A DNA stretch of 64,000 bases from Methanocella arvoryzae MRE50 (GTDB lineage Archaea > Halobacteriota > Methanocellia > Methanocellales > Methanocellaceae), in assembly GCF_000063445.1 (NCBI RefSeq), contig NC_009464.1, forward strand, positions 2,170,001-2,234,000, in the 5' to 3' direction. This document shows, piece after piece, positions 1-64,000 of this stretch. The position numbers and the translations under genes are program-made. The notes under the pieces were generated by a model that did not search any database, had not been told where the DNA came from, and saw nothing but the letters and a program-made list of their open reading frames with translations. Positions within the stretch are counted from its first letter, which is position 1. Each line of letters opens with the position of its first letter.

Positions 1-1241
1 AGCAATACCGTATGCCCGGAGTTGATGCCATGGATGGCTGTGCGGGCGCCCTCCGGAGTCCTCACCTCTCCCACGATCACGTATTCGGGCCGCTGCCTGA
101 ATGCGGTGACGAGAAGGTCGAACTCGGTGATGGGCGACTCGCCGGTCTCACGGGTGACCAGCGCGGTCCAGTTCCGGCTGGACAGGCGTACTTCCCGGGT
201 GTCCTCGATGGTGACGACCTTGTTGCGGTCGACGATGAAGGCGGCCACCGCATTGAGGGCGGCGGTCTTTCCGGAGGCAGTGCCGCCGATGAAGGCGGTG
301 CTGCACCTGTTCTCCATCGCCAGCCACAGGAAAGCCAGCGCCTCGGGGGAAAAGGTGCCGTGGCGTATCAGTTCGGCTGCGCTGCGAGCCCTGTTGGCCA
401 GCCTTATGGAGAAGGTGGTGCCCCCGGAGCTGACTTCCCGGTACAGGGTGGCGTTCAGTCGGGAGCCGTCGGGAAGGGCGACGTCCTGTATGGGGCGGGC
501 TGCGCTGATGGATTTGCCTCCACGCTGGACCAGGTACATGACGAAGTCGTCCAGCTCTTCCTCTGAGGTAAATGTTACATTGCTGGGGATCGACTCGAAC
601 TCGGGCAGGTACACGTAAACAGGCTGATAGTAGCCGTTGCAGCTCACGTCCTCCACGTTCCTGTCCTGCAGCAAAGCGTGGATCTTCTTGTAGCCCCAGA
701 AGTCCCGCTCGATGTAGTACAGGAGCCGGTCTCTGGATGCTCCCCTGACTCCCCGGGAGGTACACAGCTGGTCGAACTTCCTGAGGATCCTTTCCCGGCC
801 TCCGATCCGCCTCATCATGGCCAGCTCGGACCTCGGTTTTTTGTGCAGTTCGGCAATGATGTATTCGTACGCCTCTTTTTCTGCAGCAGTAAGCCGGGGC
901 TCGATCAGTTCGTACCTGTACTGGCCGGCCGCCCGGTCCCAGAGCACCTGGGCAGTGCAGAGCGTGCCCACTTTGTAGCTCCTGATCACTTCGGTGCCCG
1001 ACCCTTCTTCCGGCGCCGGGGCGGCCGGCTTTTCCGCTGCGACCGGGCTTTCATCGTTCTCCACCCACGCTCTCTCCCCGGAAACTGCAGGCATGTCGAC
1101 GCCGTCGTCGACCGATAGCAGCCCCGCTGCTGTCAGCGGGCCTTCGCCGGCAGGCTCTCCGTTCATCACCGTCTTCCGGGCGCAGACGTCATCGTCGTCG
1201 ACCGACAGCAGCATTTCTCTGGATAGGCTGTTCATATGCAT
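1..1241 (-). CDS. Type II/IV secretion-type ATPase (archaeal pilus/archaellum GspE/ArlI superfamily), 3' end outside window
   Basis: The reading frame is open from an ATG at 1241 (a second ATG at 1235) to the left edge, so the C-terminus is missing. About the first 80 residues are acidic and low in complexity. A conserved part follows: an N-terminal domain (RNVEDVSCNG, then LPDGSRLNATLY, near residues 190-260) and a Walker A motif GGTASGKT with its lysine near residue 323. Next come the Asp-box region (TIEDTREVRL) and the Walker B/His-box start (RPEYVIVGEVRTPEGA). These are features of the hexameric ATPases that power archaeal type IV pili, archaella and related secretion. The membrane partner (a PilC/TadC/ArlJ-like protein) would be expected just beyond the left edge. 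I cannot say which appendage it serves. Confidence 0.9.
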   Translation of the reverse strand, partial: MHMNSLSREMLLSVDDDDVCARKTVMNGEPAGEGPLTAAGLLSVDDGVDMPAVSGERAWVENDESPVAAEKPAAPAPEEGSGTEVIRSYKVGTLCTAQVLWDRAAGQYRYELIEPRLTAAEKEAYEYIIAELHKKPRSELAMMRRIGGRERILRKFDQLCTSRGVRGASRDRLLYYIERDFWGYKKIHALLQDRNVEDVSCNGYYQPVYVYLPEFESIPSNVTFTSEEELDDFVMYLVQRGGKSISAARPIQDVALPDGSRLNATLYREVSSGGTTFSIRLANRARSAAELIRHGTFSPEALAFLWLAMENRCSTAFIGGTASGKTAALNAVAAFIVDRNKVVTIEDTREVRLSSRNWTALVTRETGESPITEFDLLVTAFRQRPEYVIVGEVRTPEGARTAIHGINSGHTVL

Positions 1242-1310
1242 ACCATACTATTTTTCTACAAATTGTAATTAAGTGTGGCATATGTTATTTATACTTTGCT
1301 GAAAATAAGT

Positions 1311-1859
1311 ATGGACAGCATGGAACAGGGACACGTAAGGCGAACCTTCGAAGCGGTGGAGAGGGACCTGGCAGAGTCCGGGAGCGGTATGAAGGTGCTC
1401 GGCATCGTGTCGGGCAGGGATTGCTATCCGCCTGGCGAGGATGCCTTGAGGCTGGCTGACGACTGCCGGGCGCTGGGCATCGACGTGCTCTCTGCGGAAG
1501 ATGGCGATCGCAGGCTGCTGGTGGCGGGCCAGGTATACTCGGATGTATACGCAGTCGTCCTGCTGCCCCCCGGCTTGCCGGCCGTGGCTGCGGCCCGGCA
1601 CTTACAGCGCCTGCTGGCCGCAGACAGCCTTCTCCGGCCTGAGGAACGGCTGCTGCCTGCGAGCGAGGTACTCTCTTTACTGGGACGGTGGGAGTGGCAG
1701 GTGGCGGTGATCTTCGGCCCGGCTTTCGCGGCGAAGGCGGTCGAAAAGGCCTGTGCCGGCCACGATTGCGGACGGATGACTTCCCGGGGCATCGGCGAGG
1801 TGCGCCGGTGCCTCGTCTCGGCGACCGGCGGCTCGATCGATTTCACAGAAAGTACATAA
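1311..1859 (+). CDS. Hypothetical protein, about 182 aa
   Basis: I do not recognise this protein. The frame opens at 1275, but a TATA-like box (TTTATA, 1288-1293) lies inside that upstream part. The start is therefore more likely ATG 1311 or ATG 1320, on a nearly leaderless transcript. The protein is soluble-looking and alternates hydrophobic strands with helices (VLGIVSGRD, YAVVLLPPGLPAV, WQVAVIFGPAFAAKAVEKA), as in a Rossmann-like alpha/beta fold. No catalytic motif is evident. It is divergent from the secretion ATPase, with about 70 bp between their starts, so the two may share a control region. Codon use resembles that of its neighbours. Confidence 0.6.
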   Translation: MDSMEQGHVRRTFEAVERDLAESGSGMKVLGIVSGRDCYPPGEDALRLADDCRALGIDVLSAEDGDRRLLVAGQVYSDVYAVVLLPPGLPAVAAARHLQRLLAADSLLRPEERLLPASEVLSLLGRWEWQVAVIFGPAFAAKAVEKACAGHDCGRMTSRGIGEVRRCLVSATGGSIDFTEST

Positions 1860-2037
1860 ACGAAGCGGGAATAAGTCCTGATCGTGCGCCAGCATCGCCG
1901 TAAGTCGATTTTGAGCGGCTGGCGCCGCACGGCCGGCGATGAGCGGATTCCCCTCGGCTCACCTCGTCCGTGCGATCCTCGATCGAGCATACGGTAAACC
2001 TTATGCTACTACAAGACCCTAATGAATACAATCCCTG

Positions 2038-2985
2038 GTGAAATTCGTGCAACTCCCCGACGTTCAAGCAAGCAATCCGGATGTGATGGTCGGCCTGACA
2101 CGCGTTGGCGTGACCGAAGTCAAAAAGATGGTGGAGATCACCCGGAGCGACAAGAGACCGATTATTCTGATTCCTACCTTCGACATTTTCGTCGACCTGC
2201 CCTCTTATCGAAAGGGCGCGAACCTGTCCAGGAACCTTGAGGCCATAGACCGGACGCTGGAAGAGGCGCTCAACCAGCCGGTGTACCGGATCGAAGACCT
2301 GTGCGTAGACGTGGCGAAGCGGCTCCTCGAGACCCATGAGTACGCTTCCAACGCGGAGGTCAGGATGCATGGCGAGTACATGATGAAGAAGAAGTCGCCG
2401 AAGACCGGCCTCGAATGCCAGGAAGTCTACGACATCTACGCCGATGCCATCGTAGTCCGGGGCGGCATCATTCGCAAGACGATCGGCGCCAAAGTCATCG
2501 CCATGACAGCGTGCCCGTGCGCCCAGGAGATCTCCAAGGAGACCGCGTTCAAGAAGCTGGCAGCGCTCGGCGTGGCCGACAACGTGATCGCAGAGTTCCT
2601 GGATGACATGCCCATGCCTACCCACAACCAGCGGGGCGTCGGCACCATCAAGATCGAGTCCGGGAATGACGTGAAAGTGTCAATAGAGGCGATCATCGAC
2701 ATCATCGAAAATTCCATGAGCTCCCAGATGTACGAGCTGCTCAAGAGAGAGGACGAGCGGTACGTAGTCCATTCCGCCCACAAGAACCCCAAGTTCGTGG
2801 AGGACTGCGTGAGGACAATGGCCAAGAACCTCGTCCGGAAGTTCCCCAGCCTGCCCGACGATGCGGTTATCACCATCGAGCAGGTCAACGAGGAGAGCAT
2901 CCACCGCCACAATGCCTTTGCAGAGCGGATGGCTACCTTCGGTGAGCTGAAAAAAGAAATGCTGAGCAACGGTCCTGTTCTATAG
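2038..2985 (+). CDS. mptA: GTP cyclohydrolase MptA (FolE2/GTP cyclohydrolase IV family)
   Basis: 315 aa from a GTG start. MptA converts GTP to 7,8-dihydroneopterin 2',3'-cyclic phosphate, the first step of tetrahydromethanopterin synthesis. The family is Fe(II)-dependent and related to bacterial FolE2. Seen here are the family Cys motif TACPCAQE (near residue 160) and the His motif PTHNQRG (near residue 200). The length matches archaeal MptA. The gene stands alone. It is followed by a T-rich stretch at 2995-3014, flanked by the inverted repeat GGAATC/GATTCC, which could end transcription. Methanopterin is the C1 carrier used by the Fwd pathway encoded later in the window. Confidence 0.95.
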   Translation: MKFVQLPDVQASNPDVMVGLTRVGVTEVKKMVEITRSDKRPIILIPTFDIFVDLPSYRKGANLSRNLEAIDRTLEEALNQPVYRIEDLCVDVAKRLLETHEYASNAEVRMHGEYMMKKKSPKTGLECQEVYDIYADAIVVRGGIIRKTIGAKVIAMTACPCAQEISKETAFKKLAALGVADNVIAEFLDDMPMPTHNQRGVGTIKIESGNDVKVSIEAIIDIIENSMSSQMYELLKREDERYVVHSAHKNPKFVEDCVRTMAKNLVRKFPSLPDDAVITIEQVNEESIHRHNAFAERMATFGELKKEMLSNGPVL

Positions 2986-2989
2986 GGCC

Positions 2990-3021
2990 GGAATCCTTTT
3001 TTCTATACCTTTTTAGATTCC
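2990..3021 (+). terminator. T-rich terminator candidate after mptA
   Basis: Directly after the mptA stop, GGAATC (2990-2995) and GATTCC (3016-3021) form an inverted repeat. It brackets two T-runs (2996-3002 and 3010-3014). Archaeal RNA polymerase terminates at oligo-T tracts, so this is a plausible end of the mptA transcript. Confidence 0.45.
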
Positions 3022-3150
3022 CGAGACTTGCATGAAACTGATTACGGTTAGCCTTATCCATCGATCGCAGGCAGCATGATAGTGAATATCATATTATGGT
3101 ATAGTCCCCAGGCACATGTTACCCGTCGCCCGAAAGTCCTCCGGGCCGGC

Positions 3151-3170
3151 TTATTAAAAAAGAAAAAATT
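3151..3170 (-). terminator. Oligo-T terminator candidate after ribB
   Basis: On the minus strand, ten bases past the ribB stop, the sequence is almost all T in two runs (complement of 3155-3168). This fits archaeal oligo-T termination of the ribK-ribB transcript, which converges on mptA. Confidence 0.45.
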
Positions 3171-3179
3171 GAGAAACTG

Positions 3180-3884
3180 TTAGTTCTGGCTCTGCATCTT
3201 CTTGAAGAGCTCTTCGACCTCAGTGCCCTCTACGAAGACGAGGCCGTGCTTCTTAGCGTAAGCCTTCGCATCTTCCTTGGTGAGCGCCTTGCCGGTTTCC
3301 CCGTCCAGCATCTCGCACATGACCATCGCAGGAGTGACTCCTGCCGCCCTGGCGAGGACGATGGACAGCTCCGTCTGGCCTCTCCTGTCTTTCAGGAGGT
3401 TGGGAGCACAGCGCAGCAGCGGCACGTGGCCGGGCGACCTGAACTCCTGGCCGAAGGGGATCTTGTTGCCGTTGAGGGCGCTTTTTGTGATGTCGGCTAA
3501 CTTCGTGATGGTGAGCGACCGGTCGTAGTCGGTGATGCCTGTGTAGGTTTTGCGGTGGTTGACCCAGAGCGAGAACGAGGACTTGGAGTCATATGGAATG
3601 TCGCCTACCTTCTCGTAGATCGACTCGATGGCGCCGAACCCGTTGCCCGAGTCTCCGGCGTACTTCAACACGTCCACGATATACGGGATGCCCAGCTTCG
3701 TGCACGCGACCGGGTCGATGGCCACGCACATCAGGCCACCGGCGTCCCTGCGGAGCTGGTAGACGATCTGCGGGGTGGTGAACTCTGCGGGGACGACCAG
3801 GTCGGTCTCGCGTTCGCGGTTGTCGTAGTCGTAAAGCAGTATCACTTGGCCCTTGCGGAGGGCCTGTATAGCGTCGTCTATCAT
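3180..3884 (-). CDS. ribB: 3,4-dihydroxy-2-butanone-4-phosphate synthase RibB
   Basis: 234 aa from ATG 3884 (MIDDAIQALRKG). The frame extends further upstream, but that part lies inside ribK. RibB converts ribulose 5-phosphate to formate and the four-carbon precursor of riboflavin, using Mg2+. Recognisable elements are the acidic substrate loop RERETDLVVPAEF, the SPGHVPLLRCAP segment and the RRGQTELSIVLARAAGV segment, in the family order. The gene is the archaeal single-domain form, with no fused RibA cyclohydrolase. Its ATG overlaps the ribK stop by four bases (ATGA), so the two are probably translationally coupled. Confidence 0.95.
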   Translation of the reverse strand: MIDDAIQALRKGQVILLYDYDNRERETDLVVPAEFTTPQIVYQLRRDAGGLMCVAIDPVACTKLGIPYIVDVLKYAGDSGNGFGAIESIYEKVGDIPYDSKSSFSLWVNHRKTYTGITDYDRSLTITKLADITKSALNGNKIPFGQEFRSPGHVPLLRCAPNLLKDRRGQTELSIVLARAAGVTPAMVMCEMLDGETGKALTKEDAKAYAKKHGLVFVEGTEVEELFKKMQSQN

Positions 3885-4513
3885 TCCAGCGTCACCTCTA
3901 CTTCGTCGCCGTCCCGGAGGCCGAGCGACTCTCTCAGTTTGATCGGAGCTATGATCTCTATCAGGTTGGGCGGGTAGCTCGTCCTGTCCGGGCGGATAAT
4001 GGCTGCCCTGACTCCTTTGATCCTTACGGGGTAGCACTTGCATCCCCCGAAGGTCCGGTTCTCTCCTTTGAAGCCGGCTATCACGACCGCTTCGTGCTCG
4101 GCCGGGATGAAGGGCTCCGTCAGGCGGACGTTCAGGGTCCCCGGGTACGGGTCGAAGCCGAGCTTATCGTTGAACTGGTTACGGTAGCCGTCCAGCGAAA
4201 TGTAGTACTGGCCCTCGCCCAGGCCCGTGACCACTTTGCCCCTCATGACGGGGGCGCCGCCGTCTTCGAAGATGCTGCAGTAGTCCCGGTACTCGGACTT
4301 CAGGCACGTGATGCCCTTTTCCGTGATCCGGACCTTCTGGCCCTCCGGAGTGACGACCCGGGTGATGTACCCGTCCTCTTCCAGGGCAGACAGCCGCCTT
4401 GCCGCCGTCTGGGGGCTCATGCCCAGCGAGGTCGCGAAAATTGATGATGAGAGACTCACCTGCTCCTTGTTCGCGCCCATCAGGGCCAGCCGCTTCAGCG
4501 TCTCGACTTCCAT
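3881..4513 (-). CDS. ribK: CTP-dependent riboflavin kinase with N-terminal winged-helix domain
   Basis: 210 aa from ATG 4513 (MEVETLKRLALMG). This start has a GAGG Shine-Dalgarno about six bases upstream; the frame can be extended four codons to a TTG that lies within that Shine-Dalgarno. Archaeal RibK uses CTP rather than ATP to phosphorylate riboflavin to FMN. Residues 1-80 form a MarR-like winged helix (SLGMSPQTAARRLSALEEDGYI). Residues 90-210 are the kinase barrel, with GLGEGQYYISLDGY, FDPYPGTLNVRL and GGCKCYPVRI. The DNA-binding domain suggests it may also act as a flavin-responsive repressor of this operon, as proposed for HTH-RibK fusions. That role is inferred. Confidence 0.93.
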   Translation of the reverse strand: MEVETLKRLALMGANKEQVSLSSSIFATSLGMSPQTAARRLSALEEDGYITRVVTPEGQKVRITEKGITCLKSEYRDYCSIFEDGGAPVMRGKVVTGLGEGQYYISLDGYRNQFNDKLGFDPYPGTLNVRLTEPFIPAEHEAVVIAGFKGENRTFGGCKCYPVRIKGVRAAIIRPDRTSYPPNLIEIIAPIKLRESLGLRDGDEVEVTLE

Positions 4514-4739
4514 AATGCTCCTCAATTTTTAGATGCTTATCACATATGGTATGCAACTATATAATGTTTATTGTCCTGTAAACGAATAGTAAAAACGAGC
4601 CGGGCGCAGTTATATATTAATAAATTATATCGGACGTCAGTAGAAACGGGCTATAATCTAGCGTCCAAAAAGTGAGGAAGAAGGGTGCTCATAATTGAAG
4701 CCTGCGGCAATATTTAGGAAACCTATTGTACTAGTGCCC

Positions 4740-5194
4740 GTACCGTTTACACGAAGTATAGTCATTTCTGAAACTTTTTGGATGTCTGTCCGATCAGATC
4801 GTGGGGCGTATAGCCCTTGCTTATTCACGTGTGAACGATGACGAACGCTGCGCTGTGCTTGGACACAGATTGGACAGATGATACAGATTGGACAGATGCG
4901 ATAAGGAAAAGTTGGTTAGACGATATCCTATTTCAGGTAGTATCTGTATAATCTGTCAAATCTGTACAATCTGTGTCCCGGCACAGCGCAGCGATCGTTC
5001 ACGCATCGCCTCGAGAACGCCTGCGAATGCAGGCGTTCAAAAGGCGAACATCCGGGCACAGGAATGTCCAAAAAGTTTCAAGAAAAACTATACTCAAAGT
5101 ACTCAAAGTACGGTAAAAATGGCATGCTGGGAAATGATCTTATCGTAAAACTTCGCGTACTTCGCGTACCTTGCGTACTTCGTGTAAACCGTAC
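4740..5194. repeat. Nested inverted-repeat element (TACTTCGCG/TACTCAAAG arms) enclosing a CACAGATT-type element
   Basis: The outer ends are a 19-bp inverted repeat with one mismatch (4740-4758 and 5176-5194). Inside it is a 13-bp perfect inverted repeat, GAAACTTTTTGGA (4770-4782) with TCCAAAAAGTTTC (5067-5079), with further pairing next to it. The right arm contains short tandem units of about nine bases (ACTCAAAGT twice near 5095, then CTTCGCGTA/CTTGCGTA near 5151-5180). The element fills most of the 700-bp gap between comB and ribK. No gene is visible in it. It encloses the element annotated at 4841-4993, so it may be a composite of two insertions. Confidence 0.7.
4841..4993. repeat. Intergenic inverted-repeat element, CACAGATT family, copy 1
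   Basis: The left end ACGAACGCTGCGCTGTGC (4841-4858) and the right end GCACAGCGCAGCG (4981-4993) are inverted copies. The interior consists of degenerate units such as GGACAGATG and ACAGATTGG. Their complements (ATCTGTACA, AATCTGTGT) make up the right arm, so one strand could fold into a long imperfect hairpin. The same termini occur at 7372, 9947 and 26087. There is no coding capacity. Confidence 0.8.
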
Positions 5195-5224
5195 CTGACA
5201 GTCCTAAAAGTTCAGAAATGAATA

Positions 5225-5908
5225 TTACAGCAGTGTTATCGCTCCGTTCCTGTAAACCGGTATCAAAGGATAAGTGTTAATCTCAGTACAGATCATCTCC
5301 ACGTCTCTGCCGGAGCCATAAGCTGTCAGCTTTCTTCCCGAAGCAGAGCCTCTGATGCCCTCGAGCAGGGCTTTGCCCTCCAGCGACTCTGTGGCGGCCT
5401 GCACGGCTCTTTCTGGGTTTTCGCCTCCGTTGATTCTGCCGGCGATGTTCTCGATCAGCAGGGCGGCGCACAGGTCTTCATCTGATTTCAGGGGCGAGCC
5501 GGAGGCGAGCAGGTAAGCGTGGGGCTGCGACCTGATTCGATCTGCCACGGCTCCTGCGTTGAGGGTGCTGGCGATGATGCCGCCTTCGACCATTACTCTT
5601 GTGCCGTTGGTCGTGGTGATCACAACCGTCCTGCCCTTCAGATCGGAGGCCATCAGCTCGGTCGGAGAATTGCCGTGGTCAAAACCCTTGATTTTTATGC
5701 CCTGGCGCTCGCCGATGGTGATCGCTCCCAGTTCCCGGCCGAGCCGGAGGGCTTCAGCTTCGTCCTCCACCGGAATTACCTTTCGGGCTCCCGAGGCGAG
5801 GGCGACGATGATGGTGGAAGAAGCCCGCAGGACGTCGATGATCACAGGCAGGCCTTCAGGGGCCTTCAAAAAATCGGCTTTGCCGGCGGGGCCGGTGTAA
5901 CATTTCAT
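5225..5908 (-). CDS. comB: 2-phosphosulfolactate phosphatase ComB
   Basis: 227 aa from ATG 5908 (MKCYTGPAG). ComB hydrolyses 2-phosphosulfolactate to sulfolactate, the second step of the PEP-dependent route to coenzyme M. The family signatures are present: VIIDVLRASSTIIVALASGA near residue 22, the GERQGIKIKGFDHGNSPTE region, TTTNGTR near residue 90, and a C-terminal GSGRDVEMI. The gene follows a hypothetical gene (5923-6582) by 14 bp and a methyltransferase before that, all on the minus strand, which suggests a three-gene operon. No comA or comC lies nearby. The 14 bases just before and including the ATG recur at the start of the methyltransferase gene. Confidence 0.93.
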   Translation of the reverse strand: MKCYTGPAGKADFLKAPEGLPVIIDVLRASSTIIVALASGARKVIPVEDEAEALRLGRELGAITIGERQGIKIKGFDHGNSPTELMASDLKGRTVVITTTNGTRVMVEGGIIASTLNAGAVADRIRSQPHAYLLASGSPLKSDEDLCAALLIENIAGRINGGENPERAVQAATESLEGKALLEGIRGSASGRKLTAYGSGRDVEMICTEINTYPLIPVYRNGAITLL

Positions 5909-5922
5909 AGCAATCGATCGGA

Positions 5923-6582
5923 TTATGGTTGAACGAGCCTGATCCACTTCAGGCCTTTTCCGGGCTTGATCGGCTTTGCGTCGTCCAGGAAGATGCGGCC
6001 GTACATGCGGCATCTGATCACTTTCGTGCCGAACTGGCTCTCTATCTCCTTGATGTTGCCCATGTACGCCAGGCCTTCCTGCTCGCCCATGGTCCGGGCG
6101 GTCCACTTTGCAATGTAGTTCGCGTTGTAGTCCCGGGCATCAAGCCGCTTGATCACGCACCGGTAGTCGTTCTTCAGCTTGGTGCTGAGCGTGCCTGAGC
6201 ACATTTCCTCAGAGAGCCTGGCCCGGAGGCTCTCGATCGTGCCGGCGGTGACGACGTCAAGCTGGTTCACCGTGTTGCTGAACTCCTCGTCTTCCGCATC
6301 TCTCTCGGCCTTGAAGAGCCGCTCGATCTCGCTCGTAAGCTCCTCTGAGGGCACGATGCCCTGCTGGGCGAGCCAGCCGATCAGCCACTCATAATAGTTA
6401 TTACTGGCGTCGACAGTAGCTGCATGGGTTTCGCCTTTCTTAGGCTTCTCCTTCTTGGCGGATATACGGATCTTGCCCTCTTTTCCCAAAAATATAGTGA
6501 AGTTCCCCTGCTTGCTCGCGATGTCAAGGGCCTTCTTCTCCTGTCTTTTATTCAGCTTGATTTCAAAGATGTCCGGCGCCAT
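5923..6582 (-). CDS. Hypothetical protein in the comB operon, 219 aa
   Basis: I do not recognise a family. The start ATG 6582 lies 25 bp after the methyltransferase stop, and the gene ends 14 bp before comB, so it is probably co-transcribed with both. The N-terminus is lysine-rich and strand-like (FEIKLNKRQEKKALDIASKQGNFTIFL shows the style). The middle (near residues 75-125) is acidic and helical, and the C-terminal part is basic with paired cysteine and arginine (VIRCRMYGRIFLDDAKPI). It has no signal peptide or membrane segment. A 12-bp perfect palindrome (ATAAGCGCTTAT, 6594-6605) sits just upstream of the start. A link to coenzyme M synthesis rests on position only. Confidence 0.7.
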   Translation of the reverse strand: MAPDIFEIKLNKRQEKKALDIASKQGNFTIFLGKEGKIRISAKKEKPKKGETHAATVDASNNYYEWLIGWLAQQGIVPSEELTSEIERLFKAERDAEDEEFSNTVNQLDVVTAGTIESLRARLSEEMCSGTLSTKLKNDYRCVIKRLDARDYNANYIAKWTARTMGEQEGLAYMGNIKEIESQFGTKVIRCRMYGRIFLDDAKPIKPGKGLKWIRLVQP

Positions 6583-6593
6583 GTTTCTAAAAG

Positions 6594-6605
6594 ATAAGCG
6601 CTTAT
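6594..6605. promoter_or_regulatory. 12-bp palindrome upstream of the hypothetical gene
   Basis: ATAAGCGCTTAT is a perfect palindrome in the 24-bp gap between the methyltransferase stop and the ATG at 6582. It could be an operator or a small RNA fold. At this length chance is possible. Confidence 0.3.
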
Positions 6606-6606
6606 G

Positions 6607-7293
6607 CTATTTGATGTTTTTCACCCTGTTTTTCACCCTGTACCGCAGCCACCAGAAACTCTCGCCCGCGCTGATCTCGAGATCTTCAGCGTAAAGCGCC
6701 AGCAGGGGCTGAAGCGAGCTGTCATCATAGTAGTTCACTATGATCTCCCCCATGCTGCCGTCGGGCATCCGCCTCAGCCTGAACGTATCCGGGCTGCCCC
6801 TTTTTACCATAAGAGTACCCCCTGTCTTTGGCGTGTAGAGTCTGTCCGCCATGAACACCACCGAGCCCTCTCCGAGGCGATTGTGGAAACCTCCGAGAAA
6901 TTTTTCCACTCTATCTCTGGGCACATGTGACAGCCAGAATATGGCGAGGCCGGCGTCGTACGATCCCTGTACTGAGGCCAGCTCATAGGCGTCATGCACG
7001 CAGAACTCCACGCTCTCCGGGGGCAGTGCCCTGGATTGGGCGACTGCCAGCATCTTCGGCGAGATGTCCAGCGCCACCACGTGAGCGGCCACCTCCGCCG
7101 CGATCTTCGTCCAGTACCCCGTGCCGCACGCCACCTCCAGCACTCGGCGTCCTTTAAGAGTTTGCCGAATCGAGTCAGCGATGGCATCCAGTTCAGCCTT
7201 CCGCTCCAGATCGGCCCCGGTCTCATCGTCGACGCCGAGATATTCCACTTCTGCGGTGACATCATTATTACTCTCGGGGTGCTGGTCCGGCAT
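6607..7293 (-). CDS. Class I SAM-dependent methyltransferase
   Basis: 228 aa from ATG 7293 (MPDQHPESNNDVTAEVEYLG); the frame extends seven codons further upstream. The SAM-binding motif I VLEVACGTGYWT lies near residue 53. Acidic motif II VVALDISPKMLAVAQ and the motif SYDAGLAIFWLSHVPRD follow in the usual order of a Rossmann methyltransferase. The substrate cannot be read from the sequence. It is the first gene of the apparent operon with the hypothetical gene and comB. Its start is preceded by the same 14-base sequence seen at comB. Confidence 0.85.
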   Translation of the reverse strand: MPDQHPESNNDVTAEVEYLGVDDETGADLERKAELDAIADSIRQTLKGRRVLEVACGTGYWTKIAAEVAAHVVALDISPKMLAVAQSRALPPESVEFCVHDAYELASVQGSYDAGLAIFWLSHVPRDRVEKFLGGFHNRLGEGSVVFMADRLYTPKTGGTLMVKRGSPDTFRLRRMPDGSMGEIIVNYYDDSSLQPLLALYAEDLEISAGESFWWLRYRVKNRVKNIK

Positions 7294-7371
7294 AGCAATC
7301 GATCTAATTTTCACCTGCGGGGTTAAAAGAGTTCGGGTTGCAATAAGTTGCCCATGGGTTCGTGAACATAC

Positions 7372-7687
7372 ACGAACGCTGCGCTGTGCTAATCCACACA
7401 GATGGCACAGATTCTGATTGATTCCACAGATTCCTCTGCTGAATCCACCGATTACTACACGATATCACAGAAGGAATACTCTAACTATTCGATCACCTAT
7501 AGCAAGTATAAGAGCACTCGATCAGAACATTTTGTTATCTGTGGAATCCATCGTAATCTGTGCTATCCAGTCGTAATCTGTGGAATCAGTTTCAATCCGT
7601 GAAATCTGTGAGGTTTTGCACAGCGCAGCGTTCGTCTTGCTGTCTCACTACACAAGAGCAACCAGAAACGCACAGCGTTCGTCTTGC
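7372..7687. repeat. Intergenic inverted-repeat element, CACAGATT family, copy 2, with flanking module
   Basis: The ends ACGAACGCTGCGCTGTGC (7372-7389) and GCACAGCGCAGCGTTCGT (7618-7635) are a perfect 18-bp inverted repeat. The arms are made of units such as CACAGATTC on the left and GAATCTGTG or AATCTGTGC on the right. Beyond the right end, a module of about 50 bp (CTTGCTGTCTCACTACAC, then AACCAGAAACGCACAGCG) is repeated in inverted orientation at 26031-26086. The rest of the gap to 7888 shows no gene. Confidence 0.85.
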
Positions 7688-7888
7688 TATCTCACCATGC
7701 CCAGGCAACCTGGGACAAAACGCCTCGCTGTAAGCGTTTAATATATAGAAAAATGTTGATTGTACGCCGCAATCGTGCCGGGTAATACCCTTCCGGGCTA
7801 ACACGCCTGCGGCATACCTATAATCATCGCCCGATCCGGGGGAGCGTCCGTCACGGTGATAGTTATGGTTTAAAAGTCTGTACCTGAC

Positions 7889-8122
7889 TTATTTCTTGTA
7901 CTCGGTGTAGCCGCACTTGCCGCAGGAGACGCGGTCCTTGTGGGCTGCCATGAAGACGCCGTCGCCGCAGCGGGGGCAGGTCTGGCCCTTGCGGCTGACT
8001 TTGCCGTCCTTGACTTCGTACATGCGGGCCTTGGTGTTGGTGCCCTTGGCCGGGCCCTTGGCGCCGCCCTTAGATGCTGCCGGTGCTGCCGGTGCCTTTG
8101 CGGGTGCTTTTGGTGCTGCCAT
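7889..8122 (-). CDS. rps27ae: Small ribosomal subunit protein eS31 (S27ae)
   Basis: 77 aa. This 30S subunit protein has one zinc-ribbon, seen as CPRCGDGVF and CGKCGY (Cys pairs at about residues 49/52 and 68/71). The N-terminal 30 residues are Ala/Lys/Pro-rich (repeated APKAPAKAP pattern), longer than in most archaeal eS31 proteins, which are about 50 residues. The gene is last in the operon spt4-DUF359-rps24e-rps27ae, starting 5 bp after the eS24 stop. Confidence 0.95.
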
Positions 8123-8127
8123 TCAGA

Positions 8128-8430
8128 TCACTCCTTCTGCTCTTCCTTCGGAACAGGCTTCTGGTTCCTCTGGATGATGTGCTCGTTCTCGACGCGCTTC
8201 AGGCGCTCTTCGGTCTCGTAGATCTTGGCATAGCCCCTGGTCTCGCGCTTGCCGAACTCGGACCTCATGCGCTCGATGATGACCAGTTCCGGCTTCGAGT
8301 TCAGGTAGGCGGCGATCTTATTCTTGATCTCCTGCCTGGACGGGGTGCCCAGGTTGTGGCTTACGCTGAACTTTACCTCGCGCCTCTGCAGGAGCGGGTT
8401 GTTCTTTTCTTCCAGTACTTTTATTTCCAT
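8128..8430 (-). CDS. rps24e: Small ribosomal subunit protein eS24
   Basis: 100 aa from ATG 8430 (MEIKVLEEKNNPLLQRREV). Archaeal and eukaryotic 30S/40S protein; the motif NPLLQRREVKFSV and the end of the domain (FGKRETRGYAKIYETEE) are characteristic. The start is preceded by a GGTGAT Shine-Dalgarno-like sequence. It lies 41 bp downstream of the dephospho-CoA kinase and is followed at once by eS31. Confidence 0.96.
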   Translation of the reverse strand: MEIKVLEEKNNPLLQRREVKFSVSHNLGTPSRQEIKNKIAAYLNSKPELVIIERMRSEFGKRETRGYAKIYETEERLKRVENEHIIQRNQKPVPKEEQKE

Positions 8431-8471
8431 ACTTATCACCATTTGTTGACTGATGATCGTAAATTCTGTCT

Positions 8472-9002
8472 TTATTCGTCTACTCTCTCCATCTTGTCCA
8501 GGAGAGCTTTTGTCTCTTTCCGCTTTTCCTCGGTCACCCTGACCACGACCACGCCTTCGTTGGGCTGGCCGTAGATGACGGCAGAGCCGATCGGCGCGTA
8601 GAGGCAGGCGGGTATGACCGCCAGGTCTTCCTCTCCGTCCACGAAGATGCGGACGGGCTCTGTCGAGCTCATGTTGTCCTTGATCAGGTCCATGAGCGCC
8701 TGGGTGACGACGCCAGCGGGGTTGCTGACTCGCAGCTCTTTGAAGGTGTGGTGGGAAGTGCCCTTGCGGACCTCGTGGTCGACCGGCAGACGCATGGTCT
8801 GGTCGTCGACGAGGCACATGTCGGGCACGACACCGGCTTTGATGAGGTAGAAAGTGGTCACGTCCCCGATGGAGATGATCTTGGGGGGTTTGTCCAGTGC
8901 TTTCACTACCTTCGCCAGGCACGATTCGCCCTTGCCCGGGTACAGCGTACCGAACGGGGTCTTCAGGTCATCGCGCAGCGCCGGCGTCAACTTATAGATC
9001 AA
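8472..9002 (-). CDS. GTP-dependent dephospho-CoA kinase (DUF359)
   Basis: 176 aa. The start is a TTG at 9002, one base after the spt4 stop, with AGGTG about seven bases upstream. Archaea lack bacterial CoaE. The DUF359 family was shown in Thermococcus to phosphorylate dephospho-CoA with GTP, the last step of CoA synthesis. The family pattern is visible: IISIGDVTTFYLIKAG, then PDMCLVDDQTMR, then VSNPAGVVTQALMD and VIYGQPNEGVVVVRV. It sits in the archaeal spt4-eS24-eS31 cluster. Earlier CoA steps (CoaBC, pantoate kinase) are encoded at 10283-12381. Confidence 0.9.
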   Translation of the reverse strand: MIYKLTPALRDDLKTPFGTLYPGKGESCLAKVVKALDKPPKIISIGDVTTFYLIKAGVVPDMCLVDDQTMRLPVDHEVRKGTSHHTFKELRVSNPAGVVTQALMDLIKDNMSSTEPVRIFVDGEEDLAVIPACLYAPIGSAVIYGQPNEGVVVVRVTEEKRKETKALLDKMERVDE

Positions 9003-9003
9003 C

Positions 9004-9231
9004 TTAGCGCACCTTCAAGGCAAACTTGCCGGGCCGCTTGACATTCATCAGCTTCGCGATCTCGGACCTCGCCGGATCGATGATGACCACGTAGCCGCTC
9101 CAGTCCTCGCTCAGTGCGCCGGACTGGCAGACGGGGCAAACGTCGCCTTCGAGTAGATTGTGACACTGCCTGCAAGCCTTCAGGTTACTGCCGGCCTTGC
9201 GGGATTTAGCGTCTGCTTTAGTCTTAGCCAT
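9004..9231 (-). CDS. spt4: Transcription elongation factor Spt4 (RNA polymerase subunit E'')
   Basis: 75 aa from ATG 9231 (MAKTKADAKSRKAG); upstream extension of the frame is less likely. Spt4 pairs with Spt5 to make the archaeal elongation complex processive. One zinc-binding site is formed by CRQCHNLLEGDVCPVC, and the C-terminal half (SGYVVIIDPARSEIAKLM) is the Spt5-contacting part. It heads the operon. In many archaea rpo7 (rpoE') precedes it, but here no rpo7 is adjacent. Confidence 0.94.
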   Translation of the reverse strand: MAKTKADAKSRKAGSNLKACRQCHNLLEGDVCPVCQSGALSEDWSGYVVIIDPARSEIAKLMNVKRPGKFALKVR

Positions 9232-9428
9232 GTAAATTATCTCCAGACATAGATAGATACTTTCGAGTAGACATCTCGTCATAGTAACTTTGAGTATATA
9301 AAAGTAGTGGGGATTATGCGCCTTTGGCGCTGATAGTTTAAGGCTGGGGATATCCCCTTCAGCGCACTTTGCCAGTCTATTACCACTCTCAATAACAGCT
9401 ATATCTACCCTCGTATTAACTATGGCAC

Positions 9429-9917
9429 ATGAAACCCGCCCTCTTAGTCATCGACGTCCAGAAGGAGTTCTTCAAGAACCCGGTCACTGCTCAGTCTCTC
9501 AACGACGCCATCGAGTATATCAATGCAGCCATAGAACTTTTCAGAGAGAAAAATCTGCCCATCATCTGCGTCCAGGACATCGAAGGCGACAGAGTTCCCG
9601 GTAACGATGCCTTTGACTTACCCGAAAGCCTGGATATTCTCGACTCGGACATCCACATCCACAAGACCTACAGTAACTCGTTCACCAAAACCCCTCTTCT
9701 CGAAACCCTGCGCAAGCTCGGCGTCGACACCGTCATCCTCACCGGGTACTGCGCCGAGTACTGTGTATTATCGACGTGCCGGGGCGCCCGGGACGTCGAC
9801 CTGACGCCGATATTACTACGTAACGCCCTGGCCAGCGGCAAGCCGGAGAACATCAAATTCGTGGAGAGCATAAACGATGTCATCTCCTACGGGGCGTTGA
9901 AAAAGGTGCTGGAATAG
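9429..9917 (+). CDS. Isochorismatase-family cysteine hydrolase
   Basis: 162 aa from ATG 9429. The catalytic triad of the isochorismatase/nicotinamidase family is visible: Asp9 in LLVIDVQKEFF, Lys79 in IHKTYSNSF, and Cys112 in GYCAEYCVLST. The substrate cannot be assigned; nicotinamidases carry extra metal-binding His residues that are not obvious here. A TATA-like TATATC near 9401 places transcription close to the ATG, so the mRNA is probably nearly leaderless. The gene stands alone, between the divergent spt4 operon and a repeat element. Confidence 0.88.
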   Translation: MKPALLVIDVQKEFFKNPVTAQSLNDAIEYINAAIELFREKNLPIICVQDIEGDRVPGNDAFDLPESLDILDSDIHIHKTYSNSFTKTPLLETLRKLGVDTVILTGYCAEYCVLSTCRGARDVDLTPILLRNALASGKPENIKFVESINDVISYGALKKVLE

Positions 9918-9946
9918 AGTATTTATATCAGGAGTGAATCGGCAAC

Positions 9947-10179
9947 ACGAACGCTACGCTGTGCTAAACCACACAGATTCCGCAGATTGAAACAGAATCC
10001 ACAGATGATTACTGGATTGCACAGATGAAATCGATACCACAGATTCATTGATCGATCAACAGGTATGAATGTGAAGTCGATAACGTTTCACTGTCCATCA
10101 TCTGTGCTATCGGTCGGAATCTGTGGATTCTGTCGGAATCTGCGGAATCTGTGAGGGTCTGGCACAGCGCAGCGTTCGT
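9947..10179. repeat. Intergenic inverted-repeat element, CACAGATT family, copy 3
   Basis: The ends ACGAACGCTACGCTGTGC (9947-9964) and GCACAGCGCAGCGTTCGT (10162-10179) differ by one base as inverted repeats. Left-arm units are CACAGATTC, CGCAGATTG and CACAGATGA; the right arm has the complements (GGAATCTGTGGATTCTGT and similar). There is no open frame of interest. It lies between the hydrolase and coaBC, both on the plus strand. Confidence 0.85.
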
Positions 10180-10282
10180 CTTCGCTCCCGGGCTCACTGC
10201 AATGGCCGGGTGTAAGGGTATGTTTTGATCGACATCGCTTTCTTGACGCTAACATTTAAAAAGGAATTATGCCCATTATCCA

Positions 10283-11515
10283 ATGGTTAAAGCCATGACT
10301 CTCGATGTCTCTCACCCCACGCTTGATCTGACCGGCACTGTCAGCGATTCTCTGAAAGGCAAGAAGATCGTGTTAGCGGTGACGGGCAGCATTGCGGCCG
10401 TCGAAACGGTCAGGCTGGCGAGAGAACTCATTCGTAGGGGAGCCGTCGTCCAGGCAGTGATGAGTCAGGCGGCGCAGACGATCATTCACCCGTATGCGCT
10501 CCAGTATGCGACTGGCAGGGCGGTCATCACTGAGATTACCGGGGACGTGGAGCACGTCGCCCTGTGCGGCGAGCGCAAGGAGGCTTACGATTTACTGCTT
10601 ATTGCCCCGTGCACGGCGAACACCATCGGCAAGATCGCCTCCGGGGTCGATGATACTCCGGTCACGACGTTCGCCACCACGGCCATCGGGTCGAAGATTC
10701 CGGTGCTGATCGTGCCGGCCATGCATGGCTCCATGTATGATCACCTGATCGTCAGGCAGAACATCAGGAAGCTGGAAGACATGGGTATCAAATTCCTGAT
10801 GCCGAAGCGGGAGGAGCACATCGCCAAGATTCCGGACAACGCCGAGGTCGTGCTCAATGTCGAGCGGGTGCTCTCCAGGTCTCCGCTCCGGGGCAAGAGG
10901 GTGCTGATCACCAGCGGCCCCAACTTCGAGGAGATCGACCCGATCCGGGTGCTGACGAGCCGGAGCACCGGGAGGATGGGCGTCGAGCTGGCGCTGGAAG
11001 CGTTCCGGCAGGGGGCGGAGGTCACGGTGGTCCACAAGGACAGTATTGGCGTGCCTGGCATCCGGGACGTGTTTGCGGAGAGTGCCGGGGACATGATGGC
11101 AGCCGTCCTCGGCGAGCTTAAGAAGGGCTACGACATTTACGTCAGCGCTGCTGCCATCTCCGATTTCACCGTGGAGAAGGCGCCTGATAAGATCAGCTCT
11201 GCGGGCTCGCTCACGATCACGCTGCAGCCTACCCCGAAGATCCTTGACAGGGTGAGGCACGATTATCCGGGCCTGTTCATCGTGGCCTTCAAGGCCGACA
11301 CGGTTGATGAGAATGAGCTGGTGAGTCGGGCTGAGCGCCGGCTGGAGGAGTCGGGGGCCAACCTGATCGTGGCCAACCGGTTCGGCGGTGTCCGGGACTC
11401 CTCGGTCAACGACGTGTTCATCATCCGGTACGAAGTCCCGACGGCGAGGGTTACAGGGAAGAAGAGCGTGATCGCCGGAGCGATCCTGAAGGCAGTTTCG
11501 GAGTATTTCAAATGA
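10283..11515 (+). CDS. coaBC: Bifunctional CoaBC: phosphopantothenate-cysteine ligase / phosphopantothenoylcysteine decarboxylase
   Basis: 410 aa. The N-terminal flavoprotein decarboxylase (CoaC, residues about 28-200) begins with IVLAVTGSIAAVETVRLARE. It contains the FMN/Cys region LIAPCTANTIGKIASGVDD and PAMHGSMYDH. The C-terminal ligase (CoaB, residues about 205-405) starts with RVLITSGPNFEEIDPIRVLTSRSTGRMG and carries YVSAAAISDF and FKADTV. The flavin cofactor comes from the RibB/RibK pathway. A TATA-like TTTAAAAA near 10254 suggests a short leader before ATG 10283. The stop overlaps the pantoate kinase start by four bases. Confidence 0.95.
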   Translation: MVKAMTLDVSHPTLDLTGTVSDSLKGKKIVLAVTGSIAAVETVRLARELIRRGAVVQAVMSQAAQTIIHPYALQYATGRAVITEITGDVEHVALCGERKEAYDLLLIAPCTANTIGKIASGVDDTPVTTFATTAIGSKIPVLIVPAMHGSMYDHLIVRQNIRKLEDMGIKFLMPKREEHIAKIPDNAEVVLNVERVLSRSPLRGKRVLITSGPNFEEIDPIRVLTSRSTGRMGVELALEAFRQGAEVTVVHKDSIGVPGIRDVFAESAGDMMAAVLGELKKGYDIYVSAAAISDFTVEKAPDKISSAGSLTITLQPTPKILDRVRHDYPGLFIVAFKADTVDENELVSRAERRLEESGANLIVANRFGGVRDSSVNDVFIIRYEVPTARVTGKKSVIAGAILKAVSEYFK

Positions 11516-12381
11516 AGGCGAGGGCGTTCGCGCCGGGGCACGTTACCGGCTTCTTCGTGGCCAGAGAGCACGAGGACCCTTTGAAAACCGGCTCATGCGG
11601 AGCGGGGCTGTCCCTCGATGACGGCGTCTACACTGAGGTCACCCTGCTTCCCGACGGCGAGACGAGGGTCCTCCTGAATGGCGTGGAGAGCGAGGCGACG
11701 ACCACCCGAACCCTTATTGATCTGCTCACCGATCAGCCTGTACTGGTCAATAGCCGCCTCTCGGTGCCGATCGGCGGCGGCCTTGGCGCCAGCGCTGCCG
11801 GGGCGATGAGCACGGCGCTGGCCCTGAACCAGCTGCTGGGGCTGGAGAGGACGTTTAACGAGCTGTGCTATGCCGCCCATCTGGCCGAAGTCGCCAGCGG
11901 TACAGGCCTCGGGGACGTTTCAGGCATGAGCAACGGCGGCGTCGAGATCAGGCTGCAGCCCGGCACTCCCTTTGCCCTCGACCGCATCCCGACGGCCCCT
12001 GACTACATCTATTACGTCCACTTCGGCCCTATTTCCACCAAAGGCGTGCTATCGGATGAGCAGGAGAAGAAGCTGATCAGCCTTGCCGGAGAGCGGTGCC
12101 TGAAAGCTCTGCTGAAGAAGCCCACGTTCGAAGAGTTCATGCGCCTGTCCAGGAAGTTCGCGGTCGACACGGGCCTGATCAGCCGCCGGGCGCTGGACGC
12201 GGTCGAGACTGCCGAGGCTGCCGGAGGCCTCGCTTCGATGGCCATGCTGGGCGACACGGTCTTTTCTACTACGGCAGACGGCCTCAGCGAATTCGGAGCC
12301 GTCAGGCGGTCCAGGATTAACCTGACCGGGCCTGTGCTCGTCGGCGATGCCTGCCAGAGGGACTTTTTTAACATGAGTTAA
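11512..12381 (+). CDS. Pantoate kinase (archaeal GHMP-family PoK)
   Basis: 289 aa. In archaea, pantoate is phosphorylated first by PoK and then joined to beta-alanine, unlike the bacterial order. GHMP features seen are the N-terminal AFAPGHVTGFF, the phosphate-binding loop PIGGGLGASAAGAMSTALAL near residue 83, and GTGLGDVSGMSNGGVEIR. Its ATG overlaps the coaBC stop (ATGA), so the two are probably translationally coupled. Phosphopantothenate synthetase is not in the window. Confidence 0.9.
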   Translation: MKARAFAPGHVTGFFVAREHEDPLKTGSCGAGLSLDDGVYTEVTLLPDGETRVLLNGVESEATTTRTLIDLLTDQPVLVNSRLSVPIGGGLGASAAGAMSTALALNQLLGLERTFNELCYAAHLAEVASGTGLGDVSGMSNGGVEIRLQPGTPFALDRIPTAPDYIYYVHFGPISTKGVLSDEQEKKLISLAGERCLKALLKKPTFEEFMRLSRKFAVDTGLISRRALDAVETAEAAGGLASMAMLGDTVFSTTADGLSEFGAVRRSRINLTGPVLVGDACQRDFFNMS

Positions 12382-12504
12382 GGCTGCTGCCTTAATCTTT
12401 GATATATAGTGCCCAAAATAACCATAGTAAGGCTTTTCCAGCCAAATATTATAATATAATTGCGATAATATTTAACCTGTCGTCCACCCATCTACTTTTT
12501 AGTT

Positions 12505-12526
12505 TACGATAATGGCAGCTATCGTA
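12505..12526. promoter_or_regulatory. Inverted repeat upstream of the catalase gene
   Basis: TACGATA (12505-12511) and TATCGTA (12520-12526) form a perfect 7-bp dyad with an 8-base spacer. It is about 60 bp upstream of katE and downstream of an AT-rich promoter-like stretch (12448-12471). It is a candidate repressor site or 5'-UTR hairpin. The katE start itself has a strong GGAGGT Shine-Dalgarno. Confidence 0.4.
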
Positions 12527-12587
12527 TGCTGACGCCAGCCGGCATCTAGTCTCTTTACTGCGATGGCCATTATGCGGAGGTTACTAC

Positions 12588-14735
12588 ATGAGCGAGCAGC
12601 TTAAAAAAGCCACACACATAGACGTCGACGAGAAGAGCAAGCTAAAGGATCTTGAGGAGTTCAGGGAGTACCCGGAGGGCCAGTTTCTGACTACTGACCA
12701 GGGCGTCAGAGTAAGCGAAACGGACATGTCCCTGAAGGCAGGTGAACGGGGGCCGACTCTGCTGGAGGATTTTCATTTCAGGGAGAAGCTCACCCATTTC
12801 GATCACGAGCGCATTCCAGAGCGTATTGTCCATGCCAGAGGTACGGGCGCTCACGGGTATTTCGAGTGCTACGAGTCGATGGCGGAGTACACGATGGCAT
12901 CATTTTTGCAGGAAGCCGGTAAGAAGACTCCGGTTTTTGTCCGGTTTTCGACGGTTGTGGGGTTCAGGGGCTCGGCCGATACGGTGAGGGATGCCCGGGG
13001 CTTCGCCACCAAGTTCTATACCGAGGACGGCAACTACGACCTCGTTGGCAATAACATTCCCGTGTTCTTCATCCAGGACGCGATTAAGTTCCCCGACCTG
13101 GTCCACTCGATCAAGCCCGAGCCTGACGACGAGATGCCCCAGGCTTCCGCCGCTCACGATACCTTCTGGGACTTCGTGGCCAGCCATCCCGAGAACGCCC
13201 ACATGATCATGTGGGTCCTTTCGGACAGAGGCATCCCGAGAAGCTACCGGATGATGCAGGGGTTCGGAGTCAACACGTTCAGGTTCGTCAACAAGCAGGG
13301 AAAAGGACGGTTTGTCAAGTTCCACTGGATACCGAAGCTGGGCGTTCACTCTCTAGTGTGGGACGAGGCTCAGAAGATAGCGGGGAAGGACCCGGACTAC
13401 CACCGGCGGGACCTCTACGAGGCGATCGAAGAAGGCCATTACCCGGAGTATGAGCTCGGGGTGCAGATCATCGAGGAGGAGGACGAGCACAAGTTCGACT
13501 TCGATCTGCTGGACGCCACAAAGATTGTGCCGGAGGAGCAGGTGCCTCTGAAGATCATCGGCAAACTGACCCTGACATCAAAGCCCGATAACTTCTTCGC
13601 CGAGGTGGAGCAGGTGGCCTTCTGCCCCGCCAACGTGGTGCCGGGCATCGACTTCACCAACGATCCGCTATTGCAGGGACGGCTGTTCTCGTACCTGGAC
13701 ACCCAGCTGATCCGCCTTGGCGGTCCGAACTTTCACGAGATACCCATCAACAGGCCACTCGCCCCTTACCATAACAACCAGCGGGACGGCTACCACCGGA
13801 TGACGATCAACAAGGGCAAGTCGGCCTACTTCCCTAACACCGTGGGCAACGGGGACCCCCGGCCGGCATCCCGTGAGGAGCACGGCTACGTCCACTATAC
13901 CGAGAAGGTGGAGGGTAAGAAAATCCGGGCGAGGAGCGACAGCTTCAAGGACTTCTTCAGCCAGGCCACCCTGTTCTGGAACAGCATGACGGAGCCCGAG
14001 AAGGAGCATATCGTCAAGGCGTTCCACTTCGAGGTGGGCAAGGTGAAGAGCCTGGAGATCCGGCAGCGGATCGCCGACATGTTCGCTAACGTGGACCCGG
14101 AGCTCGGGCGGATGATCGCGGAAGGCGTGAGCGTGAAGGTGCCGGAGGCGAAAGCCCCGCAGAAGAAGAGCAGGCTGGATAAGTCTCCGGCGTTAAGCCA
14201 GGCGAATAAGGTTCCTGACACGATCGAGAGCCGGAAGGTCGCCATCCTCGCCGCCAACGGCGTTAACGCTTCCCATGTAGAGCAGCTCCTGAAGCTGCTG
14301 AAAGAAAAAGGCGCCAGCGCTAAAGTCGTCTCCATGACCCAGGGCACGCTCAGAGGATCCGGGGGTGGGGAGGTGATGGTGGACAAGAGCTACGAGACGA
14401 CCGCCTCGGTCTTGTTCGACGCCGTCTTCGTGCCCGGAGGCAGGGAAAGCGTGGAGGCGCTGAAGAGCCAGGGCAGTGCCGTTCACTTCATCAACGAGGC
14501 GTTCAGGCACTGCAAGCCGATCGCGGCCACGGGAGAAGGCGTGGAGCTGTTGAAAGCTTCCAGCATCAAAGGCGTAAAACTCTCAGGTGAGGGCGAGAAA
14601 GGGCTGGTTTCTGACAGGGGCGTCGTCACAGCCGCAGAGACAGGGGACTTCGGCCAGTTCTTCGAGGCTTTCCGCAAGGCGATCGCCCAGCATCGCCACT
14701 GGGATCGGGAAAAGAAGGAGATGGTGCCGGCGTAG
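12588..14735 (+). CDS. katE: Large-subunit heme catalase (HPII/KatE type)
   Basis: 715 aa, the size of large-subunit monofunctional catalases. It breaks H2O2 into water and oxygen. The distal His82 lies in [15 protein letters not shown] and the distal Asn in [19 protein letters not shown]. The proximal heme-ligand Tyr lies in [19 protein letters not shown]. From about residue 555 there is a flavodoxin/DJ-1-like C-terminal domain ([22 protein letters not shown], then FVPGGRES), typical of HPII. The gene has its own promoter region and a strong Shine-Dalgarno. Catalase is uncommon in methanogens. Rice Cluster I methanogens are known for oxygen-defence genes, and lateral gain from bacteria is plausible but not tested here. 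Confidence 0.96.
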
Positions 14736-14806
14736 ATCGGCGCCCCTTCTCAATTTTATTACCGGGGCCGGGTTTTTAACTTTCCAGTCGCACTTTGGAG
14801 CCAGTT

Positions 14807-16978
14807 TCAGTAGTGCACCACGACGTCCAGGTCTGTCTCGCCGGGGACGTTGACCATTGTGTCGGTGCCGATGCGTTTGAATTCGAGGCTGACCGGGATG
14901 CCGCCGACGGTCAGGTCCTTGATTTTCAGGGCTTCCACCCACGCGGGCAGGGTGGGCTTGATCAGGGTCAGCCTCTGGTCTAGTGCATTAGGGATGAAGC
15001 CCAGGGCTGCTGACAGCATGTAAGGTATAGTTCCTGCGGACCAGGCCTGGGGGCTGCAGGCTACCGGGTATCGGGTGGGCACGCTGTAGTGCTCCCGGTC
15101 GTAGCCTCCGAACAGTTCGGGCAGCCGGTACCGGGGGTACTGGCTGGCCGCCTCGTACATGCAGGTCAGCAGCCTGTTAGCTTCTTCCTTGAACCCGTAC
15201 CTGCACAGGCCCAGCGCTATGATCGAGTTGTCGAAAGGCCAGACGGTGCCTGTGTGGTAGCCCAGCGGGCTATACCTCTTCTCCCGGGACGACAGGGTTC
15301 TTATGCCCCAGCCGGTGAACATGTCCGGCTCGAACATGCGCTTCACCATGTCTTCTGCCCGGCTGCTGTCCACGATGCCTGTCCAGAGGCACTGGAGGGG
15401 GTTGGAGGAGATCACGTCGCAAAGGCCGTCCTTATCGATCGCCTGTGCGTAGAATCCTTTTTCGCTCATCCAGAAGTGCTGGTTGAACTTTCGCTTGATT
15501 TCGTGGGCGTCGTGGATGAGTCGCCTGGCGATCTCCCTCTCGCCCAGCCGTTCGAACAGGATCGCCATGTAGACTTTGGCCATGTAGAAATAACCCTGTA
15601 CTTCTGAGAGCGCGACCGGGGGCCTGGCGAGGGTGCCATCGGATCTGCTGATAGCTTCTTTGGAGTCCTTCCACCCGTGGTTGGAGAGGCCTTTCGGGGA
15701 GCGGGGGATGTATGATGCGAAGCCCATGTCTCCGGGATCCGCGTAGTTGTCCATCCATTCCATGGCTGCAGTCACGTGCTCGAAAAGCTCGTGGAACAGG
15801 CCGGCTTCTCCCGTCCAGCCGATGTATTCGGCGAGCAGGATGAGGAAGAGAGGGGTGGAGTCCACGCTTCCGTAGTATGGGATCATGGGGATCTCGTTCA
15901 GGTTCGCTTTTTCTCCCACTCTCAGCTCGTGCAGGATCTTGCCCGGCTCTGCGTCTTTCCAGTCGTCGTAAGTCCTGGACTGGTACCGGGCGAGGAGGCG
16001 TAAGGTGCTTTTAGCCTTGCTGAATTCGTAGGGCATGGACTGGATAGCGGAGATAATGCTGTCCCTGCCGAACAGGGCATCGTACCACGGGACGCCGGCT
16101 GAGTGGAAGATGTGCCCGTGGCTGCTCATGTTGAGGAGCCTGAGGTCTGCCAGCGATCGGAGAAAAATACGGTTGAAGATGAGGTTGTCGGTGCCGAACT
16201 TGCCGCAGCATTCCATCGTATACGCGTAGGATGCCCGGATTCTCTCCAGGCGCTCCTCGATGGTCAGGCCGCTCATAGGACTGAGATGGCTTTCCTTCGG
16301 CGTTCCTTCCTCCTTCTCCTCCACATGGATATGCAGTTCCAGCTTGTAAGTCCGGGATGGCTGGAGCTGAAGTTGATACGTGCAGTTATGCCCGTCTGTA
16401 CATCTGGGGGCCGGGTCGAATTGTATCGTGGTAGTGCGGGTCCTGCCATCCTTCCCGTGATATGTAAATACGAGAGTGTTCCCGTTAAAGGCCGGCTTTT
16501 CCAGCCGGCCGCTCTGCTTTCCGGTTATGCCTCTGATCGTGAATATGTCGTTGAAGTCCGCCTCGAATTTCAGGGTCAGGCTGGCATGGACGACGAACTG
16601 GTTGTGGTTGGTGATAGAGATGGTCTCCCTGACCATGCCGGGGATGATGCGATCCCTGAGCACGGTTATCGTGTTCTTCTTCACTGGCCTGCCCCGGTCG
16701 TCGGTAAACGCCCTGTTCGTCATTACGACGGTAGACCCGTAGTCCCTCTCGTCGCTGGAGAGGATGTCCAGTAGAAGCCTGTCGTTGAGGCGGCTGGTGT
16801 ACCCGCTGAGAAATCTGCAGTCCCTGTGGTATAGCCCGTATCCATGTTCCTCTCCCTCAGGTATGTTGCCGTTCTTCTCGGTCACCAGGGTGATGTTGCC
16901 CTCTCTTATTACGAGGGCGTCGGTGATGTCATCCGTTACGGCATGCGATTCTTCGTACTCCAGGGCGGCCTCACGCAT
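14807..16978 (-). CDS. Glycogen-debranching-type amylo-alpha-1,6-glucosidase family protein
   Basis: 723 aa. The N-terminal beta-sandwich domain (about residues 15-225) carries EHGYGLYHRDCRFLSGY, the signature of the GDE N-terminal family. The C-terminal (alpha/alpha)6 barrel (about residues 260-710) has SAGVPWYDALFGRDSIISA, HGWKDSKEAISRSDG, GYHTGTVWPFDNSIIALGL and SPQAWSAGTIPYML. These are catalytic-domain landmarks of this glycoside hydrolase group. The likely substrate is glycogen or another alpha-glucan, inside the cell because there is no signal peptide. It is divergent from the P-type ATPase. An AT-rich promoter lies about 15-30 bp upstream of ATG 16978. Confidence 0.88.
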   Translation of the reverse strand: MREAALEYEESHAVTDDITDALVIREGNITLVTEKNGNIPEGEEHGYGLYHRDCRFLSGYTSRLNDRLLLDILSSDERDYGSTVVMTNRAFTDDRGRPVKKNTITVLRDRIIPGMVRETISITNHNQFVVHASLTLKFEADFNDIFTIRGITGKQSGRLEKPAFNGNTLVFTYHGKDGRTRTTTIQFDPAPRCTDGHNCTYQLQLQPSRTYKLELHIHVEEKEEGTPKESHLSPMSGLTIEERLERIRASYAYTMECCGKFGTDNLIFNRIFLRSLADLRLLNMSSHGHIFHSAGVPWYDALFGRDSIISAIQSMPYEFSKAKSTLRLLARYQSRTYDDWKDAEPGKILHELRVGEKANLNEIPMIPYYGSVDSTPLFLILLAEYIGWTGEAGLFHELFEHVTAAMEWMDNYADPGDMGFASYIPRSPKGLSNHGWKDSKEAISRSDGTLARPPVALSEVQGYFYMAKVYMAILFERLGEREIARRLIHDAHEIKRKFNQHFWMSEKGFYAQAIDKDGLCDVISSNPLQCLWTGIVDSSRAEDMVKRMFEPDMFTGWGIRTLSSREKRYSPLGYHTGTVWPFDNSIIALGLCRYGFKEEANRLLTCMYEAASQYPRYRLPELFGGYDREHYSVPTRYPVACSPQAWSAGTIPYMLSAALGFIPNALDQRLTLIKPTLPAWVEALKIKDLTVGGIPVSLEFKRIGTDTMVNVPGETDLDVVVHY

Positions 16979-17206
16979 CAGACAAACCTTGAATTTTTAT
17001 GGTTATATGACTTGGCCGGCGCGTCCCCGGACTGTTTCGATCCAGCTGTGGCAGCAGGATGCCGCTTCCCTGTCCAGCGGCAGCAGTAACGTTCTCCCCC
17101 TTGTTCTTCGTTCTCTTCGCGGCCTATTATGTCTATATGACAATAATTCCATAATGCACTACCATTTTTATATACGCATTGCAATAATATTGTAGAGGTT
17201 TTTCCT

Positions 17207-19915
17207 TTGTACTCTGACAAACTGCCGGAGGAGGTCTTTCAGGAACTCGGGTCTTCCCACTCGGGACTGACGGCTGCGGAAGCGGCCGCACGGCTGGAGA
17301 AGTACGGACGGAACGCTCTCGCCCAGGAGCAGCATTTCAGCCTGGTGAAGCTGGCAGTTCACCAGTTTACCGACCCGCTCATCTACATCCTCGTCATCGC
17401 CGCCATGGTCACGGCTTTCCTGCAGGACTGGGTAGATACAGGGGTCATCCTGCTGGTCATCATCATTAATGCTATCGTCGGGTTTTTCCAGGAGCTGAAA
17501 GCCGAGAAGGCGGTCAGCGCCCTAAAATCTCTGGCGGCACCGAAAGCGATGGTGGTGCGAGAAGGCCACGTCCGGGAGATCGACAGCGAACTGGTCGTGC
17601 CTGGAGATCTGGTGATGCTCACCTCAGGCACCCGGGTGCCCGCGGATTTGAGGCTGGTCGAGACCATCCGGCTGGAGATCGATGAGTCTGCGCTGACGGG
17701 AGAATCTCTGCCCTCCAGGAAAACGGCCGATAAGCTGGACAACCCCAGGCCGTCCCCTGGAGAGGCGGACAACATCGCCTTCATGGGCACTCTCACGGTC
17801 TCAGGCAGAGGCACAGGCGTGACGATCGCTACCGGCCAGAACACTCAGCTGGGCCAGATCTCCAGAGAAGTGGCGACCGTCGCCCGGTCGAAGACTCCGC
17901 TGCAGGAAAAGCTGGAGACGCTGAGCCGGCAGATAGGGATCGCTGTCCTCGGCATCTCCGCCGTGGTCGTGGTGCTCGGCGTACTGGTAGGGGAGAGCCT
18001 GTACCAGATGATGCTGACTGGCATAGCACTGGCCGTGGGCGCAATTCCCGAGGGTCTGCCCATCGTGATCACCATCACCCTCGCCATCGGCGTGAGCAGG
18101 ATGGCCGAACGGCACGCTATCGTCCGGCGGCTGCCCGCAGTAGAGACGCTGGGAAGCACTACGGTGATCGCCTCTGACAAGACCGGAACGATGACTCGCA
18201 ATGAGATGACAGTGGTCCGTATCTACGCCGGAGGCAGGTACTATCGCCTGACCGGCGGCGGCTTTTCCCCCGCGGGCGAGATCGTGCCGGAGGACGGCGA
18301 TACGTCCAACGTGGCACTTACCTCCTGCTTGCGGGCGGGGCTGCTGGCTAACGAGTCCAGCCTGGAGCAGGACGAGACGACGAAGGAGTACAAGCCTCTG
18401 GGCGATCCCACCGAGGTCAGCCTGATCGTGTCAGCCATGAAAGGGGGCATGGAAGAGGGGAAAGAGTTAGTCGACTACGCATGGCTGGACGAGATCCCTT
18501 TCGAGTCCGACCGGATGTACATGGCTGGCCTGTACCGCTCGGCCGAAAACGGGGAGAGCATCGCGTATATCAAAGGCGCCCCGGACAAGGTCGCAGCCAT
18601 GTGCGATACTATGCAGTTGCCCGACGGCAGCGAAGCCAGGCTGGATCGGGGCGAGATCACCGGGGTCGCAGAGTCGTTCGGCAGGGACGGGCTGAGAGTT
18701 CTTGCCATGGCCTCCAAACGTTTTCCCGCCGGCACGAACCACTTCGACGTCGGGATGATCTCCTCCGGCTGCACCTTCCTCGGGCTCCAGGGCATGTACG
18801 ACCCGCCGCGGGAAGAAGTGCATGAAGCGATCAAGCAGGCGAAAAGGTCCGGGATACGGGTGATCATGGTCACCGGCGATCACAAGGCAACGGCGCTGTC
18901 CATCGCCAACCAGCTGGAGATCGTGAGCGACCTCAACGCCCCTGTGATTACGGGCGACGACATGGAGCGCATGAGCGACGAAGAGCTGTTTGAAAAGGTG
19001 AACTCAGTCTCCATCTACTCCCGGGTATCGCCGATCCACAAGCTCCGCATCGTCCGGCAGCTGATCAGGCGGGGAGAAGTAGTGGCGGTCACCGGCGACG
19101 GCGTCAACGATACCCCCGCGTTGAAGGCCGCCCACATCGGCGTCGCCATGGGTAAGAGCGGGACCGATGCGGCCAAGGAGACCGCCGAGATCATCATCGC
19201 CGACGATAACTTCGCCAGCATCTTCGCCGCAGTCAAGGAGGGCAGGGTCGTGTTCGCCAACATCCGCAAAGTGGTCCTCTTCCTCCTCTCCAGCGGCCTG
19301 GGCCAGGTCATCCTGATCCTGATCACCATCATCCTGATGCTGCCCCTGCCGCTGCTGCCCGCCCAGATCATCTGGCTGAACCTGGTGACCAACGGCCTGC
19401 AGGACGTAGCCATGGCATTCGAGCCCCCCGAAAAAGGCATCGAGTATACCCGGCCCCGCTCCCTGAAAGAGCCGGTCATCTCCCGGCTGATGATGGAGCG
19501 GCTGGTAGTCATAGGCTTCGTACTGGCCCTGGGTACGCTGGGCGTCTTCTGGTGGCAACTGCAGCAGGGCGCCAGCCTCGACCATGCCCGGACGGCAGCA
19601 CTGACCACGCTGGTGTTATTCCAGCTATTCAATGTCTTCAACGCCCGGTCAGAGACGAAGTCCGCCTTCCGCATGAACCCGCTTGCCAACCCATTCCTGT
19701 TCTCCAGCATCATCGCCTCGATCATCGCCCAGTTCGCCCTCATCTACTGGGCGCCCCTGCAGGGGATCTTCAGGACCACGTCCCTCTCGATCGAAGAGCT
19801 GATGGTGATCATACCTGTGGCGCTGTCAGTGATCTTCGTGGTCGAGATCGATAAGGCGATCCGGTGGGCTATTGCCAGAAGATCAGATCTGGAAAAAGCC
19901 ACAGAAGGGGCGTGA
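17207..19915 (+). CDS. P2-type cation-transporting ATPase
   Basis: 902 aa from a TTG start with GAGGT eight bases upstream and a TATA box TTTATATA at 17167-17174. All P-type landmarks are present: the TGES actuator loop (ESALTGES), the M4 ion-binding motif PEGLP, the phosphorylated Asp324 in SDKTGTMT, TGDGVNDTPALKAAHIGVAMG, and about ten membrane helices. The PEGLP motif and overall order match P2 pumps for Ca2+ or Na+/K+-like monovalent ions. The ion cannot be fixed from the sequence alone. It stands alone, divergent from the debranching enzyme. Confidence 0.93.
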   Translation: MYSDKLPEEVFQELGSSHSGLTAAEAAARLEKYGRNALAQEQHFSLVKLAVHQFTDPLIYILVIAAMVTAFLQDWVDTGVILLVIIINAIVGFFQELKAEKAVSALKSLAAPKAMVVREGHVREIDSELVVPGDLVMLTSGTRVPADLRLVETIRLEIDESALTGESLPSRKTADKLDNPRPSPGEADNIAFMGTLTVSGRGTGVTIATGQNTQLGQISREVATVARSKTPLQEKLETLSRQIGIAVLGISAVVVVLGVLVGESLYQMMLTGIALAVGAIPEGLPIVITITLAIGVSRMAERHAIVRRLPAVETLGSTTVIASDKTGTMTRNEMTVVRIYAGGRYYRLTGGGFSPAGEIVPEDGDTSNVALTSCLRAGLLANESSLEQDETTKEYKPLGDPTEVSLIVSAMKGGMEEGKELVDYAWLDEIPFESDRMYMAGLYRSAENGESIAYIKGAPDKVAAMCDTMQLPDGSEARLDRGEITGVAESFGRDGLRVLAMASKRFPAGTNHFDVGMISSGCTFLGLQGMYDPPREEVHEAIKQAKRSGIRVIMVTGDHKATALSIANQLEIVSDLNAPVITGDDMERMSDEELFEKVNSVSIYSRVSPIHKLRIVRQLIRRGEVVAVTGDGVNDTPALKAAHIGVAMGKSGTDAAKETAEIIIADDNFASIFAAVKEGRVVFANIRKVVLFLLSSGLGQVILILITIILMLPLPLLPAQIIWLNLVTNGLQDVAMAFEPPEKGIEYTRPRSLKEPVISRLMMERLVVIGFVLALGTLGVFWWQLQQGASLDHARTAALTTLVLFQLFNVFNARSETKSAFRMNPLANPFLFSSIIASIIAQFALIYWAPLQGIFRTTSLSIEELMVIIPVALSVIFVVEIDKAIRWAIARRSDLEKATEGA

Positions 19916-19988
19916 AGCGTGACACTGCAAGACGAGCGCTGCTCCCTGCTAACGCGAAAGACAGCGCAATGTCGTCATCTTTCGGGAC

Positions 19989-20126
19989 TTATCTCTTCAG
20001 CCGGTCCTTGATCCACCTGTAGATCGGGACAATCAGCCCCGGCGCGAAGACAACCACGCAGCAGAAGGGATTGCTCGAGAGGAAGTTGACGAGGAAGTTG
20101 ACGATGTCGCCCGCTATCAATAACAT
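19989..20126 (-). CDS. Candidate small membrane protein, 45 aa
   Basis: An ATG at 20126 opens a frame of 45 codons that begins MLLIAGDIVNFLVNFL. A hydrophobic helix follows (FCCVVVFAPGLIVPIY) and the tail is basic (RWIKDRLKR). This is the layout of a single- or double-pass small membrane protein. A TATA-like GTATAAAG lies about 25-30 bp upstream of the ATG on the same strand, which fits a leaderless gene. No homologue is known to me. At this length the call could be chance. Confidence 0.4.
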   Translation of the reverse strand: MLLIAGDIVNFLVNFLSSNPFCCVVVFAPGLIVPIYRWIKDRLKR

Positions 20127-20305
20127 CAGACTATGATTCAGGCCTGATCACTTTATACTTTTTTCGGGCCATAAGGGCAGCATCTAATCGAACGCCGCCG
20201 GCAGCAGAAGGCGATGCCGCACATGCGGTATAGATCATGTCCGTTAAAGAACCGGGTGTCGGGTGCGGGTACTGCTTTTAGAATAAGCCTTCGTAATTAG
20301 TGGTG

Positions 20306-20340
20306 TACAGGGAAACCTTTTCTAAAAAGGTTTCCCTGTA
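20306..20340. terminator. 16-bp perfect hairpin with 3-base loop
   Basis: TACAGGGAAACCTTTT (20306-20321) and AAAAGGTTTCCCTGTA (20325-20340) are exact inverted repeats. The plus strand continues with TTTT. It lies 14 bp past the 3' end of tRNA-Arg and could end the tRNA transcript or protect an RNA end. No plus-strand gene directly precedes it. Confidence 0.5.
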
Positions 20341-20353
20341 TTTTAAAACTCAG

Positions 20354-20427
20354 CGGACTCGCCGCGATTTGAACGCGGGTCGCCGGGTCCGAAGCCCGGT
20401 AGGATATCCTGGCTACCCCACGAGTCC
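20354..20427 (-). tRNA. tRNA-Arg (anticodon UCG)
   Basis: Read on the minus strand, the acceptor stem GGACTCG pairs with CGAGTCC, with discriminator G. The D arm contains GGGGTAGCCAGGATATCC. The anticodon stem-loop CCGGG-CTTCGGA-CCCGG gives anticodon TCG, reading CGA. The T arm CCGCG-TTCAAAT-CGCGG is canonical. The length is 74 nt with no encoded CCA and no intron. Box A-like ATATTAAAA complement lies about 32 bp upstream. Confidence 0.95.
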
Positions 20428-20458
20428 AAAAACAACGTTGTGAACACTAGCACCGTAG

Positions 20459-20467
20459 ATATTAAAA
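20459..20467 (-). promoter_or_regulatory. TATA box for tRNA-Arg
   Basis: TTTTAATAT on the minus strand, 32 bp before the tRNA 5' end, fits an archaeal box A position for a short leader. Confidence 0.5.
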
Positions 20468-20540
20468 CTTTTGTACGAGTTAACGTGCAAGGGCTATACC
20501 CTACAGCCCCTTCTCTCTGCCCGCAGCGAAGCGAAGGGCA

Positions 20541-21815
20541 CTAAATCCAGATGCCCCTGCCGTCCTCGACCATACCCGCTCCAGGACCCGTATCTTTCAT
20601 GCTGACAACCACGTCACCGGACACAAACTTAAACTTCTTCACGCTGACCATAAACTCATGGTAGTCGAACGCTCCCGCGCCCCTGAAAGTCGGGCAGTGA
20701 TCAGCGTAGGCCTTCACCGAAATATCGAAAGAACAGCTCTCAGTATTGCACTTGAACCGCCAGTTCACCTGCTTCTTATCGTAGTACACGTCGATGTTGT
20801 TGAACCAGATGATCCTGTCGTGCTTCGCGGAGTAGAACCAGCCCCGGTTGCGGATGGTGTAATTTAACTCCTTGACTCCTATGTAGGGCTTGAAGAACAC
20901 CAGAAACGAACCATCTTTAAAGACGATGCGGCACCAGTTCCACGAGGGCATAGGAGTGGACAGGATGACCTTCTGGAGGTAGCACCGGCCTTTGTGCTTT
21001 TTGCCGTTCAGGGTGCCTTCGAAGTCGTAGTATAGGTTGTAGACCTGGTAGTTCAGGCCCATCTTGAGCTCGTTCAGGACTTCCACGTCGTATCCGGACT
21101 TCGGTTTCATCAGCTTGAAGTCGCAGGTGATCTCCTTGCTGTCGATCGTAACCCTGTACTCCGGCACGGTGCCCGACATGGTCATGCTCAGGCCGTTTCC
21201 CGCGGAGGTGATCGACTCTTTGCCGGTGATGGTCTTCGATTCCACCGTGTTGGCGTACACCTTTCTCTTGCCGTCGAAGCACCAGGCTCCGACTACCGTG
21301 TTGAGCTCGTTGCCGCGGGGGTTGAGGCCGCTCACCTCGACGTTGTCTATGACGGACCTGCGAGAGTTACGCCTTCCAAAGCAGGAGACGAGCTGCATGG
21401 GCTTCTTGCCGTCCGTGGATGTGAAGATGGCGAACCAGTACTCCTTGCCATACGGAATCAGATTCTCGAACTTGTAGAAGATCTCGTCCAGGCATGGGGA
21501 TTCTTCATCTGCCCTGTAGATGGCGGTCTTGAACTTGCTGTTGGCGTACATCTCCGAGATGCTCGGGATGGAGTAGCTGAAGATTTTGTTGTAGAAGAGA
21601 GCCTCGTAGTAGCTGCTCTGGCTGATCAGGTGCCTGCTCTTGTCGATGATCATGTCCATGCTGATCTCGGGCAGGCGGATGCTTTGCTTGAGGCTGTCGA
21701 TCGTCCCGGGGTGCACAGGTATCAGGTCTTTGCCCTTCCTGACAATGTGATCCTTGTCGATCGCAGGCAGCCTGCAGATCTTTCTCGCCCTTCTCAGTAC
21801 GCCGTCTTTGAGCAC
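20541..21815 (-). CDS. Uncharacterised beta-rich protein, 424 aa (possible CrtC/AttH-like double lipocalin)
   Basis: It starts at GTG 21815 with AT-rich promoter sequence (ATATAT-like) 20-45 bp upstream. After a helical N-terminus of about 90 residues the protein is mostly beta strands, rich in Trp and Tyr (WFAIFTSTDGKKPMQLVSCF, VVGAWCFDGKRKVYANT, WNWCRIVFKDGSFLVFF, WFYSAKHDRIIWFNN). The pattern resembles the two-barrel fold of hydroxyneurosporene synthase/AttH-like proteins that handle lipids or isoprenoids. This is a tentative structural guess, not an identification. It has no signal peptide or membrane helix. It stands alone between tRNA-Arg and a membrane-protein gene. Confidence 0.7.
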   Translation of the reverse strand: MLKDGVLRRARKICRLPAIDKDHIVRKGKDLIPVHPGTIDSLKQSIRLPEISMDMIIDKSRHLISQSSYYEALFYNKIFSYSIPSISEMYANSKFKTAIYRADEESPCLDEIFYKFENLIPYGKEYWFAIFTSTDGKKPMQLVSCFGRRNSRRSVIDNVEVSGLNPRGNELNTVVGAWCFDGKRKVYANTVESKTITGKESITSAGNGLSMTMSGTVPEYRVTIDSKEITCDFKLMKPKSGYDVEVLNELKMGLNYQVYNLYYDFEGTLNGKKHKGRCYLQKVILSTPMPSWNWCRIVFKDGSFLVFFKPYIGVKELNYTIRNRGWFYSAKHDRIIWFNNIDVYYDKKQVNWRFKCNTESCSFDISVKAYADHCPTFRGAGAFDYHEFMVSVKKFKFVSGDVVVSMKDTGPGAGMVEDGRGIWI

Positions 21816-21884
21816 AGTATCACTTGCCTGATGGTTGATATATGAACGTGCATAATCATATATCTCTTTTCTCTTTACCCGTTA

Positions 21885-22517
21885 TCAAGTCCTGTATAGC
21901 CCGGCGATCACCAGCAGCTCAAAAGCTTCGTATAGCGCGCCGACAACGAGGATTACTGTGACCGGTATGAGCAGCCTGACGTTATCCCTCACTGCCCGCA
22001 GGTACCCTCCGACCCTCGAAGTCTCCCCCAGCCTGGCGGGCCAGAGCAGTCCCTCTGCCTGTCGCAGGCACCCGAAGATGGCGATCACGTACGCCTCTCC
22101 CTCTATCAGCAAAGTCAGCAGGTGAGGGAGAACCACCCGGAGCGTCATCTGTCCCTGGGGTATGATAAAAGCGATCCCCCAGGTCAGCGCCCTCAGGACC
22201 CCCATCAGCAAAGCATAAGGCGGAAACAGGAACGACGGCAGAGTGAGGCTCTGAATGGTCCCGTACACCAGGTTATTGGCAAACGTCATCCAGGCGGCCT
22301 TCAGGATGTTGCCAGTCCCGTACGCCCCGCCCACCGGCGACAGCGTCCCGCTCTTCAGCTCCTGCGCAAACACCGCCAGCACCGCCACCTGTGTCTCCGG
22401 GAGGAAAAATGCTACGAGAGCGCCTATTCCTGTGGCACCGAAGAAGAGTGCGTTCGTTGCGAGAAACAGGTTCCAGTCCTTCCTGAAAATATCGATGATC
22501 TCACTGCGCAGGCCCAT
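21885..22517 (-). CDS. SpoIIM/DUF95-like integral membrane protein
   Basis: 210 aa from ATG 22517 (MGLRSEIIDIFRKDW). The frame runs 21 codons further up, but a TATA-like TTTAAAAC near 22543 makes the inner ATG the likely leaderless start. About five hydrophobic helices are visible (FLATNALFFGATGIGALVAFF, LFPPYALLMGVLRALTWGIAF, VTVILVVGALYEAF), with the central glycine-rich loop GGAYGTGNILKAAWMTFANNL. This layout is typical of archaeal stage II sporulation protein M homologues, whose role in archaea is unknown. The assignment is by pattern, so moderate. Confidence 0.65.
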   Translation of the reverse strand: MGLRSEIIDIFRKDWNLFLATNALFFGATGIGALVAFFLPETQVAVLAVFAQELKSGTLSPVGGAYGTGNILKAAWMTFANNLVYGTIQSLTLPSFLFPPYALLMGVLRALTWGIAFIIPQGQMTLRVVLPHLLTLLIEGEAYVIAIFGCLRQAEGLLWPARLGETSRVGGYLRAVRDNVRLLIPVTVILVVGALYEAFELLVIAGLYRT

Positions 22518-22600
22518 ATTAAGTAGAGTCGGCTTACCAAGTTTTAAAGTCATTCCGGGGAAAAGTTCCGTGAATATCAAGATCGGGCACCGTCAATTTC

Positions 22601-22749
22601 TCACCACAGAGTACACGGAGACGCACAGAGAACTGCTTACCACAGAGGCACAGAGGTGCACAGAGGCTCACAGAGGCTTATTATATAATTAATTATCAAC
22701 AGAACTTTAATTTAAAAAGTCTCTGTGTTTCTCTGTGCCTCTGTGGTGA
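22601..22749. repeat. Intergenic inverted-repeat element, CACAGAGG family, copy 1
   Basis: The ends TCACCACAGAG (22601-22611) and CTCTGTGGTGA (22739-22749) are perfect inverted repeats. The left arm holds tandem CACAGAGG-type units (ACCACAGAGGCACAGAGG and variants), the right arm their complements (CTCTGTGTTTCTCTGTGCCT). The spacer is AT-rich. It lies between the SpoIIM-like gene and pelota, both on the minus strand. Confidence 0.85.
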
Positions 22750-22801
22750 ACCATTTCTCTTTTATTATTCGTGGTAAAAAAGAAGCCCTGTGTTATCGTG
22801 T

Positions 22802-23875
22802 TCAGTCGCCGCCGATGGGGAATCGCAGTATAGATGCAACCCCTCCCAGCTTCTCCAGTCTCTGGCCGGGCTCGAACTCGGTGGAGAAGACGACGACTTT
22901 GCCCCGGGCGTGCTCCACGTCTCTCATTAATGACTCGATGTCGCGGGCGCCTTTTTCTCTCAGGCCTCGCAGCGTCTCGTCCGCTATCAGCAGTGTTTCG
23001 ACGGCGCCGTAGTCGACTGCCCTTTTGGTCTCCGCGAAGCCGTACGTGGCCTTGCCGTCCTTCGCTATCTCCGAGAGGAGGGCTTCGATTAGCTGGGCTT
23101 CTCTGGTGATCCGGTTTTCCTCTGCGACGCGCTGGATGGCGCCTCGCCTGAGGACTTCCTGGAAGCCGGATGAGCCTATGGAGGAGGTGTCTTCCACGAT
23201 GACTTTCTGGGCTACGGCCGGATGATTGACCCTGAGGAACTTGACGAAGTCGTCCTTGATGAAGCCGGGGCCGGCGACGACGATGGTCTGGACTTTGTCG
23301 GCGTACTTGAGCTGGGCGGCCACTTCGCCGAAGAATTCGCCTCTGCCGTCGACCGACCTTGCGTCGGCGCCTTCTCTTTTGCCCGACGACGCCTGGCGGA
23401 TGCGGGAGACTTCTTCGATGCCGTACTGGCGAAGGTAGCCGATGGCGGCTTCGCCCTCTTCTATCGTCACGATCTCTACTTCAGGGCGCTTCGACGCCTC
23501 GACTGCATCCCGGATCCGCTCGATCTGGTCTGATTTCCAGTGCTTGGCGATGGACAACTCCGAATACGGCTCGATGTTTAGAGTATGGTAGGCGCCGGCG
23601 TCGAGGTCGGAGATGATGGTGCCCTTGATCCTGAGCCTGTTGGAGAACTTGTGGAACTCGGTGGACTCGACTTTGATGCCCAGCCGCACGAGCTTTTTCT
23701 CGACTTTGTCCGGGCGGATCTTGTCTGACACGGAGTCCACGGCCCGGAAGGTCATGGCGAAGACAGTGTCGCCGGGCTCTACGATGTACTTGAGGTGCCA
23801 CAGATCGTCTAACGACTCCGGCTGCAGCGAGATTTCCCCGTAGTCGCCCCGGTACTCTTCCTTGTTGACCTTCAT
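22802..23875 (-). CDS. pelA: mRNA surveillance protein Pelota
   Basis: 357 aa, full archaeal length. Pelota (Dom34) resembles aRF1. With the GTPase aEF1A it enters the empty A site of stalled ribosomes and, with ABCE1, splits them. Domain order seen: Sm-like N domain (residues 1-130, LQPESLDDLWHLKYIVEPGDTV), eRF1-2-like middle domain (about 135-260, VVAGPGFIKDDFVKFL), and eRF1-3-like C domain (about 260-357, VDYGAVETLLIADETLR). It lacks the GGQ peptide-release motif, as expected. Its ATG overlaps the end of the upstream rqcH gene by four bases, so both are likely made together. Confidence 0.96.
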   Translation of the reverse strand: MKVNKEEYRGDYGEISLQPESLDDLWHLKYIVEPGDTVFAMTFRAVDSVSDKIRPDKVEKKLVRLGIKVESTEFHKFSNRLRIKGTIISDLDAGAYHTLNIEPYSELSIAKHWKSDQIERIRDAVEASKRPEVEIVTIEEGEAAIGYLRQYGIEEVSRIRQASSGKREGADARSVDGRGEFFGEVAAQLKYADKVQTIVVAGPGFIKDDFVKFLRVNHPAVAQKVIVEDTSSIGSSGFQEVLRRGAIQRVAEENRITREAQLIEALLSEIAKDGKATYGFAETKRAVDYGAVETLLIADETLRGLREKGARDIESLMRDVEHARGKVVVFSTEFEPGQRLEKLGGVASILRFPIGGD

Positions 23876-25872
23876 TGTCCCGATATCCTCGTCTCTCCGG
23901 GCGGCATGAACATCATGATCTTATCTGGTGATGCCGCCTGGCGGATGGCTTTACCGTCCTCTTCTGATGCGTGATCTATCAGGTAGCGGTAGATCTTCTT
24001 GGCAGCGTCGCCCTGGTTGAAGTCGCCGGGTTCGATGACTACCACGTACTTCGCCCTGGCTTTGACCGATTTCACGGGGCCGCCGATGACGTAGCAGCCC
24101 TGTTCGTCGAACCTGATGCCGATTGCGGCGCGGACCTGCACGTCCTTGACGTAGTTTCTCTCGCCCCTGACTATAAAGGCTCCCTTGGCCACGTACTCTC
24201 CGGGCTCCGGGGTCTTGCTGACCTGCTCGGGCTTTACCCAGTAGCAGTCTCCGGAGAACTGTCCGGCCTTCCACACTGACGAATACGAGACGGCGAACTG
24301 GGCTACTTCGGCCAGCGCCTGCTCTGTCACCGGCTTTCCCGCGGTCTTGAGGACCGTGATCGGCGCGCCGTGGGCCTGGGCGTGGAAGAACACGTCGTTC
24401 TTTTCCATGTACTTCTTGACGATCTCCTCGTTGGTGTCGGCATCCCTGCCTGCCACTACAAGGAAGCCGTCCGAGGTGAAGAACCACCTGAACCGGTCGT
24501 ACCACTTCGGCTTCCGGGGCTTCGCGGAGACCTTCTTCTGGACCGGCTTACCAGGCTCGGCCACCTTCGGCTGCGCCTTCGCCATAGCCTTCCTGGTTTC
24601 CTCGATGGCTTTCAACGCGCCTTCCTTCTTGGCCTGGACTTTCTTGACCTTGTCGTAGTAAGCCTGAGCGTTCTGGGGCACGGTCAGCTTCACGTCGATG
24701 TTTACCGTGGCTTCAGGCAGCACTACTGTGATCAGGCCTGTTGCGGAGTCAATGGCCTGTATTGCCGCAGCGGCCTGATTTCCGGCTTTCTTAGCGTCTT
24801 TGAGGATTTTCCTGATGTCGTCCCAGGAGTAGCCCCTGTCCCGGGCGCCTTTGATGACCTTGATGATCTCCTCTACCTTCTGATATTCTGCATAGATGAC
24901 CTCGCCTTTCCTCGCGTTTTCCTGCTCCTCTCTCTCGAACTTCGCGATGGCATCCTGCTGCTGACGCAGGCGGCGCTCGAAGACGCCGAGCTTTTCGGCT
25001 TTCTTCTCTACGATGGCCGCCTTGGCCTCGGTCTTGATCCTGGCGCCGAAATACGCGTCTACCGCCTTGTTGAACGTCTCGAAGTAGACTTTCTCGTAGC
25101 CCTCACCCTCATACCGCTTCAGCTCGATCGGGAGGACGTCGATGTCTTTGCCGTCTTTGCGGACGATGTGGGGCTTCAGGGTGCCCACTATCAGAGGTGC
25201 GAACACCCGCTCGATGCCCCGGAGAAGCACCTGGATTTCGCTCTCCATCAGCGACTTCGCTTCCCTGCCCTTGTCAATGCCGGCGATGAGGCAGGCCTCC
25301 TCCGCGTACATGCCCCCGATGCTGGTCTGAGTGGCGAGGGTGCGGACAACGTCCTTATCCGACGCCTTAAAGAGGCGGGACAGTTCATCGACCGTCAGGC
25401 CCAGCGGGCTGAGCTGCGGGGAAGGGTACTCGTACTTCTCCCCCCGGACCACGTCCCTGTCCCTCATCTTGAGGGATTTGAGGGGCATGATGATCTTGCG
25501 CTCTGCGTCGGCGAGGATAATGTTTCCCCGGGCGAACATCTCCACGATCAGGATGTTGCCTTCTCCCGCCCTCACCGTCTCAATCTCCACGATACGGTCG
25601 AAGCCGTGCTGCCGGATCGCCGTGATCCTGCCGCCCATGGTGTACTTTCGCAGGATCATGGCAAACGCCGGCGGCAGCTTTGGCGACTCCGGCGCGTTGG
25701 CCGTGATGTGTAAGCGCTTCCCGGCCTCGGCGATAAGGTCATACTTGCCGGTCTTGAACTCCTGCAGCCGCAGGCGAATCTCGTCCGCAGAGGTCTGATA
25801 CGCTTTCTCCAGCTTAGCATCTACCAGAAACTGTAACTCTTTGACCACCGCGTACACGTCTACGCTGGTCAT
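23872..25872 (-). CDS. rqcH: Rqc2/NEMF/RqcH family ribosome quality-control protein
   Basis: 666 aa from ATG 25872 (MTSVDVYAVVKELQFL), chosen because family members begin like this; a GTG at 25884 is also possible. NFACT proteins bind the peptidyl-tRNA on split 50S subunits and, in bacteria and eukaryotes, add C-terminal tails. Domains: NFACT-N (about 1-200, RLHITANAPESPKLPPAFAM), HhH and coiled-coil middle (about 200-440), and NFACT-R (about 445-560, YDRFRWFFTSDGFLVVAGRD, then YMEKNDVFFHAQAHGAP). A Lys/Ala-rich linker precedes NFACT-R. The gene overlaps pelota by four bases, joining ribosome splitting and nascent-chain handling in one operon. Confidence 0.92.
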   Translation of the reverse strand: MTSVDVYAVVKELQFLVDAKLEKAYQTSADEIRLRLQEFKTGKYDLIAEAGKRLHITANAPESPKLPPAFAMILRKYTMGGRITAIRQHGFDRIVEIETVRAGEGNILIVEMFARGNIILADAERKIIMPLKSLKMRDRDVVRGEKYEYPSPQLSPLGLTVDELSRLFKASDKDVVRTLATQTSIGGMYAEEACLIAGIDKGREAKSLMESEIQVLLRGIERVFAPLIVGTLKPHIVRKDGKDIDVLPIELKRYEGEGYEKVYFETFNKAVDAYFGARIKTEAKAAIVEKKAEKLGVFERRLRQQQDAIAKFEREEQENARKGEVIYAEYQKVEEIIKVIKGARDRGYSWDDIRKILKDAKKAGNQAAAAIQAIDSATGLITVVLPEATVNIDVKLTVPQNAQAYYDKVKKVQAKKEGALKAIEETRKAMAKAQPKVAEPGKPVQKKVSAKPRKPKWYDRFRWFFTSDGFLVVAGRDADTNEEIVKKYMEKNDVFFHAQAHGAPITVLKTAGKPVTEQALAEVAQFAVSYSSVWKAGQFSGDCYWVKPEQVSKTPEPGEYVAKGAFIVRGERNYVKDVQVRAAIGIRFDEQGCYVIGGPVKSVKARAKYVVVIEPGDFNQGDAAKKIYRYLIDHASEEDGKAIRQAASPDKIMMFMPPGETRISGQ

Positions 25873-26030
25873 TTCTTCTTTCACGCTTGGTTCACTCCAT
25901 AGGCCTGAATAATGAGTAGAAATCGGGCTCTTTCGGCATGCTTTATGCTGGTTGCATGGTTATAAACTTTGGCATATCATGCCGGGGATATAATTATGTG
26001 AGCAGCTGCAAAGGCGGCCTAAACAAACGT

Positions 26031-26386
26031 ACAAGAATGCTGCGCTGTGCGTTTTCTGGTTGCTTGGGTGTGATGAGACAGCAGGTCGAACGCTGCGCTG
26101 TGCAAAACCTCACAGATTCCACGGATGATTCAGAATCTGATGATTCTGCCAGATTCCACAGATTTCTATGGATAGCACAGCTTACGCTCGATTCACAGAT
26201 AACCACAATAGTTGGGCTACATTTAACTGCCTGATCGATATTTGATTAATTCGAATACCCTTGCATCGCCTTTCTGTGATCTCGTGTCAGTATCTGTGGA
26301 TTCTCACAGTATTCCTATATAGTATATTTATCTGTGGTATCAATCGTAATCTGTGGCATCTGTGAGGAGTAGCACAGCGCAGCGTT
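26031..26386. repeat. Intergenic inverted-repeat element, CACAGATT family, copy 4, with flanking module
   Basis: The left end CGAACGCTGCGCTGTGC (26087-26103) and the right end GCACAGCGCAGCGTT (26372-26386) are inverted copies. Arms are made of CACAGATTC units and their complements (AATCTGTGG, CATCTGTGAG). The stretch 26031-26086 is the inverted copy of the module next to the element at 7372, with a further CTGCGCTGTGC end. The element fills the divergent gap between rqcH and the gene at 26510. A second fragment, CAGCGTTCGCCCACAC, follows at about 26390-26405. Confidence 0.85.
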
Positions 26387-26509
26387 AGACAGCGTTCGCC
26401 CACACAGAGACAACCGGAAAACGTATAACACAGCGTACATATTACAGCCACGCTCAAAAAGTCGGATTACGTTTATTTCCCCGGTTCCCGAATACTCTCA
26501 TTGGTTTTT

Positions 26510-27361
26510 GTGAAGTGGAACCTCATTAAACTGGGTGTGGCAGCCCTGGCTGCCGTTATCATTATTGGGGTCGTGGCGGCGCTGGTGTCGGGGTTCATGA
26601 CCGCGTTCAAGCCGGACACTAACGCGACGACCAGCAGTACGACGGGCTATGCAGGAGGAGCCAGAGGCGGAGGGGGAGTGTCTTCTGCGGTAGCGACGCC
26701 TGCCGCCGGCGCTTCTCCTATGCCTGTCGCTTATGGTAGCCCCGATGGAATGCCCTACCAGGGTATGCCACCGGAGGGAGTATCCGGCATACGGCAGATG
26801 CCAGCCAGCCCCGGGACCGGCTTTGCTTCCGCCCCGGCTTCTTCCGCCATGTCCGGGCCGCAATCTGGATATGCCTCACAGCAACAGCCAGGTATGCAAT
26901 ACCCTTATCCGGCCGGCGCTACGCCTTCGCAGCAGACCCATCCCGGGGCTGAGGGCGAAACGGGCAGCAGTATTAGTAATAATCGTATTAGTAGTAATAG
27001 TAATAATATTAGTATTAGTAGTAATCAACCGTTCTCTGCTACGTCGTCGCCCGTGACCTTTTTGGGAGGCCGGACAGGATCGTGGTTTAACGCAGGCCTG
27101 TCTGCAGACGTAAGTGCTCCGGGCGTATCGACGCCTCTGCCGGGACAGGGGCAGGAACAGGGGCAGCGGCAGCAGCAGTCGCCGGTCTTCATACCGCCGG
27201 CATCCTCGGGCGCCGGAACTCCGGCCGTTTCTGAAGAGCAGCTTTCCCCGTACGAGGCCGGATGGCGGCAGGTCCTGTTGAGGCTGCTGGAAGTGCTTCC
27301 GCTGATGTTTCCGGGATATTTCCCGGGGCTCCAGTGGTATACTGTTTCCTCTGCCTATTAG
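26510..27361 (+). CDS. Membrane-anchored low-complexity protein, 283 aa
   Basis: The start is GTG 26510 or TTG 26501. One N-terminal membrane helix ([22 protein letters not shown]) is followed by about 230 residues rich in Gly, Ser, Pro, Gln and Ala, without an obvious fold. It includes a Ser/Asn/Ile tract encoded by a trinucleotide repeat (26969-27025) and a Gln/Gly run (GQGQEQGQRQQQS). The C-terminus turns hydrophobic and aromatic (LLEVLPLMFPGYFPGLQWY). It looks like a cell-surface or pseudoperiplasmic anchored protein, probably specific to the lineage. I do not recognise a family. The frame stays open through the low-complexity part, which supports a real gene. Confidence 0.6.
   Translation: MKWNLIKLGVAALAAVIIIGVVAALVSGFMTAFKPDTNATTSSTTGYAGGARGGGGVSSAVATPAAGASPMPVAYGSPDGMPYQGMPPEGVSGIRQMPASPGTGFASAPASSAMSGPQSGYASQQQPGMQYPYPAGATPSQQTHPGAEGETGSSISNNRISSNSNNISISSNQPFSATSSPVTFLGGRTGSWFNAGLSADVSAPGVSTPLPGQGQEQGQRQQQSPVFIPPASSGAGTPAVSEEQLSPYEAGWRQVLLRLLEVLPLMFPGYFPGLQWYTVSSAY
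26969..27025 (+). repeat. AGT/ATT/AAT trinucleotide microsatellite inside a coding region
   Basis: About 57 bases built of AGT, ATT and AAT triplets (one CGT interruption), in frame, encoding a Ser/Ile/Asn tract. It is a sharp AT-rich island within GC-rich coding DNA. Confidence 0.8.
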
Positions 27362-27622
27362 CGGGCCTCCAGATCGCTCAATTTTTGCACGATGCCAGTG
27401 TGTCCCCTGCCGCCTCGCACGTTGTATGCTGCCAGCATGTCCGCATGCTGGGCAGACTTTAGGCTGGCGACAAATAACGGCATAAGCGGAGGCAGTTTCG
27501 CCGAATACGCGGTTTACTTTTGAAATGTCATTACTATTTTTCCTGGCCCCGATTATTTTCGCAAAGGATTAGCAAAAGATTTGATATAGTCCCGTTACAT
27601 TGATATCGTTTGTAGCACGAGA

Positions 27623-27697
27623 CTGCGCCTTGCGCAGATGACTGCTGCACAGGTGGAGGCCTGTAGTGATAGGATCTTCCTTATCGGAAGTCTACAG
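27623..27697. ncRNA. Candidate structured RNA: three adjacent stem-loops
   Basis: Stem 1 is CTGCGC (27623-27628) with GCGCAG (27632-27637). Stem 2 is ACAGG (27649-27653) with CCTGT (27660-27664). Stem 3 is CTGTAG (27661-27666) with CTACAG (27692-27697), enclosing CTTCC (27676-27680) with GGAAG (27686-27690). Stems 2 and 3 share bases and could be alternatives. The density of exact pairing is unusual for the flanking sequence. An AT-rich stretch with TTGATATAGTCC near 27580 could be a promoter. Function unknown; the strand is not determined. Confidence 0.35.
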
Positions 27698-27715
27698 CTA
27701 CACTAATCCATCTCC

Positions 27716-27775
27716 AACACCCACCTCAACACCCACCTCAACACCCACCTCAATACCCACCTCAATACCCACCTA
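27716..27775. repeat. Five tandem copies of a 12-mer
   Basis: Units AACACCCACCTC (three times), AATACCCACCTC and AATACCCACCTA follow one another without gaps. The C-rich strand bias is striking. No gene reads through it. Confidence 0.9.
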
Positions 27776-27911
27776 AACCTATACCGCCATGAACGTGACG
27801 AACCGCAGGGAAACGGCTCAATGCTAATCACATTACTGGTGCTGATAGTCAAACCGTAAATCCCAGTTCGCGGGGACTCCGGTCATGGCGTATAGGTGAG
27901 GAGAAACCTTT

Positions 27912-28307
27912 TTGAAGATTTTCGATCTGTCGAGAGTGAATTCCGTCAGGTTTATGATTAGATTAGCCGATAGATGGTCTGGTCAGATGAAAGGTAAAAG
28001 CAAAAAAGGACGTGATCAGCGATCGTTCAACGTGGACCTCGCCAACCAGCGCATCGAGAGGCTGTTCGAGATGGCTGCCGAAGTCTATCCCGAAAGGCCC
28101 GACCTTGCCGACCGCTACGTTGACATAGCCCGCAGGATCAGCATGCGCCACAGGGTCAGCATCCCCCGTGAGCTGAAGAGGAACGTGTGTAAAGACTGCT
28201 ATGCATACCTCCGCCCCGGCTCAAACGCCCGCGTCAGGGCAGACGGCCACAACGTCGTCATCACCTGCCTCAAATGCGGTGGCGTGAGACGCTACCCTTA
28301 TAAATAG
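27912..28307 (+). CDS. rnp4: Ribonuclease P protein component 4 (Rpp21)
   Basis: 131 aa from TTG 27912, supported by a strong GGTGAGGAG Shine-Dalgarno eight bases upstream. The conserved part begins at MKGKSKKG (ATG 27987), the usual N-terminus of archaeal Rnp4, so that inner start remains possible. Rpp21 pairs with Rpp29 to help the RNase P RNA recognise pre-tRNA. The zinc ribbon is visible as CKDC (near residue 95) and CLKCGG (near residue 120), and the basic helix IARRISMRHRVSIPRELKRN lies before it. The gene stands alone. Confidence 0.93.
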   Translation: MKIFDLSRVNSVRFMIRLADRWSGQMKGKSKKGRDQRSFNVDLANQRIERLFEMAAEVYPERPDLADRYVDIARRISMRHRVSIPRELKRNVCKDCYAYLRPGSNARVRADGHNVVITCLKCGGVRRYPYK

Positions 28308-28380
28308 CAATATCAGCCTCCCACACACCGATTTTTATCACGATAGCATGGCCTACATGCCTTACCATAATGTACTGGTT

Positions 28381-28678
28381 TTACCACAGAGGTTCACAGA
28401 GTACTGGTTTTACCACAGAGGCTCACAGAGATTTGGTTTACCACAGAGGCACAGAGGTGCACAGAGATTTATTTGGTATAGGGGGCGTGCCCATATCTTT
28501 CTGTTAACATATAGGTCGGTCTACGTGTGTCAGGTCTATTGAGTTGATACTACAGAAATATTTCTGCACTATCCGTCTTTAAAATAGAAAATTGCTCTGT
28601 GCGTCTCTGTGTTTCTCTGTGCCTCTGTGGTAAGCTGTTCTCTGTGCGTCTCTGTGTTTCTCTGTGCCTCTGTGGTAA
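28381..28678. repeat. Intergenic inverted-repeat element, CACAGAGG family, copy 2
   Basis: The ends TTACCACAGAGG (28381-28392) and CCTCTGTGGTAA (28667-28678) are perfect inverted repeats. The left arm has several ACCACAGAGG-N-CACAGAG units, the right arm CTCTGTGCGTCTCTGTGTTT units. The unique core at about 28481-28595 is recognisably related to the core of the element at 48658 (shared strings such as TATCTTTCT, ACGTG, and AAAATAGAAAATT). It lies between two convergent genes. Confidence 0.88.
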
Positions 28679-28860
28679 TTTATTCACTATGAATCGCTGT
28701 GCATCTCTCTGGTGAATAATTACTGGACAGAGTATCTCTTGCTTATAAAATGAGTGTGAGAGCCGGCGGTGTAGGCCGGCTCATATATTGTTTGTTCTGT
28801 CGTTCTGTCGTTCGGAGGGTTTCCCAACCTTTTACTTCAGTTGTGGTTTGGCTTATTTAT

Positions 28861-29571
28861 TTAGCGGGCAACCGTTGTGGGGGCACTTGCTGCCTGGGGC
28901 ATGGTTGCGCCAGTTGCGCCGGCTGCGCCGGCGGGTGCCTGGGACATGCCGGCAGTCAGGCCGCCGATGCCTGCGGGTATGCCGCCTGCTGCTGCCATGC
29001 CGGTCGGCGGGCAGATGTTGGCTGCTGCCGGAGCCGGGCCAGGGGCCGGTGCTGCTGCTGCGGGCGGGCAAGCGGGTGCTGCCGGGGCTGCACAGCCGAG
29101 GGGCACGGTGTAGACCTGCGGGATCTTAGTGCAGACGGGCACCGAAGTCTGGACGGGCACCGTCACCGGCACAGTCGTCGTGGACTGGGCGCAGGTTGTG
29201 ACCGGGACATTTACCGTCTCGGGTACGACGACAGTCCTGGGCACCTGGACCGGCACGCAGGACTGCACCGGAACCGTGATGGGTACTTCCTGGGGCACGG
29301 TTGTGGTCGTGATGGTCGGAACCTGAGTCGTGACTGGGATATTGCACGCGATCGTCGCTACGCAGTCCTGAGGCTCACCGTATGAGACGGCGCCGCAGGC
29401 GCCTGCGCCGAGTCCGCCAAGTCCGTATCCGCCAAGTCCGTATCCGCCCAGTCCTGCGCCAATTCCGCATCCGCCGAGGCCGCAGCCCAGCATTGCGCTG
29501 GCGGGCGTGGCTATCAGCGCTGCCGTAAGCAGCACGATTGCCGCTGCATATATTTTGTATACCATTTTCAT
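28861..29571 (-). CDS. Secreted Gly-rich/Val-Pro-Thr-repeat protein, 236 aa
   Basis: The start ATG 29571 has GGGAG seven bases upstream. A signal peptide is clear (MKMVYKIYAAAIVLLTAAL, then ATPASA). A glycine-rich block with GYGLGGYGLGG repeats follows. Then comes about 100 residues of Val/Pro/Thr/Cys repeats (VPITVPVQSCVPVQVPRT, VPVTVPVQTSVPVC), and last an Ala/Pro/Gly-rich tail. Several cysteines are spaced regularly. It looks like an extracellular structural or surface protein, perhaps fibrous. I know no function for it. Codon use in the repeats is GC-rich like its surroundings, and the frame is unbroken. Confidence 0.7.
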   Translation of the reverse strand: MKMVYKIYAAAIVLLTAALIATPASAMLGCGLGGCGIGAGLGGYGLGGYGLGGLGAGACGAVSYGEPQDCVATIACNIPVTTQVPTITTTTVPQEVPITVPVQSCVPVQVPRTVVVPETVNVPVTTCAQSTTTVPVTVPVQTSVPVCTKIPQVYTVPLGCAAPAAPACPPAAAAPAPGPAPAAANICPPTGMAAAGGIPAGIGGLTAGMSQAPAGAAGATGATMPQAASAPTTVAR

Positions 29572-29938
29572 AACTACACTCCCTTTTCCTTCGATCACCA
29601 CATCTGGTCGAGGTCTGATAAAAGTTGTCAGTTAAAAAAGATGTTCAGAGGGCTCAATTGAAGAAAATATAGCAAAATAGCCTTTACATTTGCAAAAGGG
29701 GGTGTTATAATGCTCTAAACCTCTAACAGGCTGATATTATTATTTAAATCATTGAAAATGGGCTAAAATGGCCGTCAGCCTTGATCGCAGACAACAGTGT
29801 GGGGTAATATGCTTCACCGCAGTGTCGTGTAACCCGTCGTAGCAGCGCAGTAGTGGCTCCAGTTTCTTTCCGGCCGTCAGGCCGGCGGCAAAAGTGATAT
29901 TATTATTAGGCGCATTTGTGGTATGGAGTGATTTTTGT
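29572..29938. other. Divergent intergenic gap upstream of fen1
   Basis: No gene is seen. A 13-base sequence, TGATATTATTATT, occurs twice (near 29733 and 29896). The second copy lies about 30-45 bp before the fen1 ATG and is a good TATA candidate. The remainder is unremarkable. Confidence 0.5.
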
Positions 29939-30961
29939 ATGGGAGTCGATTTGGGCGGCCTTGTGGAGCCGAGGGAGATCGAGCTGAAAGAGCTGAATAA
30001 CCGCACGGTGGCGGTCGACGCCTATAATACGCTCTACCAGTTTTTAAGCATCATCCGCCAGCAGGACGGGGCTCCGCTCGCGGATGACCGGGGTAATGTA
30101 ACGTCTCACCTATCGGGCATCATCTACCGTGTGACTAACCTTGTCGAGGAGGGCATGAAGCCGGTCTTCGTGTTCGACGGGAAGCCCCCGTCGTTCAAGG
30201 CGGAGACGATCAAGGCCCGGGCGGAGGTACGGGAGGCGGCGAGGCAGATGTACGAGGCGGCGAAGGCTGCCGGAAGTGCGGAGGCCTATAAATACGCGCA
30301 GGCTTCTACCAGCATCAACCGGCAGATCGTGGACGACGCGAAAGTCCTTTTGGGCTATATGGGCATTCCCTTTATAGTGGCTCCCTCCGAGGGCGAGGCT
30401 CAGGCCGCTTACATGGTCTCCAGGGGCGCCGCGGACTACGTGGGCTCCCAGGATTACGATTCCCTCCTGTTCGGAGCGCCCCGGGTCGTCAGGAACATCG
30501 CCATCACGGGCAAGCGGAAGGTGCCCAGGAAAAATATCTACATGGATGTCAAGCCGGAGGTTATCGAGCTTCAGGAAGTGCTCGCCACTCTCGGCCTCAC
30601 CCGTGAGGAACTGATCGACATGGCCATCCTCGTCGGCACGGACTATAATCCCGGCATCTTCAAGGTCGGGCCCAAGACTGCCCTTAAGCTCGTGAAAAAG
30701 CACGGTGACAATATGCCCGCAATCCTGGATGAGCTGGGCCAGACCATCGAGAACTGGGAGGCCATAAAAGAGTTCTTCCTGCACCCGACAGTGACCGACG
30801 ACTATCAGGTGAAGTGGGGCAAGCCCGAGCCGGCGAAGATAAAAGAGTTCCTGTGCGAGGAGCACAGCTTCTCGGTCGACCGGGTCGACAAAGTGCTCGA
30901 AAGGCTGACTACCGCTGTATCAGAGACTACAAAGCAAAAGACCCTGTCATCGTGGTTCTGA
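29939..30961 (+). CDS. fen: Flap structure-specific endonuclease FEN1
   Basis: 340 aa from ATG 29939 ([11 protein letters not shown]). FEN1 removes 5' flaps during Okazaki-fragment maturation and repair. The XPG-N domain (residues 1-105) contains [14 protein letters not shown] and VFVFDGKPP; the XPG-I domain has [11 protein letters not shown] and [12 protein letters not shown], supplying metal-binding acidic residues. The helix-hairpin-helix DNA-binding region contains [23 protein letters not shown]. The extreme C-terminus KQKTLSSWF is a PCNA-interacting (PIP) box. The gene stands alone with its own promoter. Confidence 0.97.
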
Positions 30962-31008
30962 CTTGAGTCATAGCTGGATGCATATAGCTATAACAAGCTA
31001 AATGTTCT

Positions 31009-31426
31009 AACCACGGCGGCACGGCGACACGGCAACCGTGCGATTCACGACAGGCCAGATGATTACTTGAACCACGGCGACACGGCGACACAGCGACAAC
31101 TGCGACGCCGAACAGAGTACTCCTTTTTAAGTCCACGGCGACACGGAGACAGCGCATTAACCAAAAAACCGTTTACTATAGAATCGCTTTCGCATGTACA
31201 CGGCCGATAGCCAGAAAGCTTCAATGCTCTGCTGAACTCCTTCAAGTATAATACCGAGATACTGGATAACACGCTTGTCTCCATGCCGTCAGCCCGCCGT
31301 GCCGCCGTAGATCTAAAAAAGGGGCCTTGCTATTCCAGTACGGGTTGTCTCTGTGTCGCCGTGCCGCCGTGGTTTAAATAACCATCCAGCAGTCGTTTCT
31401 CGCATTGTCGCCGTGCCGCCGTGGTT
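31009..31426. repeat. Intergenic inverted-repeat element, CACGGCGA family
   Basis: The first 21 bases (31009-31029, starting AACCACGGCGGCACGG) and the last 21 (31406-31426, ending GCCGCCGTGGTT) are perfect inverted repeats. Inside are more copies: ACCACGGCGACACGGCGA near 31071, CCACGGCGACACGGAGAC near 31133, and complementary copies near 31353-31373. Unit length is about eight bases (CACGGCGA). No open frame of interest lies within. It sits between fen1 and the DUF169 gene. Confidence 0.9.
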
Positions 31427-31582
31427 CAAAGATTTGTTTTCCGGTTGTCAGGATAAAGGGCTGTGCTGCTGTGGCTCGTTATTGCCTTGGCTTTTTGATT
31501 CTCGTGTCCATCGCTCTCTGGATTCAAATTCAAAAAGCATATAACATTTCACGCCGTTAATTTCTAGTTAAGAGGTCTGATC

Positions 31583-32260
31583 ATGAGTACTTACGAGGAA
31601 CTCTCATCTAAGCTCAAGTCTATCCTGGCCCTGAAGGGCTCGCCTGTTGCTGTCAAGCTGGTACGCTCTAAGGAAGAGGTTCCGGCTGGCATTGTGGAGC
31701 TGGGCGAGAAGGTGAGGCACTGTGAGATGGTGCAAAAGGCCCGGGCGGGCGAGGTGTTTTACGCCCCGAAGGAGAAGCACGCCTGTGCCGGGGGCGCCAG
31801 TGCGCTGGGCCTTATGGAGACTCCGGCCAACATCCGGAGTGGTGATTTCTACTTCAGCCTTGGCAGGTTCAGCACGAAGAATGCGGCGAAGCGGACGGTC
31901 GATGAGGTGCCACGGCTCGACGAGCAGTATTATGCCACTGTATACGCGCCGCTGGAGAAGGCGGCTTTTCAGCCTGACGCCATCGTCATCATCGGCAATC
32001 CGAAGCAGCTCCTCCGCATTGCGCAGGCGAACATCTACGGCAGCGGCGGCAGGAATTTCATCGACTTTTCGGGCATCCAGTCCGTGTGCTCTGACGCAGT
32101 CGCCGAGCCCATCCTGACCGGGGAGATTTGCGCTTCCTTCGGGTGTAACGGCTCCCGGAAGAACGCGAAGATCGAGGATGACGAGCTTATCGCTGGCATC
32201 CCTGTGGAGAAGCTTGAGTCCACTGTTGCGGCGCTGGAAAAAGTAGCAGTCGCGAAATAA
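31583..32260 (+). CDS. DUF169 family protein
   Basis: 225 aa from ATG 31583 with GAGGT seven bases upstream. The DUF169 pattern is clear: SPVAVKLVRSKEEVPAG near residue 20, the Cys-containing HACAGGASALGL near residue 72, and later YGSGGRNFIDFSGIQSVCSDAVAEP with GEICASFGCNGSR. Conserved cysteines (in HCEM, CAGG, VCSD, SFGCNGSR) hint at metal or cofactor binding. The family is common in methanogens and other anaerobes and has no settled function that I know. Confidence 0.88.
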   Translation: MSTYEELSSKLKSILALKGSPVAVKLVRSKEEVPAGIVELGEKVRHCEMVQKARAGEVFYAPKEKHACAGGASALGLMETPANIRSGDFYFSLGRFSTKNAAKRTVDEVPRLDEQYYATVYAPLEKAAFQPDAIVIIGNPKQLLRIAQANIYGSGGRNFIDFSGIQSVCSDAVAEPILTGEICASFGCNGSRKNAKIEDDELIAGIPVEKLESTVAALEKVAVAK

Positions 32261-32283
32261 ATATTAGTATTTAGGTACGGCGA

Positions 32284-32319
32284 CCCGGGCGGGCGGTCGG
32301 GTGATCGTATCTGCCCGGG
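32284..32319 (+). terminator. GC-rich hairpin after the DUF169 gene
   Basis: CCCGGGC (32284-32290) and GCCCGGG (32313-32319) are inverted repeats, followed by the T-rich ATTTTATTTCTTATT. It may end the DUF169 transcript 24 bp past its stop. Confidence 0.4.
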
Positions 32320-32475
32320 CAGCAATCCATTTTATTTCTTATTATAGGCAATCGCTGCACTGTACGTTTCTGATTACAGTCGGTGGAGATCATCGCTAAT
32401 ATCAGCGACCGATTTCGCTTTTTATCATTTCTAACATTTTTACAGACAAACGTATAGTATTTGCTGGTGTGCAGG

Positions 32476-34332
32476 ATGCGTGACCTGTCTGAACTAGGTT
32501 CATTCGCTGCAGAAGCGATTAAGAACGATACGGTGTCTTTTATTGCGTGGCAGAGGGACGGGTCTATCATCACTGTTAATCCTCCGTTCTATGAGCTGAC
32601 CGGGCAATCGCAGGAGCAGGTCGAGAAAGAGCTGTGGCCTGGCAAGTTTACGACGCAAGAGTCCAAAGCTCATATCCTTGCCGGGATGGATGATCAGGAC
32701 CTGGGACGGGAAGCGCGTAAGCAGGAAGTTTCAATTGTCCGGGCAGATGGAACCTTACTGCCTGTGGAGCTGATCATAAACCGGTATCAACCCGCCGGGG
32801 GCCCGGTCCCCATCTACTACGCCTTCATCACGGAAATCGTCGAGCGCAAGAGGAGTATTCGAGAGCTGGCAGAAAAGGAAGAGCTCTTCAGGGCTCTTTC
32901 AGAAACTGCCCTGGCTGCCGTTTTGCTGGTCCAGAACAACAGGGTAATTTATGCCAACCCGGAAGCGATGGAGATGGTCGGGTATAGCTCTGATGATCTT
33001 AAGAATATTTATTACTGGGACCTGATCCACCCGGATTTCAAAGACGAGATCATAAAATATGGGGATTTGCTACTGCATGGTAAAAGCCTCCCTGCCAGGT
33101 TCGAGATCAAGTTCGTCCGGAAGGACGGGGAAGAGCGGTGGTGTGATGTCAGCGTGGGGCCTGTTGTCTATAAGGGGAAAATGTCTGGCGTGATCACGGC
33201 CCTGGATATCACGGAACGTAAGAAGTCCGATCTGGCGCTGAAGGAGAGCGAGGAGAAGTTCCGGGTGCTGTCGGAGCTGTCGCCCATGGCGATCTTCATG
33301 TATCAGGGCACAAAGCTCATCTATGCTAACCTGACTGCGACGATGTTTACAGGTTACAGCCGCGAGGAAATTGTCCAGAAGGATTTCTGGGAGATGGTGC
33401 ACCCTAAGTATAAGGATATGGTCAGGCAGTACGGCCTGGCGAGGCAGAGGGGAGAGCCGGTCCCGGCAGAGTATGAGATTGAGTACATCACCAAAGACGG
33501 GGAGCTACGGTGGGCTCAGTTTACGGCCGGCCAAATCGAGTACCTGGGCAAGCCTGCAGGTATTGTGACAGCTATAGATACGACGGAGCGAAAGCATTAT
33601 GAGATCGCTCTGGCCGACGCTAAAGCTCAGGCAGAGCTGTACGTGGATCTGATGGGCCACGATATCAACAACATGAACCAGGCTTCGCTGGGGTTTCTGG
33701 AAATGGCCACAGACAAGCTTCTTGCGACAGGGTATTTGTCCGAGGAGGATTTGCAGTTGATCACTAATGCGGTCGATTCGCTGAAAAGCAGCTCCAGCCT
33801 GATCGACAGCGTTCGCAAGCTCCAGAAAGAAAAGCGCGGAGGCCTCGCGCCAGTTGTGATCGATGTAACCCGGATACTCGGAGATGTCAAAAGCCAGTTT
33901 TCGGCTGTGCCAGGGCGTAATATAAACATCAACTATTCGGCTCAATCCCACTGTAAAGTTCGGGCTAACGAGCTAGTCAGAGACGTATTCGTTAATCTCG
34001 TGGGTAATGCGATCAAGCATTCCAGCGGTGATCTAACGATCAATATTTTCGTGAAATCTGTAGCTGAGCAGGGGCAATTGTTCTGCCGGATCGATATAGA
34101 TGATACCGGACCTGGCATTTCGGACGAGCGGAAGCAGGCTATCTTTCAACGCTCGGTCAGGGATCAGTCGAAGCTGACGGGGAAAGGCCTCGGGCTATAC
34201 CTGGTGAGGACCCTCGTCGACGACTATAAGGGCAGGATATGGGTGGAGGACAGGGTGCCGGGCGATTATTCGAAGGGTGCCAGGTTCGTGGTGCTGTTGC
34301 CTGCAGTGGCGGATAGTGCGACGAATAATTAA
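32476..34332 (+). CDS. Soluble PAS-domain sensor histidine kinase
   Basis: 618 aa from ATG 32476; a TATA-like GTATAG about 22 bp upstream suggests a leaderless mRNA (an in-frame TTG lies at 32461). Three PAS domains follow one another (about residues 15-135, 140-260, 265-380), each ending in a DITERK-type linker. The phospho-acceptor helix has the archaeal-type motif LMGHDINNMNQ. The ATPase domain shows an N box (FVNLVGNAIKHSS), G1 (DDTGPGISDERK) and G2 (GKGLGLYLVRTLV). No transmembrane segment is predicted by eye, so it senses a cytoplasmic signal. No response regulator is adjacent. Confidence 0.92.
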   Translation: MRDLSELGSFAAEAIKNDTVSFIAWQRDGSIITVNPPFYELTGQSQEQVEKELWPGKFTTQESKAHILAGMDDQDLGREARKQEVSIVRADGTLLPVELIINRYQPAGGPVPIYYAFITEIVERKRSIRELAEKEELFRALSETALAAVLLVQNNRVIYANPEAMEMVGYSSDDLKNIYYWDLIHPDFKDEIIKYGDLLLHGKSLPARFEIKFVRKDGEERWCDVSVGPVVYKGKMSGVITALDITERKKSDLALKESEEKFRVLSELSPMAIFMYQGTKLIYANLTATMFTGYSREEIVQKDFWEMVHPKYKDMVRQYGLARQRGEPVPAEYEIEYITKDGELRWAQFTAGQIEYLGKPAGIVTAIDTTERKHYEIALADAKAQAELYVDLMGHDINNMNQASLGFLEMATDKLLATGYLSEEDLQLITNAVDSLKSSSSLIDSVRKLQKEKRGGLAPVVIDVTRILGDVKSQFSAVPGRNININYSAQSHCKVRANELVRDVFVNLVGNAIKHSSGDLTINIFVKSVAEQGQLFCRIDIDDTGPGISDERKQAIFQRSVRDQSKLTGKGLGLYLVRTLVDDYKGRIWVEDRVPGDYSKGARFVVLLPAVADSATNN

Positions 34333-34436
34333 GGGTATCGTAGAGCTGGAGAGCCGTATCTCGTTTTGCTATGGAATCCTGTCAAAGATCCGCCTTTTTA
34401 ATCTTTCGGCTGGAAGAGTTGTGACATATATAATTT

Positions 34437-35195
34437 TCAAAAGTAGCTCTTGATGAAGCCTATAATTTCGTTGTATAATGTTATATGGTCTTCGCTGTCG
34501 TAAGGCATGTCACGCGGGTCCACTTCCAGCGTGATAGGGCCTTTATACTTATATTCTCTGAGCCTGGACAGGAACATGCCCAGCGGCAATAAACCGAAGC
34601 CGGGGAAAATGTGTCCTCGCGATGCCTGGCCGCCATAGTCGCTGAAGTGGACGTTTTTTATTCTGGGGATCAGCATGTCGCAGGATAACAGGATGTCCAT
34701 GCCTGAAGCTGCGCAGTCGGAGACGTCGAAGTTGACAGAGAGGTCGTGCTCGTATACGAAGTCTCTTAGTCCTTTTATATTAAAGATCGGCTTACTCAAC
34801 ACGGCGGTTTTATACGTATTCTCTATAGCTATTTTTTGTTTACCCAGCTTCTCGACGTATCTGCGGACCTGTTCGGAGAAAATTTTTCTCAATGGCCAGC
34901 TGAGCACTGATGCGCTGGGCGTTTTGAATACAACGATTTCCGGGTCGACTTCTTCTATTACCTCATAGTCTGAAGTATTATCTAATAGGTAATAGCTAAG
35001 CGGATCCTGCGCTATGACACTCTTTATGGGCAGGCCGTGCTCGAGAGCAAGAAGGTTCATGCGTTCAGGGTCTGAACCCATGGCACGTGATTCAATTTCA
35101 ACGCCATCGAAGCCTGACCGCTCGGCTATGTCGAAGGCTCTGATATAGTCCTTGAACCTTCCTCCGGGCCGCAGCTGTAAGAGTACTTCGGGCAT
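34437..35195 (-). CDS. Sugar phosphate isomerase/epimerase-like TIM barrel protein
   Basis: 252 aa. It matches the xylose-isomerase-like TIM-barrel superfamily in pattern: N-terminal FDIAERSGFDGVEIESRAM, middle IAIENTYKTAV (metal-ligand Glu strand), VNFDVSDCAASGMDI, NVHFSDYGG with an active-site-type His/Asp, and C-terminal ITLEVDPRDMP. Such proteins are isomerases, epimerases or endonuclease-like enzymes. The substrate cannot be inferred here. It lies 48 bp upstream of the chorismate-lyase-like gene on the same strand, but beyond that gene's stop, so the two could be a read-through pair. Confidence 0.8.
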   Translation of the reverse strand: MPEVLLQLRPGGRFKDYIRAFDIAERSGFDGVEIESRAMGSDPERMNLLALEHGLPIKSVIAQDPLSYYLLDNTSDYEVIEEVDPEIVVFKTPSASVLSWPLRKIFSEQVRRYVEKLGKQKIAIENTYKTAVLSKPIFNIKGLRDFVYEHDLSVNFDVSDCAASGMDILLSCDMLIPRIKNVHFSDYGGQASRGHIFPGFGLLPLGMFLSRLREYKYKGPITLEVDPRDMPYDSEDHITLYNEIIGFIKSYF

Positions 35196-35243
35196 ATGGC
35201 GTGGGTACGCCTGACGAAAATATAGTATATTTGGCAGAAAAAT

Positions 35244-35657
35244 CTACATATTGTAGTATTTTTCCGTGATTTTTAGGTTGACGTCACCTTTCATTACGTA
35301 TACTTTGGATGAAACGTCGTGGTGCAGGATCTCCCGCTCTACAAAGTAGTTGTTGTCCCTCAGAGCGTCGCCGATGGGAGTTTTCTCTTCCCTCATGATG
35401 TCGATGAATTTCGGAGGATTATTTGCTATGTCTATGTCTACGGTAGAGTGTACTATGATCTTGTTGCCGATGATGAACTCTGAGATGCGGTAGATGTGGC
35501 CGTCTTTCTCTTCCTGACCGATCACTTTGAACTCTACGTTGGCGTAGTTGTCGTTGAGGTAGCGGGTCGTAGAGATGGTGGAGTTGAGTAAAACGTTGTA
35601 CCACGGCATGACGTTATCCTCTGAAAAATTGTCAGGCGAATAAATAGAATTGAACAT
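35244..35657 (-). CDS. Chorismate pyruvate-lyase-like (DUF98-type) protein, 137 aa
   Basis: It starts at ATG 35657, or possibly ATG 35609. The pattern NSTISTTRYLNDNYANVEFKVIGQEE, then IIGNKIIVHSTVDIDI, then PIGDALRDNNYFVEREIL resembles the UbiC/DUF98 chorismate-lyase fold. In that fold an Arg, a Leu-Gly/Pro-Ile-Gly turn and a late Glu shape the active site. In methanogens 4-hydroxybenzoate from chorismate feeds methanopterin synthesis, which would fit. The match is by eye and remains tentative. Its promoter overlaps a perfect 11-bp dyad (35650-35676), suggesting control by a dimeric repressor. Confidence 0.5.
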   Translation of the reverse strand: MFNSIYSPDNFSEDNVMPWYNVLLNSTISTTRYLNDNYANVEFKVIGQEEKDGHIYRISEFIIGNKIIVHSTVDIDIANNPPKFIDIMREEKTPIGDALRDNNYFVEREILHHDVSSKVYVMKGDVNLKITEKYYNM

Positions 35658-35676
35658 CTCATTACGAGATGTTCAA
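35650..35676 (-). promoter_or_regulatory. Perfect 11-bp dyad at the promoter of the DUF98-like gene
   Basis: TTGAACATCTC (35650-35660) and GAGATGTTCAA (35666-35676) flank a 5-base spacer. A TATA box TTATATAA lies at 35681-35688 (minus-strand reading), so the dyad covers the expected transcription start and the ATG at 35657. This is the classical position of an archaeal repressor operator. It could also form an RNA hairpin hiding the start codon. Confidence 0.6.
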
Positions 35677-35700
35677 CGTGTTATATAACTTTTTTGGGTT

Positions 35701-36501
35701 TCAGGCCTTCACGTACAGAGTGCCTTTTCCGGCCTCTGCGCGGTCACCGGTGTATACCTTGAACGGCATCTTCTTGCCGTCGAGTTCTACTTCTTCCGTT
35801 GATTTGAGGGCGAAGCCTGGCATCATGGTGCCGATCTTGCCGAGGACGTAGATGGTGCCGCGGGTCATCTGGGCGCCGACTCTGCTTTCGGCGTTGCCGT
35901 GGATGATGATCTTTCCGCCGGGCTCTTTTGCGCCGACAGCTCTGCCGGCGTGGATGCCGGCGTTGATGGTGACGTTGCCGTGCACCGTTATAGTGCCGCC
36001 GATCATGTATTCGCCTATGTCGCAGCCTGCGTTGCCTTTGACCAGGATGTTGCCGCCTTTCATGCCTCTCCAGTCGCCACGGTATGCTGCGCCCAGGTAG
36101 TTGCCGGCGTTGCCCTCGATGACGAGGTCGCCGCCTTCCATCTGGATGCCTGCGAAGGCGTCGGCGTTGCCTTTGACGAGGATGCTGCCGCCCTTCATCC
36201 AGGCGCCGCAGTACATGTCTACGTCGCCCTTGCAAAGGATGGCGCCGGCGGTCATCTTCGAGCCGATGTACTTGACTCTGGGAACGCTGCCGTTGATGAC
36301 GATTGCCTGCTCTTCGGCTGTAGCGGCAGTGGTGCCGCTGATGTCGAAGAACTTGCCGAGGCGGTGGGTGGTGTTACCCTCCCACACCTGCATGTCAGCG
36401 ATCTCTTCCAGAGTCTTGCCCGCGAAGTTGTCCGGGGTGATACATTCAGCTTCGAGCACGAGGTACTTTTCCCCGTTTGGCGTTAAGGTAACTTTTTCCA
36501 T
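35701..36501 (-). CDS. fwdC: Formylmethanofuran dehydrogenase subunit C
   Basis: 266 aa. FwdC is a right-handed beta-helix related to the C-terminal domain of glutamate synthase. It is a scaffold that links FwdA and FwdB. The repeating G-N-A/V-x-x-x-x-G pattern is evident (ILVKGNADAFAGIQMEGGDL, GNAGNYLGAAYRGDWRGMKG, ITVHGNVTINAGIHAGRAVG). It is the last gene of the ten-gene run, two bases after the fwdA stop, with the GGAGG Shine-Dalgarno formed by the final fwdA codons. Length is typical. Confidence 0.95.
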   Translation of the reverse strand: MEKVTLTPNGEKYLVLEAECITPDNFAGKTLEEIADMQVWEGNTTHRLGKFFDISGTTAATAEEQAIVINGSVPRVKYIGSKMTAGAILCKGDVDMYCGAWMKGGSILVKGNADAFAGIQMEGGDLVIEGNAGNYLGAAYRGDWRGMKGGNILVKGNAGCDIGEYMIGGTITVHGNVTINAGIHAGRAVGAKEPGGKIIIHGNAESRVGAQMTRGTIYVLGKIGTMMPGFALKSTEEVELDGKKMPFKVYTGDRAEAGKGTLYVKA

Positions 36502-36503
36502 GA

Positions 36504-38255
36504 TTAGTTGCCTCCTGCCAGCGGCCCTGCCTTAATTACCTGCTGATGCGGGGCATAGACGTCCTGCACCGGGTAGTTGTTCAGGGTGACCGAGTAGTAC
36601 TTCAGGAACTTTTCCACGATATCGTTCATGACTTCCTTGTTGTTAAAGCCGTCTGCATCGGACCAGATAGTGTACTTCGGAGCGTCTACAGACACGACTT
36701 CGCCATCCTTGACGACGATATCGCCGCCCTTGATGGTGTAAGCCGCTCCTTCGAGAGCCTTGACGAGTACTTCCGGCTGCTGGCCGATGTCGGTGGTCTT
36801 CGGGTCCAGATCGTAGATGGAGACGTCGCCGTCTGCGCCTATGCCGAGGTGGCCCTTGTTCCTGGACATGCCGAGCGCCTTTGCGGGGCCTGCCCTGGTC
36901 ATCTGGGCGAGCTCGTAGAGGCTCAGTTCCCTGTCGATGTCCTTGATCTGAGTTCTCTCTGCAACCCACTTGTGGAGAGTTGCGAGCTTGGCGTCCCTGG
37001 CCTTCTTGCTCATGAGCCAGCTTGCGACGACCGGGTACCTGGTGAACGGACCTGCGTTCGGGTGGTCAGTAGTCAGGAAGCACTTCATCGGATCCTTGAC
37101 AAGCAGACCGAGCTCTAAACCGGTTGCCCACTGGATACCGAAGACGTGGTTCCTGGAGTCGTAGATAAACGGCACTACGCCGGAGCCGGTTTCCAGCTCT
37201 ACATCTACGTTTGCCCACTTCAGGTGGTTGGTAGAGTGCAGGGTGAACTCGAACGGGCCGTCTGCTGTCATCGTCGTGGTCTCGTCTAAGGTAACGAAGC
37301 CTACGTCGATGGTCAGGTGGTCGTGGTTATTCACGTAATTGGCGATCTCGTCAGCCTTGGATACGAAGTCCTTCCACGCAGTTCCGCCGTAGGAGTTGAA
37401 CTGGGCGTGGGTGAAGTGGACGTTCTGGTTTCTGCCCGACTTCTTGTTGGTCCTGATGTTCTCGGTCAGGGCCAGGGTCTTGAGCGTGGTGGTGTAGTTG
37501 CCAGGGTGTCCGAGGTTGTTGCCGTGCAGGTGAATCGAGTGCGGCAGACCAAGCCTTTCGTTGGTCTCGCACAGGCCCGTGATGATGTCCTTCGGCGTGA
37601 CGTCGAAGTACGGTACGGGGTCGTCGATGTCCGTGCAGTTCTTACCCCAGCCCCAGGCTTCCGTTCCGCCGGGGTTGACGATCTTAATGGCGCTGCCCTT
37701 AGTTGCCTTAAGGATCCACGCGACGTATGCGTCCAGGTTTTCCTTCTGGCCTTTTTTGATGTATTCCATCACGAGCCAGTTGTTGCCCAGCAGTGTGAAG
37801 GCTGACTGGTCCAGGATCGGGGTGTCGTGCATTTCCTCGTGGGTGTGCCTTGCCAGAAGGGGCGGCATGGCCGCCTCGTTGACGAAGGTGTAGCCGAGCT
37901 TGGCGTACCTGTACGCGGTGACGAAGGTGCTCGGGACGGAGAAGCCTCCGCCTGCCCTTAGCAAGTCTGTGCGGTGCTCCATGGTGTCGTGGAGCTTGTC
38001 CTCGGGCCTGTACATACGGCCCACGTTGACCTTGGGGCCTGCTACGTGGGTGTGGATGTCGACACCGCCGGGCATCACTACTTTGCCCTTAGCATCGATG
38101 ACCTTCGCCTTAGTGGACAGCTTGGAGGGCTCAACGATCTTGCCGTTCTGGATAGCGATGTCCTTAACATCGCCCTTGACGCCATTTAACGGGTCGTATA
38201 CATACCCGTTCTTGATGAGTACCTCATTTTGAACTTTCAGTGGCTTTGCAGACAT
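36504..38255 (-). CDS. fwdA: Formylmethanofuran dehydrogenase subunit A
   Basis: 583 aa. FwdA is a dinuclear-zinc amidohydrolase that condenses formate, made by FwdB and passed through a tunnel, with methanofuran. Metal-binding motifs are seen: PGGVDIHTHVAGPKVNVGRM near residue 72, SIHLHGNNLGHPGNY near residue 240, and TTDHPNAGPFTRYPVVASW near residue 400, with the His/Asp of the zinc site. The length and C-terminus match methanogen FwdA. It starts 12 bp after the fwdB stop. Confidence 0.97.
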   Translation of the reverse strand: MSAKPLKVQNEVLIKNGYVYDPLNGVKGDVKDIAIQNGKIVEPSKLSTKAKVIDAKGKVVMPGGVDIHTHVAGPKVNVGRMYRPEDKLHDTMEHRTDLLRAGGGFSVPSTFVTAYRYAKLGYTFVNEAAMPPLLARHTHEEMHDTPILDQSAFTLLGNNWLVMEYIKKGQKENLDAYVAWILKATKGSAIKIVNPGGTEAWGWGKNCTDIDDPVPYFDVTPKDIITGLCETNERLGLPHSIHLHGNNLGHPGNYTTTLKTLALTENIRTNKKSGRNQNVHFTHAQFNSYGGTAWKDFVSKADEIANYVNNHDHLTIDVGFVTLDETTTMTADGPFEFTLHSTNHLKWANVDVELETGSGVVPFIYDSRNHVFGIQWATGLELGLLVKDPMKCFLTTDHPNAGPFTRYPVVASWLMSKKARDAKLATLHKWVAERTQIKDIDRELSLYELAQMTRAGPAKALGMSRNKGHLGIGADGDVSIYDLDPKTTDIGQQPEVLVKALEGAAYTIKGGDIVVKDGEVVSVDAPKYTIWSDADGFNNKEVMNDIVEKFLKYYSVTLNNYPVQDVYAPHQQVIKAGPLAGGN

Positions 38256-38267
38256 GATCTATACCTC

Positions 38268-39629
38268 TCACTGTCCTTTCTTCTCTGCCTTGATCTCCTT
38301 CACTCTCGCCAGGATTCTCTCCAGGATTTCCTTGTCGGAGAGGATGCCTTCCGGAGCGTCACAGACCTTTCTGCAGCGGATGGGCACGTTGTCCATACGG
38401 TAAGCGTTGCCTTCTTCCTCGACACCTACGATAGTCGACGGTATGACGATCTTGCTGATGCCGGTCGTCGGGGTCTCGTGCGGGTCGATGCAGATGGTCG
38501 GGATCTGGGCGTAATACTTCATGGACGATACCGGGAAGTGTGCGCCAGGATCGGATGCGATCACTAAGGCTGCGTCACATTCCTGCCTCTGCAATATGTC
38601 ATTCGCCGCGGTCTCGCCCGGGTTGTACCTGGGGTAGCCTCTGGAGAAGTCCATGCTGAACGGGAAGCCGCTCTGCCAGCTCATGACCTGGCCGCTGCCG
38701 GTCACGTTGTAGTGGCCTCTCATAGCGACGAGGGTGAACTTAGTGTACTTATTCATGTCGGCCACGAAAGAAATCGCAATGTCGATGTTCCTGTGCTTGC
38801 CGATGGACTGGGTAACACCCATTCCGAAGAACAAGACGCCGAACTTCCTGGACTTGCACAGATCTCCCAGTGCCTTGATGTCCTCTTTCTTGACGCCGCC
38901 TACCACGTCGGGGATGTCCTCGCCACGGATGACAGTCCTGAGGGCGTCTAGAAGCTCGTAGTCCTTGCCCTGTTCGACCTGGACGTGAATGTCCGCCTGC
39001 TTCGCGGTGTCAGTCGGCCTCGGATCTACGACGACCATAGTCCTGTCCTTGAAGCCTCTCTCTGTGAAGAAGCCTCTCGGATAGGTCGTGTACCTGCTCA
39101 TGTGCCTCGGGTGGGCGTGTACGGGGTTGCAGCCCCAGTAGATGATGAGGTCTGCTCTGTTCTTGACTTCACCGAGAGTGCAGCACGGAGCGCCTACAGT
39201 CTGGATGGCCATCACGGAGGGGCCGTGGCAGACGGACGCGGTGTTGTCGGTGACTGCGCCGCATACTTCTGCAAGTTCGTTGCCGACTGCCTGCGCCTCA
39301 CACGAGGTAGAGGACCAGCCGTACATTAACGGTCTGCGGGCGTTTGCCAGGATCTGGGCTGCCCTCTCGATTGCGTAATCGTAGGATACGGGGGCGAACT
39401 CTGCGGAGTTATCCTCCCTCTCCATGGGGGCGAGGATCCTGTGGCCTGCCTGAGCAGACTTGAACTTCTCATTGCCAATCACACATGCGTTAAGCGTGTC
39501 GACGATCCGGTTGCCGTCCATAATCACCTTGATATCGTCGCACAACGTGCCGCAGAAGGGGCAAACAACATCCGTGACTACCTTGAGGTTCTTCATCTCA
39601 GTAGTAGCCTGAGTCTTAGATTCCATCAT
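38268..39629 (-). CDS. fwdB: Formylmethanofuran dehydrogenase subunit B (Mo/W-pterin catalytic subunit)
   Basis: 453 aa. FwdB reduces CO2 to formate at a tungsten- or molybdenum-bispyranopterin site. The N-terminal [4Fe-4S] motif is CPFCGTLCDDIKV plus a later Cys (NACVIG). The presumed metal-ligand Cys lies in NTASVCHGPSVM near residue 130; it is an ordinary Cys codon, so this is not the selenocysteine form. YWGCNPVHAHPRHMSRY and VVDPRPTDTAKQADIHVQVEQG are pterin-binding landmarks. W or Mo use cannot be told from the sequence. The Shine-Dalgarno GGAGG lies in the last codons of fwdD. Confidence 0.96.
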   Translation of the reverse strand: MMESKTQATTEMKNLKVVTDVVCPFCGTLCDDIKVIMDGNRIVDTLNACVIGNEKFKSAQAGHRILAPMEREDNSAEFAPVSYDYAIERAAQILANARRPLMYGWSSTSCEAQAVGNELAEVCGAVTDNTASVCHGPSVMAIQTVGAPCCTLGEVKNRADLIIYWGCNPVHAHPRHMSRYTTYPRGFFTERGFKDRTMVVVDPRPTDTAKQADIHVQVEQGKDYELLDALRTVIRGEDIPDVVGGVKKEDIKALGDLCKSRKFGVLFFGMGVTQSIGKHRNIDIAISFVADMNKYTKFTLVAMRGHYNVTGSGQVMSWQSGFPFSMDFSRGYPRYNPGETAANDILQRQECDAALVIASDPGAHFPVSSMKYYAQIPTICIDPHETPTTGISKIVIPSTIVGVEEEGNAYRMDNVPIRCRKVCDAPEGILSDKEILERILARVKEIKAEKKGQ

Positions 39630-39631
39630 GT

Positions 39632-40045
39632 TTAGGCCTCCTGCTTGAGGTTTAAGGTGGTCTTCTGGAGCAGCTTTATGCCGTTCTCGACTGTCTCGCC
39701 GGGCGCTGGCTCGATCGTGACCTTGACTCCCTTGAAGCTGGGCATCCCGGTCGAGTACATTTCTGTACTGATGACCTGGTTAGCCCACGGCCCCATGGGA
39801 ATAAAGGCCAGCCCAGGGTGCGGGCCCTGGGTTGCCTTGACCGCCCTGACGATTACAGTACCGTAAGCGGATGTTACCTTTACGGTCTGGCCCGGGAACA
39901 CGTGAAGCTTCTTCATGTCAGCGACATCAAGCTCACATATTCCACAGGCCTTAATGTAACCGTCGTCATGCTTGTGGCCTTCGATTGCCACACCCTGCCA
40001 GACGGTCCGGCCTGATATAAGATTTACTTCTATCGAGTTAGTCAT
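39632..40045 (-). CDS. fwdD: Formylmethanofuran dehydrogenase subunit D
   Basis: 137 aa. FwdD is the small pterin-dinucleotide-binding subunit that completes the FwdB active site, homologous to the C-terminal domain of larger molybdopterin oxidoreductases. VNLISGRTVWQGVAIEGHK, FPGQTVKVTSAYGTVIVRAVK and FIPMGPWANQVISTEMYSTGMPSFKG are family landmarks (read as separate pieces). Its final codons GAG GCC TAA form part of the Shine-Dalgarno for fwdB. It follows mvhD by 23 bp. Confidence 0.93.
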   Translation of the reverse strand: MTNSIEVNLISGRTVWQGVAIEGHKHDDGYIKACGICELDVADMKKLHVFPGQTVKVTSAYGTVIVRAVKATQGPHPGLAFIPMGPWANQVISTEMYSTGMPSFKGVKVTIEPAPGETVENGIKLLQKTTLNLKQEA

Positions 40046-40068
40046 CTTCGGGTCTCCTTACGCCCGTG

Positions 40069-40590
40069 TTACTGTTTCTGTAACGGGGCTGCTTCGACTT
40101 TCTTGCCAGCGCTTATCTTCGAGAGTTCAGCGAGGTCATCGTCTGCTGCTGCAGCACCGTGGGCTGCGGCGGCGACCTTCTTCTGGACAGGGCTGGGGCC
40201 GAGCTTCTTGATGTCGGCGACCATGTTCTTGACGACCTCTGCCCACAGGGCACCTTCGGATGCCGAGACGAAGGTCATCTTGAGCCTCTTGCCGTCCAGG
40301 CCCATCTCTTCCAGGACCTTCCTGGTGAGGGCTACACGGCGCCTCGCCTTGTAGTTACCAGCTATGTAGTGGCAGTCGCCGATGTGGCAGCCGGACACGA
40401 GAACCGCGTCCGCGCCCAGGGAGAATGCCTCCATGATGAAAGCCGGGTCGACACGTCCGGTACACATGATACGTACTACACGGACGTTGGGGGGATACTG
40501 GGCTCTGGATACACCTGCGAGGTCAGCGCCTGCGTAGGTACACCAGTTGCACAGGATACCGAGGATTTTTGGTTCAAATTCGTCAGCCAT
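40069..40590 (-). CDS. mvhD: F420-non-reducing hydrogenase iron-sulfur subunit D
   Basis: 173 aa from ATG 40590 (MADEFEPKILGIL); a GTG nine bases earlier overlaps the hdrA stop. MvhD carries one [2Fe-2S] cluster and passes electrons from MvhAG to HdrA. The cysteines are in CNWCTYAGADLAG, RIMCTGRVDP and GCHIGDCHYIAGNYKA. The core is typical of MvhD. A C-terminal tail of about 35 residues, rich in Ala, Lys and Asp (from about residue 138), is extra. The gene sits between hdrA and fwdD and not beside mvhG-mvhA, which start at 46197 on the other strand. Confidence 0.94.
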   Translation of the reverse strand: MADEFEPKILGILCNWCTYAGADLAGVSRAQYPPNVRVVRIMCTGRVDPAFIMEAFSLGADAVLVSGCHIGDCHYIAGNYKARRRVALTRKVLEEMGLDGKRLKMTFVSASEGALWAEVVKNMVADIKKLGPSPVQKKVAAAAHGAAAADDDLAELSKISAGKKVEAAPLQKQ

Positions 40591-40591
40591 T

Positions 40592-42568
40592 TTAGACACC
40601 GCCTGCAGGAGTGAATAATGCAGCTATCTGCGCTCTGATCTGGGGGTTGGTGAAGTGCTGCATCCTGATTGCCTTTGCCGGGCAGGCGCCACCGCAGGTG
40701 CCGCAGCCCTTACACATAGCGTCGTTCAGGTTAGCCTTCCTCTTGCCATCTTCGATATCGACCATGGTGATAGCCTTGTACGGGCAGAGTCCTACGCATA
40801 CGCCGCAGCCGGAGCAGAGTGCATCGTCGACTTTGCCTGCGATCGGCTCGAGCATGACTTTACCCTGGTTGATGGGTACTGCCGCTGCTGCAGCTGCACC
40901 AGCTGCCTGGGCTACTGTGTCGGGGATGTCTTTCGGTCCCTGGCAGCAGCCTGCGAGGAAGATACCGTCGGTCGAGGTCGAGAACGGGTTCAGCTTGGGG
41001 TGAGCCTCGAGCAGGAACTGGTCTGAGCTCCTCGAGATGATGAGCTTGTTCCTGAGCTCCTCGGTCGACTTCTTGGGTACGATGGCGGAGGCGAGGACTA
41101 CCATTTCGAGCTCTATGTTGATCGGGGTGCCGAGCAGAGTGTCTTCTGCCTGGACCAGCAGGTTCTTGTTCGGGAGCTCCTGGATCTTGGCGACCCTGCC
41201 CCTGATGAACTTGGCGCCCTCGTCAGAGATTCTGTAGTAGAACTCTTCGTATGCCTTACCGAAGGACCTGATGTCCATGTAGAACAGGTAAGGCGTCACA
41301 CCGGGCATCTTTTCCATGATCTGGTGGGCGTGCTTGAGCGAGTACATACAGCAAACTCTGGAGCAGTACTGCTGGGCGTCCTTGTCTCTCGATCCGGCGC
41401 AGAGCACGAAGCCTACGTTGTGGGGCTTCTGGCCGTCGCTGGGCCTGATCAGCTTGCCGCCAGTCGGGCCTGCAGCGTTGATGAGTCTCTCGAAGTGGAT
41501 GCCGGTGATGACGTTGTCGTAGACGCCGTAGCCCCACTCCTCTTTCTTCTCAATCTCATAGAGATCGAAGCCGGTTGCCACGATGATGGAGCCGACCTTG
41601 ATCTCGACGAACTCATCCTTCATGTCGAGGTTGATTGCCTTCTTGTCGCCGCACTTCTTCACGCACAGCTCGCACTTGACGCAAGAATCGAAGTCGACGG
41701 TGTACTTGAGGGGCACTACCTGCGGGTGGCAGATGTAGATTGCCTTCCTCGGGCCGAGGCCGATATCGAACTCGTTAGGCCTGCTTACCGGGCAGACAGT
41801 TGCGCAGTCGCCGCAGCCGTTGCAGGCATCCTCGATGACGCCTCTTGCCTTCTTCTTGACGGTGACGTTGAAGTTGCCGATGTAACCGTCTACGTTGGCG
41901 ACCTCGGCGTAGGTCAGCAGCCTGATGTTGGGGTGCCTGCCGACTTCTGCCATCTTCGGGGACAGGATACACTGGGAGCAGTCGAGGGTCGGGAAGGTCT
42001 TGTCCAGCTTGGACATGTAGCCGCCGATGGTCGGCTCCTTCTCAACTACGTAGGTGACGATGCCCGAGTCTGCGAGCTTCATGGCTGCTTCGATACCGCC
42101 GACGCCTGCGCCGATGACCATTGCGGTCTTTTCGCAGGGTACGGACTTCTGCTCGAGCGGCTCGAGGAGCCTTGCCTTAGCGATAGCCATGCGGACGATG
42201 TCCTTGGCCTTCTCGGTTGCTCTCTCGGGCTCTTTCATGTGGATCCACGAGGACTGCTCACGGATGTTCGCCATCTCAAAGACGAACGGGTTTAAGCCTG
42301 CCAGCTCGGTTGCCTTCCTGAAGGTCGGCTCGTGCAGACGCGGGGTGCATGCTGCAACGACGATTGCGTCGAGCTGGTGCTCCTTGACTGCAGTCTTGAT
42401 CTTTTCCTGACCGGGGGTCGAGCACATGTACGGGTAATCGTCAGCGATGACAACGCCCGGAAGGGTCTTCGCGTATTCGGCGATAGCCTTCACGTTGACG
42501 GTGCCGGCGATGTTGGTACCGCAGTGACAGATGAAGACTCCTACTCTGTTTTCTTTACCGTTTGCCAT
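40592..42568 (-). CDS. hdrA: Heterodisulfide reductase subunit A (flavin-bifurcating)
   Basis: 658 aa. HdrA binds FAD and several [4Fe-4S] clusters and splits electron pairs between HdrB and ferredoxin. Seen in order: N-terminal Cys motif GVFICHCGTNIAG; FAD-binding Rossmann MVIGAGVGGIEAAMKLADSG (about residue 150); DCSQCILSPKM; ferredoxin-like CNGCGDCATVCPV and CVKCELCVKKC; thioredoxin-reductase-like LCAGSRDKDAQQYCSRVCC; and the C-terminal double ferredoxin CSGCGVCVGLCPYKAI and CKGCGTCGGACPAKAI. It is the standard single-gene form with no fused MvhD. Confidence 0.97.
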   Translation of the reverse strand: MANGKENRVGVFICHCGTNIAGTVNVKAIAEYAKTLPGVVIADDYPYMCSTPGQEKIKTAVKEHQLDAIVVAACTPRLHEPTFRKATELAGLNPFVFEMANIREQSSWIHMKEPERATEKAKDIVRMAIAKARLLEPLEQKSVPCEKTAMVIGAGVGGIEAAMKLADSGIVTYVVEKEPTIGGYMSKLDKTFPTLDCSQCILSPKMAEVGRHPNIRLLTYAEVANVDGYIGNFNVTVKKKARGVIEDACNGCGDCATVCPVSRPNEFDIGLGPRKAIYICHPQVVPLKYTVDFDSCVKCELCVKKCGDKKAINLDMKDEFVEIKVGSIIVATGFDLYEIEKKEEWGYGVYDNVITGIHFERLINAAGPTGGKLIRPSDGQKPHNVGFVLCAGSRDKDAQQYCSRVCCMYSLKHAHQIMEKMPGVTPYLFYMDIRSFGKAYEEFYYRISDEGAKFIRGRVAKIQELPNKNLLVQAEDTLLGTPINIELEMVVLASAIVPKKSTEELRNKLIISRSSDQFLLEAHPKLNPFSTSTDGIFLAGCCQGPKDIPDTVAQAAGAAAAAAVPINQGKVMLEPIAGKVDDALCSGCGVCVGLCPYKAITMVDIEDGKRKANLNDAMCKGCGTCGGACPAKAIRMQHFTNPQIRAQIAALFTPAGGV

Positions 42569-42579
42569 ATCTTATCCCC

Positions 42580-43491
42580 TCACACAATCCTGTCGAGTAA
42601 CTTGTCAACCTTGATCTGGTGCGCGCTCAGGCCGAGTTCCTCGGGACTCATGCCCTGGGCGAGGCCTAAGAGCTGCGAGAAGTGCAGCACAGGGATGTTG
42701 TACCTGTCGCCGAACTTTTCGGCAATCTCGACCTGGCCGAGGTCGAATTGCAGGTGGCAGAACGGGCAGACATCTACGATGACGTCGACGCCGACTTCCT
42801 GCATGTTCCTCAGCTTCTCGTTGGTCATGTCCAGCGCGTAGTCCTTCTTGTAGCCACGGACACCGCCACCGGCACCGCAGCACATCATCTTCTCCCTGTA
42901 GTCCACCGAGGTGGCGCCGAGTGCCTCGACCATCTCATCGAGGAAGGTGGGCCTTTCCGTGGAGAACGCGGGGCTTCCGAATCTTCTTTCCCTGGCGGGC
43001 TTGAGCATGTGGCAGCCGTAGTGGACGCCGACCTTGATGCCGTTCAGGGGCGTGACAACCGAGTCCTTGATCTTCTTGATCCCTACATCCTTGTAGAGCT
43101 GCTCTGCTAAGTGGCGTACCTCTATGGTGCCCTTGAATTCCATGTCCGCAAGCTTCAGCAGCTCGTTGACCTTGGCCTTCTCAGCAGGGTTCTCCTTGAG
43201 CTTCTCGTTCACGTCGTACAGGGACTTGTAGCACCCGTTGCATACGACGGTGCAGTCGAGGCCCATCTGTTCAGACAGGCAGATGTTTCTTGCTGCGAGG
43301 GCTTCCCAGGTGAGGACGTCCATGCTGCCGAACGCGCCGGGGGCGGGGCAGCAGGATGCGCCGACGAGGTCAGCGAACTCCAGGCCCAGATTCTTAGCGG
43401 TCTTCAAGGTTGCAGCCTCGATGCCGGGGTAACGGTTCGGAGCGATACAGCCTAAGTATAAGGATGTCTTGTTAGATGCTGAGTGACTCAT
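42580..43491 (-). CDS. hdrB: Heterodisulfide reductase subunit B
   Basis: 303 aa. HdrB reduces the CoM-S-S-CoB disulfide at two non-cubane [4Fe-4S] clusters. Both CCG domains are present: first, GCIAPNRYPG, VGASCCPAPGAFGS and VVCNGCYKSLY; second, VHYGCHMLKPARERR, EKMMCCGAGGGVRGYK and VDVCPFCHLQFDLGQ. The length is typical of cytoplasmic HdrB. Its ATG overlaps the hdrC stop by four bases, and it is 11 bp upstream of hdrA. Confidence 0.97.
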   Translation of the reverse strand: MSHSASNKTSLYLGCIAPNRYPGIEAATLKTAKNLGLEFADLVGASCCPAPGAFGSMDVLTWEALAARNICLSEQMGLDCTVVCNGCYKSLYDVNEKLKENPAEKAKVNELLKLADMEFKGTIEVRHLAEQLYKDVGIKKIKDSVVTPLNGIKVGVHYGCHMLKPARERRFGSPAFSTERPTFLDEMVEALGATSVDYREKMMCCGAGGGVRGYKKDYALDMTNEKLRNMQEVGVDVIVDVCPFCHLQFDLGQVEIAEKFGDRYNIPVLHFSQLLGLAQGMSPEELGLSAHQIKVDKLLDRIV

Positions 43492-44030
43492 TTCTTAGCC
43501 TCCAGTTGAGCCTTGATAGCCATGAGACCGGTAGCCTCCATGATCTTCATGATGCCCGGGATGTACTCGGGGTGCGTGGCTGTCGTCGGCGGCTCTGCCG
43601 TCAGGCCGAGCTTAACTCTCAGAGCCCTGTTAGCGTCATTGTTCGGCACAGCATGGCCGGTCTGCGAGATGAACGTCATGTTCTGCACGAAATTCTTCGG
43701 TACCAGCAATTCCCTGGTGGCCATATTCCTCAGCGCGATGATAACATCAGTGGGCTTGACATGCCTGGGACACCTGTCAGTGCAGGTGTAGCAGGTCGAG
43801 CAGTACCAGATGGAATCATCCCGGAGGAGCTGATCCTTCATACCAAGGGCAACCATCCTCATGATCTTCCTGGTCCTGAGGGCGTTCCTTCTGCCCTGGG
43901 GGCAGCTGCCGGTGCAGGTACCGCACTGGTAGCAGACGCCGATGTTCTCTCCGCCCTGTTTCTCTACCTCGTGGGTGAAGTTGATTAAACCCTTGTTGAG
44001 GTTTATTACCTGTGATTCTAATGCAGCCAT
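43488..44030 (-). CDS. hdrC: Heterodisulfide reductase subunit C
   Basis: 180 aa. HdrC has two [4Fe-4S] clusters that wire HdrA to HdrB. The motifs are CYQCGTCTGSCPQGRRNALRT (split view: CYQCGTC, SCP) and CSTCYTCTDRCPRHVKP. It lacks membrane segments, so this is the soluble HdrABC type and not the methanophenazine-linked HdrDE. The Shine-Dalgarno GGAGG falls in the last codons of fwdF, two bases before this gene. Confidence 0.96.
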   Translation of the reverse strand: MAALESQVINLNKGLINFTHEVEKQGGENIGVCYQCGTCTGSCPQGRRNALRTRKIMRMVALGMKDQLLRDDSIWYCSTCYTCTDRCPRHVKPTDVIIALRNMATRELLVPKNFVQNMTFISQTGHAVPNNDANRALRVKLGLTAEPPTTATHPEYIPGIMKIMEATGLMAIKAQLEAKK

Positions 44031-44032
44031 TT

Positions 44033-45124
44033 TTAGGCCTCCTTGATCTTCGGGGTCTTCTCTGCGAAGAGCTTGGCCTCGATCTTGTTGTACAGGTTGG
44101 TCTTCTCGCCGGTGACGTTGATCTTGTTCCTCTTCATGGTGATCGTGCTGTCAGCCGGGCAGGCGTTGATGCAGGCGCCGCAGTAGATGCAGAAGTCCTT
44201 GTTGTAGGCGAGCTTGCCGGGCTTGTGGCCTGCTTCCTCGACTACGGGCAGGTACAGTGCGTTGCACGGGCAGACGTCTACGCAGGTAGAGCAGCCGGCC
44301 GGGCAGTTGGCGGTGTTAATGGTGAGTTCGCCTTCGAAGACCTTCTCAACCTTCGCCGCATCCTTCGGGCAGATGACCTGACACCACGTACAGGTGACGC
44401 ACTCGTTAGTGTCGATGGCGACCTTGCCGCTGAGCTTGGGCTCTTCGATGATCTTGCGCTCGATGGAGATTGCATCCTCGGGGCAGATCTCTACGCAGAC
44501 TTTGCAGGCGTCGCACTTCTTCTCGTCGAACTTGACCTCGCCGATCCTCTTTACTGTCAGTGGAGTCGGCTCTTTGTATTCGATCTTGAATGCGTCGCAG
44601 GCCTCTGCGCAGATGCCGCACTTGGTGCACTTCGCATCGTCGAGCTTGTAGTCGATCGCGTACTTCATGGTCGAAGCAGCCTTGTGGCCCTGGTCAACCT
44701 TGGCGACGTCTCTCCTGATGGCGTCCCTCGGGCAGACCTCTTCGCACAGCACACAGCGAGAGCACTTCTCATCGTCGATCTTCGCTTTCTTCTCAAGCAC
44801 CGGGAAGCCCTGCTGCTCCAGAATGGGGAGTTTCTCTACGCCGTCTACGGACAGCTTGATGGCGTTGAACGGGCAAAGGATGTTGCATACACCGCAGAAA
44901 GAGCACTTCTTCGGGTCGACATCGACCTTGGATACCTTAGCCTTGCCACGGCTTACTGCGCCGATCGGGCCCTCGGTAATTGCCTCTTCCGGACAGGCGT
45001 CAATACAGACTCCGCAACCGGTACACCGATCCAGGTCCACAGCCAGATTTAACTTCTGGGTCAGCAGCCTCTGTTCGATTACCTGCTTATTGTTCTCTGT
45101 TTTCTTCGAATAACTGGGAAACAA
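44033..45124 (-). CDS. fwdF: FwdF-type polyferredoxin with eight [4Fe-4S] motifs
   Basis: 363 aa from TTG 45124, preceded by an extended GGAGGAGG Shine-Dalgarno. Eight ferredoxin cluster motifs can be counted: CTGCGVCIDACP, CSFCGVCNILCP, CSRCVLCEEVCP, CTKCGICAEACD, CDACKVCVEICP, CVTCTWCQVICP, CPAGCSTCVDVCP and CIYCGACINACP. That makes four fused two-cluster ferredoxins, as in FwdF, the electron wire of the formylmethanofuran dehydrogenase complex. The sixth and seventh motifs are slightly irregular (TCTW, PAGC). Position between fwdG and hdrC suggests it bridges the Hdr and Fwd enzymes. MvhB is the main alternative name. Confidence 0.92.
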   Translation of the reverse strand: MFPSYSKKTENNKQVIEQRLLTQKLNLAVDLDRCTGCGVCIDACPEEAITEGPIGAVSRGKAKVSKVDVDPKKCSFCGVCNILCPFNAIKLSVDGVEKLPILEQQGFPVLEKKAKIDDEKCSRCVLCEEVCPRDAIRRDVAKVDQGHKAASTMKYAIDYKLDDAKCTKCGICAEACDAFKIEYKEPTPLTVKRIGEVKFDEKKCDACKVCVEICPEDAISIERKIIEEPKLSGKVAIDTNECVTCTWCQVICPKDAAKVEKVFEGELTINTANCPAGCSTCVDVCPCNALYLPVVEEAGHKPGKLAYNKDFCIYCGACINACPADSTITMKRNKINVTGEKTNLYNKIEAKLFAEKTPKIKEA

Positions 45125-45149
45125 GGTTATTTCCTCCTCCTATACAATC

Positions 45150-45398
45150 TCACTCCGTTGTAAGCGTGATCGCTCTCTGAGGGCAGACTTCAAGGCAAAT
45201 GCCGCAACCATTGCAGACTTCCTCATCGACAACCACTGCCTTACCGTTCAAAACATTGTAAGTCTTCTTTTTGGTTACCGGGTTGGCAACCGTCAACTCC
45301 AACGCATTGACCGGGCAGGCGACAACGCAATTATTGCAACCAGTACAGGTCCTGTTCTGGATATCTAATGATATTGTCGTCACGTTAGCACCAGCCAT
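45150..45398 (-). CDS. fwdG: FwdG-type 2[4Fe-4S] ferredoxin
   Basis: 82 aa. Two cluster motifs are seen, CTGCNNCVVACPVNALEL near residue 18 and CNGCGICLEVCPQRAITL near residue 62, separated by an insert that is longer than in simple ferredoxins. FwdG feeds electrons into FwdB. It is the first gene of the minus-strand run; the promoter TATA box lies at 45440-45449. It ends 25 bp before fwdF. Confidence 0.9.
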   Translation of the reverse strand: MAGANVTTISLDIQNRTCTGCNNCVVACPVNALELTVANPVTKKKTYNVLNGKAVVVDEEVCNGCGICLEVCPQRAITLTTE

Positions 45399-45439
45399 TA
45401 GGTTTTAATAAGTTGGTTGATTTTGTATGACTACACAAT

Positions 45440-45449
45440 CTATTTATAG
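45440..45449 (-). promoter_or_regulatory. TATA box for the fwdG-led operon
   Basis: CTATAAATAG on the minus strand closely fits the archaeal TATA consensus. Transcription would begin about 25 bp on, near 45420, giving a leader of about 20 nt before the fwdG ATG at 45398. Confidence 0.6.
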
Positions 45450-46104
45450 CTTACGAAGTCGTTTTTCAACCAACGCGGCCATTTTTATATTATTTTTTAT
45501 TGGTGGCTTAAAGCTTTTATATTTGTTTTTCATTGCGTATTATTCACCATATTAAATCCTTTTCTATCCTGAATGATCAATTTCCGCTATCATCCTCCCT
45601 TCTCTCTCACTACGCTATTCGGCCGATAAATAAAAACAACACCGGTTATCCTGCTTGCTTACCACATGGGTTTGCTTACCATGTTTAAGGACTATATTTA
45701 GTATTATTGTGATATAAACTTTTTCCCATATCTCATATAATATATCATTGTTTGCCTATAATTTATTTGTCAAAATCGCAATGATACTATAATATATAGC
45801 ATATTCTCTATTTAAACTTATATTGTATCACGAGACATATTATATTCTCATGCAGTCGTAATACTCTGCCTGACATAGAAACTTACAAGAATACCTGCAT
45901 CCTATTGCGCAGGATATATTTCGCCATATCGACAGCTTCGTGGTGAGGTAGTGATTGCCCTGACAGGGGTAGATACATAATATATAGGAACAATCGCAGC
46001 TTAAAAATGTTGCCTGTAAAAAAACCAGTTTCTCATGGGTCACAATCCCTTGCACTGCAGGCATTAGTGGCAGGGTGAAAATTTTTTCAGTTATAACTAA
46101 AGTG

Positions 46105-46112
46105 TTATATAC
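46105..46112 (+). promoter_or_regulatory. Possible TATA box for mvhGA
   Basis: TTATATAC lies 85 bp upstream of the mvhG ATG. If used, the transcript would start near 46135 and contain the symmetrical dyad at 46143-46181 in its 5' leader. The AT-rich centre of that dyad (ATATAATAT) is an alternative TATA box. Confidence 0.4.
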
Positions 46113-46142
46113 CCCATTGCCGCAAAAAGACTGTAGCTAATA

Positions 46143-46181
46143 TCGGGTGACTATGGAATATAATATTCCGGCGAAGCCCGA
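46143..46181 (+). promoter_or_regulatory. 39-bp symmetrical nested dyad upstream of mvhG
   Basis: TCGGG (46143-46147), seven bases, GGAATAT (46155-46161), a central A (46162), ATATTCC (46163-46169), seven bases, CCCGA (46177-46181). Inner and outer arms are each perfect and share one centre exactly. It ends 15 bp before the mvhG ATG. It may be the operator of a dimeric or tetrameric regulator. Confidence 0.6.
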
Positions 46182-46196
46182 AACGGAGTTGAACGT

Positions 46197-47114
46197 ATGT
46201 CGAAAGTAAAAGTAGCAGAGACCTGGATTGGCGCCTGCGCCGGCTGTGAAATCTCGGTGCTGGACACTCACGAGGCTCTCTTACCTATCCTTGACAAGAT
46301 CGAGTTTGTCTACATCCCGGTCCTTATGGACACCAAGCACATCCCGAAGGCGACCGTGGGCATCGTATCTGGCTGTGTCAGGAACTCTGACAACCTCCAC
46401 GAGTTACTCGAGATGAGGAAGAACGTGGACATCCTGGTAGCTCTCGGCAGCTGCGCCTGCTTCGGCGGCACGCCCGGTATGGCTAACCTCTACACCCCCG
46501 AGCAGCTGCTCGAAGAGGTCTACGTCACCACCAAGAGCACCAAGAACGAGATCCAGAGGCACCCGTACATGGACGGCCTCCCGACCCTGCTTCCGGACGC
46601 AAAGCCCCTCAGCGACTACGTCAAGGTAGACGCAATGATCCCGGGCTGCGGACCGAGGCCGGCAATGATCGCCCAGGCTATCCTCAGCCTGCTGGGCGCT
46701 GCCGAGTACAAGCTCAGCACTAAGTCCGTCTGCGACGAGTGCGCCCGTGAGAAGTCCGAGAGGAACCTCAAGAAGATCCTCAGGCCCTTCGAAGGCACCA
46801 TCGACGAGAAGAAGTGCCTGTTCGAGCAGGGATACCTGTGCAGCGGTTCTGCCACCAGGGCAGGCTGCGGCGCAATGTGCCCGTCCTCCGGCGTAGCATG
46901 CCGCGGCTGCTTCGGCCCGTGCGAGAACTCTCCCGAGCAGGGCTCTGCCATGATCAGCGCAGTCTCCTCCTGCTACGGCCTCGACGACGACCCGAACACC
47001 GACCTGGACAAGTTCGTGGCTGAAGTCTACGACCCCATCGGCAACTTCTACAAGTACACCATGCCCTCCTCGTTCCTGACCAAGAAGGCAGTCGAGAAGA
47101 CGGCAAAGAAATAA
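46197..47114 (+). CDS. mvhG: F420-non-reducing hydrogenase small subunit
   Basis: 305 aa from ATG 46197, with GGAG nine bases upstream. MvhG carries three [4Fe-4S] clusters that lead electrons from the NiFe site to MvhD. Proximal cluster Cys are in GACAGCEIS and LGSCACFGG; further Cys are in MIPGCGPRP, VCDECAREK, GYLCSGSATRAGCGAMCPSS and ACRGCFGPCEN. No Tat signal is present, so the enzyme is cytoplasmic. It is followed by mvhA after ten bases. The divergent control region carries the nested dyad at 46143-46181. Confidence 0.96.
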   Translation: MSKVKVAETWIGACAGCEISVLDTHEALLPILDKIEFVYIPVLMDTKHIPKATVGIVSGCVRNSDNLHELLEMRKNVDILVALGSCACFGGTPGMANLYTPEQLLEEVYVTTKSTKNEIQRHPYMDGLPTLLPDAKPLSDYVKVDAMIPGCGPRPAMIAQAILSLLGAAEYKLSTKSVCDECAREKSERNLKKILRPFEGTIDEKKCLFEQGYLCSGSATRAGCGAMCPSSGVACRGCFGPCENSPEQGSAMISAVSSCYGLDDDPNTDLDKFVAEVYDPIGNFYKYTMPSSFLTKKAVEKTAKK

Positions 47115-47124
47115 GGTGATTATC

Positions 47125-48540
47125 ATGGTTAAACAGATTAAAGTCTCACCAGTAACCAGAATCGAGGGCCACGCTCAGATTACCATCGACGTCGATGACA
47201 ACAACAAGGCCACCGACGCAAGGCTCAACATCATGGAGATCAGGGGTTTCGAGAAGTTCCTGCAGGGCAGGGCTGTCGAAGAGGCCCCCAGGATCGTCAC
47301 CCAGATCTGCGGTATCTGCCCTGTGTCCCACCACCTGGCAGCAGCCAAGGCAGTAGACGAGTGCTTCGGCGTAGAGGCACCCCAGACTGCAAACATGCTC
47401 CGTGAGCTCATGCAGTACGGTCAGTACATCCACTCCCACTCGCTCCATTTCTACTTCCTGGGCGCACCGGACTTCGTGTTCACCCCGGACGGCAACCCGA
47501 CCCAGAGGAACGTCTTCGGCATCGTGGGCGCCAACCCCGCTCTCGCCACCGAGGCAGTCATGTTCAGGAAGATCGGCCAGCAGATCGTCGAGGCCACCGC
47601 GGGCAGGTCCATCAACCCCGTGACCTACATCCCCGGCGGTATCAGCAAGGGCTTAACCCAGGCTGACGTCGACAGGCTGCTGCCCATGGCCAAGCAGGCT
47701 GTCACCTACGCGCAGAACGCCCTTGCACTGGCAAAGCCCATCTTCAACCAGTACATCGACGCGATCAAGCTCCTCGGCGAAGCCGAGTCCATGCACATGG
47801 GCTTAGTCAAGAACGGCAACCTCGAGCTCTACGACGGTATGCTCAGGCTCCAGGGCAAGGATGGCAGCATCATCAAGGAATTCAAGCCCCAGGACTACCT
47901 GCAGTACATCAGCGAATACGTGTACCCGCACTCCTACATGAAGGCCCCCTACTGGAAGGAAATGGGCTGGGAGAACGGCATGTACCGTGTCTCGCCGCTG
48001 TCCAGGATCAACGTCTGCGACCAGATCGACACCCCGCTCGCCAATGCCGAGCTGCAGGAGTTCCGCAAGGCCTTCGGCAGGCCGGCCCAGATGACCCTGC
48101 TGTACCACTACGCCAGGCTCATCGAGCTGCTCTACGCCTCCGAGAAGGCAGTCGAGCTGCTGAGCAACAAGGCTATCACCGGCAAGGAACTGCGCGTACC
48201 TGTAAAGGCAAGGGCAGCCACTGGTGTAGGCGTGATCGAGGCTCCGAGAGGCACCCTCATCCACGACTACGACACCGACGAGAAGGGCATGATCACCAAG
48301 GCCAACATCATCGTCGCCACTGCGCACAACAACAAGGCCATCAACCTCGGCCTGAAGAACACCGCCCAGAAGATCATCAACAGCCCCACCCCTGAAGAGG
48401 GCATCCTCAACAGGATGGAAATGGTCATCAGGGCCTACGACCCGTGCTTCTCTTGCGCTACCCACAGCGTAGCCGGCAAGATGCCGCTCGAGGTCACCTT
48501 CAACTACGCCAGCGGCGAGAAGAAGGTCATCCGCAGGTAA
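47125..48540 (+). CDS. mvhA: F420-non-reducing [NiFe] hydrogenase large subunit
   Basis: 471 aa from ATG 47125, with AAGGTGAT six bases upstream; an in-frame GTG at 47116 overlaps that site. MvhA oxidises H2 at the Ni-Fe(CN)2CO centre. Nickel ligands are in QICGICPVSHH (N-terminal Cys pair near residue 62) and DPCFSCATH (C-terminal pair). After that His, 22 more residues follow, consistent with a C-terminal peptide removed by a maturation endopeptidase (HyaD/HycI type). No maturation (hyp) genes are in the window. Confidence 0.97.
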   Translation: MVKQIKVSPVTRIEGHAQITIDVDDNNKATDARLNIMEIRGFEKFLQGRAVEEAPRIVTQICGICPVSHHLAAAKAVDECFGVEAPQTANMLRELMQYGQYIHSHSLHFYFLGAPDFVFTPDGNPTQRNVFGIVGANPALATEAVMFRKIGQQIVEATAGRSINPVTYIPGGISKGLTQADVDRLLPMAKQAVTYAQNALALAKPIFNQYIDAIKLLGEAESMHMGLVKNGNLELYDGMLRLQGKDGSIIKEFKPQDYLQYISEYVYPHSYMKAPYWKEMGWENGMYRVSPLSRINVCDQIDTPLANAELQEFRKAFGRPAQMTLLYHYARLIELLYASEKAVELLSNKAITGKELRVPVKARAATGVGVIEAPRGTLIHDYDTDEKGMITKANIIVATAHNNKAINLGLKNTAQKIINSPTPEEGILNRMEMVIRAYDPCFSCATHSVAGKMPLEVTFNYASGEKKVIRR

Positions 48541-48657
48541 ATTTAAAGAATAAGGGAGGAACTAACCAGTTCCTCTTACCTACTTTTTTGCATATTCATT
48601 ACACATCGCACAGAGTGGCTGCCACTATAGAGACGCAGAGGCTCACATAGTAGTTGT

Positions 48658-48938
48658 TTTACCACAGAGGCACAGAGACGCACAGAGGTTCACAGAGTAC
48701 TGGTTACCACAGAGGCACAGAGATCCACAGAGACTCACAGAGGCTTACTTAATAATCAGAGAGCGCGTCTGTATCTTTCTTTTAACTTATGGATCGGCAT
48801 ACGTGCGTCAAGTCTATAGAGTGATATTACCGAAAAACTTCGACTCTCTCCATCATCAAAATAGAAAATTACTCTGGCATCTCTGTGTTTCTCTGTGCCT
48901 CTGTGGTTAACCGTTTCTCTGTGAACCTCTGTGGTAAA
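48658..48938. repeat. Intergenic inverted-repeat element, CACAGAGG family, copy 3
   Basis: The ends TTTACCACAGAGG (48658-48670) and CCTCTGTGGTAAA (48926-48938) are perfect inverted repeats. The left arm carries three or four ACCACAGAGGCACAGAG units, the right arm their complements. The core at about 48763-48875 is a diverged homologue of the core in the copy at 28381. The element lies between mvhA and the convergent EamA transporter gene. Confidence 0.9.
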
Positions 48939-48960
48939 TAGTTGAGGCTCTGGTCATAGG

Positions 48961-49887
48961 TTAACTTGAAGCCCCGGCTTTTCCATGCTTTTTCTCCGCG
49001 AAAAACATCCCGAAGATGATGAGCGCCGCCCCGGCCAGCGTATAGGCTGTCATCGCTTCGCCCAGCACTATGGCCGCCAGCAGGACGCCGGAGAGGGGCA
49101 TGATGTAGATGAAGACAGCGATCGTGGATGCCGGGAGCTTCTCCAGCCCGTAGTTGTACACGAGGAAAGCGATTAATGAGCAGCAGATAGCGAGGAAGCC
49201 CATCGATAGCCAGGTCAGCCCGGTAAAAGCGGTTACCGGCGTATGCGGGGATAAGAAGTACAGTGGTATGAGTTCCAGGGTGCCGAAGATGAAGACGTAG
49301 TTCAGCACTGTCAGAGCGGAGTACTTTTCATTAGCCCGCTTGCCCAGCACGGTGTAGATTGCCCATGCCAGCGTGCCCATGAGTGCAATGCCGTCGCCCA
49401 GGATGTTAGGGGACAGGCTGAAGTTGCCGTTGGTCACGATCAGGGCAAGCCCGGCGAATGCTACGAATGCCCCTATCAGCTTGTTGTTGGTCAGCTTCTC
49501 GCCCATCAGCCAGGCGGATAGGAAGATGATGAAGAAGGTCGACAGGTTGAATATCAGAGTAAAGTTAGTCGCCGTGGTGTAGTCAAGCGACAGCACCTGC
49601 AGGAAGAATGATAGTGTTACCCCGATCGTGGCGAGGGCGGCGAAGTACGGTATGTCTTTCAGCTCTACGTTAAAGGCTTTTCTGCCCTTCCAGAGCAGCG
49701 TGGCGCCGATCAGCAGGGGCGTGGCAATGGCGAACCTCAGGGCCAGGATCTCCATGGTGCCGAGCTGAAGGTAGGCTTCCTTGATCGCCACGCCTGACGC
49801 GCCCCAGAAGGCGTTGATCACGACCAGCCCGGCGAGGAGCCACAGCCAGCTCTTGCCTGTTTTGCCCGCACCATTTTCCACGTCCAT
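48961..49887 (-). CDS. EamA-family (DMT superfamily) transporter
   Basis: 308 aa. Ten hydrophobic helices in two five-helix repeats are visible. The N-terminal EamA repeat has LVVINAFWGASGVAIKEAYL and LRFAIATPLLIGATLL. The C-terminal repeat has LMGTLAWAIYTVLGKRANEKY and FIYIMPLSGVLLAAIVLGEAM. The C-terminus is basic. DMT members export amino acids or other metabolites; the substrate here is unknown. It stands alone, convergent with mvhA. Confidence 0.92.
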   Translation of the reverse strand: MDVENGAGKTGKSWLWLLAGLVVINAFWGASGVAIKEAYLQLGTMEILALRFAIATPLLIGATLLWKGRKAFNVELKDIPYFAALATIGVTLSFFLQVLSLDYTTATNFTLIFNLSTFFIIFLSAWLMGEKLTNNKLIGAFVAFAGLALIVTNGNFSLSPNILGDGIALMGTLAWAIYTVLGKRANEKYSALTVLNYVFIFGTLELIPLYFLSPHTPVTAFTGLTWLSMGFLAICCSLIAFLVYNYGLEKLPASTIAVFIYIMPLSGVLLAAIVLGEAMTAYTLAGAALIIFGMFFAEKKHGKAGASS

Positions 49888-50028
49888 CCGTATTTGCCCC
49901 GACTTAATGTAGATGAGGCTTGTAGGTGGCGGTCATGTGATAAAAAGGTTATGTTGGCATCGATCAGATAACGCTTATCTACCATGCCGTCGATATCGTT
50001 TTAAATTAACACCTTATGGAGGATATGT

Positions 50029-50811
50029 ATGAATAAGAGGGTATTACTAGTTCTGGGCGTACTGGCCATTCTCGTGGCCTCCACCGCCCTGAGCGGATGT
50101 TTAGGTGGTAACCAGACCACTCCGACTACACCGGGTACCGCGACGCCGACAACCCCGGCTACCAGCACGGGCGGGAAAAACCCGCTGGCCTCGGTCACCA
50201 CTTCCGGGGACACGATCACTATCACCGGCACCAAGACCAGTATGAGTGACGATCAGTACAGCGAGACCTTCAACCTCGAGGAAGGCACGTACATCTACAC
50301 CTGGACTAACAAGGGTGGCTACGAAGACTGGTTTACCGCCGCTCTCGAATCGCCTGAGGGAGACAGCTACGGCATGGTTTCACTTATGGACCCCAGCGGC
50401 TCATCTTACTTAGTCGTTGAAGCGGAAGGGTACTTCGCAAAGCCTGGCCCGGCAAGGCTGAACGTGGCAAATGGCGGAACCTACACTGTCACATATACGA
50501 AGCCGACTACCGGTGAAAATGTACCTCTGACCGTCACCGGCGGACCCGGGGAGCAGGTCGCTAAGGCAGTATCGCTGAACCCCGGCCCGGTGACCATCAG
50601 CGTCAAGCACCACGGCTTCGACAGCAGTGAGCAGGGCACCACGATGGTAGGCCTGCACAAGGTAGACACCGGTAAAAGCGTCAGGCTCGATGGTCCCTGG
50701 ATCGTCAGCGAAACCGGAGATGCGACCGGCGAGATCGAAGAAGCCGGCCTGTACGTCTTCAGCGTGTCCTTCAGGGCACACACCAACGGCGAAGCGACCA
50801 TCAGCCAGTAA
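50029..50811 (+). CDS. Predicted lipoprotein, 260 aa, unknown function
   Basis: The N-terminus is a lipoprotein signal (VLGVLAILVASTALSGC) with lipobox LSGC. A Thr/Pro-rich linker of about 25 residues follows (TTPTTPGTATPTTPATST), common in archaeal surface proteins. The rest is a beta-rich domain (about residues 55-260) with repeated strands such as EGTYIYTWTNKGGYEDWF and AGLYVFSVSF. No catalytic residues stand out. It could be a membrane-attached surface or binding protein. The gene ends in a clear hairpin terminator at 50824. Confidence 0.82.
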   Translation: MNKRVLLVLGVLAILVASTALSGCLGGNQTTPTTPGTATPTTPATSTGGKNPLASVTTSGDTITITGTKTSMSDDQYSETFNLEEGTYIYTWTNKGGYEDWFTAALESPEGDSYGMVSLMDPSGSSYLVVEAEGYFAKPGPARLNVANGGTYTVTYTKPTTGENVPLTVTGGPGEQVAKAVSLNPGPVTISVKHHGFDSSEQGTTMVGLHKVDTGKSVRLDGPWIVSETGDATGEIEEAGLYVFSVSFRAHTNGEATISQ

Positions 50812-50823
50812 ACTAAGTTTGTC

Positions 50824-50861
50824 TGCAGGCATCTAGTATGCCTGCAACCTCTCCTTTTTTT
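50824..50861 (+). terminator. Hairpin plus T-run terminator after the lipoprotein gene
   Basis: TGCAGGCAT (50824-50832) and ATGCCTGCA (50838-50846) form a perfect 9-bp stem with a 5-base loop, followed by seven T (50855-50861). Confidence 0.75.
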
Positions 50862-51007
50862 GCGATGGCTGTAAAAAGCCTTACAAGATCGATTGCCTAT
50901 GTTCATATTCCGGGGCTACTGGCGAACATAAATCATCCATGCTCTATCCGGACGATAGTACCTCGTACGACCACTAATTTTTAATAATTTGTAATTAAGT
51001 ACTAGTT

Positions 51008-52294
51008 GTGCTTGAAGTCTCCATAGCCTTGCTGCTCCTGTCGGTCCTCGCGGGCATCTGCATAGGCATGATCGCAGGGCTCCTGCCCGGGGTTCACGTC
51101 AACAACACTTCCGCTATCCTTCTCGGCCTCAGCCCCGGCATGCTGGCAGCCGGTATCGAGCCGCTGTACATTGCGATCACCATAGTCTCGAGCACTATCT
51201 CGCAAAGTTTTCTTGACATCATTCCCGCCGTATTCCTCGGCGCCCCGGACGAGTCCACGGTGCTCGCAGTCATGCCCGGCCACAGGCTGCTGCTGGACGG
51301 CCTGGGCGAGGAGGCAGTGAGGCTTTCGGCCATAGGCAGCGGGCTGGCGATCGTGATCTCCCTGCTGCTGATCGTCCCCCTGTCCATGGGCTTCAAGACA
51401 GCGCTGCCGGTGTTGCAGGCTAACATGTCCTTGATACTGATAGCTATAGCCGCTTTCGTGATCCTGACCAACTATCAGGGAAGCCGTTACCTCTCTGTCA
51501 GCAGCAGGATCAGAAAAGTCTGCTGGGCGCTCCTCATCTTCCTCACTGCGGGAGCCCTGGGAATCGCCTCCTTTCAGGCTGAATACCTCCTTTCGCCAGT
51601 CCTTTCTCTCGGCATGCCCTCGGTGCTGCTGCCGCTTCTCTCAGGCCTGTTCGGAATGCCTCCGCTGTTATTGAGCCTCAACATACAGTCTGTGCTACCG
51701 GCTCAGCGGCGGAGCAAGATCACTATGTCTGCCGGCGATATCCTTCGCGCTTCAGGAGCAGGGACAGTCGCAGGGGCCCTCGTATCATGGTTCCCCGCGG
51801 TCAGCGCTGGCGTGGCCACTTCCATCGTGAGCCTGTTCTCTACTAAGGAGGGGGACACTGACCGGAAGTACCTGGTATCAGTATCCTGCGTGAACACCTC
51901 TAACGACATCTTTTCACTTGTTGCGCTTTACGTGATCATGCGCCCCCGCAGCGGTGCAGTGGCCGCCGCTCAGGAGGTGCTCGGAGGCTCCATCGGCTAC
52001 GAGGCTTTCGTGATATTCCTGTTCGCCATCTGCATCGCGGGAGTAATCGCTTATCTGCTGACGCTGGTTGCCGGCTCCTGCGCTGCCAGGATCTTTAGCG
52101 CGCTGGACTACCGGCTCCTCAACTGGGGCGTGATGGTATTTCTAGCCATCATGTGCATCGTGATGACCGGCATTCCAGGGCTCGCCATCTTTCTAATCGC
52201 TGCTGCGGTGGGGCTGTCCGCCCACCTGGTCAACGTGCGGAAGACCTGCCTGATGGGAGTGCTAATGGTGCCCTGCATCCTCTATTTCCTCTGA
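51008..52294 (+). CDS. TctA-like (DUF112) membrane transporter
   Basis: 428 aa from GTG 51008, about 12 helices. TctA landmarks are present: GMIAGLLPGVHVNNTSAILLG near residue 20, a Gly-rich membrane loop as in tripartite tricarboxylate permeases, and FLGAPDESTVLAVMPGHRLLLDG near residue 77. The archaeal homologues stand alone, without TctB/TctC, and their substrate is unknown to me. The repeat of the fold is visible (DILRASGAGTVAGALVSWFPAVS). An AT-rich promoter (TTTTTAATAATTTG) lies about 25 bp upstream. Confidence 0.85.
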   Translation: MLEVSIALLLLSVLAGICIGMIAGLLPGVHVNNTSAILLGLSPGMLAAGIEPLYIAITIVSSTISQSFLDIIPAVFLGAPDESTVLAVMPGHRLLLDGLGEEAVRLSAIGSGLAIVISLLLIVPLSMGFKTALPVLQANMSLILIAIAAFVILTNYQGSRYLSVSSRIRKVCWALLIFLTAGALGIASFQAEYLLSPVLSLGMPSVLLPLLSGLFGMPPLLLSLNIQSVLPAQRRSKITMSAGDILRASGAGTVAGALVSWFPAVSAGVATSIVSLFSTKEGDTDRKYLVSVSCVNTSNDIFSLVALYVIMRPRSGAVAAAQEVLGGSIGYEAFVIFLFAICIAGVIAYLLTLVAGSCAARIFSALDYRLLNWGVMVFLAIMCIVMTGIPGLAIFLIAAAVGLSAHLVNVRKTCLMGVLMVPCILYFL

Positions 52295-52384
52295 GGCGGG
52301 ACCATAGGCTATCCCATGGGTTATCATACCCTGCATAGGGACATGATCGACTTGTTTCGATAATAAGATAAAAAAGGGTCGGGC

Positions 52385-52687
52385 TCAGACATCTATCAGT
52401 ATGTCGTCCCCTTCTACTTTGGCTGGATATGTCTTCACCCTTTCGTTCGCCGTGTTCAGCGACTCCCCGGTGGTCAGATCGACCCTGTACCCGTGGTACA
52501 GGCACATCACTACGTTCCCCATCATCATGCCCTGTGACAGAGGCTGTTTCTGGTGGGGGCAGCTATCCTCGATCGAGAAAAACTGGCCATCCACGTTCGC
52601 CACAGCGATCTTCTTACCGTCGATCACGAAGCCCTTAATAGTTCCCGGCTGTATATCAGCCGTCTTTGCAACCTTCGTATAAACCAT
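52385..52687 (-). CDS. Rieske-type [2Fe-2S] protein
   Basis: 100 aa, a free-standing Rieske ferredoxin. The cluster ligands are in CPHQKQPLSQG (Cys/His, near residue 43) and CLYHGYRVDL (Cys/His, near residue 62), which gives the CxH...CxxH spacing. It has no signal peptide, so it is a cytoplasmic electron carrier. The partner is unknown. It stands alone; the divergent gene begins at 52810. Confidence 0.92.
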   Translation of the reverse strand: MVYTKVAKTADIQPGTIKGFVIDGKKIAVANVDGQFFSIEDSCPHQKQPLSQGMMMGNVVMCLYHGYRVDLTTGESLNTANERVKTYPAKVEGDDILIDV

Positions 52688-52771
52688 AAGCTGAGATCAG
52701 CCTTCATCCGATATGAATATTTATATTCGAATACATGGTGACTGGCAGTCTTTTCATACGGGGACCAAACG

Positions 52772-52789
52772 ACTTATATATTTATAAGT
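52772..52789 (+). promoter_or_regulatory. Promoter with palindromic TATA region of the LOG-like gene
   Basis: ACTTATA (52772-52778) and TATAAGT (52783-52789) flank TATT. It lies 21-38 bp upstream of ATG 52810. This fits a leaderless start there and argues against the upstream ATG at 52735. Confidence 0.5.
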
Positions 52790-52809
52790 TAACGATTTTT
52801 ACGGCAGCT

Positions 52810-53451
52810 ATGTCTTTGGGGATGGAAGGGACAGGCTGGGTTACATCATACCATGCTCAGCCTGGACTATGTTCAAACAATGGTAGTATAGAATGTCTGA
52901 TCAATCGAAAGCCGCTCATCGGAATCATCGGTGACTCGCGGGCAGTATACGGCTCGGATAACTATGAGCTCGCCTACTGGCTGGGGTACGCGCTGACTTC
53001 GAACGGGTACAGGATCATAACCGGCGGATCAGGTGGAGTTGCAGAAGCGGCAGCGAGGGGAGCATGCATATCAGCATGGTACTCGAGCGACGACGTCATC
53101 AACGTACTGCCGGGACAGCACCCGTGCGACCCGGCGCACTTCCATGAGGCCTGCATGTCTTTCACCGACAGCATGTCGGGAGACGTGGTCGTCCCTCACA
53201 GCGATGCCATCATCGCCATCGGCGGAGGCTCCGGCACCCTGACCCAGCTCGCCCACGCGTGGGCACTGGACAAACTGATCATCGCCTACCGGGTGAAAGG
53301 CTGGAGTGGCAGGGTTGCCGACCACCCGATGGGCATCCGGCACCACAGGCCCGACGTAGCGGACGATCAGGTCTACGGAGTCGAATCGGAGAACGAGGTG
53401 CTGGAGAAGCTGGAGCTACTAAAGTATTACCGGTCGCCGTCGACGGCATGA
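52810..53451 (+). CDS. LOG/TIGR00725-like Rossmann-fold protein
   Basis: 213 aa from ATG 52810 (MSLGMEGTGWVTS); an in-frame ATG 25 codons earlier lies upstream of the promoter palindrome. The first 40 residues are unlike the family. The Rossmann core starts at LIGIIGDSRAVYGSDNY, then RIITGGSGGVAEAAARGA. The phosphate-binding IIAIGGGSGTLTQLAHAWALDK follows near residue 150. In LOG cytokinin-type phosphoribohydrolases the second motif is GGxGTxxE; here Gln replaces the Glu, so a hydrolase activity is doubtful. Function unknown. Confidence 0.75.
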   Translation: MSLGMEGTGWVTSYHAQPGLCSNNGSIECLINRKPLIGIIGDSRAVYGSDNYELAYWLGYALTSNGYRIITGGSGGVAEAAARGACISAWYSSDDVINVLPGQHPCDPAHFHEACMSFTDSMSGDVVVPHSDAIIAIGGGSGTLTQLAHAWALDKLIIAYRVKGWSGRVADHPMGIRHHRPDVADDQVYGVESENEVLEKLELLKYYRSPSTA

Positions 53452-53527
53452 ACTGATCACCGGGGCCTTCCATGCGGGCTAATATAAAGGCTTATATGCA
53501 ACCAGGCATTATTAACATCGAGAGCAT

Positions 53528-54385
53528 ATGGTACGGATAGCGCTGCCCAATAAAGGAAGAGTTTACGAGCCCATCATGAGCCTGTTCGAAGGTGCGGGCC
53601 TGCACGTGATCGAGCACTCCCAGAGGAGCCTGTTCGCGAAAACGGTGGACGAGAACATCACCATGCTGTTCGCCCGGTCCCGGGACATCCCGGGGTACGT
53701 GGAGAACGGGGCAGCAGACCTCGGGATCACCGGCGAGGACTTCATCCAGGAGGCCGGCGCGGACGTGGAAGTCCTGCTCGACCTGGGCATGGGCAAAGCC
53801 GAACTCGTGCTGGCAGTGCCCGAAGCATCCGCCATAGAGCGGCCGGAACAGCTGGCCGGCAAGAAGGTCGCCACCGAGTTCCCGGAGATCACGAAGAAAT
53901 ACTTCGCCACCAGAGGCATATCCGTACACGTGGTAGAGGTTTGCGGCGCCACCGAGATCACGCCCCACATAGGCGTGGCCGACGCCATCGTCGACCTGAC
54001 CTCCACCGGCACCTCGCTGTCCATGAACCGTCTCAAGATCATCGGCAGAGTGCTGCGCACATCCCAGCGGCTCATCGCCAGCAAGGCCAGCCTCGCCCAG
54101 GACGGCAGGAAGATCAGCGAGATCACACTCGCCCTGCAGAGCGTGATCGAAGCCCGGGGGAAACGCTACCTGATGATGAACGTGCCTGAGGGGGCGCTTG
54201 AAGCCGTCAAGAAGAAGCTGCCCGGGCTCGCCGGCCCGACAGTGCTGAAGGTCGAGGCCGACTCGCCGATGTGCGCCGTCCACGCGGTGGTGCCGGAGAA
54301 TGAGATCTACAGGGTGATCAACGACCTCAAGGAAGTCGGGGCCCGGGATATCCTGATCGTGCCCATCGAGCGGATCGTCAGGTAA
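53528..54385 (+). CDS. hisG: ATP phosphoribosyltransferase HisG (long form)
   Basis: 285 aa. HisG joins ATP and PRPP to start histidine synthesis. The N-terminal catalytic part begins with VRIALPNKGRVYEPIMSLFEGAG. GAADLGITGEDFI and the PRPP-binding DAIVDLTSTGTSLSMN (near residue 155) follow. The last about 75 residues form the ACT-like regulatory domain (VLKVEADSPMCAVHAVVPENE), so this is the hexameric, histidine-inhibited long form that needs no HisZ. No other his gene is adjacent. Confidence 0.97.
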   Translation: MVRIALPNKGRVYEPIMSLFEGAGLHVIEHSQRSLFAKTVDENITMLFARSRDIPGYVENGAADLGITGEDFIQEAGADVEVLLDLGMGKAELVLAVPEASAIERPEQLAGKKVATEFPEITKKYFATRGISVHVVEVCGATEITPHIGVADAIVDLTSTGTSLSMNRLKIIGRVLRTSQRLIASKASLAQDGRKISEITLALQSVIEARGKRYLMMNVPEGALEAVKKKLPGLAGPTVLKVEADSPMCAVHAVVPENEIYRVINDLKEVGARDILIVPIERIVR

Positions 54386-54477
54386 GCCTGACCTTGAAAG
54401 GCCCGATGGCAATCCATATGCTGACACGGCAGCCACGCCAGAGACGCAAAAGTTTATGGGCTGTAATGCCCTGATAA

Positions 54478-55191
54478 ATGATACACGCTAAGAAGAGGAT
54501 TCCTGTGACAGCTATAGATTGGAGAAAATGGAGACACGTGACCAAGCTGGACCCGGACAAGAAGATCACCAAGCAGGACGTGGCGGCGATCATGGATACC
54601 GACACTGACGCCATCATGATCTCGGGCACCCAGAACATCACGAAGGAAAACGTTGGCAATCTGGTCACCATGCTGGCCGAGTACAGGAAACCGAAAGTCC
54701 TTGAGCCCTCGGTTTCCGCCGTCCTCCGGGACGACGTGGACTTCATCTTCATCCCGTCGGTATTTAACACTAAAAGCTCCAAATGGCTCGTCGGCATCCA
54801 GAAAGACTTCCTGAGGGACCACCCGGTTTCCAGCTGGGACAACATCGTCCCGGAAGCCTACCTCGTTCTCAACCCCCTCTCCGCCGTCGCAATCGTCACC
54901 CGGGCGCAGACCGGCATCAGCCCGCAAGACGCAGCAGCCTACGGCCGGCTGGCAGACAGGCTCTTCAAGTTCCCTATCATGTACCTCGAGTACAGCGGCA
55001 CCTATGGCAATCCCGAGCTGGTCAGGGCAGTCCGGGAAAAGCTGACCAACACCGTACTGTACTACGGCGGTGGCATCGACTCGAGGGAGAAGGCGGAAAC
55101 CATGGCTAAGTACGCCCACACCATCGTCGTCGGCAACGCAATCTACAGGAAAGGCGGCATAGAAAAACTCAAAGAGACCATCGTCAAATAA
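54478..55191 (+). CDS. Geranylgeranylglyceryl phosphate synthase, copy 1
   Basis: 237 aa. GGGP synthase joins geranylgeranyl diphosphate to sn-glycerol-1-phosphate, the first committed step of archaeal ether-lipid synthesis. The TIM-barrel motifs are present: HVTKLDPDKKI (metal/diphosphate), MISGTQNITKENV, FIFIPSVFNT, YLEYSGTYGNPE and YYGGGIDSREKAE. Start ATG 54478; compared with copy 2 it has about eight extra N-terminal residues. It is 18 bp upstream of copy 2. Two long stretches are identical in DNA with copy 2 (54868-54923 and 55026-55100). It is one of two intact copies. Confidence 0.92.
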   Translation: MIHAKKRIPVTAIDWRKWRHVTKLDPDKKITKQDVAAIMDTDTDAIMISGTQNITKENVGNLVTMLAEYRKPKVLEPSVSAVLRDDVDFIFIPSVFNTKSSKWLVGIQKDFLRDHPVSSWDNIVPEAYLVLNPLSAVAIVTRAQTGISPQDAAAYGRLADRLFKFPIMYLEYSGTYGNPELVRAVREKLTNTVLYYGGGIDSREKAETMAKYAHTIVVGNAIYRKGGIEKLKETIVK

Positions 55192-55209
55192 CACCGGGGA
55201 CTATCGATT

Positions 55210-55896
55210 ATGGCACCAATTGACTGGAAGAAATGGAGACACGTAACAAAGCTGGACCCGGACAAGAAGATCACCAGGCAGGACATCGCCGCTATCGTAG
55301 ACTCGGGCACAGACGCAGTCATGATCTCGGGCACCCAGAACATCACGAAGGAAAACGTCGGCAACATGATCGACATGCTGGCCGAATACAGCATCCCCAA
55401 GGTCCTGGAGCCATCGGTCTCTGCGATCATCCGGAACGACGTGGACTTCATCTTCGTCCCCTCCATCTTCAACACCAAATACTCAAAATTCGCCGTCGGC
55501 TACCACAAGGACTTCGTCAAGAACTACCCTGACGAGGTACTCGACAAGGTCATCCCCGAGGCTTACATCGTCCTCAACCCCCTCTCCGCCGTCGCAATCG
55601 TCACCCGGGCGCAGACCGGCATCAGCCCCAGAGAAGCGGCAGCCTACGCGGAGCTCGCAGACCGGTTCTTCCGGTTCCCCGTCGTCTACATCGAGTACAG
55701 CGGCACCTACGGCAACCCTGAGCTGGTCAAGGCAGTCCGGGAAAAGCTGACCAACACCGTACTGTACTACGGCGGTGGCATCGACTCGAGGGAGAAGGCG
55801 GAAACTATGGCTAAGTATGCCAACACTATCGTCGTCGGCAACGCTGTTTACAAGAAGGGCGGCATCGAGAAGCTCAAAGAAACGATAGTGAAATAA
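55210..55896 (+). CDS. Geranylgeranylglyceryl phosphate synthase, copy 2
   Basis: 228 aa, the tandem paralogue of the gene before it, with the same catalytic motifs: KLDPDKKITRQD, MISGTQNITKENV, FIFVPSIFNTKYS, YIEYSGTYGNPE, YYGGGIDSREKAE. Differences cluster in the middle (residues about 90-115, YSKFAVGYHKDFVKNYPDEVLD against SSKWLVGIQKDFLRDHPVSSWD). This could alter the prenyl-binding region or the oligomer contacts. All motif residues are intact, so it is probably active. A DGGGP-synthase-like gene lies about 0.9 kb away. Confidence 0.92.
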   Translation: MAPIDWKKWRHVTKLDPDKKITRQDIAAIVDSGTDAVMISGTQNITKENVGNMIDMLAEYSIPKVLEPSVSAIIRNDVDFIFVPSIFNTKYSKFAVGYHKDFVKNYPDEVLDKVIPEAYIVLNPLSAVAIVTRAQTGISPREAAAYAELADRFFRFPVVYIEYSGTYGNPELVKAVREKLTNTVLYYGGGIDSREKAETMAKYANTIVVGNAVYKKGGIEKLKETIVK

Positions 55897-55929
55897 CCAG
55901 GCATGCCGGCGCACAGCCGCCGGTACTAT

Positions 55930-56592
55930 TTATTTATATAGCATAAGCCTGTACGCCAGGCTTGTATGCTTCAGCTCCCACCTCTTGAAGCGCGACTCCT
56001 TCGCCACCTTCAGCACCTCTGTCTCCGTATAGAACGGCTCTATGTAAGCGTGCAAACGCAGAGCCCAGGCCCTGAAGAAGCCATACTTCTTTTTTAACTG
56101 TCCGAACACTTCCGGATCGACGTTTCGGGGAATGTCGTAGATCCATGCCTCGCCGCCCTCCCGGAGAACCCTGTATATGTCGTCCAGCGCCTGATCCGGC
56201 TTCTTCCAGTGGTGGAACGACATCGTGCTGATCACCAGGTCGAACTCCCTATCCCCGAAGGGTAGCGTATCCGCACTCCCCTGCCGAAACTCTACGTTGT
56301 GGAGGCCTTTCTTAGCTGCGGTAGCAGAGGCGATCTTCACCATGTCCCCGGACAGATCCAGGCCCACCACATACAGCCTCGGATTCCTGGCCGCCAGCAT
56401 TATTGGCAGCCTCCCCGGCCCCGAGCCGACATCAAGCACCCGCCCGGCCTTCATGTGCTCGTCCACCTGGCTGGCCACCGCACTGTAGAAATCCTCGAAA
56501 ATCTTAGAGCTACTTATAGCTAAATATACTCTGGAAAACGGAAAAGGTATTGCCTCGGGCTCAATGCGGGCAAGAAAGCTGCGCAGCGACAT
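55930..56592 (-). CDS. Class I SAM-dependent methyltransferase
   Basis: 220 aa. Motif I VLDVGSGPGRLPIMLAA near residue 53, acidic motif II VVGLDLSGDMVKIASATA, the post-motif LPFGDREFDLVISTMSFHHW and the LREGGEAWIYDI strand match a Methyltransf_11-type enzyme. The C-terminal extension (YGFFRAWALRLHAYIEPFY) is aromatic. The substrate is unknown. It converges on the GGGP synthase pair and is upstream of the UbiA-type gene only by position. Confidence 0.86.
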   Translation of the reverse strand: MSLRSFLARIEPEAIPFPFSRVYLAISSSKIFEDFYSAVASQVDEHMKAGRVLDVGSGPGRLPIMLAARNPRLYVVGLDLSGDMVKIASATAAKKGLHNVEFRQGSADTLPFGDREFDLVISTMSFHHWKKPDQALDDIYRVLREGGEAWIYDIPRNVDPEVFGQLKKKYGFFRAWALRLHAYIEPFYTETEVLKVAKESRFKRWELKHTSLAYRLMLYK

Positions 56593-56694
56593 TATAGCCA
56601 GAGTTTCTCATAGCGAAAATATAGCCGTTTGCCGAACTTTTCCGCCATCGCACCTGCCATAATCTGTTCGGCCCCGGGAGGCCTCGGTTTTATA

Positions 56695-56772
56695 TCGCAA
56701 AGGCGCAAAGGCACAGAGACGCAAAGATACATCAGAACAATTTAGCGTCTTTGCGTCCTTGAGCCTTTGCGA
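56695..56772. repeat. Intergenic inverted-repeat element, CGCAAAGG variant
   Basis: TCGCAAAGGC (56695-56704) and GCCTTTGCGA (56763-56772) are perfect inverted repeats. Between them are CGCAAAGGCACAGAGAC and its complement-like GCGTCTTTGCGTCCTTG. It appears to be a short relative of the CACAGAGG family. Confidence 0.8.
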
Positions 56773-56806
56773 ACTAAGAACAAGGCGGCCTGGCGCCGCA
56801 AATCTA

Positions 56807-57691
56807 TCAGAGCAGCGCCGGCACCAGGAACGCAATCAGCGCCAGTCCCATCGCTATCATGGTGGTCTTCCTGGCCTTGCTGATGGTCTTCCGCTCGTGG
56901 CTGGCTATCAGGCTGTAAGTCACGTACAGCAGGATCAGGATTGAGATGCCTGCGAAGGCTGCGTACAGGTAGTTCTGATAGTAAGTCGGGTGTTCCGGCA
57001 CGAGGTTGACGAGGAACGGTATCGGGGCGAGCAGCATGGCGATAACATACAGGGCGACCGCAGTATACTTGGCGGTCTTTTCCCCGAACACCCGGGCGAT
57101 CGTCTTCACGTCCCTGAGCGCGTCGCCTTCCACGTCCATGATGCCCTTCATGATCTCCCTTCCCAGCCCGAGGAAGAATGCCATGGCCGCGAGCAGGAGC
57201 AGGATCGGAGAGCTGTTGAACAGCATGCTGCTGAACAGGAACGGAGCCGCCATCGTGAAAGCGATGTATATGTTCCCGACGATGCCGTACTCCTTTAGCT
57301 TATAGTCGTACAGGATGCCGAACACGATCATTGCGACGACTACTGCAAAGGCGCCCCAGTTGCCTATGAAGTATGCGGCAACAATGCTTACGATAAAACT
57401 GGCTATGGTCAATCCAAGTGCTTCGTTCTTCGAGACCTCCCCTCTGACGATGGGCCGGTCGGTGCGGTTATTCTTCCTGTCGACCTCCACGTCGAAGTAA
57501 TCGTTGAGCGCGAAAGCCCCCATTTCCGCCGCAGTGGCCGCTATGGCACCGGCGAGTGCCACTGTCGGGTCAGGTAATCCTCTGTAGGCGATGATCAGGC
57601 TGACAACGAAACTGACCGCGTAGATCAGCCCGTGCTCCAGGCGGGTCAAATCCCAGTAGGCTTTGAGCTTTCTCGACAGCGAGGCCGGCAT
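56807..57691 (-). CDS. UbiA prenyltransferase, probable digeranylgeranylglyceryl phosphate synthase
   Basis: 294 aa from ATG 57691 (MPASLSRKLKAYWDLTRLEHG). UbiA family with about nine helices and both Asp-rich motifs: NDYFDVEVDRKNNRTDRP near residue 65 and DVEGDALRDVKT near residue 185. In archaea the likely role is DGGGP synthase, which adds the second geranylgeranyl chain to GGGP. Its closeness to the two GGGP synthase genes supports this. Another UbiA function (e.g. heme or quinone prenylation) is less likely here. A TATA-like TTTTATAC near 57720 lies in the divergent gap with tsr3. Confidence 0.88.
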   Translation of the reverse strand: MPASLSRKLKAYWDLTRLEHGLIYAVSFVVSLIIAYRGLPDPTVALAGAIAATAAEMGAFALNDYFDVEVDRKNNRTDRPIVRGEVSKNEALGLTIASFIVSIVAAYFIGNWGAFAVVVAMIVFGILYDYKLKEYGIVGNIYIAFTMAAPFLFSSMLFNSSPILLLLAAMAFFLGLGREIMKGIMDVEGDALRDVKTIARVFGEKTAKYTAVALYVIAMLLAPIPFLVNLVPEHPTYYQNYLYAAFAGISILILLYVTYSLIASHERKTISKARKTTMIAMGLALIAFLVPALL

Positions 57692-57730
57692 ACAAACGTT
57701 AATGCATGATGATGGTATAAAACGGTTGCT

Positions 57731-58258
57731 ATGAGCCACGGTAACAGTGTGCCGCTTTACGTCTACCACGCCCGGCAGGACGACCCCAAAAAGTGCTCCG
57801 CCCGGCGCATGAAGCAGTTCGGCCTGGTCAGGATGTACGAGACCGCCGAACGCCTTCCGGCAGGCGCCATCCTCATGGACCCCAACGCGGGCAAAGCGCT
57901 CTCACCCGCGGACCGCGACCTCTCCCGGAAAGGGATCGTAGTACTTGACTGCACCTGGGAAGAAGTGGAACGTGTCTTCCCGCTGCTCAAAAGCAAGCAC
58001 ATGCAAAGCCGGGCTCTACCATATCTCCTGGCCTCCAACCCCGTCAACTACGGCCGCCCCTTCATGCTCAACTCAGCAGAAGCCTTCGTCGCCGCGCTCT
58101 ACATCCTGGGGTTCAAAGACCAGGCCAGGGAAGTCGCCTCTAAGTTCAAGTGGGGAGAAACATTCTTAATTTTAAACCACGAGCCGCTGGAAGCTTACGC
58201 CGAAGCTACCGATTCTGCCGATATTATACGAGTGCAGCAGGACTTCATGCCTGACTGA
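57731..58258 (+). CDS. tsr3: Tsr3-type rRNA aminocarboxypropyltransferase (DUF367)
   Basis: 175 aa. Tsr3 transfers the aminocarboxypropyl group of SAM to a small-subunit rRNA pseudouridine derivative. It is a SPOUT-like enzyme. The DUF367 pattern is clear: [21 protein letters not shown] (basic N-terminal region), [30 protein letters not shown] and [21 protein letters not shown] with SSAEA-like follow-on. The gene is divergent from the UbiA gene (39 bp apart) and stands alone downstream. Confidence 0.93.
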
Positions 58259-58322
58259 ACTCTGCTTAAACCACTGAGTACCCGAGGATATAGTTAACCA
58301 TCGAGGTTCACGGAGTGGCTGT

Positions 58323-58509
58323 TTTACCACAGAGGCACAGAGGTGCACAGAGGCTCACAGAGATTTGGTTTATCACAGAGGCACAGAGAACCACGGAGAT
58401 TTTCTGATAATTGGGCAAGTGCATAATCAATAATATTGTAAGTCTCTGTGTTTCTCTGTGTCTCTGTGGTGAGCCGTTCTCTGTGTTTCTCTGTGTCTCT
58501 GTGGTGAGC
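58323..58509. repeat. Intergenic inverted-repeat element, CACAGAGG family, copy 4
   Basis: The left arm starts TTTACCACAGAGGCACAG at about 58323 and holds several CACAGAGG units. The right arm holds repeated CTCTGTGTCTCTGTGGT sequences, ending near 58509. A short AT-rich core (about 58398-58440) separates them. It is immediately downstream of tsr3 and ends about 20 bp before the cupin gene's stop, between convergent genes. Confidence 0.88.
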
Positions 58510-58529
58510 CGTTCACTGTGAGCCATCTC

Positions 58530-58925
58530 TCAGTATATCTTTTCCGATCCCGGGCTTTCCTCTACTCTGGTCTCGAAGGGTCCGGGCCCCTGGGTGGTGA
58601 GAATGACGAGGGGGTCGGGCCCGGTGTTGCGGACGCTGTGGTGGGCATGGGGCGGGATGATGGTGAGGCTGCCTTTTTTGAGGTCGGAGGTCTGGCCGGC
58701 GATGGTGATGTCGCCTCTGCCGTCGATGACCAGCAACACGCATTCTGATCCGGGGTGCAGGTGCTCTGGCATTGTCAGCCCGGGCATGATCGTCCAGAGA
58801 TCGACCTTATGCTGGGCTGTCACCTCTATCGTGGACTCGTTGGGCCGGTTTCTGAGCCCTCTGCGGTAATCGTCCACGTTGTGCACGGCTGGTGGCTTCC
58901 CCTTGTAAATCGGCGTCTCCATCAT
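58530..58925 (-). CDS. Cupin-domain protein
   Basis: 131 aa from ATG 58925; an in-frame GTG at 58934 is also possible because a TATA-like TTATAAAC near 58956 suggests a leaderless start. The cupin metal-binding pattern is present: PEHLHPGSECVLLVIDGRG (His pair and Glu), then LTIIPPHAHHSVRN (His), near residues 55-100. It could be a small-molecule-binding or isomerase-type cupin. The substrate is unknown. Confidence 0.85.
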   Translation of the reverse strand: MMETPIYKGKPPAVHNVDDYRRGLRNRPNESTIEVTAQHKVDLWTIMPGLTMPEHLHPGSECVLLVIDGRGDITIAGQTSDLKKGSLTIIPPHAHHSVRNTGPDPLVILTTQGPGPFETRVEESPGSEKIY

Positions 58926-59144
58926 GTCACTCACATACAGTGATCAATGATCTGCGTTTATAATAGCGTGCCACTTGAACCGCGCCGATTCTTCTCATCC
59001 ACCATCCACCATCCGCCCGAAACTCGATTGCCATGCAGGGGCTATAGAACAGAAGCCTGCCGATTGGCTCTGCATGAGTGAGTTATCCCTCTCGATCCAT
59101 CATGCCCCTGTAGCCACCATAATAGTAATTAGGCTGGTATACAT

Positions 59145-62123
59145 ATGAGGAATTGCAGTTATAGGGTTGTCAGAGGTGATGTCGTGGCAGATAAGCTAAG
59201 CTTTCGGTTATCTGGTAAATACAAGGAGCTAATCCTGGGATCGACGCTGGTCATCACTATTTTCCTCGCCATATACATCAACCTCCGCCTTGGCATCGAG
59301 ATCGTGTACACTCACCTGTTCTACGTGCCCATCATCCTCGCCGGCGTCTGGTACCACCGGAAAGGGGTGCTCATAGCAGTGTTCCTCGGGCTGCTCCACA
59401 TCTATCTCGGCTGGCTGGCGTACAACACGATAATGCCCGAGCCTGTCATCAGAGCGTTGATTTTCGTTATCATAGCCTACGTGATCGGCACGTTGTCAGA
59501 GCGTAAGGATCAGCTACACGATGACCTGGCTGAGTCCCGGGCGAAGCTGAGCGAGTCGCTGCGGCAGCTGTCCAACGTCATCGAATTCTACCCTGACGCC
59601 ACGCTGATCATCGACAACAACGGCCGGGTCGTAGCCTGGAACAAGGCGATCGAGGACATGACCGGGGTGAAAGCGGCTGACATGATCGGGAAGGGCGATA
59701 ACGAGTATGCGGTGCCGTTTTACGGCTATCGCAGGTCTTTCCTGCTGAACCTCGTGAACCTCACCGCAGACGACCTCCGGGACAGGTACACCGATATCTC
59801 CGTCGTGAACGGCAGGTTCGAAGCAGTGACCGCCGATGCAACCCTGAAGGGCCGGAAAGTCATCCTCCACTGCACCGCGAGCAAGCTATACGACGACTCG
59901 GGCAACGTCATCGGGGCCATCGAATCCATCCGGGACGTCACCGCCCAGAAAAAGATGGAGGCGGAGCTGCAGCAGCAATACGCGAGCCTGACTGCACAGC
60001 ATGAGTTGCTCCAGCAGCAGACTGCCGAGATCAACCGGCAGAACGTCGAACTCACCAGGGTTCATGGACTGCTGAAGGAATCTGAAGAGAACTACCGGGC
60101 GATAACGACCTCTGTCAACGACTGTATCCTCACGACCGACCTGACCGGCACCTGCACCTACCTCAATCCCCGCGTTACCGAACTGACCGGCTACGCCCCC
60201 GACGATATCCTGAACACGCCCGTTAATAACCTCGTGGCCGAAGAGAGCGGGGAAATCGTCTCAAGCATCCTCTCAAGTGTATCCCGGGACGAGCGCAGGT
60301 CCGTGGAGATATGGATACATGCGAAGTCAGGCAAAAAAATGCTGATAGAGCTCAACACGAGCATCATCTGCGACGCCGCAGGCAACCCCGTCGGAATCGT
60401 CGGGGCCTTCAGAGATATCACTGAACGTAAGCTGGCGGAAGAAAAGCTCATAGAGCTGTCCAGGGCTGTGGAGCAGAGTCCCAGCATCGTCATCATCACC
60501 GATGCCCGGGGAAAGATCGACTACGTCAACCCCAAATACACCCAGGTCTCGGGGTACACTCTCGAAGACATCAAGGGCTACGACCCCCACAAAATCAACG
60601 CCGCCAGCCTGACCTCAGAGCAGATCCAGGAGCGGAACCGGGCGCTCCGCCAGGGCAACTACTGGCGGGGGGAGCTGTCCAAGCGGAAAAAGAACGGCGA
60701 GCTATACTGGGTTTCGGCATCCGTCTCCCCTGTCAGGAACAAGGACGGCGAAATCATCCGTTACGTAGACGTAGAGGAGGACATCACCGAGCGAAAGATG
60801 GTGGAAGTAGCGCTGAAACACGCCAACGACGAGCTGGTGAAAGCCAACGAGGTACTGGAAAACCGGGTGCTGGAGCGGACGGAAGCGCTCACCCACGCCC
60901 ACAACACCCTCGAGGCTATCATGCAAAACATCCAGATCGGCGTAGTGGTCGTCCAGCGGGAAACCGGCGAGGTCTCCTACTATACCACTAAAGCGATGGA
61001 AATCCTGAGCGGGCCGGTCATGGGAATCGCCAGCCCCGGCAGAAACCGTCCCTACGAGTTCCTCAAGCCAGACGGATCCGTGCTGCCGGATGAACGGCAG
61101 CCCCTTTACCGGTCGCTGCAGCACGGGGAAAACGTGCGGAACGAAGAAGTCCTCATCAGGCGGAAAGACGGCAGCACCGTCACCGTGCTCATGAGCAGCA
61201 CTCCGATCGTCGACCCCGAGGGAAAGGTCGTCTCCGCGGTCGTGGGCATGCTCGACATCACCGATCGCAAGCGGGCAGAGCAGGCGGCGGGCGAGAGCCA
61301 GGAAAAATTCCGGAGCATAGCCGAAAACATCAACGACTGGATCTGGGAGGCGGACGAAAACGCCGTCTTCACCTACTCCAGCCCGAAAATCAGGGAAATA
61401 CTGGGCTACGAGCCCGAAGAAGTGATCGGCAAGAAACTCTACGACCTGATGTACCCCGACGAAGCCAAGCGGTTCAAGAAAGCCATCGACCTGCTGTACT
61501 TCACCCGCGAGCCGTTCACCTACCTCCGGACAACCCTGATAGGCAAAGGCGGAACCCTGGCGACGCTGGAATACAGCGGCAGGCCAATCTTCGACAAAGC
61601 AGGCACCTTCAGAGGCTACAGGGGAGTCAGCAGGGACATCTCGGAACGGAAACGCTCTGAAAACGCGCTGCTCAGGAGCGAAGCCCGGATGAAAGCCCTG
61701 ATGAGCGCCGCCCCCGGCACGATCATACTGGTCAACAAAGTCGGCCACTTCCTCGACTGCAAAGTAGAAGCCGGGAACCATCTCTTCCCCAAGCCCGACG
61801 ACATCGTGGCCAAAAACGCCTACGAAGTCTTACCCATCGACCTGGCCCGGATCCTCATTTTCAACGTCAACCGGGCGCTAAAGACCGGAAAGCCCCAGAC
61901 CTTCGAATACCAGTTCGACGCCGCAGGCCAGACGTGGTACCAGAAAGCCAGCTGCGTCGCCTGCGGAGGCGACGAGGCGATAGTATTCGTGCAGGACAAC
62001 TCCCCCGAAGATCAGAAGAGGGCAACGGCCGCAGAGCCCGAAACCCGGCAGGAAGGCAGGAAACCCGGCCCCGCCTCGAGGAGCCGCCCTCAGCCTGATT
62101 CTGAGCCGGGCTCCAGCCTCTGA
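59145..62123 (+). CDS. Membrane protein with six PAS domains and no visible output domain
   Basis: 992 aa. About four or five hydrophobic N-terminal helices (residues 25-120) are followed by a coiled-coil and six PAS domains (about 140-270, 320-430, 445-565, 600-715, 725-845, 850-960). Each of the first five ends in a D-I/V-T/S-x-x-K linker (DITERKL, DITDRKR). The last about 30 residues are disordered and charged. No histidine phospho-acceptor, HATPase, GGDEF, methyl-accepting or HTH domain is visible. So it may signal by protein contact or through a partner. No frameshift is needed, and the stop at 62123 leaves no continuation in the next gene. Confidence 0.85.
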   Translation: MRNCSYRVVRGDVVADKLSFRLSGKYKELILGSTLVITIFLAIYINLRLGIEIVYTHLFYVPIILAGVWYHRKGVLIAVFLGLLHIYLGWLAYNTIMPEPVIRALIFVIIAYVIGTLSERKDQLHDDLAESRAKLSESLRQLSNVIEFYPDATLIIDNNGRVVAWNKAIEDMTGVKAADMIGKGDNEYAVPFYGYRRSFLLNLVNLTADDLRDRYTDISVVNGRFEAVTADATLKGRKVILHCTASKLYDDSGNVIGAIESIRDVTAQKKMEAELQQQYASLTAQHELLQQQTAEINRQNVELTRVHGLLKESEENYRAITTSVNDCILTTDLTGTCTYLNPRVTELTGYAPDDILNTPVNNLVAEESGEIVSSILSSVSRDERRSVEIWIHAKSGKKMLIELNTSIICDAAGNPVGIVGAFRDITERKLAEEKLIELSRAVEQSPSIVIITDARGKIDYVNPKYTQVSGYTLEDIKGYDPHKINAASLTSEQIQERNRALRQGNYWRGELSKRKKNGELYWVSASVSPVRNKDGEIIRYVDVEEDITERKMVEVALKHANDELVKANEVLENRVLERTEALTHAHNTLEAIMQNIQIGVVVVQRETGEVSYYTTKAMEILSGPVMGIASPGRNRPYEFLKPDGSVLPDERQPLYRSLQHGENVRNEEVLIRRKDGSTVTVLMSSTPIVDPEGKVVSAVVGMLDITDRKRAEQAAGESQEKFRSIAENINDWIWEADENAVFTYSSPKIREILGYEPEEVIGKKLYDLMYPDEAKRFKKAIDLLYFTREPFTYLRTTLIGKGGTLATLEYSGRPIFDKAGTFRGYRGVSRDISERKRSENALLRSEARMKALMSAAPGTIILVNKVGHFLDCKVEAGNHLFPKPDDIVAKNAYEVLPIDLARILIFNVNRALKTGKPQTFEYQFDAAGQTWYQKASCVACGGDEAIVFVQDNSPEDQKRATAAEPETRQEGRKPGPASRSRPQPDSEPGSSL

Positions 62124-62171
62124 AAACTTTCACCCTCCTAGCAAAAACATGATTTACTATACCACCATCAC

Positions 62172-64000
62172 ATGCAGCATATGAAGATCGCCGAGCTTAA
62201 CCTGCCCCAGGCACTAAAGGATTTCTACACCGGGTCCGGCATCCCGGAGCTCTACCCGCCCCAGGCTGAAGCGATCAGACAAGGGCTGCTCGACGGCAAA
62301 AACCTGCTCGCCGCCATCCCGACGGCCAGCGGGAAAACGCTGCTGGCGGAGATGGCTATGCTCAAGTCCATCGCCGAAGGCGGCAAGGCGATCTACATCG
62401 TGCCCCTGAAGGCACTGGCCTCCGAGAAGTACGACCGCTTTCTAGAATTTTCTAAGCTGCCGATCAAGCCGGACGGCGTCAAAGTCGGCATCGCCACAGG
62501 CGACTTCGACTCCCGTGACGAATACCTCGGAGAGAAGGATATCATAGTCGCCACATCAGAAAAAACCGACTCCCTGCTCCGCAACGGCGCGTCCTGGCTG
62601 TCCGGCCTGAGCGTGGTCGTCGCCGACGAGGTCCACCTCATAGACTCGCCAAACCGCGGGCCTACCCTGGAGGTCACTCTCGCCAAGCTGAGGAAGATCA
62701 ACGTGAACCTGCAGATCCTGGCGCTGTCCGCGACGATAGGCAACGCTAAGGCACTGGCGAAGTGGATGGACGCCGCCCTCGTCCAGAGCGAATGGCGGCC
62801 CACAACCCTGAAGGAAGGCGTCTTCTACGGCCGGGCGATCACCTTCAAAAAAGAAAAGCGCACCGTCAATAACGCCGGCCCCGACGAAGTGAATTCGCTG
62901 GTGGCAGACACGCTCGAAGAGGGCGGCCAGTGCCTCGTCTTCGCCAACACAAGGAAGAGCAGCGAAAGCATCGCCCAGAAAGTCGCCCGCTCCCTCTCGA
63001 AAAAGCTCCAGCCCGCAGAGAAGGAGCAATTAGCGAAGCTCAAGCAGGACGTCCTGCGCCACGCGGAAACTGACACTTGCGAGAAGCTCGCCGAATGCGT
63101 CGGCAACGGCGTCGCCTTCCACCACGCAGGCCTCAAGGGAGAGCACCGCCGCATAGTGGAAGACGGGTTCAGGCAGAACATCCTCAAAGTCATCGCATGC
63201 ACACCCACGCTGGCCGCAGGCCTCAACCTCCCGGCGAGAAGAGTGATCATAAGAGACTACAAACGGTTCGACGTGAACTACGGCAGCGTCCCCATCCCCG
63301 TGCTGGAATACAAGCAGATGGCCGGCCGGGCAGGCAGGCCGAGGCTCGACCCCTACGGGGAAGCCGTCCTAATCGCCAAAAACTACGACGAGTTCGGGGA
63401 ACTCATGGAGAACTACATCAACGCCGACCCCGAACACATCACCTCAAAGCTCGGCACCGAGCCCGCCATGCGGGCCCACGCCCTCTCCGCAGTGGCGACA
63501 GACTTCTGCCGCAGCCGCCAGGACCTGAAGGCGTTCATGGACACCACCTTCTTCGCTTACCAGCGAGGAGACTTATCCCACGTCATCGACAACGTGCTGA
63601 ACTTCCTCCTCGAAGAGAACATGATCATCGAAAGCAAAGGCGGCAGCCTAAAAGCCACCGATCTCGGCTCGCTGGTATCCAAACTCTACATCGACCCCCT
63701 CTCAGCCGCACTCATAGCCGAAGGCCTCGAGAAGGCGAAAAAACGGCCCGACGTGGCAGAATTCGGCCTGCTCCACCTCATCTGCTCCACCCCCGACGTC
63801 AAATCCCTGTACCTGCGCCGGGGCGACTACTCCTGGATCATCCGGTATGCCGACGAGCACGCGTCCGACTTCCTCTCCGACGTGCCCGACAGCTACGGCG
63901 ACGACGTGGAGTTTGAGCAGTTCCTCGCAGGCGTGAAAACCGCCGCGCTGGCCGAAATGTGGATCAACGAGAAGAGCGAGGAAGCCATCACCACCTTCTT
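62172..64000 (+). CDS. hel308: DNA repair helicase Hel308, 3' end outside window
   Basis: The start is ATG 62172 or ATG 62181, in frame with each other; about 607 residues are visible. Hel308 is a superfamily 2 helicase acting on stalled forks. Motifs: Q-like YPPQAEAIRQG, Walker A AAIPTASGKTLLAEM, DExH VVADEVHLID, motif III ILALSATIGNAKAL, VFANTRKSSE, and motif VI QMAGRAGRPRLDPYGEAV. The winged-helix region has begun (LEENMIIESKGGSLKATDLG). The ratchet domain and the end are cut off. A TATA-like TTTACTATAC lies 15-25 bp upstream. Confidence 0.95.
   Translation, partial: MQHMKIAELNLPQALKDFYTGSGIPELYPPQAEAIRQGLLDGKNLLAAIPTASGKTLLAEMAMLKSIAEGGKAIYIVPLKALASEKYDRFLEFSKLPIKPDGVKVGIATGDFDSRDEYLGEKDIIVATSEKTDSLLRNGASWLSGLSVVVADEVHLIDSPNRGPTLEVTLAKLRKINVNLQILALSATIGNAKALAKWMDAALVQSEWRPTTLKEGVFYGRAITFKKEKRTVNNAGPDEVNSLVADTLEEGGQCLVFANTRKSSESIAQKVARSLSKKLQPAEKEQLAKLKQDVLRHAETDTCEKLAECVGNGVAFHHAGLKGEHRRIVEDGFRQNILKVIACTPTLAAGLNLPARRVIIRDYKRFDVNYGSVPIPVLEYKQMAGRAGRPRLDPYGEAVLIAKNYDEFGELMENYINADPEHITSKLGTEPAMRAHALSAVATDFCRSRQDLKAFMDTTFFAYQRGDLSHVIDNVLNFLLEENMIIESKGGSLKATDLGSLVSKLYIDPLSAALIAEGLEKAKKRPDVAEFGLLHLICSTPDVKSLYLRRGDYSWIIRYADEHASDFLSDVPDSYGDDVEFEQFLAGVKTAALAEMWINEKSEEAITTF

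Follow-up and report, generated by a model that had tools for sequence, protein, structure and literature searches.

GGGPS, the enzyme that forms the first bond of archaeal membrane lipids, commits carbon to these membranes. In group I enzymes, the chain length of the lipids is accepted to be set by the limiter residue. The W99 residue of the A. fulgidus enzyme was reported to restrict the donor to C20, and PcrB, the heptaprenylglyceryl phosphate synthase of group Ib, has Ala at the limiter and uses a C35 donor (PMC9385802). Altered-limiter GGGPS paralogues are already known in haloarchaea, where organisms making C20-C25 lipids carry a second paralogue with a changed limiter residue; these pairs are referred to as IaH1 and IaH2 (Peterhoff 2014, via the review PMC9385802). 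Gene conversion between tandem paralogues is also known in methanogens, in which mtrA-1 and mtrA-2 were homogenised by this process, and a case has also been proposed for Methanocella arvoryzae (PMC4632066). The main text of a catalogue of long-lived concerted evolution across prokaryotes mentions neither geranylgeranyl enzymes nor Methanocella (PMC6053082).

The window, i.e., the whole stretch of 64,000 nucleotides of M. arvoryzae MRE50 DNA that was analysed, includes two GGGPS genes in tandem, designated here copies A and B. The genes of this region and a candidate promoter element are the following.

54478 to 55191, plus strand: GGGPS copy A, 237 amino acids, group I (A. fulgidus type)
55210 to 55896, plus strand: GGGPS copy B, 228 amino acids, group I (A. 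fulgidus type)
53528 to 54385, plus strand: hisG, upstream neighbour of the syntenic GGGPS, kept in four of four Methanocellales genomes
55930 to 56592, minus strand: class I SAM methyltransferase, conserved neighbour downstream of GGGPS
56807 to 57769, minus strand: UbiA prenyltransferase, likely a DGGGP synthase (second ether bond), with conserved synteny and a match to 6m31
54450 to 54459, plus strand: candidate BoxA/TATA-like element AAGTTTATGG, some 25 bp 5′ of the ATG of copy A, read from the sequence

The original prediction was that two full GGGPS copies lie 18 bp apart, and this was confirmed: both open reading frames are intact and located on the same (plus) strand, with an 18-bp spacer between them. 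Both proteins match TIGR04146, the NCBIfam equivalog for the A. fulgidus-type GGGPS, over its full length and above its cut-off of 320 bits (A, 344.8 bits; B, 366.7 bits). Both also match the Pfam PcrB family, PF01884, and a search of the whole single-contig genome (3,179,916 bp) found exactly two members of this family, A and B. The amino acids involved in catalysis and G1P binding, D13, Y124, Y165, E167, S169, G170, G194, G195 and N216 (A. fulgidus numbering, roles taken from PMC9385802), are all kept in the two copies. The A. fulgidus GGGPS itself (PDB 2f6u/2f6x, group Ia, TIGR04146) is matched over the full length with the same catalytic residues, but it has W99 at the limiter where A and B have F, and the genome G101, whose gene is identical to that of A. 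fulgidus, has one copy. PcrB belongs to the same fold family and its limiter is likewise smaller, but that residue is Ala rather than F; A and B fall below the cut-off of the heptaprenylglyceryl phosphate synthase equivalog (223-224 of 260 bits). The element AAGTTTATGG would be in keeping with leaderless transcription of A and B, which are probably co-transcribed.

A DGGGP-synthase-like gene had been proposed to lie nearby, and this holds in part. The best PDB match of the UbiA gene is the solved DGGGPS structure 6m31 (3e-24). However, the protein passes the NCBIfam model PRK12884, titled merely 'prenyltransferase', and falls below the DGGGPS equivalog cut-offs (137.9 of 296 for PRK12882 and 120.8 of 353 for PRK12883).

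Most archaea were expected to have one GGGPS, and this held at the phylum level: of the 194 genomes of the phylum in which a hit was obtained, 185 have one strong match to PF01884 and nine have two, which are adjacent only in the M. arvoryzae genome that contains the window. In three genomes the GGGPS match includes an internal TGA (G010:C6:16608-17270, L186; G018:C83:1862-2524, L211; G102:C157:1612-2274, L124), where the match possibly overruns the true stop near the C-terminus. The class-level comparison comprised four Methanocellales genomes: the window genome, its nearest named relative Methanocella sp. PtaU1.Bin125 (Bin125), G001 and G003. The tandem pair is not a trait of the genus. Bin125 and G003 have one GGGPS each (the count in Bin125 comes from a MAG of 220 contigs), and G001 (2,957,635 bp) has two unlinked genes, one syntenic and the other roughly half a megabase distant, assuming a circular chromosome. 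The gene order hisG, GGGPS, methyltransferase, UbiA, Tsr3-like is kept in the four genomes, with extra inserted genes in Bin125. The 2-kb gap in Bin125 holds a metallo-beta-lactamase-fold gene and a methyltransferase, and no remnant of a second GGGPS was found in it.

The limiter residue was located by alignment to 2f6u and the A. fulgidus sequence, the letters of which were verified against the 2f6u alignment; the A. fulgidus gene has zero branch length to the G101 gene in the tree.

54763 to 54810, plus strand: limiter region, helix alpha-4a, of copy A (NTKSSKWLVGIQKDFL), with its counterpart in B 705 bp downstream

Both A and B have F at the position of A. fulgidus W99, which discards the idea that they are one W-type and one F-type enzyme. 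The Bin125 gene and the unlinked copy of G001 are also of the F type, and the syntenic copy of G001 and the G003 gene are of the W type. Outside Methanocellales, the main survey has W at the limiter in 114 of 114 group I loci from archaea. A second, partly overlapping set has W in every group I sequence, and its 12 exceptions align with G and resemble group II. The W limiter is typical of C20 enzymes and not required for group I membership; IaH2 also departs from it. In the tree, A, B, the Bin125 gene and the far copy of G001 form an F clade (support 100/99), and the syntenic copy of G001 and the G003 gene form a W clade (97/83).

The haloarchaeal IaH1/IaH2 pairs likewise consist of two paralogues, one with an altered limiter. 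Among the haloarchaea-like genomes with two copies, the first copies have W; the limiter is F in four of the second copies and L in a fifth, and a sixth, very divergent second copy aligns with Y. Unlike these genomes, the window genome has no W-type partner. Haloarchaea-like pairs are also unlinked and very divergent (100-124 versus 175-191 bits), and their origin is independent of the Methanocella F. The Methanocella F clade groups with the Methanocellales W-type genes (99/96), far from the haloarchaea-like second copies L212-L216; since the two F groups are apart in the tree, the change from W to F arose independently in each, and acquisition of the F type from a haloarchaeal IaH2 is ruled out. 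In the literature searched, this repeated shift of the limiter to F was not found stated. A specialist may be surprised by an independent W-to-F change in Methanocella that is fixed in genomes which seem to have lost the W form. Within L212-L216, the genus g25 carries F at the limiter, versus the leucine given for IaH2 in the review (PMC9385802). The limiter of the IaH2 subgroup, judged from these genes, may be more varied than that review summarises.

Two stretches of identical DNA, of 56 and 75 bp at an offset of 705, had been noticed in A and B, and the patchy identity had been interpreted as gene conversion. Their exact positions were verified.

54868 to 54923, plus strand: putative conversion tract 1 of copy A, 56 bp identical to B
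55573 to 55628, plus strand: putative conversion tract 1 of copy B, counterpart of 54868 to 54923
55026 to 55100, plus strand: putative conversion tract 2 of copy A, 75 bp identical to B
55731 to 55805, plus strand: putative conversion tract 2 of copy B, counterpart of 55026 to 55100

Overall, A and B share 81.7% nucleotide and 78% amino acid identity, and the next longest identical runs are 40, 28 and 20 bp. In 20,000 permutations of synonymous codon choices within each amino acid, a 75-bp run was seen in 0.12% and a second run, of 56 bp, never occurred. Both tracts (codons 131-149 and 183-208) reached P<1e-4 in a GENECONV-like permutation run over 337 polymorphic columns of six Methanocellales genes. 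The one further pair with this value was the other within-genome pair, that of G001, and the best between-genome pair had P 0.04. Divergence along the two genes is not uniform, with an A-B dS (NG86) of 0.06 inside the tracts versus 0.84 elsewhere. In topology tests A and B were best joined in all segments, and a phylogenetic conflict between tract and non-tract regions is not visible for this pair. Taken together, the shuffles, the permutation and the comparison with Bin125 described below agree with the earlier interpretation, and gene conversion is, from the sequences, the well-supported best reading of the identical tracts.

An explanation without conversion, in which the stretches are held identical by selection on codons or RNA, finds some support in that the tracts span conserved catalytic segments (LNPLSAVAIVTRAQTG; YYGGGIDSREKAE). 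Nonetheless, it is extremely improbable: in the tract codons, 10-26 nt separate the Bin125, G001 and G003 genes from A and B, with 3-11 synonymous codon changes among the differences, and the permutation value of P<1e-4 also argues against it. As the Bin125 gene has 10-16 nt differences from each of A and B in these codons, the A/B identity is not due to constraint at the level of nucleotides or RNA structure. The pair resembles mtrA-1/mtrA-2 in that tandem methanogen duplicates have a converted conserved domain and a divergent remainder. However, MtrA is a different enzyme and its whole domain was homogenised, whereas A and B have two short tracts (56 and 75 bp).

The GGGPS pair of G001 also includes a tract (L088:8891-9043 and L089:8485-8637), in which the first 51 codons are near-identical and are followed by abrupt divergence. 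Over codons 12-62, a stretch that begins at the ATG, the two copies differ at 3 of 153 nt, and the middle is about 35% different. For the N segment, topology tests preferred a tree joining the two G001 copies to the normal tree (AU p 0.001), and for the middle they rejected such a joining (AU p 0.03), a clear conflict between segments. On these data, the 5′ tract of G001 is evidently a conversion of its own, between loci far apart on the chromosome. The tracts of A/B and G001 indicate that GGGPS paralogues were converted independently in two lineages of Methanocellales, in one of them between unlinked genes. Selection steering conversion away from the limiter helix is not claimed, since recombination requires similar DNA and the three tracts may miss the helix by chance.

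The two copies are sisters in the tree (100/98, repeated), and also when the tracts are left out, in which case alternative pairings of A or B with Bin125 have AU p below 0.006. Nevertheless, it is uncertain when the duplication took place. The A-B dS of 0.84 outside the tracts is near that to Bin125 (0.94-1.03), and Q96, R179, H210 and R220 (A. fulgidus numbering) tie A to Bin125 and not to B, which together make a duplication before the Bin125 split possible. In that possible alternative, B would have been lost in Bin125 and A and B would have been homogenised over more of their length; the corresponding topology was not rejected for the middle segment alone (AU p 0.26). The stricter form, in which A is the Bin125 orthologue from a pre-split duplication, is disfavoured outside the tracts (AU p 0.005), although not in that middle segment.

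We consider it likely that A and B both encode functional group I GGGPS enzymes and are F-type tandem duplicates under purifying selection that later underwent conversion in two tracts. The F and W types would have arisen by an older duplication inside Methanocellales. The W type seems to have disappeared from the window lineage and from Bin125, both of which would depend on the F type, and G001 would have kept both types. The F-type gene would then have duplicated in tandem in the M. arvoryzae lineage at or soon after the Bin125 split, and both copies would have stayed intact under purifying selection. Conversion would later have overwritten two short segments of the conserved core around the catalytic residues, and the remainder, including the chain-pocket helix, would have gone on diverging. 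Each enzyme would join a prenyl diphosphate to glycerol-1-phosphate; mainly C20 donors are predicted because the genome has no other GGGPS. Since M. arvoryzae is without a W-type enzyme, its F types must be able to make normal ether lipids.

Neither copy is decaying, as indicated by the intact reading frames, the equal rates (Tajima test, chi2 0.4-0.8 for amino acids and 0.00-0.01 for nucleotides, neither copy faster) and an A-B dN/dS outside the tracts of 0.16/0.84, about 0.2 and well below 1. Pseudogenisation of one copy is thus ruled out. With F in both, the chain-length residue does not set A and B apart. The differences include otherwise near-invariant sites (S29T, G30D, H96Q and I125L in A; L50M and W91F in B) and, in helix alpha-4a beside the limiter, positions 91, 92, 95, 96 and 103. 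The Q of copy A at the otherwise invariant H96 is common to Bin125, and B has F where W91 is 97% conserved. PcrB Y104 is named as a limiter in PMC9385802, and position 103 is our own placing of it. Differences between the pockets of A and B near the limiter are possible, as judged from these substitutions. Intact motifs with divergent middle regions had been taken to suggest forms tuned to different prenyl chains. Both features were seen, but almost every pair compared, orthologues among them, varies most in the middle; divergence there is thus in part ordinary and is by itself no sign of specialisation. On the present alignments, the idea of two chain lengths would suit the contrast of F with W better than that of A with B.

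Several explanations of why two copies are kept were weighed. Plain redundancy or dosage, with near-equivalent copies kept for enzyme supply and largely neutral divergence, is tenable even if the balance leans against it. The copies are adjacent, on the same strand, evolve at equal rates and have the same catalytic residues and limiter, and their most divergent stretch is the variable stretch of the family; yet it is unusual that a duplicate of exactly the same function is kept so long (dS about 0.84), and the substitutions at near-invariant sites also disagree with equivalence. It is rather unlikely that the F type, with the smaller F in place of the pocket W, takes longer donors such as C25 alongside or instead of C20, and that A and B divide the labour through their five differences in alpha-4a. 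What points that way is the role of W99 in limiting A. fulgidus to C20, the use of C35 by PcrB with its Ala, and the altered-limiter paralogue of C20-C25 haloarchaea (PMC9385802). In addition, the four Methanocella F-type genes alone depart from the W of the main survey, and F (four cases) or L (one) is found independently in the second copies of haloarchaea-like genomes, next to first copies with W. However, the F types must make all ether lipids in the window genome and Bin125, which are without the W type, and A and B have the same limiter residue. No additional prenyl diphosphate synthase goes with the F type: F-only, W-only and F+W genomes alike have three, in each of the four genomes, and their motifs agree in the two of three types compared. 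We know of no C25 lipids in Methanocella, and a literature search for core lipids of this genus found no usable paper.

A relaxed-limiter (W to F) GGGPS that arose independently of haloarchaea may even have replaced the C20-limited enzyme by a tandem pair, with diverging pockets and a core kept uniform by conversion, giving ether lipids of variable chain length (e.g., C25-containing); this broader proposal, drawn from gene comparisons, is improbable in our estimation. It is very unlikely that A and B assemble into a hetero-oligomer, with conversion keeping their shared surfaces compatible. GGGPS enzymes are dimers or hexamers (PMC9385802) and adjacency of the genes would favour co-assembly, but Bin125 and G003 manage with one copy, which indicates that a homo-oligomer is enough in close relatives. 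The Methanocella genomes form a natural series of W only (G003), W and F (G001), F only (Bin125) and tandem F and F (M. arvoryzae). This series could serve as a direct testing ground for chain-length control and for conversion that keeps the cores of duplicates alike while their pockets diverge.

Two other features of the window were noted. The called N-terminus of the SLOG cluster 4 (LDcluster4) protein encoded at 52735-53451 is maybe overlong, as the family match begins at residue 60. The motif AGAGACGCAAAG and its near copies occur 6 times in the window versus 0.31 expected, at 28597-28653, 48629-48685, 54440-54451 and 56669-56798, and two of these places hold pairs 45 bp apart. The site at 56669-56798 sits within an imperfect inverted repeat with arms of 24-57 nt. 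The motif resembles a dispersed intergenic element, and one copy is located directly before the putative promoter of GGGPS copy A.
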